From: Candidatus Choladousia intestinigallinarum
Lineage (GTDB): Bacteria > Bacillota > Clostridia > Lachnospirales > Lachnospiraceae
Assembly: GCA_018712605.1 (NCBI GenBank)
Contig: DVGR01000063.1
Span: 1 to 34,625 of the forward strand
Length of the DNA: 34,625 bases
Direction of reading: 5' to 3'
The notes under the pieces were generated by a model. It searched no databases and was not told where the DNA came from. It saw nothing but the letters and a program-made list of their open reading frames with translations. Made by a program: the position numbers and the translations under genes. This document shows, piece after piece, positions 1 through 34,625 of this stretch. The first letter of the stretch is position 1; each line of letters begins with the position of its first letter.

Positions 1-384
1 AGGGAATCCGGCAAAGAGAGGGTTCTGCCCTTTGGGGAGAAAGCCAGGGAGGCCCTGGAAGCTTATCTGAACCAGGGACGGGAGCCGCTCCTGAAGGGGA
101 AGAAGAGCAGATTTCTGTTTATAAATTGCTCCGGGGAGTGCATGAGCAGACAGGGCTTTTGGAAGCTGGTAAAGCAGTATGCCAGGAAGGCAGGCATCCG
201 CTCAGACATTACGCCGCATACTCTGCGGCATTCTTTTGCCGCCCACCTGGTGCAGAATGGGGCGGATCTGAAAACGGTTCAGGAGATTTTAGGACATTCG
301 GATATTGCCACCACACAGGTGTATCGGGAAATGAATGCAGAACGGCTGCAGCATGTATATAAGCAGGCCCATCCCAGGGGATGA
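1..384 (+). CDS. Tyrosine recombinase, XerC/XerD type (5'-truncated by window edge)
   Basis: The reading frame is open from base 1 and stops with TGA at 382-384, leaving 127 C-terminal residues of a tyrosine recombinase. Counted from the first visible residue, the catalytic set is present: K5 in the GKER motif, H73 and R76 in HTLRH, H99 in LGHSD and the nucleophile Y108 in TTQVY. The spacing and the short tail after the tyrosine match chromosomal XerC/XerD, which resolve chromosome dimers at dif in the cytoplasm with FtsK. The N-terminal SAM-like core-binding domain lies outside the window, so XerC, XerD and a mobile-element integrase cannot be fully separated. No island hallmarks are seen next to it: the neighbour is a biosynthetic gene. 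The last codons lie inside a strong hairpin that probably ends the transcript. Confidence 0.9.
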   Translation, partial: RESGKERVLPFGEKAREALEAYLNQGREPLLKGKKSRFLFINCSGECMSRQGFWKLVKQYARKAGIRSDITPHTLRHSFAAHLVQNGADLKTVQEILGHSDIATTQVYREMNAERLQHVYKQAHPRG

Positions 385-393
385 GGCCTGCTT
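361..393. terminator. Strong hairpin between convergent xer-type gene and DAHP synthase gene
   Basis: The left arm AAGCAGGCCCATCCC pairs with the right arm GGGATG-A-GGCCTGCTT, giving about 15 base pairs with a single bulged A. The TGA stop of the recombinase lies in the right arm. On the plus strand the tail is only moderately T-rich (CTTCCCTATTCTT). On the minus strand the hairpin is followed by CTTATATA. The position between two convergent genes fits a bidirectional terminator; neither tail is a classic U-tract, so efficiency is uncertain. Confidence 0.6.
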
Positions 394-402
394 CCCTATT
401 CT

Positions 403-1437
403 TCAGCACTTTTCATATATGTCATAGATCAGGGCTTCTGATTTTTCCCAGCCCAGGCACGGGTCCGTGATGGATTTTCCGAATATGTGGGGGTCGGCCC
501 CGATTTTCTGATTTCCGTCCTCCAGATAACTCTCGATCATAAAGCCTTTAATAAGGTCATGAATCTCCGGGTTATAATTCCTGCTGTGAAGTACCTCCTG
601 GACGATACGGATCTGTTCCAGATACTGCTTGTTGGAATTGGAATGATTCGTGTCAATGATGGCGGCAGGATTTTTGAGATCATGTTCCCTGTACATCCGG
701 GACAGCAGGATCAGATCCTCGTAGTGATAGTTTGGGATGGAATTCCCGTGCTTGTTCACAGCTCCCCGAAGCACCACGTGAGCCAGGTCGTTTCCGTCCG
801 TGTGAACCTCCCAGCCCCGGTAGATGAAGGTATGCTTGCTCTGGGCGGCGGTGACAGAATTAAACATAACGGAGAGATCGCCGCTGGTGGGGTTTTTCAT
901 ACCGGCAGGCACGTCCATGCCGCTGACGGTCATCCTGTGGTGCTGGTCCTCCACGGAGCGGGCGCCGATGGCCACGTAGGAGAGAAGGTCGTCCAGATAC
1001 CGCCAGTTTTCGGGATAGAGCATCTCGTCGGCGGAGGTCAGCCCGGTCTGTTCGATGGCGGTGGCGTGGAGCTTGCGCATGGCAATAATTCCGGCCAGGA
1101 CATCCGGTTTCTTCTCAGGGTCCGGCTGATGTACCAGCCCTTTGTAGCCGGTGCCCGTAGTACGCGGTTTATTTGTATAGATTCTGGGAATCAGGATCAG
1201 CCGGTCTCCAACCTTGTCCTGAACCTTGGCCAGACGATGGATGTATTCCAGCACCGGTTCTTCGCTGTCAGCGGAACAAGGGCCGATGATTAAGATAAAT
1301 TTATCCGACTTTCCCGTGAACACGTCACGGATCTGGGAATCCCGCTCTTTTTTTATAGATATCACCTTGTCTGAAAGAGGATACTGTTTTTTAACTTCCG
1401 CAGGAACGGGAAGCTTTTTTACAAAATGGAACGACAT
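403..1437 (-). CDS. 3-deoxy-7-phosphoheptulonate (DAHP) synthase, class I AroF/G/H type
   Basis: This 344-residue protein condenses phosphoenolpyruvate and erythrose 4-phosphate to DAHP, the first step of the shikimate pathway, in the cytoplasm. Family motifs are intact: GPCSADSE near residue 52, KPRTTGTGYKGLVHQPD, GARSVEDQHHR and the late metal-site region around DTNHSNSNKQ. The length matches the E. coli AroF/G/H family (about 350 residues), and the N-terminal extension that carries allosteric aromatic amino acid sites in that family is present, so feedback control is likely but the effector cannot be read from sequence. A GAGGTG ribosome site lies about five bases before the ATG, and an excellent promoter lies upstream. 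It is monocistronic here, away from other shikimate genes. aroF, aroG and aroH cannot be told apart, so no symbol is given. Confidence 0.95.
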   Translation of the reverse strand: MSFHFVKKLPVPAEVKKQYPLSDKVISIKKERDSQIRDVFTGKSDKFILIIGPCSADSEEPVLEYIHRLAKVQDKVGDRLILIPRIYTNKPRTTGTGYKGLVHQPDPEKKPDVLAGIIAMRKLHATAIEQTGLTSADEMLYPENWRYLDDLLSYVAIGARSVEDQHHRMTVSGMDVPAGMKNPTSGDLSVMFNSVTAAQSKHTFIYRGWEVHTDGNDLAHVVLRGAVNKHGNSIPNYHYEDLILLSRMYREHDLKNPAAIIDTNHSNSNKQYLEQIRIVQEVLHSRNYNPEIHDLIKGFMIESYLEDGNQKIGADPHIFGKSITDPCLGWEKSEALIYDIYEKC

Positions 1438-1470
1438 AGTAACACCTCGCAGTAATTATTTTCCGGGACT

Positions 1471-1499
1471 ATTATAGTATAGCGCAGCGGAAAAGTCGA
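1471..1499 (-). promoter_or_regulatory. SigA-type promoter of the DAHP synthase gene
   Basis: Read on the minus strand, a -35 box TCGACT (1494-1499) is followed after exactly 17 bases by a perfect -10 box TATAAT (1471-1476). The start codon is about 34 bases further on, leaving a short leader with no room for a riboswitch or T-box. Confidence 0.75.
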
Positions 1500-1509
1500 T
1501 CTTTTTTTG

Positions 1510-1538
1510 TTTTCATTTTTTTATGTGTGTGATATAGT
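1510..1538 (+). promoter_or_regulatory. Probable promoter of the siroheme dehydrogenase / rnhA unit
   Basis: TTTTCA (1510-1515), a 17-base spacer and TATAGT (1533-1538) lie in an AT-rich stretch divergent from the DAHP synthase promoter. The -10 is good and the -35 is weak, so this is a tentative assignment. Confidence 0.45.
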
Positions 1539-1610
1539 AGATAAAGATTTTTAGAAAAATACATTTCTGTAATGAATGCTGCAGGGAGAGCGGCATAGGA
1601 GGAAGAAGAG

Positions 1611-2099
1611 ATGAGCAGTGCAAAGAAACTTTATTTTCCCATGTTCGTGGATCTCACAGACAAGAAAGTAGTGGTTGTGGGAGCGGGGACCATTGCCAAG
1701 CGCAGAATACGGACCATGGCGGAGTTTACCAGCCGTCTGGTAGTGATCGCCCCGGAGGTGAATCCTGAGCTTAGAGAGCTGGAAGAAGCCGGAAAGCTGA
1801 CGATTCTTAGGAAAACGTACCAGCAGGAGGATATCTGCGACGCCGCTATGGTGATTGCGGCCACAAGTGACAGTAAAGTGAATCAGGAGATCTATGCAGC
1901 CTGCAAATGTCTGGGGATTCCCGTGAATGTGTATAAAGATAAAACCAAATGCGATTTTTTCTTTCCCGGGGTGGCCACCTTTGAGCATGTGGTGGTGGGT
2001 GTCAGTAGCAGCGGACGGGAGCAGAGAAAGTCCAGAGGGCTTGCGGAGAAGATCCAGGGTTTCCTGAAAGAAGAGATGGCGGGAAAGGACGAGAAATAG
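1611..2099 (+). CDS. Precorrin-2 dehydrogenase / sirohydrochlorin ferrochelatase-like (CysG N-terminal, Met8/SirC type)
   Basis: This 162-residue protein belongs to the family that oxidises precorrin-2 to sirohydrochlorin with NAD+, a branch step to siroheme and cobalamin; some members also insert iron. The N-terminus shows the family layout: [18 protein letters not shown], a Rossmann dinucleotide fold whose glycine motif here is GAGTIAKRR, then IAATSD and [15 protein letters not shown], which corresponds to the NVVDxPxxCxFxxPA region. The length equals single-domain Met8/SirC-like enzymes, and no methyltransferase (CysG C-terminal) domain is fused or adjacent. AGGAGG at 1597-1602 lies eight bases before the ATG. 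RNase HI starts four bases after the stop, so the two genes are almost certainly co-transcribed. Whether chelatase activity exists cannot be decided here. Confidence 0.85.
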
Positions 2100-2103
2100 G
2101 CAG

Positions 2104-2586
2104 ATGAAAGTAAAGATTTTTACAGACGGCGCAGCCAGGGGCAACCCTAACGGCCCCGGAGGGTACGGAACCATTCTTCAGTATGTGGATGGGAAGGGAA
2201 CCCTCCATGAGAGGGAGTACTCCCAGGGCTATATAAAAACCACCAATAACCGTATGGAGCTGATGGCGGCTATTGTGGGCCTTGAGGCTTTAAACAGGCC
2301 CTGTCAGGTGGAGCTGTATTCTGATTCAAAATATCTTACGGATGCTTTTAACCAGAGATGGGTGGACGGCTGGATCCGGAAAAACTGGACCAGAGGCAAA
2401 AATGAGCCGGTAAAGAACGTGGATTTGTGGAAGAGGCTTCTGGCTGCCGCTGCTCCCCATTCCGTTCAGTATATCTGGGTGAAGGGCCACGACGGCCATC
2501 CGGAGAATGAAAGATGCGACCGTCTGGCCACCTCGGCGGCGGACGGGGAGGACAGGATCGCGGACCCGGGAATTCAGGATGCTTAA
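2104..2586 (+). CDS. rnhA: Ribonuclease HI
   Basis: This cytoplasmic endonuclease cuts the RNA strand of RNA-DNA hybrids (R-loops, Okazaki primers). All four catalytic acids are visible: D8 in FTDGA, E52 in NNRMELMA, D74 in YSDSKY and D139 in ERCDRLA, together with the helper histidine H129 in VKGHDGH. The KNW-containing basic handle region (around residues 88-102) is present, as in the E. coli enzyme. At 160 residues it is standard length, with a short acidic tail after the catalytic core. It starts only four bases after the upstream siroheme gene, so translation is likely coupled. Confidence 0.95.
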
Positions 2587-2598
2587 GAGATTTTCAGG

Positions 2599-2627
2599 TT
2601 GAAATGGAGTAAGCCCTGTGATATCAT
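2599..2627 (+). promoter_or_regulatory. SigA-type promoter of alaS
   Basis: TTGAAA (2599-2604), a 17-base spacer and TATCAT (2622-2627) each match consensus at five of six bases. The expected start near 2634 leaves a leader of about 100 bases before the GTG at 2733. The leader has a small GGTTCC/GGAACC hairpin but is too short for a complete T-box. Confidence 0.7.
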
Positions 2628-2732
2628 ACTTGTGTTGCGGCGGTGGGGATTTCAGCCGGTTCCGGCCAGATGGAACCAGGCAGAGCTCTTTGGCCGCAGT
2701 ATGCTGGAAACAAGATTTTGGAGGAAATTGTC

Positions 2733-5375
2733 GTGAAAAAATACGGAGTAAATGAATTGCGGAAGATGTTTCTGGATTTTTTCAGAAGCAAAGATCATTA
2801 TATTATGAACAGTTTTTCTCTGGTGCCCCACAATGATAACAGCCTTTTGCTGATCAATTCAGGGATGGCGCCTCTGAAGCCTTATTTTACCGGAGCGGAG
2901 ATTCCGCCGAAGAGAAGGGTGGCTACCTGCCAGAAGTGCATCCGTACCGGCGATATTGAGAACGTGGGAAAAACTGCCCGTCACGGCACCTTCTTTGAGA
3001 TGCTGGGAAATTTTTCTTTTGGAGATTATTTTAAGAGGGAAGCGATCGGATGGACCTGGGAATTCCTGACCAAAGTGGTTGGTCTGGAAGAAGACCGTCT
3101 GTATCCTTCCGTATATGTAGATGACGATGAGGCGTGGGAGATCTGGAATAAGGAGATCGGTATTGCGCCGGAGAGAATTTTCCGTTTTGGAAAAGAAGAT
3201 AATTTCTGGGAGCATGGGGCAGGCCCCTGCGGCCCCTGTTCGGAAGTTTATTATGACAGAGGGGAAGAGTACGGCTGCGGGAAGCCAGGCTGCACGGTAG
3301 GGTGCGACTGCGACAGATATATTGAGATCTGGAACAACGTGTTCACCCAGTTTGAAAATGACGGCCAGGGACATTATGAGACGCTGCAGCAGAAGAATAT
3401 TGACACGGGCATGGGGCTGGAGCGTCTTGCCACGGTGGTGCAGGGAGTGGATTCTATCTTTGACGTGGACACCATCCAGGCGCTGAGAGACAAGGTCTGT
3501 GAGCTGGCTCATACTGAGTATAAGGAGGACGAGAACAAGGATGTCTCTATAAGACTGATCGTGGATCACATCCGGTCGGCTACCTTCATGATTTCTGACG
3601 GAATTATGCCTACCAATGAGGGCAGAGGCTATGTGCTTCGCCGTCTGATCCGCCGGGCAGCCCGCCACGGACGGCTTCTGGGGATTCAGGGACAGTTCCT
3701 CTCACGTCTCAGCGAGAGTGTCATTGAAGGGTCTAAGGACGGATATCCTGAACTGGACGAGAAGAGAGAGTTTATTTTTAAAGTCCTTTCCCAGGAGGAA
3801 GAGAAATTCAGCCGAACCATTGACCAGGGACTGAATATTTTAAACGGCATGGAGAACACGCTGCAGGGGAAAGGGGAAAAGACCCTCTCCGGCAAGGATG
3901 CTTTCCTTTTGTATGATACCTACGGATTCCCTCTGGACCTTACCAGGGAGATCCTCGAAGAAAAAGGATATGAAGTGGATGAGGCCGGCTTTACCGCCTG
4001 CATGGATGAGCAGAGAAAGAAAGCAAGAGAGGCCAGGGCCGTATCGAATTATATGGGAGCCGACGCCACGGTATACGACCAGCTTCCGGCTCAGCTTACC
4101 ACGGAATTCACAGGATATGACGGCCTGCAGTGCCAGGGAGTGGTGACGGCTTTGACCACGGAGAGCGAAGTGACGGAAGCTCTGACCGAAGGGGTGAAGG
4201 GTACCGTTGTCACAGACCGGACTCCTTTCTACGGCACTATGGGCGGCCAGAACGGCGACAAGGGAGAGATCTGCCTGGCGGACGGCGGCAGATTTATTGT
4301 AGAGGACACTATCCATCTCAGAGGCGGCAAAGTGGGCCACGTGGGCCATATGGCAGAGGGCATGGTCAAGACCGGAGACACTGTGACGCTGAAGGTAGAG
4401 GAAGGGGACAGAAGAAATACCTGCAGGAATCACAGCGCCACCCATCTTCTTCAGAAAGCCCTGAAGACAGTGCTTGGCTCTCATGTAGAGCAGAAAGGAT
4501 CTTTGGTGGCTCCGGACCGTCTGCGCTTTGACTTCGCCCATTTCCAGGCCATGACGCCAGCGGAGATCCTGGAGGTGGAAAACCTGGTGAACCAGGAGAT
4601 CCGTGCAGGTCTTCCGGTGGTGACAGAAGTGATGAGCCTGGAGGAAGCCAAGAAAACGGGGGCCATGGCTCTGTTTGGAGAGAAGTACGGAAGCCAGGTA
4701 AGAGTGGTTTCCATGGGAGATTTCTCAAAGGAGCTCTGCGGCGGTACCCACGTTTCCAATACAGCTCAGATTTCGGCCTTTAAGATCGTTTCCGAGTCGG
4801 GAATCGCAGCCGGAGTGCGCAGAATCGAAGCGCTGACGGGAGACGCCGTGTTTAACTATTACAGGAATACAGAGAGTATTCTTGCGAAAGCGGCCGCTCT
4901 TCTGAAGACGTCCCCGGAGGCAGTGCCGGAGAAGATTCATGCATTGGAGGCTGAGATAAAGGCTCTCCACAGCGAGAATGAATCCTTAAAGAGCAAGCTT
5001 GCCAAAGACGCTCTGGGCGACGTGATGGATCAGGTGTGCCTGGTGAAGGACGTGAAGCTTCTGGCGGCCAGCCTTAAGGGCGTGGATATGAACGGCCTTC
5101 GTGAGCTGGGAGACCAGTTAAGAGAGAAGCTGGGAGAAGGAGTGGTAGTCCTGGCGTCGGAGAATGATGGCAAGGTAAGCCTTATGGCTGCGGCTACAGA
5201 GGGCGCTATGAAGCAGGGAGCCCATGCGGGAAATCTGATCAAGGGAATTGCGGCCTGTGTAGGAGGCGGCGGAGGCGGCCGTCCCAATATGGCTCAGGCC
5301 GGGGGCAAGAATCCTCAGGGAATTCCCCAGGCTCTGGAGAAGGCCAGAGAAGTCCTGGAGGGTCAGTTAAAATAG
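2733..5375 (+). CDS. alaS: Alanyl-tRNA synthetase
   Basis: This 880-residue class II synthetase charges tRNA-Ala and edits mischarged Ser/Gly. The frame stays open back to 2643, but the GTG at 2733 is preferred: GGAGGA at 2720-2725 lies seven bases upstream, and the product then begins KKYGVNELRKMFLDFF, the normal AlaS N-terminus. Domains in order: aminoacylation core (about 1-240, with the NDNSLLLINSGMAPLKPYF and FEMLGNFSFGDYFK motifs), tRNA-recognition helices, the editing domain with its zinc site H567xxxH571 and C669xxxH673 (CGGTH), a coiled coil near 740-770, and a C-Ala domain ending in a glycine-rich GGGGGGRPNMAQAGG segment. Length and motifs are complete. It has its own promoter downstream of rnhA and is followed by the separate rpsU unit. 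Confidence 0.97.
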   Translation: MKKYGVNELRKMFLDFFRSKDHYIMNSFSLVPHNDNSLLLINSGMAPLKPYFTGAEIPPKRRVATCQKCIRTGDIENVGKTARHGTFFEMLGNFSFGDYFKREAIGWTWEFLTKVVGLEEDRLYPSVYVDDDEAWEIWNKEIGIAPERIFRFGKEDNFWEHGAGPCGPCSEVYYDRGEEYGCGKPGCTVGCDCDRYIEIWNNVFTQFENDGQGHYETLQQKNIDTGMGLERLATVVQGVDSIFDVDTIQALRDKVCELAHTEYKEDENKDVSIRLIVDHIRSATFMISDGIMPTNEGRGYVLRRLIRRAARHGRLLGIQGQFLSRLSESVIEGSKDGYPELDEKREFIFKVLSQEEEKFSRTIDQGLNILNGMENTLQGKGEKTLSGKDAFLLYDTYGFPLDLTREILEEKGYEVDEAGFTACMDEQRKKAREARAVSNYMGADATVYDQLPAQLTTEFTGYDGLQCQGVVTALTTESEVTEALTEGVKGTVVTDRTPFYGTMGGQNGDKGEICLADGGRFIVEDTIHLRGGKVGHVGHMAEGMVKTGDTVTLKVEEGDRRNTCRNHSATHLLQKALKTVLGSHVEQKGSLVAPDRLRFDFAHFQAMTPAEILEVENLVNQEIRAGLPVVTEVMSLEEAKKTGAMALFGEKYGSQVRVVSMGDFSKELCGGTHVSNTAQISAFKIVSESGIAAGVRRIEALTGDAVFNYYRNTESILAKAAALLKTSPEAVPEKIHALEAEIKALHSENESLKSKLAKDALGDVMDQVCLVKDVKLLAASLKGVDMNGLRELGDQLREKLGEGVVVLASENDGKVSLMAAATEGAMKQGAHAGNLIKGIAACVGGGGGGRPNMAQAGGKNPQGIPQALEKAREVLEGQLK

Positions 5376-5386
5376 AAAATAAAGAG

Positions 5387-5414
5387 TTGACGAAAATGGA
5401 AATTATGGTATAAT
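5387..5414 (+). promoter_or_regulatory. Strong promoter of rpsU
   Basis: TTGACG (5387-5392), a 16-base spacer and a perfect TATAAT (5409-5414) start 12 bases after the alaS stop. The leader to the rpsU ATG is about 70 bases and contains GGAGGGAGG. Confidence 0.85.
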
Positions 5415-5492
5415 ACGTAGTAGTGCAGTAAAAATACCCAGACAGTTGTATTATGCACAATCTACAACTGGAGGGAGGTTAGGTGTGAGACA

Positions 5493-5669
5493 ATGTCAAA
5501 TGTAATCGTTAAAGAAAACGAGACTCTGGACAGTGCTTTACGTCGTTTCAAAAGAAATTGCGCCAAAGCAGGCATCCAGCAGGAGATTCGTAAAAGAGAG
5601 CATTATGAGAAGCCAAGCGTAAGACGTAAGAAAAAGTCTGAAGCAGCTCGTAAGCGTAAATTCAATTAA
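5493..5669 (+). CDS. rpsU: 30S ribosomal protein S21
   Basis: This small 58-residue gene encodes a basic protein of the ribosomal small subunit that lies near the 3' end of 16S rRNA and helps initiation. The sequence opens [21 protein letters not shown] and ends in the lysine/arginine-rich tail [15 protein letters not shown] typical of S21. The ribosome site GGAGGGAGG (5470-5478) is about 14 bases from the ATG, which is longer than usual. No other start codon lies closer, and the N-terminus is canonical. It has its own strong promoter and a textbook terminator, so it is a monocistronic unit, as often seen for rpsU. Confidence 0.97.
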
Positions 5670-5678
5670 TGTGCATTA

Positions 5679-5713
5679 AAATTCCTGGCCAGAGGATGGC
5701 CAGGAATTTTTTT
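5679..5713 (+). terminator. Intrinsic terminator of rpsU
   Basis: A 12-bp perfect stem (AAATTCCTGGCC / GGCCAGGAATTT) with a 7-base loop ends in seven consecutive T residues (5707-5713), ten bases after the rpsU stop codon. Confidence 0.95.
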
Positions 5714-5782
5714 CACTTTATAGGAATGTTCCTATAGAGTGAAAGCTGCGCATGGATCGCACTGAGGCAGGATTCTTTTTAT
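5714..5782 (+). promoter_or_regulatory. Structured leader upstream of cardiolipin synthase, sharing a motif with the GH25 gene leader
   Basis: Directly after the rpsU terminator lies a second hairpin, CACTTTATAGGAA-TG-TTCCTATAGAGTG (5714-5741), paired throughout if one G-U is allowed. It is followed by GCACTGAGGCAGGATTCTTTTTAT (split: GCACTGAG at 5759-5766, then GCAGGATTC at 5767-5775 and a T-tract). The same arrangement of hairpin, GCACTGA and GCAGGATTC-T(5-6) occurs at 18910-18970 before the GH25 gene. No known riboswitch class was recognised, and no convincing promoter box is seen just upstream of the hairpin. Confidence 0.45.
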
Positions 5783-5803
5783 ATCACAGGAAAAGAAGGA
5801 TAT

Positions 5804-7339
5804 ATGGATAAAATAACGAAACGAATTTTCAGCCGCCTTTTTTTTGTGGGAGTTGCCATTTTAGTACAGGTTTTCTGGATTATCCTGTCAGTGGCCACTC
5901 TTGGTTCCAGGCTGCCCTTTATGACGCTTCTGGTGGAGATTGTCAGTCTGCTGGCTGTGCTGTGGCTGGTGAACAAGGATATTAATCCCGCCTACAAGCT
6001 GGCATGGACCATTTTAATTCTTGCGGTTCCCATCGCCGGGGCTGTCATCTATTTTATGTTCGGAAAGTCCAGGCTGGCTAAGGATCTCAACGAAAAGCTG
6101 GAGGAAGCCAGACGGGAGACGGCAGAGCTGCTTAGGGAAGACCGGGAGGTGACGGGAAAGCTTGCCGAGCTGGATGAGGAGGCGGCCCTGCAGTCACGGT
6201 ACATCTGCGATTATGCAGGCTTTCCCCTGTACCAGAAGACGGAAACCCAGTATTTCCGGGTGGGAGAGGAACTGTACCTTGCCATGATCGAGGAGCTGAA
6301 CCGGGCGGAGCATTTTATCTTCCTGGAATATTTCATCATAGACGATGGAATCATGTGGCAGGGGATCCTGGACATTCTGGAATACAAAGTCAGGATGGGA
6401 GTGGATGTCCGCCTCATATACGATGACGTGGGGTGCGTGGACACGCTTCCCGCCAACTTCTATATGCAGCTTCGCAGGAGAGGCATTAAGTGTGAGGTTT
6501 TTAATCCCTTCCTGCCTATCGCCTCTGTGGTGCTTAATAACAGAGATCACAGAAAAATCATGGTCATTGACGGGCATACGGCCTTTACCGGGGGGATTAA
6601 CCTTGCGGACGAGTATATTAACCGGAAAAAAAGATTCGGATACTGGAAGGACACGGGCATTCTGCTCAGGGGAGAGGCGGTGTGGAGCTTTACCCTGATG
6701 TTTCTGCAGATGTGGAGCGTGCTGTCAGGGCAGAAGCAGGATTATTTGAAATACCGCCCTCATGAATGGCACAGCGAAGATTTTGCGGACGACGGCTTCG
6801 TGCAGCCGTATGGAGACACGCCGCTGGATCATGAGACAGTAGGAGAGAACGTATACCTGAACATTATCAACAGGGCCAGAAAATATATTTATATTTTTAC
6901 CCCTTATCTGGTCACGGACAATGAGATCACTACGGCCTTATGCCTAGCAGCCAAGAGCGGTACGGATGTGCGGATCGTCACGCCGGGGATACCGGACAAA
7001 AAGCTGGTATTCCTGCTTACGCAGTCCTACTATGACAAGCTGATACAGTCGGGAGTGCGGATCTTCGAGTATAAGCCTGGCTTCCTGCATGCCAAATCCT
7101 TCGTCTGTGACGATGAGATCGCCACGGTGGGGACGATTAATCTGGATTTCCGCAGCCTGTATCTTCATTTTGAGTGCGGAGTGTGGATGTACCGCTCAGA
7201 GGCGGTTCTGCAGATTAAGGAGGATGCTTTGGCTATTTTTAAGGAATGCCGGGAGGTCACATGGGAAGACTGTAAAAAGAAGTCCTTAGGGAAGCGGCTG
7301 CTGCAGAGCGTTCTGCGCCTCTTTGCGCCTCTCCTGTAA
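5804..7339 (+). CDS. cls: Cardiolipin synthase (phospholipase D family)
   Basis: This 511-residue membrane enzyme joins two phosphatidylglycerol molecules into cardiolipin and glycerol. Two N-terminal transmembrane helices (about residues 8-30 and 33-75, the latter split by a short loop) are followed by two phospholipase D domains. Each has an HKD motif: H249RKIMVID and H429AKSFVCDD, both followed by the usual G(G/T)INL segment. Length and order match bacterial ClsA-type synthases (about 480-510 residues). AAGAAGGA lies just before the ATG. The leader upstream is structured. The next gene, an envelope carboxypeptidase, starts 54 bases downstream without an evident terminator, so read-through is plausible. 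Confidence 0.95.
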   Translation: MDKITKRIFSRLFFVGVAILVQVFWIILSVATLGSRLPFMTLLVEIVSLLAVLWLVNKDINPAYKLAWTILILAVPIAGAVIYFMFGKSRLAKDLNEKLEEARRETAELLREDREVTGKLAELDEEAALQSRYICDYAGFPLYQKTETQYFRVGEELYLAMIEELNRAEHFIFLEYFIIDDGIMWQGILDILEYKVRMGVDVRLIYDDVGCVDTLPANFYMQLRRRGIKCEVFNPFLPIASVVLNNRDHRKIMVIDGHTAFTGGINLADEYINRKKRFGYWKDTGILLRGEAVWSFTLMFLQMWSVLSGQKQDYLKYRPHEWHSEDFADDGFVQPYGDTPLDHETVGENVYLNIINRARKYIYIFTPYLVTDNEITTALCLAAKSGTDVRIVTPGIPDKKLVFLLTQSYYDKLIQSGVRIFEYKPGFLHAKSFVCDDEIATVGTINLDFRSLYLHFECGVWMYRSEAVLQIKEDALAIFKECREVTWEDCKKKSLGKRLLQSVLRLFAPLL

Positions 7340-7393
7340 TTTTTTTCGGCCGTCCATAATATAGATGAAGAAAGAGCAGATGGGACGGTAAAT

Positions 7394-8554
7394 ATGAAGA
7401 AATGGATCAGCATCCTTTTGGCCGTATTTCTCCTGGCAGGAGCTGGGACTGGGGCCTTTGCCCAGGAAAATGCTCCTGAGATCCAGACCCCTCATGCGGC
7501 GGTGATGGAAGTCTCTACCGGTCAGATTCTCTACGAGAAGGAAGCGGACGCCAGGGTACATCCCGCCAGCGTCACGAAAATTATGACAATCCTTCTGACC
7601 TTTGAGGCTTTGGAGTCAGGGGAGATTTCTCTGGAGGATCAGGTGGTCACCAGCGCCAGGGCCAAGTCTATGGGAGGCTCACAGGTGTTTCTGGAGGAAG
7701 GGGAAGTACAGACGGTGGAGACCCTGCTGAAGTGTATTATCATCGCTTCGGGCAACGATGCGTCTGTGGCCATGGCGGAACATATCAGCAGCACGGAGGA
7801 AGCTTTTGTACAGAAAATGAATGAAGAAGCGGCCAGGCTGGGAATGGAAAACACGCATTTTGTGGATTGCTGCGGCTTGACGGATTCCTCGGAGCATTAT
7901 ACTTCCGCAAAAGACGTGGCCATTATGTCCAGGGAGCTTCTGTACCGCTTCCCTCAGGTGACAGAGTATTCTCACATCTGGATGGAAGATATCACCCATG
8001 TGACAAGGCAGGGCAGCAGTACATTTACCCTTACCAATACCAATAAGCTTCTTAGAAGCTATGACGGGTGTGACGGCCTGAAAACAGGCAGCACCAGCCT
8101 GGCTAAATTCTGTCTCAGCGCCACGGCCCGCAGGGACGGGATCCGCCTGATCAGCGTAGTGCTGGGAGCGCCGGATTCCAAGACACGTTTTTCGGAGGCG
8201 GGAAATCTCCTAAGCCATGGGTTTTCTATGTGCTCCATCTATTATGATGAAGAGATGGGCGAGCCAGGGGCTGCCAAGGTCAAGGGCGGAAAAGCTGATT
8301 TGGTAGATTTAGTTTATGAAGATGAATTTTCCTATCTGAGTACCACCGGGGAAGATTTTACCCAGATTAAGAAGGAGCTGGTGCTGGAGGAAGATCTGGA
8401 CGCTCCTGTAGAACAGGGGCAGCAGGCAGGAACGCTGGTGTACACGCTGAATGGGAAGAAGATAGGCGAGGTTCCCATCCTGGCTGCCGCTTCCGTGGAA
8501 AAAGCAGACTATAGCTACTGCCTGGGGGAGGTTTTCGACTCATGGTTTTTATGA
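7394..8554 (+). CDS. D-alanyl-D-alanine carboxypeptidase (peptidase S11, DacF-like), copy 1
   Basis: This 386-residue low-molecular-weight penicillin-binding protein removes the terminal D-Ala from peptidoglycan pentapeptides outside the membrane. A signal peptide (about 1-23, ending AFA-QE) precedes the S11 domain. Active-site motifs are S59VTK62, S119GN121 and K230TG232. A beta-rich C-terminal domain follows (about 275-375, PBP5_C-like). The closing segment, reaching YSYCLGEVFDSWFL, probably lies near the membrane. The family normally has a C-terminal amphipathic anchor. A paralogue with the same layout lies at 10956-12140. It follows the cardiolipin synthase gene by 54 bases. Confidence 0.93.
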   Translation: MKKWISILLAVFLLAGAGTGAFAQENAPEIQTPHAAVMEVSTGQILYEKEADARVHPASVTKIMTILLTFEALESGEISLEDQVVTSARAKSMGGSQVFLEEGEVQTVETLLKCIIIASGNDASVAMAEHISSTEEAFVQKMNEEAARLGMENTHFVDCCGLTDSSEHYTSAKDVAIMSRELLYRFPQVTEYSHIWMEDITHVTRQGSSTFTLTNTNKLLRSYDGCDGLKTGSTSLAKFCLSATARRDGIRLISVVLGAPDSKTRFSEAGNLLSHGFSMCSIYYDEEMGEPGAAKVKGGKADLVDLVYEDEFSYLSTTGEDFTQIKKELVLEEDLDAPVEQGQQAGTLVYTLNGKKIGEVPILAAASVEKADYSYCLGEVFDSWFL

Positions 8555-8579
8555 GGCGCCCCGGATGAAACTTGCCCTC

Positions 8580-8608
8580 TTGAACCATTTTCTCACTTAT
8601 GGTATACT
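8580..8608 (+). promoter_or_regulatory. Promoter of the metallophosphoesterase-scpA-scpB-carboxypeptidase unit
   Basis: TTGAAC (8580-8585), a 17-base spacer and TATACT (8603-8608) lie in the 147-base gap after the first carboxypeptidase. About 85 bases of leader follow. They contain a GGAGG followed by a 6-codon TTG frame, too short to be called a gene. Confidence 0.7.
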
Positions 8609-8701
8609 TCAAGAATTGATAAAAACGGAGGCTGCAGTTGGCGAAATACAGAATTTAAACAGCCACAGCCGGAGTGCGGCAGCGGAAAGGATAAGCTTGA
8701 T

Positions 8702-9499
8702 ATGAAGGATGTAAAGGTGACCCGCTACAAGGTGCGGGTCAGCCGGGAGGAAAACCGTCCGGCCCAGCCGTTTTCGGCCGTTTTTTTAAGTGACCTCCAT
8801 AATGCCGGATATGGAGAGGGAAACAGCAGGCTTCTTGCTGAGATCAGGAATCAGTCTCCCCAGGCAGTGTTCGTGGCCGGGGATATGGTGACGGCGGAGG
8901 AAAGTGCAGGCACCAATCAGGCTCTTTCACTCCTGGATGGACTGACGAAGCAGTATCCGGTCTATTATGCCAACGGGAACCATGAGTCCCGGCTGAAAGC
9001 CCAGCGGGAGAAGTATGGGGATTTATATGAAAAGTATTCCCAGGCCATTAAAAGCCTGGGGGTTCATCTCCTTGAAAATACATGCGAGAAAATAGAACTG
9101 GGGCGTGTGAGCCTTGCGGTATGGGGTTACGAGCTGCCTATAGAGTATTTTAAAAGAGGCAGGCTTCGCAGGCTGAGTCCGGAACAGATAGGGGAGACCC
9201 TTGGGGAGCCCCTGCCGGGGTGCTTTAACCTTCTCCTGGCCCATCACCCGGAATATTTTCCGGTGTATGCCAGGTGGGGAGCTGACCTTACTCTGTCCGG
9301 GCATCTCCACGGAGGAATGGTAAGGCTTCCGGGGCTGGGCGGAGTGATCAGTCCCAGGTTCCGCCTGTTCCCGGCCTTTGACCGGGGACTGTTTTCCAGG
9401 GGAGACAAGAAGCTGATCGTCAGTGCGGGGCTTGGAACCCACACGATTCCAGTCAGGTTCAATAATCCTCCGGAACTGGTGGTCATCGACTTCATTTAG
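8702..9499 (+). CDS. Calcineurin-like metallophosphoesterase (YkuE/YaeI-like)
   Basis: This 265-residue protein has the full binuclear-metal phosphoesterase signature in order: D31-L-H33 (SDLH), G60-D61, G92NHE95, then H181/H182 and G200HLH203. The C-terminal pattern GHLHGG followed by a proline/glycine strand and a GLGTHTIPVRFNNPPELVVI ending resembles the YkuE/YaeI group, whose members act on lipid phosphates such as UDP-diacylglucosamine or remain uncharacterised. No signal peptide or membrane helix is visible, so it is probably cytoplasmic or peripheral. It is the first gene of a run with scpA, scpB and a carboxypeptidase. The substrate cannot be read from the sequence. Confidence 0.85.
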   Translation: MKDVKVTRYKVRVSREENRPAQPFSAVFLSDLHNAGYGEGNSRLLAEIRNQSPQAVFVAGDMVTAEESAGTNQALSLLDGLTKQYPVYYANGNHESRLKAQREKYGDLYEKYSQAIKSLGVHLLENTCEKIELGRVSLAVWGYELPIEYFKRGRLRRLSPEQIGETLGEPLPGCFNLLLAHHPEYFPVYARWGADLTLSGHLHGGMVRLPGLGGVISPRFRLFPAFDRGLFSRGDKKLIVSAGLGTHTIPVRFNNPPELVVIDFI

Positions 9500-9539
9500 G
9501 CTGCGCCAGACAGGCAGAAAAGGAAGGCGGAAAGAAAAT

Positions 9540-10334
9540 ATGGGTATACCGGTAAAGCTGGAAGTATTTCAGGGGCCGCTGGATTTGCTGCTGCACCTGA
9601 TTGAAAAAAACAAAGTAAATATTTACGATATTCCCATTGTGGAGATTACGGATCAGTATATGGAGTACGTCCGCCAGATGCAGGGGGAGAGCCTGGAAGT
9701 CATGAGCGAATTCCTGGTAATGGCAGCCACCCTGCTGGACATTAAATCCAGGATGCTTCTTCCGCCGGAGAAGGATGAAGAGGGAGAAGAGCAGGATCCC
9801 AGAGCGGAGCTGGTTCAGAAGCTGCTGGAATATAAAATGTATAAATATATGTCCTATGAGCTCAGGGAGCGGCAGGAGAATGCGGCCTTTACCCTGTATA
9901 AGGAACCGGACCTCCCGGAGGAAGTGAAAGCATACCGTCAGCCGGTGGATGTGGAGGAACTTCTTGCGGGGATAACGGTGCAGAAGCTGCACCGGGTTTT
10001 TGAGGATATCATGCGCAGGCAGGAGGACCGGATTGACCCGATCCGAAGCAAGTTCGGCACCCTGGAAAAAGAAGAAGTCGACCTTAACGAGACCATGGGA
10101 TTTGTGACACGGTATATTGCCGGGGAAGGCTCCTGTACCTTCCGGCAGCTTTTGACTCTAAGAAAGGGAAAGCTGTATGTGATTGTCACCTTTATGACCC
10201 TTCTGGAGCTGATGAAAGAGGGCAGGGTGGAAGTGAAGCAGGAAGGTACTTTTCAGGAAATCTATATTAAAGCGATGCCGGCTCTCTATGAAGAAGAGCA
10301 GGAGGTCTCTCTTGCGGAAGCCGGCCTGGAGTGA
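9540..10334 (+). CDS. scpA: Segregation and condensation protein A (kleisin)
   Basis: ScpA is the kleisin that bridges SMC heads and, with ScpB, forms the condensin complex that compacts and segregates the nucleoid. The frame is open from further upstream, but the ATG at 9540 gives the canonical N-terminus MGIPVKLEVFQGPLDLLLHLIEK and has a purine-rich AGGAAGGCGGAAAG in front. The product is 264 residues, usual for the family. The N-terminal SMC-neck-binding part (1-90) holds IYDIPIVEITDQY and LVMAATLLDIKSRMLLP. The C-terminal winged-helix part (about 180-255) ends in EGRVEVKQEGTFQEIYI. scpB follows after 28 bases. Confidence 0.95.
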   Translation: MGIPVKLEVFQGPLDLLLHLIEKNKVNIYDIPIVEITDQYMEYVRQMQGESLEVMSEFLVMAATLLDIKSRMLLPPEKDEEGEEQDPRAELVQKLLEYKMYKYMSYELRERQENAAFTLYKEPDLPEEVKAYRQPVDVEELLAGITVQKLHRVFEDIMRRQEDRIDPIRSKFGTLEKEEVDLNETMGFVTRYIAGEGSCTFRQLLTLRKGKLYVIVTFMTLLELMKEGRVEVKQEGTFQEIYIKAMPALYEEEQEVSLAEAGLE

Positions 10335-10362
10335 TCAGTTAGAAAGAGCAGGGGGAAATACA

Positions 10363-10935
10363 GTGGAAGCGGAAAAGAAAACAGAAGCTGCGGTTGAAGC
10401 CATCCTTTTTGCTATGGGGGACTCTGTGGAGCTTGAGAAGATTGCGGCGGCGCTGGAGCTGAGTAAAGAAGAGACGAAGGCCGTGATCGAGAGGATGATG
10501 GAAAAGTACCAGCAGGAGGACCGGGGCGTGCGGATTATTGAGCTGGAGGATTCTTATCAGATGTGTACCAAGAGCGAGCTCTATGAATATCTGATCCGCA
10601 TTGCCAAGCAGCCCAAAAAGCCTGTGCTGACGGAGGTGGTGATGGAGACGCTGTCTATTATCGCCTACAAACAGCCGGTTACGAAGCTGGAGCTGGAGAA
10701 AATCCGGGGAGTAAAATGTGACCATGCCGTCAATAAGCTGGTGGAGTATGGCCTTGTGCAGGAGGTAGGGAGGCTGGATGCCCCGGGGCGTCCGCTGCTT
10801 TTCGGAACCACGGAGGAGTTTCTGCGCCATTTTGGGGTACAGTCGCTGGAAGAGCTTCCATCGCTGAATCCTGTCCAGATGGAGGATTTTAAGGCAGAGG
10901 CGGAGGAAGAGGTTCAGATGAAGCTGGAAGTGTAG
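10363..10935 (+). CDS. scpB: Segregation and condensation protein B
   Basis: ScpB dimerises through paired winged-helix domains and binds ScpA in the SMC condensin. The frame runs back into scpA, but the GTG at 10363 is preferred because GGGGGA lies six bases upstream and the product then opens with the family pattern EAILFAMGDSVELEKIAAAL. The 190-residue product includes LTEVVMETLSIIAYKQPVTKLELEKIRGV and LVEYGLVQEVGRLDAPGRP, both hallmarks of ScpB, and ends in an acidic tail. An alternative start inside the scpA 3' end (10288) would add 25 residues unlike the family. Confidence 0.93.
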   Translation: MEAEKKTEAAVEAILFAMGDSVELEKIAAALELSKEETKAVIERMMEKYQQEDRGVRIIELEDSYQMCTKSELYEYLIRIAKQPKKPVLTEVVMETLSIIAYKQPVTKLELEKIRGVKCDHAVNKLVEYGLVQEVGRLDAPGRPLLFGTTEEFLRHFGVQSLEELPSLNPVQMEDFKAEAEEEVQMKLEV

Positions 10936-10955
10936 AGATGACAGGGAGGGCCTGA

Positions 10956-12140
10956 ATGAAGAAAAGGAAAAAATATGCAGCAGTTCTTGTGCTTTCCTGC
11001 GTTCTGGGAATTTGCCCGGCGCAGGCCAAGGCAGGGGAGGATTTAGAGTTATACGCCCGCAGCGCCGTGTTAATGGACGGAAGCAGCGGGCGTATTCTTT
11101 ATGGAAAAGAGCCGGATCAGCCTATGCCCATGGCCAGCACAACGAAAATCATGACATGCATCCTGGCCTTGGAAGAGGCAGGAGGCCTTGAAGGGGCCAA
11201 AAAGACAGTCTGTCAGGTGTCAGGGGAGGCGGCCGCCCAGCCCCAGGTAAAGCTGGGCATGCAGGAGGGGGAGAACTTTTATCTGTCTGACCTGCTGTAC
11301 TCCCTGATGCTGGAATCCCACAATGACACGGCAGTCTGTGTGGCGGAGACCATTGGAGGAAGCCTGGAGGCTTTTGCGGAAAAGATGAATGAGAAAGCCC
11401 GGGAGATCGGCTGTGAGGACACGTATTACATTACCCCCAACGGGCTGGATGCGGCGGATCAGGGAGGGATTCACCACACTACGGCGGCGGATCTGGCGGC
11501 GGTCATGCGGTACTGCCTCGTTTCATCGCCGGCGGCGGCAGATTTCCTTACCGTCACCTCCGAACCGTCCTACACGTTTTCTGACACAGAGGGAGGCCGC
11601 AGCTTTTCCTGCGTCAATCATAACGCTTTTCTGAGCATGATGGAGGGGGCGCTCACCGGCAAGACGGGGTATACGGCTGATGCGGGTTACTGCTATGTGG
11701 GGGCTCTCCAGAGAGAAGACACGCTGCTGATCGTCTCCCTGCTGGCCTGCGGCTGGCCGGGAAATAAGGGGTATAAATGGGTTGACACAAGAAAGCTGAT
11801 GGAATATGGGCTGGATCATTACAGGATGGTGAATCTCACCCAGGAAGAGCTTGTCCTGCCTGAGGTTACGGTTCAGGGAGGACAGCAGGAAACCGTGGAT
11901 GTCTCAGCAGAGCTGCCCTCCGTGAAAATGCTGATGAAAGAAGGGGAGCAGGTACAAAGAACCGTGCGGCTTAAAAGCATGGCCAAGGCCCCTGTGACCG
12001 CAGGGGAAGAGATGGGAGAGGTGGTTTATCTGGTGGAGGGGATTCCCTATGTCAGGGCCCTGGTGACGGCAGATGAGTTCGTTGGAGAATACAATTATGC
12101 TTACTGCCTGGAGAAAATCATGGAAGAATTCTGTCTGTAG
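10956..12140 (+). CDS. D-alanyl-D-alanine carboxypeptidase (peptidase S11, DacF-like), copy 2
   Basis: This 394-residue exported carboxypeptidase has the same fold and domain order as the gene at 7394-8554. A signal peptide (about 1-26, lysine-rich start then AQAKA) leads into the S11 domain with S61TTK64, S121HN123 and K236TG238. The second motif is SHN rather than the SGN of copy 1. A C-terminal beta-domain (about 290-385) ends in YNYAYCLEKIMEEF, mirroring the end of copy 1. AGGGAGG lies six bases before the ATG, and scpB ends 20 bases upstream. Placing a dac gene directly after scpAB is a recurrent Firmicute arrangement, so this copy is likely the conserved neighbour. Confidence 0.93.
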   Translation: MKKRKKYAAVLVLSCVLGICPAQAKAGEDLELYARSAVLMDGSSGRILYGKEPDQPMPMASTTKIMTCILALEEAGGLEGAKKTVCQVSGEAAAQPQVKLGMQEGENFYLSDLLYSLMLESHNDTAVCVAETIGGSLEAFAEKMNEKAREIGCEDTYYITPNGLDAADQGGIHHTTAADLAAVMRYCLVSSPAAADFLTVTSEPSYTFSDTEGGRSFSCVNHNAFLSMMEGALTGKTGYTADAGYCYVGALQREDTLLIVSLLACGWPGNKGYKWVDTRKLMEYGLDHYRMVNLTQEELVLPEVTVQGGQQETVDVSAELPSVKMLMKEGEQVQRTVRLKSMAKAPVTAGEEMGEVVYLVEGIPYVRALVTADEFVGEYNYAYCLEKIMEEFCL

Positions 12141-12147
12141 GAGAGTT

Positions 12148-12187
12148 TACCCCTTGCATTTTTAACGCAAAAAGGGTACTATATACT
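12148..12187 (+). promoter_or_regulatory. Promoter region of the carboxyltransferase / Na+ pump operon, with a dyad
   Basis: TTGCAT (12154-12159), a 17-base spacer and TACTAT (12177-12182) form a plausible promoter, with an overlapping TATACT at 12182-12187 as an alternative -10. An interrupted dyad covers it: TACCC-C-TTGC (12148-12157) against GCAA-AAA-GGGTA (12167-12178). The dyad could be an operator or the remains of a terminator for the upstream gene; there is no T-tract. Confidence 0.45.
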
Positions 12188-12232
12188 AGGCAGAAATTAG
12201 TCATATTTTAATATAAGATGGAGGACTGTAGA

Positions 12233-13669
12233 ATGAGTAATACATCACAAAGCTTAGCAGGCAAGAGGATATCCGGCTTGCTTGATGAGAACAGTTTTGT
12301 TGAGATCGGTGCCAACGTAACTGCCAGAAGCACGGATTTCAACATGCAGCAGACAGAAACACCGGGTGACGGAGTTATAACCGGCTATGGCGTGATTGCA
12401 GGGCGCCTGGTATATGTATACAGTCAGGATGCTTCTGTTTTAGGGGGCACCATCGGTGAGATGCATGCAAAGAAGATTACCGCTCTTTATGACATGGCCA
12501 TGAAGATGGGAGCTCCTGTGATCGGCCTTCTGGACTGTGCGGGACTGAGGCTTCAGGAAGCTACCGACGCACTGAACGCCTTTGGAGAGATTTATCAGAA
12601 ACAAGCCATGGCTTCAGGTGTGGTTCCGCAGATTGCGGCTGTTTTTGGAAGATGCGGCGGAGGGCTGGCTCTTGTACCGGCTCTTGCGGACTTTACTTTT
12701 ATGGAAGGCTCCAGCGCAGAGCTTTTCGTGAACACGCCCAATGCCCTGGCAGGCAACACAAAAGAAAAATGCAATACTGCATCTGCAGAATTCCAGAGTG
12801 CGGAAGCAGGGCTTGTGGATTTTGTGGGAAGTGAGGACGAGATCCTCTCCCAGATCCGTGAACTTGTGGATCTGCTTCCTTCCAACAATGAGGATGACAG
12901 CCAGTACCAGGAGTGTACGGACGATCTGAACCGTGTCTGCACGGATCTGGCCAATGCCCTGGGAGATCCCGCTGTTTTGGCGGCAGATCTGGCTGACGGA
13001 CATAATTTCCTGGAGGTTAAGAAAGATTACGCCAAGGATATGGTGACAGGGTTTATCCGTCTGAACGGAGCCACGGTAGGCGTTGTGGCCAACCGCACGG
13101 AGCTCTATGACGAAGAAGGAAATACGGCAGAGACCTTTGACTGTGCCCTCAGCGCAAAAGGCGCCCTGAAGGCAGCGGAGTTCGTGAATTTCTGCGATGC
13201 TTTTGAGATTCCGGTTCTCTCTGTGACCAACGTGGAAGGCTTCAAAGCAAGCAAATGCACGGAGAAGCGGATTGCCAAGGCGGCGGCGAAGCTTACATAC
13301 GCTTTTGCCAACGCAACGGTTCCCAAGGTAAACGTGATTACCGGCAAGGCATTTGGAAGCGCGTATGTGGCTATGAACAGCAAGGCGGTAGGGGCTGACG
13401 TGACCTTTGCCTGGAGCCAGGCCCAGATCGGCATGATGGAGCCGCAGTTGGCAGCCAAGATCATGTATGGGAACGAAAGCGCCACTGTTATCAATGAGAA
13501 AGCGGCAGAGTATGCGGCCCTCCAGTCCAGCGCCATGGCGTCTGCCAGGAGAGGATATGTAGATACAGTGATTGAAGCGGAGGATACGAGAAAATACGTA
13601 ATCGGCGCTTTTGAAATGCTGTTCACGAAGAGAGAGGATCGCCCGTCCAAAAAGCACGGAACGGTCTAA
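12233..13669 (+). CDS. Acyl-CoA carboxyltransferase subunit (MmdA / transcarboxylase 12S-like)
   Basis: This 478-residue crotonase-fold carboxyltransferase has the tandem N- and C-lobe layout of MmdA, PccB and transcarboxylase 12S. Such subunits move CO2 between an acyl-CoA (methylmalonyl, malonyl or glutaconyl) and biotin. The first oxyanion-hole segment is present as FGRCGGG (about 138-144), and the second as G371KAFGSAY378. The conserved DSGGARIQEG segment is changed to DCAGLRLQEA (101-110), so the protein is divergent and the acyl-CoA is uncertain. The ATG at 12233 is chosen because GGAGGA (12220-12225) lies seven bases upstream; the ATG at 12218 overlaps that site. First of five co-directional genes; no biotin carboxylase is present, which argues for decarboxylase or transcarboxylase use. 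Confidence 0.82.
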   Translation: MSNTSQSLAGKRISGLLDENSFVEIGANVTARSTDFNMQQTETPGDGVITGYGVIAGRLVYVYSQDASVLGGTIGEMHAKKITALYDMAMKMGAPVIGLLDCAGLRLQEATDALNAFGEIYQKQAMASGVVPQIAAVFGRCGGGLALVPALADFTFMEGSSAELFVNTPNALAGNTKEKCNTASAEFQSAEAGLVDFVGSEDEILSQIRELVDLLPSNNEDDSQYQECTDDLNRVCTDLANALGDPAVLAADLADGHNFLEVKKDYAKDMVTGFIRLNGATVGVVANRTELYDEEGNTAETFDCALSAKGALKAAEFVNFCDAFEIPVLSVTNVEGFKASKCTEKRIAKAAAKLTYAFANATVPKVNVITGKAFGSAYVAMNSKAVGADVTFAWSQAQIGMMEPQLAAKIMYGNESATVINEKAAEYAALQSSAMASARRGYVDTVIEAEDTRKYVIGAFEMLFTKREDRPSKKHGTV

Positions 13670-13683
13670 GCGAGGTGAATCAG

Positions 13684-14622
13684 ATGAAACATAGATTAAG
13701 TGCAATACTGCTTGCAGCAGGGCTCACCGTGTCTGCCTTCTCCATGGGCGTATCGGCAGAAGAGACAGAGACTGAGGCAGGGCAGCAGGCTACGGAGGCT
13801 GTGACAGAGGCGGCAGACCTGGAGGAAGAAGAGGTTCAGGAAGCCTTAAGCGAGGCGGAGTCCGAGCTGGAATCCCAGGAACAGGCGGCCCAGAGCGAGG
13901 CTTCCGGTACAGAGACAGAAAGCGAGACCGAGTCAGAGTCCATGTCAGAGGAGGAATACTACGTCAGCATTGCCGAGTCTTACCTTCAGACCTTAAGCGA
14001 TATGGACGATGCCAGCCTGGCGGCCATGGAAGAGAGCGATGACGCAGGATCCGCCCTGGTTGCTTTTAACTGGGCATCCGCTCAGGGGGAGCTGGGGGAT
14101 TTTGAGGAAGTTACCAGCGTGGAAGTATCCATGGAGGGACAGAATCTGATCCTTCTGGCCCATGCGAAATATGAAGAAGTTGCGGACACCACGGACGTGG
14201 AAGTGACCTTTACATTTACGGTACAGAGTACTTCCATGGCGCTTTCCAATATCGAATGGAATGTGGAATATCCTTTGAGTACGCTGCTTCAGAGAGCCGG
14301 TCTGAATACAGTGATGGGACTGGCCATCGTGTTTGCGGCTTTGGCATTCCTTACCTTCGTGATCGGAAAGCTTCACTTTATTTCTGATTTTGTGGAAGGA
14401 AAGGGAAAGAAAAAAATAAAAGAAGAACAGCCTGCCCAGGCGGCAGCGGTGCCGGTACAGGCAGTTCCGGAGCCGGAGCCGGAAGAAGAGGATCTGACGG
14501 ACGACCTGGAGCTGGTGGCAGTGATCGCAGCGGCTATTGCCGCTTCGGAAAACAGATCCCCGGAGGGATTTGTGGTTCGCTCCATCCGCAAGGCAAATAA
14601 GAGAAACTGGCGCAACGCCTGA
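13684..14622 (+). CDS. OadG-family decarboxylase subunit with secreted N-terminal domain
   Basis: This 312-residue protein is much longer than classic OadG/MmdD (about 80-120 residues). In order it shows a signal peptide (1-25, GVSA-EE), a Glu/Ser/Thr/Ala-rich acidic stretch (26-90), a folded extracytoplasmic domain of about 100 residues (91-195) containing a DFEEVTSVEVSMEGQNLILLA strand pattern, a transmembrane helix (209-229), an Ala/Pro/Glu linker, and a cytoplasmic tail with DDLELVAVIAAAIAASE and a terminal VRSIRKANKRNW box. The single helix plus the VAVIAAAIAA and R-R-x-x-x-W ending is the OadG-like part, which in known pumps assembles the alpha and beta subunits. GCGAGGTG lies before the ATG at 13684, and the gene follows the transferase by 14 bases. 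The role of the outer domain is unknown. Confidence 0.75.
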   Translation: MKHRLSAILLAAGLTVSAFSMGVSAEETETEAGQQATEAVTEAADLEEEEVQEALSEAESELESQEQAAQSEASGTETESETESESMSEEEYYVSIAESYLQTLSDMDDASLAAMEESDDAGSALVAFNWASAQGELGDFEEVTSVEVSMEGQNLILLAHAKYEEVADTTDVEVTFTFTVQSTSMALSNIEWNVEYPLSTLLQRAGLNTVMGLAIVFAALAFLTFVIGKLHFISDFVEGKGKKKIKEEQPAQAAAVPVQAVPEPEPEEEDLTDDLELVAVIAAAIAASENRSPEGFVVRSIRKANKRNWRNA

Positions 14623-14649
14623 ACACCATAATTACAGGAGGATAGACTG

Positions 14650-15054
14650 ATGAAAACTTATACAATTACAGTAAATGGAAATGTGTACGATGTGACAGTG
14701 GAAGAGGGAACCGCTGCTGCGGCAGCTCCCGCACCGGCAGCCCCCAAGGCAGCTCCTGCTGCTCCTAAGGCAGCACCGGCAGCCCCCAAGGCGGCTCCCG
14801 CACCGAAAGCAGCGCCCGCTCCTGCAGCAGGCGGCGCCGGATCCGTTCAGGTGACAGCTTCTGTTCCCGGCAAGATCTGCAGCATAGAGGCCAGCGTGGG
14901 ACAGGCTGTGAAGGCCGGAGATTCCATTGTGGTTCTGGAAGCTATGAAGATGGAGATTCCTGTAGTTGCGCCCCAGGACGGTACGGTGGCAAGCATTAAT
15001 GTAGCGGCAGGCCAGGCTGTGGAATCTGGCGATGTTCTTGCGACCATGAACTAA
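14650..15054 (+). CDS. Biotin carboxyl carrier protein (decarboxylase gamma / transcarboxylase 1.3S-like)
   Basis: This free-standing 134-residue carrier has three parts: an N-terminal strand segment (1-20, MKTYTITVNGNVYDVTVEE), an Ala/Pro/Lys linker (21-63), and a biotinyl domain (65-134). The biotinylation site is VLEAMKMEIPV with acceptor K100, set in two symmetric half-domains as in lipoyl/biotinyl folds. The flexible linker lets biotin swing between active sites. It is the only biotin acceptor in the operon, so it presumably serves both carboxyltransferases and the membrane pump. GGAGGATAG precedes the ATG. The biotin ligase that would load it is not in the window. Confidence 0.93.
   Translation: MKTYTITVNGNVYDVTVEEGTAAAAAPAPAAPKAAPAAPKAAPAAPKAAPAPKAAPAPAAGGAGSVQVTASVPGKICSIEASVGQAVKAGDSIVVLEAMKMEIPVVAPQDGTVASINVAAGQAVESGDVLATMN
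14743..14820 (+). repeat. Ala-Pro-Lys linker repeats in the biotin carrier
   Basis: Two heptads PKAAPAA and two hexads PKAAPA (residues 32-57) are encoded in tandem. Synonymous codons differ between units, so the repeat is kept at protein level more than at DNA level. Confidence 0.8.
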
Positions 15055-15071
15055 GAACAGGGGGTAATGAA

Positions 15072-16229
15072 ATGTCTTATATCACAACAACGCTGGCAAA
15101 TCTTCTGGATCAGACGGCCTTTCTGAACCTTACGGTGGGAAACTACGTCATGATCCTGGTTGCCTGTGTGTTTTTGTACCTGGCCATCAGGCATGGCTTT
15201 GAGCCCCTGCTGCTGGTTCCCATCGCTTTCGGTATGCTGCTGGTAAACATTTACCCGGATATCATGGCGGAGCCTTACGTGGATGCGGCTGGAATAGAGC
15301 ATGCAGGCGGTCTGCTTCACTATTTCTACATTCTGGATGAGTGGAGTATTTTACCGTCCCTGATCTTTATGGGTGTGGGAGCTATGACGGATTTCGGCCC
15401 GCTGATCGCAAATCCCCGCAGCTTTCTCATGGGAGCGGCGGCACAGCTTGGTATTTATGTGGCGTATTTCCTGGCTATTTTCATGGGCTTTGACGGAAAA
15501 GCGGCGGCAGCCATCTCCATTATCGGCGGTGCGGACGGCCCTACTTCCATTTTCCTGGCAGGAAAACTGGGACAGACCGACATCATGGGACCCATTGCCG
15601 TTGCGGCATATTCCTATATGTCTCTGGTACCCATTATCCAGCCGCCCATTATGAAGCTTCTGACCACGGACAAAGAGAGAAAGATCAAGATGGAGCAGCT
15701 TCGCCCTGTCTCCAAGCTGGAGAAAATTCTCTTCCCCATTATTATTACCATCGTAGTCTGCGTGCTCCTTCCCTCCACGGCGCCTCTGGTAGGTATGCTT
15801 ATGCTGGGAAATCTCTTCAGGGAGAGCGGAGTGGTAAAACAGCTTACGGAGACGGCTTCCAACGCTCTGATGTACATTGTGGTTATCCTGCTGGGTACTT
15901 CTGTAGGCGCAACCACCAGTGCGGAAGCTTTCCTGAATTTGGATACCCTTAAAATCGTGGCTCTGGGTCTGGTGGCTTTCGCCTTTGGTACCGCAGGCGG
16001 CGTGCTTCTCGGAAAACTGATGTGCAGGCTCTCGGGATGGAAGATCAATCCTCTGATCGGTTCAGCCGGAGTATCCGCCGTGCCTATGGCCGCCCGTGTG
16101 TCCCAGAAGGTAGGGGCGGAGTATGATCCCACCAACTTCCTGCTGATGCACGCAATGGGGCCCAACGTGGCAGGCGTAATCGGTACTGCCGTGGCAGCCG
16201 GTACATTTATGGCGATTTTCGGAGTTTAA
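15072..16229 (+). CDS. Sodium-translocating decarboxylase beta subunit (OadB/MmdB/GcdB family)
   Basis: This 385-residue integral membrane protein decarboxylates carboxybiotin and uses the energy to export Na+. It has about nine hydrophobic segments. Family signatures are intact: GGADGPTSIF with the key aspartate D155, a GNLFRESGVVKQL box, and the C-terminal SAVPMAARVSQ followed by FLLMHAMGPNVAG. The length is slightly below the 430-residue Klebsiella OadB and matches shorter MmdB/GcdB-type subunits. It starts 17 bases after the biotin carrier. The N-terminus begins with a short soluble stretch before the first helix. The coupling ion is inferred from the family to be Na+. Confidence 0.93.
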   Translation: MSYITTTLANLLDQTAFLNLTVGNYVMILVACVFLYLAIRHGFEPLLLVPIAFGMLLVNIYPDIMAEPYVDAAGIEHAGGLLHYFYILDEWSILPSLIFMGVGAMTDFGPLIANPRSFLMGAAAQLGIYVAYFLAIFMGFDGKAAAAISIIGGADGPTSIFLAGKLGQTDIMGPIAVAAYSYMSLVPIIQPPIMKLLTTDKERKIKMEQLRPVSKLEKILFPIIITIVVCVLLPSTAPLVGMLMLGNLFRESGVVKQLTETASNALMYIVVILLGTSVGATTSAEAFLNLDTLKIVALGLVAFAFGTAGGVLLGKLMCRLSGWKINPLIGSAGVSAVPMAARVSQKVGAEYDPTNFLLMHAMGPNVAGVIGTAVAAGTFMAIFGV

Positions 16230-16258
16230 GCCCGTATTGAAATAAACAGGAGGAAAAA

Positions 16259-17671
16259 ATGGCAGAACAAGTTAAAAAACCAATAAAAATTACAGAGACG
16301 ATTCTGCGTGACGCGCACCAGTCACTGATCGCAACAAGAATGACCACCGAGCAGATGCTTCCTATCGTGGAAAAGCTGGATAAGGTGGGCTACCACTCCG
16401 TAGAGTGCTGGGGCGGCGCTACCTTTGACGCCTGCCTTCGTTTCCTGAAGGAAGATCCCTGGGAAAGGCTGCGCAAGCTCAGAGACGGATTTAAAAATAC
16501 GAAGCTGCAGATGCTTTTCAGAGGACAGAATATTCTGGGCTACAGACCATACGCAGATGACGTGGTGGAATATTTCGTTCAGAAATCCGTAGCTAACGGA
16601 ATTGATATCATCCGTATTTTCGATTGTATGAACGACATCCGCAACCTGCAGACAGCGGTTACGGCGGCTAACAAAGAGAAAGGACACGCCCAGGTGGCTA
16701 TGTCCTATACTCTGGGAGATGCCTATACTCTGGAGTACTGGGTAGACCTGGCCAAGAGAATCGAGGATATGGGAGCCAACTCTATCTGTATCAAAGATAT
16801 GGCCGGCCTGCTTGTTCCCTATAAAGCCACAGAACTTGTGACAGCTCTCAAAGAGAATGTCTCTATTCCGATTCAGCTTCACACCCATTATACTTCTGGA
16901 GTGGCTTCCATGACCTACTTAAAAGCTGTGGAGGCAGGGGTTGACGTGATCGACACAGCAATGTCTCCCTTTGCACTGGGTACTTCACAGCCTGCCACAG
17001 AGGTTATGGTGGAAACCTTCCGGGGAACGCCCTATGATACAGGCTTTGACCAGAATCTTCTGGCTGAGATCGCGGATTACTTCCGTCCTCTCCGGGATGA
17101 GGCTCTGGCATCCGGGCTTCTCAATCCCAAGAACCTGGGCGTGGATATCAAGACTCTGCTGTATCAGGTACCGGGAGGAATGCTCTCCAACCTGACTTCA
17201 CAGCTGAAAGAGCAGCATGCGGAGGATAAATTCTACGATGTTCTGAAGGAGGTTCCGAGAGTAAGGAAAGATCTGGGTGAGCCGCCTCTGGTTACTCCTT
17301 CTTCTCAGATCGTGGGAACCCAGGCAGTATTTAACGTGCTGATGGGTGAGCGCTATAAGATGGTGACAAAAGAGACTAAGGCAGTTCTCTCCGGTGAGTA
17401 CGGCGCTACGGCGAAGCCCTTTAATCCGGAAATTCAGAAGAAATGTATCGGAGATAAGCAGCCGATTACCTGCCGTCCGGCAGATCTGATTCCTGATGAG
17501 CTGGATACTCTTCGCGGTGAGATGGCTCAGTGGTCTGAGCAGGACGAGGACGTTCTGTCCTACGCTCTCTTCCCGCAGGTGGCTGTTGACTTCTTTAAGT
17601 ACAGACAGGCACAGGAAAAGAAAGTAGATCCTTCGGTAGCGGATGCGGAAAATAAGGCGTATCCCGTATAA
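16259..17671 (+). CDS. Oxaloacetate decarboxylase alpha / pyruvate carboxyltransferase subunit (OadA / PycB / transcarboxylase 5S-like)
   Basis: This 470-residue TIM-barrel enzyme moves CO2 between oxaloacetate and biotin. The conserved opening ITETILRDAHQSL holds metal ligand D18, IKDMAG holds the candidate carbamylated lysine K179, and LHTHYTSG holds metal ligands H208 and H210. The post-barrel segment includes YQVPGGMLSNL and a PPLVTPSSQIVGTQAV box. The chain stops before a biotinyl domain, unlike the Klebsiella alpha subunit (about 590 residues), which fits use of the separate carrier. AGGAGG lies five bases before the ATG. It is the last gene of the operon, followed by a good terminator. 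PycB of a two-subunit pyruvate carboxylase is the main alternative, but no PycA-like biotin carboxylase is nearby. Confidence 0.9.
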   Translation: MAEQVKKPIKITETILRDAHQSLIATRMTTEQMLPIVEKLDKVGYHSVECWGGATFDACLRFLKEDPWERLRKLRDGFKNTKLQMLFRGQNILGYRPYADDVVEYFVQKSVANGIDIIRIFDCMNDIRNLQTAVTAANKEKGHAQVAMSYTLGDAYTLEYWVDLAKRIEDMGANSICIKDMAGLLVPYKATELVTALKENVSIPIQLHTHYTSGVASMTYLKAVEAGVDVIDTAMSPFALGTSQPATEVMVETFRGTPYDTGFDQNLLAEIADYFRPLRDEALASGLLNPKNLGVDIKTLLYQVPGGMLSNLTSQLKEQHAEDKFYDVLKEVPRVRKDLGEPPLVTPSSQIVGTQAVFNVLMGERYKMVTKETKAVLSGEYGATAKPFNPEIQKKCIGDKQPITCRPADLIPDELDTLRGEMAQWSEQDEDVLSYALFPQVAVDFFKYRQAQEKKVDPSVADAENKAYPV

Positions 17672-17712
17672 TCCCTGGGACTGCGGACAGAACTGGAAAG
17701 TTTAAATAGGAT

Positions 17713-17753
17713 AAGGCTGATGTGAAATATGGGTTTTGCATCAGCCTTTTTTT
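17713..17753 (+). terminator. Intrinsic terminator of the carboxyltransferase / Na+ pump operon
   Basis: A 10-bp stem (AAGGCTGATG with CATCAGCCTT) closes a 16-base loop and ends in seven T residues (17747-17753). The next gene starts only 18 bases later, so the thiamine gene either relies on read-through or on a promoter inside this area. Confidence 0.9.
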
Positions 17754-17770
17754 GAAAGAAGGAGAGCAGA

Positions 17771-18433
17771 ATGGAAGGACGGAGAGAGAAACCGGCTTGC
17801 TTCATTGTGGGAGCCGGAAGCTTTGAAGGTTTTCTCACACCTCCCCAGAAGGGAGACCTGGTGATTGCGGCGGACGGAGGATACGTCCATCTGAAAAAAC
17901 AGGGGATAGAGCCGGATGTTCTTATGGGAGATTTCGATTCGCTGGATCAGGTTCCTGACCGGGAACTAATCCGGCATCCGCCGATGAAAGACGATACGGA
18001 TATGGCCCTGGCGGTTGCCTACGCCAGAGAGAGAGGCTTCGGTGTCTTTTACCTGTATGGAGGACTGGGGGGCAGGCTGGATCACACGCTGGCGAATCTC
18101 CAGCTTTTGACCATGCTCTCCAGACAGGGCGCACACTGCCACATGATAGGAGAAGGCAATGTGGTTACGGCCATTACAGAAGAGAAAATCTGGTTTCCAC
18201 AGGAGGCGAAGGGCATGATTTCTGTCTTCTGTGCCGGGGAGGAAGCTCTGGGCATTACGGAACATGGGCTGAAATACTCTCTCTCAGAGGCCAGGCTTAC
18301 TTGTGAGAGAGCTCTGGGAGTCAGCAATGAATTCACAGGAACCAAGAGCTGGATTCAGGTAAGGCAGGGAACTTTGATCCTTCTCTGGCAATGGGAAAAC
18401 GGACTGGAGGAGGGACGAATAAATGCGGAATGA
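17771..18433 (+). CDS. thiN: Thiamine pyrophosphokinase
   Basis: This 220-residue cytoplasmic enzyme transfers pyrophosphate from ATP to thiamine, making thiamine diphosphate. Signature segments are VIAADGGYVHLKKQGIEPD, LMGDFDS, DDTDMALAVAYA and YGGLGGRLDHTLANLQLL in the catalytic domain (1-135). A C-terminal beta-barrel follows, with SVFCAGEE and GVSNEF. The length matches bacterial ThiN. AAGGAG lies six bases before the ATG. The 3' end overlaps the next gene by 11 bases, which suggests coupled translation. Thiamine diphosphate is not a cofactor of the preceding operon, so adjacency need not mean shared function. Confidence 0.93.
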   Translation: MEGRREKPACFIVGAGSFEGFLTPPQKGDLVIAADGGYVHLKKQGIEPDVLMGDFDSLDQVPDRELIRHPPMKDDTDMALAVAYARERGFGVFYLYGGLGGRLDHTLANLQLLTMLSRQGAHCHMIGEGNVVTAITEEKIWFPQEAKGMISVFCAGEEALGITEHGLKYSLSEARLTCERALGVSNEFTGTKSWIQVRQGTLILLWQWENGLEEGRINAE

Positions 18434-18848
18434 TCGGTATGCGCCGGAATCCTATGTAGGGATCCGGCTTTGGATTTTGGTTTTCTTTCTACTGACAGCG
18501 TATATCAGTCTCTATGATGTACGCCTTCCCCATACTGTGACGGCAGGTATTTCTTTTGGTATTTTCGCACATGCATGGGCGGTTCTGCTGTATGCGGCCA
18601 TGCTGTTTACCGGTAAGGTCTACTGGACCGGAGAGATTGCGTATCAGGCGGCGGCAGAGGCGGGCAGGCACAGGAGACAGGGCTATGCCCTCAAAAGACT
18701 CTGCGTTTTCTTAGCAGGAGGGGCTCTGTGCTGTGCGTACGCTTATCTGCGGGGAAGAGGGCTTCAGGGAAGCTTCATCCGGGACTCTATGGCGGCTGCG
18801 GCTGTTCTGTGCCTTTCCATAAGGGGAGCCGGCAAAATTTCTCTTTGA
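18423..18848 (+). CDS. Small integral membrane protein of unknown function
   Basis: This 141-residue frame overlaps thiN by 11 bases and ends before a clear promoter, so it fits a translationally coupled second gene. It shows about four hydrophobic segments (roughly residues 16-32, 40-63, 91-108 and 119-136) joined by short charged loops, including an AAAEAGRHRRQGY loop that the positive-inside rule would place in the cytoplasm. No recognisable motif or family was identified. Support comes from continuous reading frame, overlap and composition like its neighbours. Alternatives are a transporter accessory part or a lineage-specific envelope protein. Confidence 0.65.
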   Translation: MRNDRYAPESYVGIRLWILVFFLLTAYISLYDVRLPHTVTAGISFGIFAHAWAVLLYAAMLFTGKVYWTGEIAYQAAAEAGRHRRQGYALKRLCVFLAGGALCCAYAYLRGRGLQGSFIRDSMAAAAVLCLSIRGAGKISL

Positions 18849-18875
18849 ATGGGCTGGGAATTTGTGAATTTTAAC

Positions 18876-18904
18876 TTGCCTAAATTCAAAAAAGATTATA
18901 CAAT
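18876..18904 (+). promoter_or_regulatory. Promoter of the GH25 muramidase gene
   Basis: TTGCCT (18876-18881), a 17-base spacer and TACAAT (18899-18904) lie in an AT-rich stretch. The predicted start near 18911 coincides with the first bases of the leader hairpin. Confidence 0.65.
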
Positions 18905-18909
18905 AGCGT

Positions 18910-18970
18910 CAGCGTACAGGAGAGGCTGTATGCTGGCACTGAAGCGCCCCGCCGCAGGATTCTTTTTTAT
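18910..18970 (+). promoter_or_regulatory. Structured leader of the GH25 gene sharing a motif with the cls leader
   Basis: A 10-bp stem (CAGCGTACAG / CTGTATGCTG, one G-U) with a GAGAGG loop spans 18910-18935 and would be the very 5' end of the transcript. It is followed by GCACTGAAGC (18936-18945), a CG-rich stretch, and GCAGGATTC (18954-18962) with six T residues. The cls leader at 5714-5782 has the same order of elements. The ATG is 25 bases beyond the motif here and 21 bases beyond it before cls. No known RNA family was recognised. Confidence 0.5.
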
Positions 18971-18995
18971 AGGAAAGGAAATGTGAGGGAATTAT

Positions 18996-20528
18996 ATGAG
19001 TCTGAATTGGACAGAGAATAAGAAAAAAATACGAAGAGGCATGCTTGCGTTTCTTTTATTGTTGGCATGCTTTTTGTGTGCAGGGAGAGTCCAGGCGGCC
19101 ACCCGCATCCGTGGTATTGATGTGTCCAGATACCAGGGGACCATTGACTGGAAAAAGGTAAAAAAGGCCGGCATTGATTTCACCATGATCGGCGTTGGAT
19201 ACGTGATTGACGGAGTCCGCCAGAGCGATCCCAAGTTTGAATACAACATACAAAATGCCATAAAGGCCGGTGTGGACGTGGGCGTTTATATCTATTCCCA
19301 TGCCACCACAGTTGCCGAAGCCAGGAAAGAGGCTGAATTTGTGCTGAATCAGATTGACGGCTACAAGATTTCTTATCCGGTGGCCTTCGACATTGAGGAC
19401 ACGGTGCATCTGAAGCTGACGACGAAACAGCGCACTGATATCACCATCGCTTTCCTGGAGGTGATCGAGGAAGCGGGTTACTATCCCATGATCTATGCCA
19501 GCGAATACTGGTTTAACAGCAATATGGATCTGTCCAGACTGACCAAGTATGATAAATGGGTGGCAAGATGGGGATCAAGCATATCCTTTAAGCCCCTCTC
19601 CATGTGGCAGTACAGCTCCACAGGCAGGGTAAACGGCATCAGCACGGCGGTGGATCTGGATTACAGCTACAAGGATTACAGCAAGCTGATCACACCTCGG
19701 ACCACGGCGGAGGAAAGAGAGATAAAGACCGGCTGGCAGACAGACGGGAAGCGGTACTGGTATGTGGAAGAAGACGGAAGCTATGTTAAAAATGGCTTTA
19801 AGACCATCAGCGGGAAAAAGTATTATTTTGACAGCAACGGCTACAGGGTTTCCGGATGGCAGAAGATAAATGGGAAATACTATTACTTCGTAAAGAAAAC
19901 CGGCGTGATGAAAACCGGCTGGCTGACCCTTTCAGGGAAAACGTACTATCTGAGCCCCTCCACAGGAGCCAGAAAAACCGGCTGGATCACGGTTTCCGGC
20001 AAGAAATACTACCTGGACAAAAAAGGCGTCCGGCAGAAGGGCTGGAAAACCTCAGGCAAAAAAACGTATTATCTGGGTAACAAAACCGGGGCGGCTCTGA
20101 CCGGCTGGCAGAAAATCAGCGGGAAATATTATTATTTCGATAAAAACGGAGTGCGCAGGACCGGCTGGGTAAAGGTTTCTGGAAAGAAATATTATCTGAA
20201 CAGCAAGGGAGTAAGGCAGTATGGCTGGCTGACCAAGGGCGGAAAGAAATATTTCCTGAACCTAAAGAGCGGGGCCATGCGGACAGGCTGGCTTACCTAC
20301 AAGGGTAAGACCTACTATTTCAGCAAGGAGACAGGGCAGATGCGCACTGGCTGGCTGACCGTTGGAGATGAGAAGTATTATATGAAGAAAGATGGCTCCA
20401 GAACCTCCGGCTGGCAGAAAATCGGCGGCAAATGGTACTATTTCCTGAAAAAGACAGGCGCTATGAAAAAAGATGGGAAAATCGGCGGTTACATATTTGA
20501 CGAAAATGGAGTCTGTACAAACCGCTGA
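18996..20528 (+). CDS. Secreted GH25 muramidase with C-terminal cell-wall-binding repeats
   Basis: This 510-residue protein is an exported lysozyme-type hydrolase that cuts the beta-1,4 bond between MurNAc and GlcNAc. A signal peptide (about 1-35, VQAA-TR) leads into the GH25 barrel (38-232), with D42 in GIDVSRYQG, the D132-x-E134 pair in VAFDIEDT and the closing MWQYSS strand. From residue 246, twelve tandem repeats of about 20 residues follow the pattern GW-x(4)-GKKYYF-x(4)-G, plus a partial repeat. They resemble choline-binding/Cell_wall-binding repeats that tether autolysins to teichoic acids or polysaccharide. It is a single-gene unit with its own promoter and unusual leader, between thiN and gpmI. 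It could be an autolysin or could act on other bacteria. Confidence 0.93.
   Translation: MSLNWTENKKKIRRGMLAFLLLLACFLCAGRVQAATRIRGIDVSRYQGTIDWKKVKKAGIDFTMIGVGYVIDGVRQSDPKFEYNIQNAIKAGVDVGVYIYSHATTVAEARKEAEFVLNQIDGYKISYPVAFDIEDTVHLKLTTKQRTDITIAFLEVIEEAGYYPMIYASEYWFNSNMDLSRLTKYDKWVARWGSSISFKPLSMWQYSSTGRVNGISTAVDLDYSYKDYSKLITPRTTAEEREIKTGWQTDGKRYWYVEEDGSYVKNGFKTISGKKYYFDSNGYRVSGWQKINGKYYYFVKKTGVMKTGWLTLSGKTYYLSPSTGARKTGWITVSGKKYYLDKKGVRQKGWKTSGKKTYYLGNKTGAALTGWQKISGKYYYFDKNGVRRTGWVKVSGKKYYLNSKGVRQYGWLTKGGKKYFLNLKSGAMRTGWLTYKGKTYYFSKETGQMRTGWLTVGDEKYYMKKDGSRTSGWQKIGGKWYYFLKKTGAMKKDGKIGGYIFDENGVCTNR
19731..20525 (+). repeat. Tandem cell-wall-binding repeat array (about 12 units of about 60-66 bp)
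   Basis: Each unit begins with GGCTGG or a close variant (Gly-Trp) and contains a GGAAANAANTANTA-like core encoding GK(K/T)YY. Units are diverged in sequence, so the array looks old, but it is still a candidate for unit gain or loss by recombination. Confidence 0.85.
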
Positions 20529-20532
20529 CGCA

Positions 20533-20561
20533 TTGCGTTTGGAAATCCTCCGTGTTATAAT
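20533..20561 (+). promoter_or_regulatory. Promoter of gpmI
   Basis: A perfect TATAAT (20556-20561) lies 17 bases after TTGCGT (20533-20538). The -35 overlaps a small palindrome ACGCATTGCGT (20528-20538). Confidence 0.65.
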
Positions 20562-20622
20562 TTAGTGCAGGGAGACCGTAAAGCGGTTCGTAATAAGAAA
20601 TTTTAGATAAAGGAGAAGGACG

Positions 20623-22164
20623 ATGAGCAAAAGACCAACAGTTTTAATGATTCTGGATGGATACGGATTAAATGAGAAGACAGAGGGCAATGCGATTGCC
20701 CAGGCGAAAACACCGGTGATGGATGAGCTTATGGCCACCTGTCCCTTCGTAAAGGGTTACGCCAGCGGTCTGGCCGTGGGGCTCCCTGACGGACAGATGG
20801 GAAATTCTGAGGTGGGCCATCTGAATATGGGCGCCGGCCGCATTGTGTACCAGGATCTTACAAGGATTACGAAAGAGATTGAAGACGGGGATTTCTTTGA
20901 AAACAAAGCCCTTCTGGCAGCCATGGAGAATGTGAAGGAGAAGGATTCCTCCCTTCATATGTACGGGCTGCTTTCAGACGGAGGCGTTCACAGCCATAAT
21001 ACCCATCTGTACGCTCTTCTTGAGATGGCTAAGCGCCACGGACTGAAGAAGGTGTACGTACACTGCTTCCTGGATGGAAGAGACACGCCGCCTGCCTCTG
21101 GAAAGGATTATGTGCAGGAGCTGGCGGATGAGATGAAGAAAATCGGTGTAGGCGAGATCGCCACGGTAATGGGAAGATACTATGCCATGGACCGTGACAA
21201 CCGCTGGGACCGTGTGGAGAAGGCTTATCGGGCTTTGACAGAAGGCGAAGGGGAGAAAGCTTCCTCCGGCGTTGAGGCTGTGGCGAATTCCTATGCAAAA
21301 GACGTGACAGATGAGTTCGTGCTTCCCACAGTGGTGGAGAAGGACGGCGCTCCCGTGGCGACCATTCAGGACGGAGACTCCATCATTTTCTTCAACTTCC
21401 GTCCCGACCGTGCGAGAGAAATTACCCGTACCTTCTGCTGCGACGACTTTGACGGATTCGACAGAGGGCCCCGCAGACAGGTGACTTACGTGTGCTTTAC
21501 AGAGTACGATGTGACCATCCCCAATAAGCAGATTGCATTCCAGAAGGTGTCCATTACAAATACCTTTGGAGAGTTCCTGGCAGCCCATGATATGACCCAG
21601 GCAAGGATTGCGGAGACAGAGAAATACGCTCACGTGACCTTCTTCTTCAACGGCGGCGTGGAGGCTCCCAACAAAGGAGAGGACAGAATCCTGGTGAATT
21701 CCCCAAAAGTGCCTACCTATGATCTGAAGCCGGAGATGAGTGTCTACGAGGTATGCCAGAAAGTGGTGGATGCTGTCACCTCAGGAAAGTACGATGTGAT
21801 TATCACAAACTTCGCAAATCCCGATATGGTAGGTCATACAGGCGTTCAGGAGGCGGCCATTAAGGCTATTGAGGCTGTGGATGAATGCGTAGGCAAGGTG
21901 GTAGCAGCCGTGAAAGACGTGGATGGACAGATGTTTATCTGTGCAGACCATGGAAACGCAGAGCAGTTGATTGACGCTGAGACAGGAGAGCCCTTCACCG
22001 CCCATACCACCAATCCGGTTCCCTTCCTTCTCGTAAATTATGAGAAGGGATATGGACTTCGTGAGGGAGGCCGTCTGGCTGACATCGTTCCCACCTTGAT
22101 TGAGATGATGGGAATGGAGCAGCCGGCTGAGATGACGGGCAAATCTCTTCTTATGGAGCAGTAA
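20623..22164 (+). CDS. gpmI: 2,3-bisphosphoglycerate-independent phosphoglycerate mutase
   Basis: This 513-residue Mn2+-dependent enzyme interconverts 3- and 2-phosphoglycerate in glycolysis, acting just before enolase. The alkaline-phosphatase-fold metal ligand D12 (ILDGYG) and the phosphoserine nucleophile S62 (GNSEVGHLNMGAGR) are present. So are FLDGRDTPP, the MGRYYAMDRDNRWDR segment, NFRPDRAREITR, NFANPDMVGHTG and ADHGNAEQ. Length is typical (about 510). AAAGGAGAAGG precedes the ATG. It has its own promoter and terminator. Enolase lies 5.7 kb downstream as a separate unit. Confidence 0.97.
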   Translation: MSKRPTVLMILDGYGLNEKTEGNAIAQAKTPVMDELMATCPFVKGYASGLAVGLPDGQMGNSEVGHLNMGAGRIVYQDLTRITKEIEDGDFFENKALLAAMENVKEKDSSLHMYGLLSDGGVHSHNTHLYALLEMAKRHGLKKVYVHCFLDGRDTPPASGKDYVQELADEMKKIGVGEIATVMGRYYAMDRDNRWDRVEKAYRALTEGEGEKASSGVEAVANSYAKDVTDEFVLPTVVEKDGAPVATIQDGDSIIFFNFRPDRAREITRTFCCDDFDGFDRGPRRQVTYVCFTEYDVTIPNKQIAFQKVSITNTFGEFLAAHDMTQARIAETEKYAHVTFFFNGGVEAPNKGEDRILVNSPKVPTYDLKPEMSVYEVCQKVVDAVTSGKYDVIITNFANPDMVGHTGVQEAAIKAIEAVDECVGKVVAAVKDVDGQMFICADHGNAEQLIDAETGEPFTAHTTNPVPFLLVNYEKGYGLREGGRLADIVPTLIEMMGMEQPAEMTGKSLLMEQ

Positions 22165-22188
22165 GAATTAAAAAAATATCCTGATTAA

Positions 22189-22226
22189 AAATGGAGCATA
22201 TCAAATCTGATATGCCCCATTTTTTT
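22189..22226 (+). terminator. Intrinsic terminator of gpmI
   Basis: AAATGGAGCATATCA pairs with TGATATGCCCCATTT around an AATC loop, with one A-C mismatch, and ends in seven T residues (22220-22226). The reverse strand also shows an A/T-rich end, so it may serve the convergent GH3 gene as well. Confidence 0.93.
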
Positions 22227-22262
22227 CACTCGCCATGGATATTGTTTCTATTTTTAAAGGAT

Positions 22263-24359
22263 TTAGAATGCGACGGAAATCGTGCAGGGCGCTGTCCCGG
22301 TAAGTTCTATACTTTTGGCATCGGGCTGGCTGCATCCCACAGAGATCTGGAAGTGGCTTCCGCCGTCAATCCGGCAGCCTTCCTGGTCCACTACGGTAAA
22401 AGCTTTTGCCGGGACTGAGATGGAAAAGGTTTTTTCTTCCCCGGCTTTGAGGAAGATCCGGGTGAAACCCCAGAGGGAAGGATTCTTTGTGCCGCAGTCT
22501 GTATCTTGAGAGGAAAGATAGACTTGGATTACCTCCCCGGTATCCATTTTCCCGGTGTTTTTTGCAGTGGCTTCAATTCGGAAGGACTCTTTTGTACCGA
22601 CGGCCCTGGCGTCTGTGACTGAGACCGAGCTGTAGGTGAGACCGTAGCCAAAGGGATATTGGGCGCTTCCCTCCATAAAGCGGTAGGTACGTCCTTTCAT
22701 AGAATAATCTGTAAAATCTGGAAGCTCATCCAGAGATTCATAGAAGGTCAGAGGAAGCTTTCCAGAAGGGGAAACTTCGCCAAAGAGAATTTTGGCGGCG
22801 GCTTTTCCTCCCTCACATCCCGGATACCACATCTGCAGGATGGCGTCAAAATGGTCTCTGGCAAAGCCAAGATCCAGAGCGCTTCCAGAAAACACACAGA
22901 GAATTACAGGTTTTCCGGTCTCGGCCAGGCGCTCCATGAGTTCTCTCTGGGGAGCAGGCAAAAGCAGATCCGTCTTGTCCCCGGAAGCGTAGCTGTTACC
23001 AGTGTCTCCTTGCTCCCCTTCCAGGGATTCGTCAAGGCCCAGGCAGAGAAGCACCACATCGCTGTGCATGGCCACGGAAACGGCTTCGGAGAGCCGGTCT
23101 CCGGGCCAGGCCAGTTTCTCTGTACGGTCCTGAAACAGGTGGCAGCCAGCGGAAGTCAGAATCCTGACGGAATCCCCTGCGTAATCCTGGACACCCTCCT
23201 GCAGGGTCCGGTAGCGGGAGGCGGTGCCGTGGTAATTGCCCACTAAGGAAGCACGGCTGTCTGCGTTGGGACCGATTATGCCGATGGTTCTCAAAGCATC
23301 CTTTTTCAGGGGAAGGATGCCGTTATTTTTCAGAAGAACTATGCTTTCTTCAGCAGCCTGTTCAGCCAGCCTCAGATGCGTTGGCGCTTCCACCTGGGTA
23401 TACGGGATGCTGTCATACTCACTTCCATCGAGAAGCCCCAGAAGGATGCGGGTTGTAAACAGCCGGACGGCAGATTCGGTGATGGTTTCCTCAGACACCA
23501 GGCCATCCTGATAAGCCTTTAATATATGGAGATACGTGTTTCCGCAGTTTAAGTCGCAGCCATTGTTGATGGCCAGGGCGGCAGATTCTTTGGCAGTGGA
23601 GGTTACCATATGGTGTTCATGGAAATCCTCAATGGCCCAGCAGTCGGAAAGAAAATGACCCTGGAAGCCCCACTCATTGCGAAGCTTGTTCTGAAGAGAG
23701 GGGCTTGCGCAGCAAGGTTCCCCATTTAAACGGTTGTAAGCTCCCATAACACTTTCTACCTTTGCTTCTTTCACCAGAGCTTCAAAGGCAGGCAGATAGG
23801 TTTCCTCCATATCTTTTTTCGATGCCTGGGCGTCAAATTCGTGCCGTAAAGCTTCCGGGCCGGAATGGACTGCAAAGTGCTTGGCGCAGGCGGCGGCTTT
23901 CATGGTTTCACCGTTCCCCTGGAGGCCTTTTACAAAGGCTGTTCCCATAGTGCTGGTGAGAAAAGGATCTTCCCCGTAGGTTTCGTGACCCCGTCCCCAT
24001 CTTGGATCCCGGAAAATATTTACATTGGGGGCCCACATGGTCAACCCTTTGTAGATATCCCGGTCGCCAAGACGGGAAAAAGCATTATATTTTGCCCGGG
24101 CTTCCGTGGCGGCCGCATCTGCGATCTTTCCTACCAGCTCCGGGTCAAAGGTGGCGCCAAGCCCGATGGCCTGGGGGAAAATCGTGGCCTGTCCCCCTCT
24201 GGCGACGCCGTGGAGGGACTCGTTCCACCAGTTATAGGCAGGAATGCCAAGTCGTTTGATAGCGGGAGCGTCATATTTTAATTGACTGGCTTTTTCTTCC
24301 AGGGTCATTTGGGATACCAAGTATTCAGCTTTTTTTCTGGCGTCTTCTCTGTTCCTCAT
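22263..24359 (-). CDS. Glycoside hydrolase family 3 (beta-xylosidase or beta-glucosidase-like)
   Basis: This 698-residue retaining exo-glycosidase removes terminal beta-linked sugars. The (beta/alpha)8 domain (1-310) holds YNWWNESLHGVAR, WAPNVNIFRDPRWGRGHETYGEDP, K160H161 and the nucleophile D239 in LSDCWAI. The alpha/beta sandwich (320-560) and a C-terminal fibronectin-like domain (about 590-698) follow. The SDC-W context (rather than SDW) and the NIFRDPRWGRG-ETYGED block resemble xylosidase/arabinosidase-type GH3 more than classic BglX. No signal peptide is visible, so it probably acts on imported oligosaccharides in the cytoplasm. GGAGGT lies eight bases before the ATG. No transporter or regulator gene is adjacent, so the substrate stays open. 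Confidence 0.9.
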   Translation of the reverse strand: MRNREDARKKAEYLVSQMTLEEKASQLKYDAPAIKRLGIPAYNWWNESLHGVARGGQATIFPQAIGLGATFDPELVGKIADAAATEARAKYNAFSRLGDRDIYKGLTMWAPNVNIFRDPRWGRGHETYGEDPFLTSTMGTAFVKGLQGNGETMKAAACAKHFAVHSGPEALRHEFDAQASKKDMEETYLPAFEALVKEAKVESVMGAYNRLNGEPCCASPSLQNKLRNEWGFQGHFLSDCWAIEDFHEHHMVTSTAKESAALAINNGCDLNCGNTYLHILKAYQDGLVSEETITESAVRLFTTRILLGLLDGSEYDSIPYTQVEAPTHLRLAEQAAEESIVLLKNNGILPLKKDALRTIGIIGPNADSRASLVGNYHGTASRYRTLQEGVQDYAGDSVRILTSAGCHLFQDRTEKLAWPGDRLSEAVSVAMHSDVVLLCLGLDESLEGEQGDTGNSYASGDKTDLLLPAPQRELMERLAETGKPVILCVFSGSALDLGFARDHFDAILQMWYPGCEGGKAAAKILFGEVSPSGKLPLTFYESLDELPDFTDYSMKGRTYRFMEGSAQYPFGYGLTYSSVSVTDARAVGTKESFRIEATAKNTGKMDTGEVIQVYLSSQDTDCGTKNPSLWGFTRIFLKAGEEKTFSISVPAKAFTVVDQEGCRIDGGSHFQISVGCSQPDAKSIELTGTAPCTISVAF

Positions 24360-24593
24360 TTTTGCGATACCTCCTTCAGTCTTTCGGATAAATTAACTAT
24401 AACAGAAATCCACGAATTTTTCTTTGAAAATATTGCTTGTTGACTTCTAAAAATTGCTTTAGTGAACGATTGTGAATAACAGAGAATTTCCATAAGATTT
24501 TCACAAATTCAACACAAAAATAAAGTATATTGAGAGGGACAAGAAAGAGAACGCCAGGGATCGAATCCCGGCTGGGGGAAAGGAGCCATTGGA
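24360..24593. other. Divergent intergenic region between GH3 and htrA-like genes
   Basis: This 234-base AT-rich stretch must hold two divergent promoters. On the minus strand a good -10, TATAGT, lies 43 bases before the GH3 ATG without a matching -35, so that promoter may need an activator. On the plus strand TATATT near 24528 is a possible -10 for the protease gene. A compact GGGAT-CGA-ATCCC hairpin (24557-24569) lies just before the AAGGAG site (24580-24585). No riboswitch or small gene was recognised. Confidence 0.5.
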
Positions 24594-26087
24594 ATGGACT
24601 TAAAAAATAAGAATTTAAGAAGTGATCATACAGAACAGGAAAGCCGCAGAAAAAGAAATGCCTGGAAGAAGTATGGGGCAGTGATGATGGCCGGAGTTCT
24701 GCTGGCAGGCACTGCTGCCGCAGGAGGCTTCAGTCAGGAACCCCGGGAGGTGCAGGCAGAGGAGAAGCAGTCGGAGATCAGCCTGAATCTGGCATCTGAC
24801 CAGGAGGAAGAGACAGCAGAGGAAGAAGAAATTACAGAAGAAGAGACAGCAGAAGAAGAGACAGCAGAAGAAGAGACAGAAGCTGAAACAGAGGAAGAAA
24901 CAGAAGAAGAGACGGAGACTCCAGAGACGTATGACGCCATCGAGAATGCCAAATCGGTGGAGGGCGCCATTGTGACCACCGATGTTTCCGCAGTAGTGGA
25001 CGAGTTTATGCCCTGTATTGTGTCTATCACAAATTATTCTGTTCAGGAGCTGGAGACATTTTATTATGGAACCCAGGAGTTTGAAAGTATCGGCAGCGCC
25101 TCCGGGATTATTGTGGCCCAGAGTGACCAGGAGCTTCTGATTGCCACCAACAGCCATGTGGTAGAGGGATCAGAAGAGCTGAATGTCTGCTTTACAGCGG
25201 ATGCGGAAGATCCTGAGGATCTGATCGTTCCAGGCAAAGTAAAGGGTTCCGATGCGTCCCATGAGCTGGCGGTAGTGGCAGTGCAGATGGGAGATATTCC
25301 GGAAGATGTGAGAAGCCAGTTGAAAGTGGCTACATTGGGAAGGTCTGACGATCTTAAGGTAGGAGAGGCTGCCATAGCGGTGGGAAACGCCCTGGGCTAT
25401 GGACAGAGTGTTACTTCCGGCATTATCAGCGCCCTGAACCGGGAAGTGAGCCTGGACAACTTTTCCAGTGAGGTAATCCTTACTGATGCAGCGATTAATT
25501 ACGGGAACAGCGGCGGCGCCCTTCTGAATTCCAAAGGCGAAGTGATTGGTATCAACGTAGCGAAGGAAGTGGGAGACGATGCTGAGAATATGGGGTATTC
25601 TATCCCCATTGACACAGCTATTCCCATCCTGAAGGAGATGATCAATCGTGAGACCAGAGATAAAGCAGAAGACGGACACGGCTATATGGGAATTACCGTA
25701 GTGGACGTATCGGAGGAAGGAAAAGAGCTGTACGATATGCCGGCAGGCGCCTTTGTCTATGAGGTAACGGAAGGATCGGCGGCAGAAGAAGCAGGCATCC
25801 AGAAGGGCGATGTGGTGACATCTTTTGACGGTGTGTCCGTAGCAAGCTCAGACGCTCTGGTAGAGCTGCTGGAGTATTATGTGCCGGGAGAAACCGTGAT
25901 AGTAGAGGTTCAGACAGCCAACAACGGAGCCTATGAGGCCAGGGAAGTGGAAGTTACTCTTCAGGAAGGAAGCTCAGATGTGACGGAGGAAAAAAACTCT
26001 TCCCGGAACAAGGGAGATGACGAAGAAAAAGCAATTCCCGAAGAAGAATACGAAGAGTTTCCTTTCTATGGAGACGGCCTCTTTTAA
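24594..26087 (+). CDS. HtrA/DegP-like trypsin-fold serine protease with PDZ domain, membrane-anchored
   Basis: This 497-residue envelope quality-control protease has a basic N-terminus, one transmembrane or signal-anchor helix (about 28-46), a long Glu/Thr-rich linker (68-112), a trypsin-like domain (about 125-345) and a PDZ domain (about 360-460), then an acidic tail. The catalytic histidine H188 is in ATNSHVVEG and serine S306 in YGNSGGAL. At the usual aspartate position (TDLAV in relatives) the sequence reads SHELAV, so E224 replaces Asp. This may reduce or alter activity. The gene has AAGGAG eight bases before the ATG and is followed by a terminator-like hairpin. Confidence 0.88.
   Translation: MDLKNKNLRSDHTEQESRRKRNAWKKYGAVMMAGVLLAGTAAAGGFSQEPREVQAEEKQSEISLNLASDQEEETAEEEEITEEETAEEETAEEETEAETEEETEEETETPETYDAIENAKSVEGAIVTTDVSAVVDEFMPCIVSITNYSVQELETFYYGTQEFESIGSASGIIVAQSDQELLIATNSHVVEGSEELNVCFTADAEDPEDLIVPGKVKGSDASHELAVVAVQMGDIPEDVRSQLKVATLGRSDDLKVGEAAIAVGNALGYGQSVTSGIISALNREVSLDNFSSEVILTDAAINYGNSGGALLNSKGEVIGINVAKEVGDDAENMGYSIPIDTAIPILKEMINRETRDKAEDGHGYMGITVVDVSEEGKELYDMPAGAFVYEVTEGSAAEEAGIQKGDVVTSFDGVSVASSDALVELLEYYVPGETVIVEVQTANNGAYEAREVEVTLQEGSSDVTEEKNSSRNKGDDEEKAIPEEEYEEFPFYGDGLF
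24834..24875 (+). repeat. Short tandem repeat in the acidic linker of the HtrA-like protease
   Basis: Two perfect 15-bp units ACAGCAGAAGAAGAG (24846-24860, 24861-24875) follow a related 12-bp unit. They encode TAEEE repeats. In-frame slippage here would change linker length by five residues without breaking the gene. Confidence 0.8.
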
Positions 26088-26135
26088 AGATGAATAAATA
26101 TGAGGTTGAGGTCAAAAGCCCTCAGTTGTGACGTA

Positions 26136-26183
26136 AAAGCCAGTACGGCGCCTTAACAGGCTGCTGTGCTGGCTTTGTTCTTT
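26136..26183 (+). terminator. Probable terminator of the HtrA-like protease gene
   Basis: AAAGCCAGTACGGCGCC pairs imperfectly with GGCTGCTGTGCTGGCTTT around TTAACA, followed by GTTCTTTAT. The stem is long but bulged, and the U-tract is broken. Confidence 0.55.
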
Positions 26184-26223
26184 ATGTATGTAATAAAAAT
26201 TTAAAAAAACTGTAAAATAATAT

Positions 26224-26251
26224 TTGAAATTTTAGCAAAGTACGTTATAAT
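26224..26251 (+). promoter_or_regulatory. Promoter of the Big_2 surface protein gene
   Basis: TTGAAA (26224-26229), a 16-base spacer and a perfect TATAAT (26246-26251) lie 52 bases before the ATG at 26303. Confidence 0.8.
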
Positions 26252-26302
26252 ATGGAAAGAAGGACTTTTTGTAAAGTTTTTTTGAAAGGGAAGGAAGAGT
26301 TT

Positions 26303-27709
26303 ATGAATACAGGGAAAAAGAAATGGATCCTCAGGACCGCTCTGTTTTTGCTGATTGCTTTGCTGGCAGTGCCTCTTTCGGCATCCGCCGCATCCAAGGT
26401 TAAGCTGAATAAGACAGCGATTACCTTAAATAAAGGTAAGTCTTACCGGCTGAAAGTCTCCGGGACGAGCCGGAAAGTAACCTGGAGCAGTTCCAAGAAG
26501 TCTGTAGCCACGGTAAACAGCAGCGGCAAGGTGACGGCCAAGAAGAAAGGGACTGCCGTGATCACCGCAAAGGTAGGAACTAAGCGGTACCGCTGTAAGG
26601 TGACCGTAAAGCAGCCGGTAACTTCTGTTAAGCTCAATGCCAAGAGCAAAACCCTCACCAAAGGCTCCAGCGTTACGCTGAAAGCCACAGTGAGCCCTAC
26701 GAATGCCAACAATCGGGCTGTATCCTGGACCACCAGCAACAAAAAGGTGGCCACAGTCACATCTAAGGGGAAGGTAAAGGCGGTAGGCACAGGTACCGCT
26801 GTGATTACTGCCAAAGCCAAGGATGGAAGCAAGAAGTATGCCCGGTGTAAGATTACTGTGAAAGCCAATCAGACAACTTCCTCTGCTGCCTCTTCTGAGA
26901 AAACGCTTTTGACTCTCAGCAAGACAAAGGTTACTCTGGAGGAAGGCAAGACGACGACGCTGAAAGCTGTTGCGCCGGACGGCGTCCGTGTTACCTGGGG
27001 AAGTTCAAAGCCGGCAGTGGTTTCTGTATCATCCAGCGGTAAGCTTACCGCCAAGTCAGCGGGGAGTGCCGTAATTGCAGCCAGAAGAGTGGACGGAAAG
27101 AAGACTCTGTTCTGTACAGTGACCGTGAAAGAGAAGGAGAGCTCCGTATCAGCGGTGGCGGGGGCAGGAACAGCCAACGCCAAGAAGTTCTTAAGCATTC
27201 TTCAGAAATACTCCGATCAGGTCAAGAGCGACAGGGAGAACGGAATCAAATGGGGATATTCCAATTCCTCATCTCTGGCCAAGAGTACTTGGAGTGCAGC
27301 TTACAGTGCGTCCAGGACAAAGGGTGTTACCTACTGTAACTGTGCGCTTCTGCCAAGATGGGCCTTGAGAGAGATGGGAGTTATCGATTCCAAGAATTTC
27401 TGGGGGCTTATAGGAGGCGGAATACAGTTCAGGGGAGATGTGGAAGCACAGCTTCGGAGATACTGTGATATTATCCGGGTGTATAAGACTCCCGACCAGC
27501 TTTTGGCGGAGGGCAATCTTCTTCCGGGAGATATTTGTACCTGGGTAGAATACCAGCACACGAATGTCTATGCAGGCGACGGCCTTTGGTACGATGCGGG
27601 ACGAGGGGCGAATTATTCCAGCAGCGAGGGAGCCTTTACCTCCTTCGGCCCAGGAGCCACCGTAAATATGTCCGGAACCACCGTGGGCTATATTATCCGT
27701 TTCCGTTAA
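26303..27709 (+). CDS. Secreted Big_2-repeat protein with C-terminal NlpC/P60- or CHAP-like cysteine peptidase domain
   Basis: This 468-residue exported protein starts at the ATG at 26303, which follows an AAGGAAGAG site and gives a clean signal peptide (1-30, LSASAA-SK); an earlier in-frame ATG would spoil it. Three bacterial Ig-like (Big_2) domains cover about 32-102, 107-187 and 203-276, each ending with the G-x-V-T/K-A-K-x-x-G-T-A-V-I-T-A signature. After a linker, residues 292-468 form a domain with C345-N-C347 in VTYCNCALLPRWAL and H419 in YQHTNVYAGDGLWYDAG. That Cys then His-(N/V)-x-x-Y pattern is like NlpC/P60 or CHAP peptidases, which cut peptidoglycan stems. The domain is divergent, and the catalytic role is inferred. 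It stands alone with its own promoter. Confidence 0.85.
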   Translation: MNTGKKKWILRTALFLLIALLAVPLSASAASKVKLNKTAITLNKGKSYRLKVSGTSRKVTWSSSKKSVATVNSSGKVTAKKKGTAVITAKVGTKRYRCKVTVKQPVTSVKLNAKSKTLTKGSSVTLKATVSPTNANNRAVSWTTSNKKVATVTSKGKVKAVGTGTAVITAKAKDGSKKYARCKITVKANQTTSSAASSEKTLLTLSKTKVTLEEGKTTTLKAVAPDGVRVTWGSSKPAVVSVSSSGKLTAKSAGSAVIAARRVDGKKTLFCTVTVKEKESSVSAVAGAGTANAKKFLSILQKYSDQVKSDRENGIKWGYSNSSSLAKSTWSAAYSASRTKGVTYCNCALLPRWALREMGVIDSKNFWGLIGGGIQFRGDVEAQLRRYCDIIRVYKTPDQLLAEGNLLPGDICTWVEYQHTNVYAGDGLWYDAGRGANYSSSEGAFTSFGPGATVNMSGTTVGYIIRFR

Positions 27710-27780
27710 ATTTTCCATATTTTGGGAAGGCACGGAAGAACATAGACGGTTAAAGGAATTGTCTGGAAAAGCAGCGGTAA

Positions 27781-29148
<1,368 letters not shown>

Positions 29149-29156
29149 AAAAACAG

Positions 29157-29185
29157 TTGAAATCCCGCAAAACCTGTGCTAGAAT
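29157..29185 (+). promoter_or_regulatory. Promoter of secG
   Basis: TTGAAA (29157-29162), a 17-base spacer and TAGAAT (29180-29185), each five of six consensus bases, lie between eno and secG. Confidence 0.8.
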
Positions 29186-29217
29186 ATTCGTGTTTGACAT
29201 AGGAGGTGTGGATCACT

Positions 29218-29445
29218 GTGAGAATTTTCCTGACGATTATTTTTATATTAGTTTGCATTGCACTGAGTGTTATCGTTTTGGCCCAGCAGGGAAAAGAAAA
29301 CGGGCTGGGAGCCATCGGAGGTATGGGAGATACCTATTGGAGCAAAAATAAGGGCCGTTCTATTGAAGGGAATCTGGTAAAGTTTACCACGATCCTGGCA
29401 GTACTTTTCGTAGTTCTGGCGGTTATTTTGAATCTGAACTTTTAG
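29218..29445 (+). CDS. secG: Preprotein translocase subunit SecG
   Basis: This 75-residue membrane protein is part of the SecYEG export channel. The frame can start at GTG 29206 or GTG 29218. The first overlaps the AGGAGG (29201-29206), so 29218, 11 bases downstream, is preferred and gives the standard N-terminus MRIFLTIIFILVCIALSVIVLAQQGKENGLG. Two hydrophobic helices (about 2-21 and 53-73) flank a short glycine-rich loop with AIGGMGDTYW, typical of SecG. It has its own promoter and is followed by a terminator, with rnr and smpB downstream, the common secG-rnr-smpB order. Confidence 0.95.
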   Translation: MRIFLTIIFILVCIALSVIVLAQQGKENGLGAIGGMGDTYWSKNKGRSIEGNLVKFTTILAVLFVVLAVILNLNF

Positions 29446-29477
29446 GGTTTGATCCGACATACAGAGCAAAATTCAGG

Positions 29478-29516
29478 AGGGTTTTTCGTGTGTGATGCAT
29501 ACGGGAAACCCTTTTT
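29478..29516 (+). terminator. Intrinsic terminator after secG
   Basis: AGGGTTTTTCGTGTGT pairs with GCATACGGGAAACCCT (several G-U pairs) and ends in TTTTT. It separates secG from rnr, though some read-through is likely because no strong promoter was found in the 100 bases before rnr. Confidence 0.8.
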
Positions 29517-29616
29517 GGCGCCCCGATTTTTGTAGGTAAGTCTCTGGGACAGCCCTATAGAAAAACTTCCGGCAGGGTGCGGGAGGTTCGGGGTATTTTT
29601 GATTATGGGAGGAGAT

Positions 29617-31749
29617 ATGGGACTGACAGAAGAACAGTTTGAACGCCGCAGGGCGCTGATATATGATTTGATTTGCGACAGGCATTATGTGCCTATGAAA
29701 AAGAAAGAGATAGCTTCGCTGCTCCAGATTCCCAAGGAAGAGCGCGACAGCCTGCAGATGGTTCTGGAGAGCCTGATGGAGGAAGGGAAGATAGAGGTTA
29801 CTTCCAGAGGAAAATACAGGAAGACCGCTGATCAGATTCTTACGGGTACTTTTACTGCGCATCCCAGAGGCTTCGGCTTCGTCCAGGCGGAGGGGCGTGA
29901 AGAGGATATTTTCATACCTGAGGACCAGACTGGGCTGGCCATGCACTTAGATACAGTGCAGGTGCGTCTGGGGGAAAGAGCCGCTGGCAAACGGCAGGAA
30001 GGAACCATTGTAAAGATTTTAGACCACGGCCTGCATCAGTTGGTAGGGACGTATGAGAAGAGAAAAAATTACGGATTTGTGATTCCTGACAATCCAAGGA
30101 TTACCAGCGATATCTATATCTCCCAGGAGAACAGCCTGGGGGCTGTGCAGGGACACAAGGTTTTATTGACTTTGATCCGCTATGAGGAAAAAGGAAAAAA
30201 TCCAGAGGGAAAGGTTGATCTGATCATTGGCCACAGCAAAGATCCGGGAACTGATATACTTTCGGTTCTCTGTGCGAACGGCCTGCCTTTGGAGTTCCCC
30301 CCCAAGGCGGAAAAGGAAGCTCTGAGAGTGCCGGAACGAGTCTCTGACCAAGAAATAGAGGGCAGGAAAGATCTGAGGAACGTGCAGATGGTAACCATAG
30401 ACGGGGAAGATGCCAGAGATCTGGATGATGCGGTTTCCCTTTCTTTTGACGGAGAGCATTATCATCTTGGCGTCCATATCGCGGATGTGTCAGAGTATGT
30501 GCGGGAGGGTACAGCTCTGGACCGGGAGGCTCTGAAGCGGGGAACCAGCGTGTATCTGCCGGATCGAGTCATTCCCATGCTGCCGCCCAGGCTTTCAAAT
30601 GGAATCTGTTCCCTGAATGAAGGAGAGGAAAGACTTGCCCTTAGCTGTATGATGGAAATTGACAGAAAAGGCGAGATTCTTTCCCATGAGATTGCCCAGA
30701 CCGTGATCCGGGTGGACAGAAGGATGAGCTATAACCAGGTGAAAGCCATTCTGGCCCAGTCCGATCAGGGGCTGATGAGAGAATTTGCGCCCCTTGTACC
30801 CATGCTTCAGCAGATGGGAACCCTCTCAGGGCTTTTAAGGGCGAAGAGGAAAAAACGAGGATCTCTGGATTTTGATTTTCCAGAGGCGAAGCTGATCTTG
30901 GACGACAGAGGCGTTCCGGTAGAGATAAAGCCCTATGAAAAAAACGATGCCACCATGCTGATTGAAGACTTCATGCTGGCAGCCAATGAGACGGTGGCCC
31001 AGGATTTTTACTGGCAGGAGATCCCCTTTCTTTACCGGACGCATGAGACGCCGGATCCTGAGAAGATTAAGAAATTGGCTGCCTTTATAAGAAATTTCGG
31101 TTATGGGATCAAGGGAATTACCGATGAGGTGCATCCCAAGGAGCTGCAGAAGCTTCTTGCCAGAGTCGCCGATACGCCGGAAGAACCTGTGATCAGCCGT
31201 ATGACGCTGCGGTCCATGAAGCAGGCCTCGTACACCGTGCAGTGCAGCGGCCATTTCGGTCTGGCGGCCAGATATTACTGCCATTTTACATCCCCCATCC
31301 GCAGATATCCGGATCTTCAGATCCACCGGATTATAAAAGAGGTTCTGCGGGGGAAGATGACCCCAGAGAGGCTCCGGCACTATACAGACCTCCTTCCATC
31401 TGTAGCGGAACAGTCAAGCCTTTTGGAGCGGAGAGCCGAAGAGACGGAGAGAGAGACGGTAAAGATAAAGAAGGCGGAGTACATGATGGAACGCATCGGA
31501 AAGAAGTATTCCGGCATTGTCACGGGCATTACTTCCTACGGTATGTATGTGGAGCTGCCGAATACGGTAGAAGGGCTGGTACATGTCAGCCGCATGTACG
31601 ATGACCGGTATTATTTCCAGGAAGAGACCTGGGAGCTTGTGGGGATGGATACGGGCCGTGTGTTCCGCTTGGGAGATTCCGTGGATATCCGTGTGGTGAG
31701 TGCGGACAAGATGACGAAAAACATTGATTTTGAGCTGATAGAGAGCTGA
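29617..31749 (+). CDS. rnr: Ribonuclease R
   Basis: This 710-residue 3'-5' exoribonuclease degrades structured RNA and assists trans-translation. The ATG at 29617 is preferred because GGAGGAG (29608-29614) lies directly upstream; earlier in-frame starts overlap that site. Domains in order: N-terminal helix-turn-helix (about 1-70), two cold-shock domains (75-225), the RNB catalytic domain (about 240-570) with D262, D268, D270 and D271 in the DGEDARDLDDA motif and HFTSPIRRYPDLQIHR, and a C-terminal S1 domain (about 625-705). Unlike proteobacterial RNase R it has only a very short tail after S1. smpB starts 17 bases after the stop, so the two are co-transcribed. Confidence 0.96.
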   Translation: MGLTEEQFERRRALIYDLICDRHYVPMKKKEIASLLQIPKEERDSLQMVLESLMEEGKIEVTSRGKYRKTADQILTGTFTAHPRGFGFVQAEGREEDIFIPEDQTGLAMHLDTVQVRLGERAAGKRQEGTIVKILDHGLHQLVGTYEKRKNYGFVIPDNPRITSDIYISQENSLGAVQGHKVLLTLIRYEEKGKNPEGKVDLIIGHSKDPGTDILSVLCANGLPLEFPPKAEKEALRVPERVSDQEIEGRKDLRNVQMVTIDGEDARDLDDAVSLSFDGEHYHLGVHIADVSEYVREGTALDREALKRGTSVYLPDRVIPMLPPRLSNGICSLNEGEERLALSCMMEIDRKGEILSHEIAQTVIRVDRRMSYNQVKAILAQSDQGLMREFAPLVPMLQQMGTLSGLLRAKRKKRGSLDFDFPEAKLILDDRGVPVEIKPYEKNDATMLIEDFMLAANETVAQDFYWQEIPFLYRTHETPDPEKIKKLAAFIRNFGYGIKGITDEVHPKELQKLLARVADTPEEPVISRMTLRSMKQASYTVQCSGHFGLAARYYCHFTSPIRRYPDLQIHRIIKEVLRGKMTPERLRHYTDLLPSVAEQSSLLERRAEETERETVKIKKAEYMMERIGKKYSGIVTGITSYGMYVELPNTVEGLVHVSRMYDDRYYFQEETWELVGMDTGRVFRLGDSVDIRVVSADKMTKNIDFELIES

Positions 31750-31766
31750 GGAGGGGATAGGATAGC

Positions 31767-32231
31767 ATGAAAGAGTCGGTAAAACTCATTGCCAATAACA
31801 AGAAAGCATATCACGATTATTTTATAGAAGAGACGTACGAGGCAGGAATCGCCCTCCACGGCACGGAGGTAAAATCTCTGCGTATGGGGAAATGCAGCAT
31901 CAAAGAGTCCTTTATCCGGGTTGAACAGGGCGAGGTCTACATTTACGGTATGCACATAAGCCCCTACGAAAAGGGAAATATCTTCAACAAAGATCCCCTG
32001 CGGGTAAAGAAGCTTCTTCTCCACCGGGGGGAGATCAATAAGATTACCGGCAGGATTGCCGTAAAGGGGTATACCCTGGTTCCTCTCAGGGTTTATTTTA
32101 AAGGCAGTCTGGCCAAAGTGGAGATTGGACTGGCCAAAGGAAAGAAGCTCTATGACAAGCGCCAGGATATTGCCAAGAAGGATCAGAGACGGGAAGCAGA
32201 GAGAGATTTCAAGGTAAAAAATCTGTACTGA
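31767..32231 (+). CDS. smpB: SsrA-binding protein SmpB
   Basis: This 154-residue protein binds tmRNA and brings it to stalled ribosomes for trans-translation. It shows the family pattern: [29 protein letters not shown], then [35 protein letters not shown] and the basic C-terminal tail that enters the mRNA channel ([24 protein letters not shown]). The length is standard. It follows rnr by 17 bases with GAGGAGGGG upstream. The expected partner gene ssrA is not visible downstream; a consensus promoter and an insertion sequence occupy that place. Confidence 0.97.
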
Positions 32232-32245
32232 TCCCAACTTTCTGA

Positions 32246-32274
32246 TTGACAGGCAGGGAGGGAAGGATTATACT
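32246..32274 (+). promoter_or_regulatory. Near-consensus promoter downstream of smpB (candidate ssrA promoter)
   Basis: A perfect TTGACA (32246-32251), exactly 17 bases, then TATACT (32269-32274) start 15 bases after the smpB stop. It is one of the best promoters in the window and points away from smpB, at the position where tmRNA genes commonly start. The left inverted repeat of the insertion sequence begins at 32277, before the predicted start site near 32281. Confidence 0.75.
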
Positions 32275-32276
32275 CC

Positions 32277-32289
32277 GGTTTTTGACAGT
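32277..32289 (+). repeat. Left terminal inverted repeat of the IS
   Basis: GGTTTTTGACAGT is the inverse of the right end apart from one base. It begins two bases after the -10 box of the promoter behind smpB. Confidence 0.7.
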
Positions 32290-32299
32290 AAAAAAAGTT

Positions 32300-32344
32300 A
32301 AAAAGCTCTACAATCCTTGATTTTATTGGGCTGTAGGGCTTTTT
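32300..32344 (+). terminator. Terminator inside the left end of the IS
   Basis: AAAAAGCTCTACA pairs with TGTAGGGCTTTTT (one G-U) around a T-rich loop, ending in TTTTTC. Because both arms carry an A/T run, it can work in both directions: shielding the transposase gene from outside transcription and ending the transposase transcript. Confidence 0.8.
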
Positions 32345-32364
32345 CTAATATTAGCTCTTGCACG

Positions 32365-34140
32365 TTACGTTAACGGCTTTTTCGTATCTGCGCAAATTTT
32401 TTTCATTTTTTTGATTGGCACGATTTCTTTGGAAGTACAGAACCCGAATGCCTCATGCAACGCATCGGTCAGCTCTGTGCGTGTGTATGTCGGCTGGTAC
32501 CCTTTTCCCTCGTATTTCAAAAAGTCCATTTCCTGAAGTGTATGGATGATCTGGCTGCAGGTATACTTGTTATCCAGTTTCTTTTCCAGATACCTGTACA
32601 AAATAAGAGCGATAAAGCATGTGATAAAGTGGGCGACAATCCGTTCTTTCCTCTGCAGGTAGACTGGGCGGGCCTCAAATTCACTCTTCATGATCCGAAA
32701 ACATTCTTCGATCTCCCACCTGCGCTTATTTACTTTGACTATGACTTCCGGCTCATCATCCAGACTGGTGCAGACGGCATAAAACCCGTCATACATTTCT
32801 TCTTTTTCAATCGCCTTTTCATCCAGATAATAACGGGTCTTCTCGGCCGCTTCCCCTTCCGCTGTGGCATGGTCCGCCTTGATGAAACGTTTGGGGTCAT
32901 TTTGCCGCTTGTGTTCCACAGTTTTAGCGCCGCCTTCTACCGTTTTCATGGCCCGTTCAACCTGGGCGTTACGGATAGAACGCAGATAATTACGGTATTT
33001 TAAAGAAAAGGTGACGATCAGCTGCTGTTCCAGTTCCTTTTTTTGTGTTTTCCCGTCCAGGACTATATCGACTTTTTCCTTGATCCACCGACTTTTATAG
33101 AAAATCTTTTCAAGGTCTCCTTCCTCATCCAGTTCGGACAGGCTATATGTTTTCTTTGTGCCGCTGCCGTGCAGGTACCATCCGTCCGGTTCCATCATCC
33201 ACTTTTCCAGATGCTTTTTCATCTTTTTGACAGACTGGGTGGTGATAAATCCACGGGTGCCGTCCGCCTTGTCGTAATTGTTAAAATAGCGGTTGGTGGC
33301 AGAGGAAAGCCCCGCATCCGTACAGACGACGAATTTGGACATATCAAACTTCTGAATCAATTTTTTCTCCAGGGGGATCAAGGTTTTCTGTTCATTTTCG
33401 TTCCCGGGATGGATACAGAAGGCCAGGGGGATCCCGTCCCTGTCCATGAACAGCCCCATCTCGACGATGGGAAGCGAACGGTTTTCCTTGCTCAGGCCGT
33501 ACTGTTTGTCATCTTCCGCCTCTTCGATCTCGAAATAAAAGTTGGTACAGTCATAATAAATGACTTCTGTGCGGCGTTCTGCGATCCTCAGGCTATTCTT
33601 GAAAAGCCGGCTCTGTATGTAGTCGGATTCTTCCGCAAGAACCGAAAGCGCCCGGTAGACCTGGTGCAGTTCAAAGTCAGGCTGCTCAATAAAGCGGAAG
33701 GAATCTTTATAGGAACAGCGTTTAGATGAGGGAAACAGGATCCGGGTATAAAGAAGGCGGGAGAGGATAGCGTTGAGGTTATAATCAAACTTATGGCGAG
33801 TACGGATCATGGCACAGATTGCGTTCAAACCAAGCTCATAATAAATCTGCTGAAGGAAAAGATATCCTCCGTTAAAACAGCGCTGTTTATCCATAGGGAG
33901 ATCCTTCCCTGCCGAGAATTCGATCTGAAACACCGCAGCGTCTTCCTGTTCTGCCTCATTCATCAGACGCACCTGTTCCTTTGCCCAAGCTTTGGCATCG
34001 GTTACCCCATAAGTTTCACAGATGTGTTTTTCGGAACCGAGGCGTTTCACAACCATAGATTTATTTTTACCATCAACATAGATGGTTTTTTGTACATAAT
34101 AAGAAATAGAATACTTTGTCTTTGTCCAACCTAATCTCAT
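32365..34140 (-). CDS. IS1634-family transposase (DDE type)
   Basis: This 591-residue transposase cuts and joins the IS ends. The ATG at 34140 is preferred, because GGAAGGAG lies upstream and MRLGWTKTKYSISYYVQKTIY is the typical family start; the frame extends further but without a site. DDE-domain landmarks: D in IYYDCTNFYFE, D in FVVCTDAGLSSATN, and the C-terminal R-x-x-IEECFRIMKSEFEARPVYLQ block, which corresponds to the YREK-like signature with the catalytic glutamate. No frameshift or stop interrupts the frame, so the element may be active. A TATAAT at about 34169-34174 on the minus strand is a likely -10 for it. Confidence 0.9.
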   Translation of the reverse strand: MRLGWTKTKYSISYYVQKTIYVDGKNKSMVVKRLGSEKHICETYGVTDAKAWAKEQVRLMNEAEQEDAAVFQIEFSAGKDLPMDKQRCFNGGYLFLQQIYYELGLNAICAMIRTRHKFDYNLNAILSRLLYTRILFPSSKRCSYKDSFRFIEQPDFELHQVYRALSVLAEESDYIQSRLFKNSLRIAERRTEVIYYDCTNFYFEIEEAEDDKQYGLSKENRSLPIVEMGLFMDRDGIPLAFCIHPGNENEQKTLIPLEKKLIQKFDMSKFVVCTDAGLSSATNRYFNNYDKADGTRGFITTQSVKKMKKHLEKWMMEPDGWYLHGSGTKKTYSLSELDEEGDLEKIFYKSRWIKEKVDIVLDGKTQKKELEQQLIVTFSLKYRNYLRSIRNAQVERAMKTVEGGAKTVEHKRQNDPKRFIKADHATAEGEAAEKTRYYLDEKAIEKEEMYDGFYAVCTSLDDEPEVIVKVNKRRWEIEECFRIMKSEFEARPVYLQRKERIVAHFITCFIALILYRYLEKKLDNKYTCSQIIHTLQEMDFLKYEGKGYQPTYTRTELTDALHEAFGFCTSKEIVPIKKMKKICADTKKPLT

Positions 34141-34264
34141 ATCCCCAAACTCCTTCCATATATTTCTATTATAGCACAACTTGGAGCAACGTGGAATAAA
34201 AAAGTTTAAAATTGACAAAAAAATATAGGTTTTATGCGACCTACAAGATTTTTTCTCCTATTCA

Positions 34265-34277
34265 ACTGTCAAACACC
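34265..34277 (+). repeat. Right terminal inverted repeat of the IS
   Basis: ACTGTCAAACACC mirrors the left end at 12 of 13 bases, about 125 bases before the transposase start codon on the minus strand. Confidence 0.7.
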
Positions 34278-34402
34278 CGAATCATTCTCCTTTACTTTTT
34301 TACTTGCTGCAATTATAATTATAGCCAAAGGTAAAGATATAACAAGTACGCAATTTTTATTTACCTACTAAGAAAAAATTAAGTAAAGGAGTTCTGGAAA
34401 AT
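34278..34402 (+). promoter_or_regulatory. Promoter/operator region of the HxlR-family gene
   Basis: TTTACT (34291-34296), a 17-base spacer and TATAAT (34314-34319) form a plausible promoter. The core ATTATAATTATAG is itself nearly palindromic and could also drive minus-strand transcription. An 11-bp perfect inverted repeat, CTCCTTTACTT (34287-34297) and AAGTAAAGGAG (34381-34391), brackets the region, and the right copy contains the ribosome site. The stretch is very AT-rich compared with the rest of the window. Confidence 0.5.
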
Positions 34403-34625
34403 ATGGTAGATTGTCCTGTAAAATATGCTCTGGATTTACTAAACGGAAAATGGAAACTGCGGATTCTTTGGGAATTAAACCGGCAGGAAAGAATCCGCTT
34501 CAATGAATTGCAAAGGCGGCTAAATGGAATTTCCAGTGTTATGCTCTCTAAAACTTTAGAGGAATTAGAACGAAATAAAATCGTAAATCGCAGGCAATAT
34601 AACGAAATTCCACCAAAAGTAGAAT
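34403..34625 (+). CDS. HxlR-family winged-helix transcriptional regulator (3'-truncated by window edge)
   Basis: The first 74 residues are visible, and the frame is open to the window end. The sequence MVDCPVKYALDLLNGKWKLRILWEL, then RFNELQRRLNGISSVMLSKTLEELERNKIVNRRQYNEIPPKVE, is the HxlR signature: an N-terminal Cys (C4), GKWK, a winged-helix recognition helix and the PPKVEY box. Members with such a Cys often sense electrophiles or oxidants and repress a neighbouring oxidoreductase gene. Here the upstream neighbour is the IS, so the usual divergent partner is missing or displaced. The AT-rich codon use differs from the core genes before the IS. AAAGGAG lies 12 bases before the ATG. Confidence 0.88.
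   Translation, partial: MVDCPVKYALDLLNGKWKLRILWELNRQERIRFNELQRRLNGISSVMLSKTLEELERNKIVNRRQYNEIPPKVE

Follow-up and report, generated by a model that had tools for sequence, protein, structure and literature searches.

A conserved Lachnospiraceae operon with two carboxyltransferases, one biotin carrier and one Na+ pump

Organization of the operon

Five genes lie on the + strand at positions 12233–17671 of the window, i.e., of the whole stretch of 34,625 nucleotides that was analyzed, with intergenic gaps of 5–29 bases (Table 1), and the Pfam assignments for all five proteins are well over the cut-offs. This agrees with the original prediction of five co-directional genes with short gaps. The ATG start of the first gene (CT) is eight bases 3' of a GGAGG sequence. 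As had also been predicted, no biotin carboxylase is present within the operon; the genome's single match, AccC, belongs to the accBCDA cluster on another contig (C81). The terminator of the original prediction is present as a 16-pair hairpin with a T tail after the last gene. The terminator scan as a whole gave no excess (7 sites vs 7.4 in shuffles), and this hairpin is distinguished by its stem length alone. Promoter-like sites were at chance level (6 vs 5.5).

Table 1. Genes and signals of the operon (window positions)
Feature	Position	Strand	Evidence
GGAGG, ribosome-binding-site-like	12220..12224	+	Direct sequence reading
CT (short acyl-CoA carboxyltransferase), 478 aa	12233..13669	+	Pfam PF01039, 5.5e-108
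OadG-like subunit, 315 aa, GTG start	13675..14622	+	OAD_gamma PF04277, 5.5e-18
Free biotin carrier	14650..15054	+	Biotin_lipoyl PF00364, 1.3e-17
OadB/MmdB Na+-translocating carboxybiotin decarboxylase subunit	15072..16229	+	OAD_beta PF03977, 1.5e-154
OadA/5S-type pyruvate/oxaloacetate carboxyltransferase	16259..17671	+	PYC_OADA, 7.3e-57
Intrinsic-terminator-like hairpin, then T tract	17713..17748	+	16 pairs (G-T allowed), 5 G-C

Conservation and distribution

Conservation was analyzed in the best 80 of 480 related stretches, all found via CT. The five genes are present in the same order at every one of the 63 loci that extend for 6.2 kb or more beyond the start of CT; the partner genes were searched for by tblastn at a lax E of 10, and at an E of 1e-4 one of the 63 loci (L064) has no OadG match. 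Both CT and OadA were found in 127 of 150 sampled Lachnospiraceae genomes; in 115 of these they share a contig and lie no more than 3.03 kb apart, and in 12 they are on different contigs. Judging from this gene order and proximity, the two transferases have been maintained across Lachnospiraceae together with a single carrier and a single pump. The union of a transcarboxylase set and a decarboxylase-pump set, originally read from this single stretch, has thus turned out to be strongly conserved, and within the family the two transferase genes mostly lie close together rather than apart. In a chosen sample of other families, CT-BCCP-OadB without OadA is the commonest layout (25/34), and CT-carrier-OadA without OadB within reach was found at two loci (L112 and L130).

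Biotin carrier, OadB, OadA and the OadG-like subunit

The biotinylation site of the carrier is EAMKME, and AMKM is kept in 72 of 77 carriers, the five exceptions being four with SMKM and one 39-residue fragment; the MmdC-specific model NF047903 gave 110, below its cut-off of 200. OadB scored 477.7 with TIGR01109 (cut-off 190.6). Its motifs GGADGP (73/76 sequences, the three misses being fragments) and NPLIGSAGVS (71/76) are presumably those of the OadB pump.

OadA reaches the oxaloacetate decarboxylase alpha model NF008985 (761.4 over a cut-off of 718). With TIGR01108, which also covers the biotin domain, it scored 687.1, under 756.5; OadA ends at 470 aa without a biotin domain of its own, and the carrier is a separate gene. 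The score with the 5S model NF008984 was 560.9, below the cut-off of 827. DAHQS is present in 70 of 70 sequences, and the KDM and HTH motifs are kept in members missing the first-tried patterns, except one 198-residue fragment; we take these three to be the metal-site motifs. The closest solved relatives are the pyruvate carboxylase beta subunit 5ks8_C (1.8e-153) and then OadA 2nx9 (1.9e-152). The former relative, together with the AccC in the source genome, would fit an ATP-dependent two-subunit-type pyruvate carboxylase made of OadA, the carrier and the fatty-acid cluster's AccC, in which case the pump would draw on the carrier independently. We regard this as very improbable, because OadA keeps OadB and OadG as neighbors at all 63 sufficiently long loci, AccC is on a different contig in this genome and the NCBIfam equivalog reached by OadA is the decarboxylase alpha subunit.

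The OadG-like subunit matches OAD_gamma at residues 207–291 (65.9 over a cut-off of 27) and falls just under the cut-off of TIGR01195 (35.4 vs 36.05). It has a signal-like N-terminus, a predicted domain taken to be located outside the cell, one membrane helix and the conserved OadG C-terminal segment. The N-terminal region is long and extra to OadG; it and the divergence of CT described below do not figure in the original prediction. The pLDDT of the subunit is at least 90 in blocks between residues 91 and 230. DUF3887 was matched in 22 of 38 members and not in the window protein, and a PDB search with the extra domain gave no match below E 0.001, the best weak ones being cystatin/NTF2-like.

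The short acyl-CoA carboxyltransferase

CT, a protein of the 12S/MmdA/PccB fold, scored 422.6 bits with the mmdA model TIGR01117, far under the cut-off of 998.8, a strict one that the canonical CT paralogue on contig C144 likewise misses (618.3). It belongs to a Lachnospiraceae clade which lacks about 30 N-terminal residues and is separated from 41 canonical CTs with support of 100/100 and a stem of 1.82. Between the 81 short CTs and the 41 canonical ones, 86 conserved columns are switched and 111 are conserved alike. Stretches at least 90% conserved in the canonical set (K-T-.-R-E, LGG..H and the H-G of RHGAK) have been lost. Small residues are kept at Gly-Gly 142-143 and Ser/Ala 376-377, which we assume to be the oxyanion-pocket sites, a placement checked solely via the D407/I407 contrast of 6ybp vs 6ybq. 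A change of AVMG to GMME was at first considered to destroy the oxyanion hole. This idea was given up, since the residue that differs between 6ybp and 6ybq (D to I after GGAY) puts the specificity site elsewhere; the neighborhood around GGAY is kept, bar one Gly to Ser. The specificity-site residue is V379 in the window protein (commonest among the 81 sequences: V 56, I 9, A 6, T 5, S 3) and thus differs from the Asp that certain propionyl-CoA carboxylases have there; a single residue at this site does not settle the substrate (PMC7835884).

The idea that the clade is a decayed pseudogene was rejected, because the window and 80 related loci give frames of 440–520 aa under strong constraint (81 sequences). 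Damaged-looking CTs were found in 2 of 150 family genomes, with an in-frame stop in G004 and a match split over both strands in G147. The long stem and the losses listed above would also fit a scaffold or regulatory subunit (e.g., a CoA-ester sensor) of a standard Oad pump in place of an acyl-CoA carboxyltransferase, but this is improbable in view of the strong constraint (many positions 81/81), the 111 columns conserved alike, the small residues at the presumed pocket sites and the intact fold (Foldseek match to 12S 1on3_A, TMq 0.86). Such a scaffold is compatible with either flux direction.

Methylmalonyl-CoA mutase (PF01642, E 1e-30) was found in none of the 150 family genomes and in 8 of 14 control genomes. 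A methylmalonyl-CoA role of the operon, one option of the original prediction, is therefore weakened and appears unlikely, as does methylmalonyl-CoA as the CT substrate; because of this result, acetyl-/malonyl-CoA is the most likely substrate.

Oxaloacetate-forming enzymes in the family

The 150 genomes, which represent sampled Lachnospiraceae genera, were surveyed for full-length pyruvate carboxylase (PYC; TIGR01235, E 1e-250, which detects the full-length enzyme only), bacterial PEP carboxylase (PEPC), ATP-PEPCK and GTP-PEPCK; two-subunit PYC, archaeal-type PEPC, PPi-PEPCK and malic enzyme lay outside the survey. Short CT or near OadA served as operon markers. PYC was detected in 8 genomes and PEPC in 1. 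Among good genomes, PYC or PEPC is present in 4 of 115 with the markers vs 5 of 10 without (Fisher p = 1.2e-4, kinship ignored), and among all genomes in 4 of 137 vs 5 of 13 (p = 2.3e-4, kinship ignored). PYC and the markers occur together in four good genomes (G024, G025, G081 and G133). Since 34 of the 115 have none of the four enzymes, the operon is the one surveyed route from C3 compounds to oxaloacetate that they retain. Neither the markers nor the other surveyed enzymes were found in three good genomes (G039, G087 and G109), two of which carry a more distant OadA.

The distribution of PYC and PEPC suggests an oxaloacetate-making role of the operon and gives some support to the Na+-driven carboxylation offered by the original prediction, though it does not establish the direction. 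The PEPCK association points the opposite way: ATP- or GTP-PEPCK is present in 78 of the 115 vs 3 of 10 (p = 0.03, kinship ignored), which is the pattern predicted for a decarboxylating pump supplied with oxaloacetate by PEPCK, and the source genome itself has PEPCK (contig C243). In this energy-conserving direction, the complex would export Na+ while decarboxylating oxaloacetate, which would come from PEPCK, aspartate or citrate; malonyl-CoA may be a further substrate. The presence of the pump subunits is in its favor, and two papers describe related cases: Cphy_2433-2434 of C. phytofermentans, annotated as oxaloacetate decarboxylase, and a shunt of PEPCK and oxaloacetate decarboxylase (PMC3561251), and Anaeropeptidivorans, read as a user of a Na+-extruding decarboxylase (PMC9682168). 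We consider this direction a serious possibility, although it does not predict the inverse PYC/PEPC relation and requires other oxaloacetate sources in the 34 genomes.

Comparison with known systems

The first four genes resemble the Na+-translocating methylmalonyl-CoA decarboxylase, whose order we take to be MmdA-MmdD-MmdC-MmdB. The operon differs by the addition of OadA, the divergent short CT, which is not of the canonical MmdA type in score or clade, the long N-terminal region of its OadG-like subunit and the lack of a mutase in the family sample as a methylmalonyl-CoA source. It shares OadA, OadB and OadG with conserved motifs with the oxaloacetate decarboxylase OadGAB, whereas its biotin domain is a separate protein and not the alpha-subunit C-terminus, and an acyl-CoA CT opens the operon at every locus examined (loci found via CT). 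Unlike one- or two-subunit pyruvate carboxylase, it has no biotin carboxylase domain.

By Pfam, the operon has one protein of each type in the propionibacterial transcarboxylase (12S/1.3S/5S), with both carboxyltransferase classes and one free carrier, but the scores with the 5S model NF008984 and the mmdA model are below the cut-offs. CT, the carrier and OadA might shift carboxyl groups from malonyl-CoA, or a different acyl-CoA, to pyruvate and back, with OadB-OadG as a side branch or anchor, and the two loci of other families without OadB would fit. This is nevertheless doubtful, since the pump and OadG are present at all 63 loci with room, the family sample lacks the mutase and OadA misses the cut-off of the 5S model. 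To our knowledge, the propionibacterial enzyme has no Na+ pump. Cthe_0699-0701 of C. thermocellum are presumably CT, carrier and OadA, a cluster that would lack OadB and OadG. PMC3561251 lists these three genes together as an oxaloacetate decarboxylase.

Our literature search, which covered few subscription journals, found no characterized enzyme with two carboxyltransferases on one pump and no paper describing the five-gene operon; the layout was not found in the accessible part of PMC3199775. Within the literature searched, the operon is a previously undescribed variant of the biotin-dependent Na+ decarboxylases.

Proposed function

We infer, tentatively and at somewhat less than an even chance, one membrane-bound, biotin-dependent, Na+-coupled carboxyl-exchange complex, whose main role would be net pyruvate carboxylation via the Na+ gradient, with CT as the link to malonyl-CoA. 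It would serve pyruvate/oxaloacetate and probably acetyl-/malonyl-CoA. The biotin of the free carrier would visit three sites: OadB, which would couple the binding or release of CO2 by biotin to Na+ movement; OadA, which would transfer the carboxyl group to or from pyruvate/oxaloacetate; and the short CT, which would do the same with an acyl-CoA, most likely acetyl-/malonyl-CoA. Oxaloacetate formation from pyruvate would be paid for by the Na+ gradient, as an anaplerotic substitute for ATP-dependent pyruvate carboxylase.

The reverse reaction with both pyruvate and acetyl-CoA is reportedly known from in vitro work (Dimroth & Hilpert 1984, as cited in PMC10090949 and PMC7274780). Halomonas elongata is reported to have an anaplerotic Oad (PMC7545133), one has been proposed for Vibrio natriegens (PMC10090949), and the Na+-gradient-driven pyruvate carboxylation proposed here is alike; these are halophilic Gram-negatives, and the accessible parts of the sources mention no second CT. 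In butyrivibrios, placed in Lachnospiraceae, oxaloacetate decarboxylase has been suggested for study as an oxaloacetate source (PMC4478896). Oxaloacetate decarboxylation is strongly downhill (-34.4 +/- 6.2 kJ/mol; PMC8100219), and reversal therefore requires a steep Na+ gradient or high CO2. A bolder version, which we think unlikely, is that in most Lachnospiraceae a Na+-gradient-driven two-substrate carboxylase has replaced ATP-dependent pyruvate carboxylase. The single pump would load the single carrier with CO2 for the carboxylation of both pyruvate, giving oxaloacetate, and acetyl-CoA, giving malonyl-CoA, and the complex would thereby be a carboxyl hub.

Significance

With PYC and PEPC as rare as found here, the oxaloacetate supply for aspartate and glutamate is not obvious elsewhere, and the operon is a single testable candidate for it in Lachnospiraceae. 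If it works in the decarboxylating direction, it would be a family-wide additional energy-conserving site. If it carboxylates, a dominant family of the human gut would fix CO2 into C4 acids at the expense of a Na+ gradient and not of ATP, and if the two-substrate carboxylase is true, the complex would link CO2 fixation by gut anaerobes to the Na+ gradient across their membrane.

Structure and conservation of the operon

The operon consists of five genes, all on one strand and separated from their neighbours by 5–29 bases, and it is closed by a terminator-like hairpin (Table). Pfam and NCBIfam support every gene, and the original prediction of a five-gene operon was correct, including its coordinates. 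The adjoining genes are housekeeping-like by Pfam, with a D-Ala-D-Ala carboxypeptidase gene on the upstream side and one for thiamin pyrophosphokinase on the other; farther upstream are scpA, scpB and alanyl-tRNA synthetase.

Table. Coordinates of the operon, its genes and two related genes elsewhere in the source genome
Feature	Position	Strand	Description
Operon	12233–17671	+	five genes
Short acyl-CoA carboxyltransferase (CT)	first gene	+	478 aa; Pfam and NCBIfam support
OadG-like protein	13675–14622	+	315 aa; Pfam and NCBIfam support
Biotin carrier	third gene	+	134 aa; Pfam and NCBIfam support
OadB, Na+ pump subunit	fourth gene	+	385 aa; Pfam and NCBIfam support
OadA, pyruvate/oxaloacetate carboxyltransferase	fifth gene	+	470 aa, without biotin domain; Pfam and NCBIfam support
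Terminator-like hairpin and T tract	17713–17748		16 pairs, at operon end
Second OadB	contig C236, locus L004, 7269–8405	-	
Second, canonical CT	contig C144, locus L010, 7817–9418		533 aa, full-length

A total of 480 relatives of the CT were found, and the best 80 loci were kept, with partner genes called at a lax E threshold. Among these 80, gene order was identical in all 69 loci giving all five hits, and the four partner genes lay on the CT strand in 63 of the 63 loci that reach 6.2 kb or more beyond the CT start. The nearest titled relative among the best 80 was that of Candidatus Choladousia intestinavium (97% identity), and the others were mostly from Lachnospiraceae or from genera placed in it, so the source genome probably belongs to this family. 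Hespellia stercorisuis and Extibacter muris are cultured species among the carriers.

Of 150 family genomes, drawn evenly with one per genus, 134 gave a hit to the CT (E 1e-20) and 136 to OadA (E 1e-120). After removal of canonical, weak and distant matches, a short CT was present in 131, a near OadA in 133 and both in 127; the two lay on one contig, within 3.03 kb, in 115 of the 127 and on separate contigs in 12. The operon is real and family-wide, and is a variant among biotin-dependent Na+ decarboxylases. Its conservation supports the proposal that the two transferases share one carrier.

Occurrence outside the family

Of 348 genomes sampled across the phylum, four of them marked as the same family, at least 168 had a CT match at 1e-95; among the matches listed, identity above 60% was found solely in the same family, and the best elsewhere was 48%. 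Forty CT neighbourhoods were fetched from other families, and counts were made on the 34 that extend 5 kb or more downstream. The carrier and OadB were found within 4.5 kb of CT in 25 of the 34, the carrier alone in four, the carrier with OadA in two, and none of these in two. Since the carrier and OadB layout dominates in these neighbourhoods, the Lachnospiraceae operon looks like an operon of methylmalonyl-CoA-decarboxylase type with an added OadA. The CT-OadB-OadA combination exists at least once beyond Lachnospiraceae, in the sole neighbourhood (1/34; L103, genome G423) where a canonical CT was clustered with carrier, OadB and OadA.

The short CT clade

In a phylogenetic tree, 17 short CTs formed a single group against 41 canonical ones (support 100/100), and the stem of this group measures 1.82 changes per column. 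Median pairwise identity was 72% among 81 short CTs, 66% among canonical CTs and 42% between the sets. The short CTs are without about 30 N-terminal residues, and at 86 columns, mild swaps such as Leu to Ile included, the letter found in at least 90% of canonical CTs occurs in fewer than 10% of short ones; at 111 columns the two sets share the same conservation. The predicted fold of the window CT (pLDDT 77, pTM 0.82) resembles those of transcarboxylase 12S (TMq 0.86) and of the propionyl-CoA carboxylase beta subunit. The divergence fits either altered function or altered subunit contacts. That the short CT is a scaffold or regulatory subunit appears improbable to us, and such a role is compatible with the other explanations.

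Related genes in the source genome

The source assembly has 279 contigs and a completeness of 86.8%. Its second OadB and its canonical CT are on separate contigs, and no other pump genes (for OadB, no OadA, OadG or carrier) were found by Pfam among their tested neighbours. The second OadB sits downstream of a heavy-metal-type P-ATPase gene and of a small frame that is copper-chaperone-like by eye. The canonical CT, whose branch in the CT tree is long (1.64), is flanked by a cardiolipin-synthase-like gene and a frame that by eye is membrane-acyltransferase-like.

Substrates and direction

Motifs in OadA, OadB and the carrier are retained family-wide, the exceptions examined being fragments and conservative swaps. 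Methylmalonyl-CoA mutase was not found in the source genome, at its 86.8% completeness, or in any of the 150 family genomes, while the same search was positive in 8 of 14 control genomes; acetyl-/malonyl-CoA is therefore the likeliest substrate pair for the CT. The only biotin carboxylase match in the source genome was AccC, inside the accBCDA cluster, and it is very improbable that AccC works with OadA and the carrier as a pyruvate carboxylase.

In these draft genomes, where genes can be hidden, full-length pyruvate carboxylase (PYC) was detected in 8 of 150, bacterial PEP carboxylase (PEPC) in one, GTP-dependent PEP carboxykinase (PEPCK) in one and ATP-PEPCK in 90. The sole PEPC-bearing genome (G084, contig C7) had no CT or OadA match. 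Among 125 good genomes, 115 had operon markers (short CT or near OadA), and 4 of these encoded PYC or PEPC, against 5 of the 10 lacking markers (p = 1.2e-4, kinship ignored). In 34 of the 115, none of the four enzymes searched for (full-length PYC, bacterial PEPC, ATP-PEPCK and GTP-PEPCK) was detected. Because PYC and PEPC are scarce where the markers occur, and because these 34 have none of the alternatives searched, the results suggest that the operon supplies oxaloacetate. A decarboxylating pump supplied with oxaloacetate by PEPCK is a somewhat less likely alternative: PEPCK was commoner with the markers (78/115 versus 3/10; p = 0.03, kinship ignored), and the source genome encodes an ATP-PEPCK, as this alternative expects.

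An oxaloacetate-forming role has published precedent. Dimroth and Hilpert (1984) are cited in PMC10090949 and PMC7274780 for running oxaloacetate decarboxylase (Oad) and methylmalonyl-CoA decarboxylase backwards, so that pyruvate and acetyl-CoA were carboxylated. An anaplerotic contribution of Oad under a steep Na+ gradient was reported for Halomonas elongata (PMC7545133), and in Vibrio natriegens knockouts back a proposal of the same role (PMC10090949). A 2015 study recommended looking into oxaloacetate decarboxylase as a possible supplier of oxaloacetate in butyrivibrios (PMC4478896). In genome papers, some Lachnospiraceae genes carry the annotation oxaloacetate decarboxylase (PMC3561251, PMC9682168), and one such paper places the enzyme among those of anaplerotic pathways (PMC5322786). 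A 2020 review describes oxaloacetate decarboxylation as irreversible and the Na+-pumping type as mainly proteobacterial (PMC8100219).

The predicted extra domain of OadG

In 76 family members measured, 136–222 residues precede the conserved membrane-helix motif of OadG. At 35 loci of other families, the longest open frame separating CT from carrier, a putative OadG, never exceeded 158 aa and had a median length of 119 aa. The extra N-terminal domain of the window OadG was predicted with high structural confidence and has weak structural neighbours at best; at an E threshold of 0.01, 22 of 38 members matched DUF3887 there. A lipobox-like Cys was found near the N-terminus in 44 of the 76 by our own pattern, and because the N-terminus is signal-like or lipobox-bearing, the domain is probably outside the cell. 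An extracellular sensor or anchor on a Na+ pump subunit, if that is what the domain of OadG is, would be unusual.
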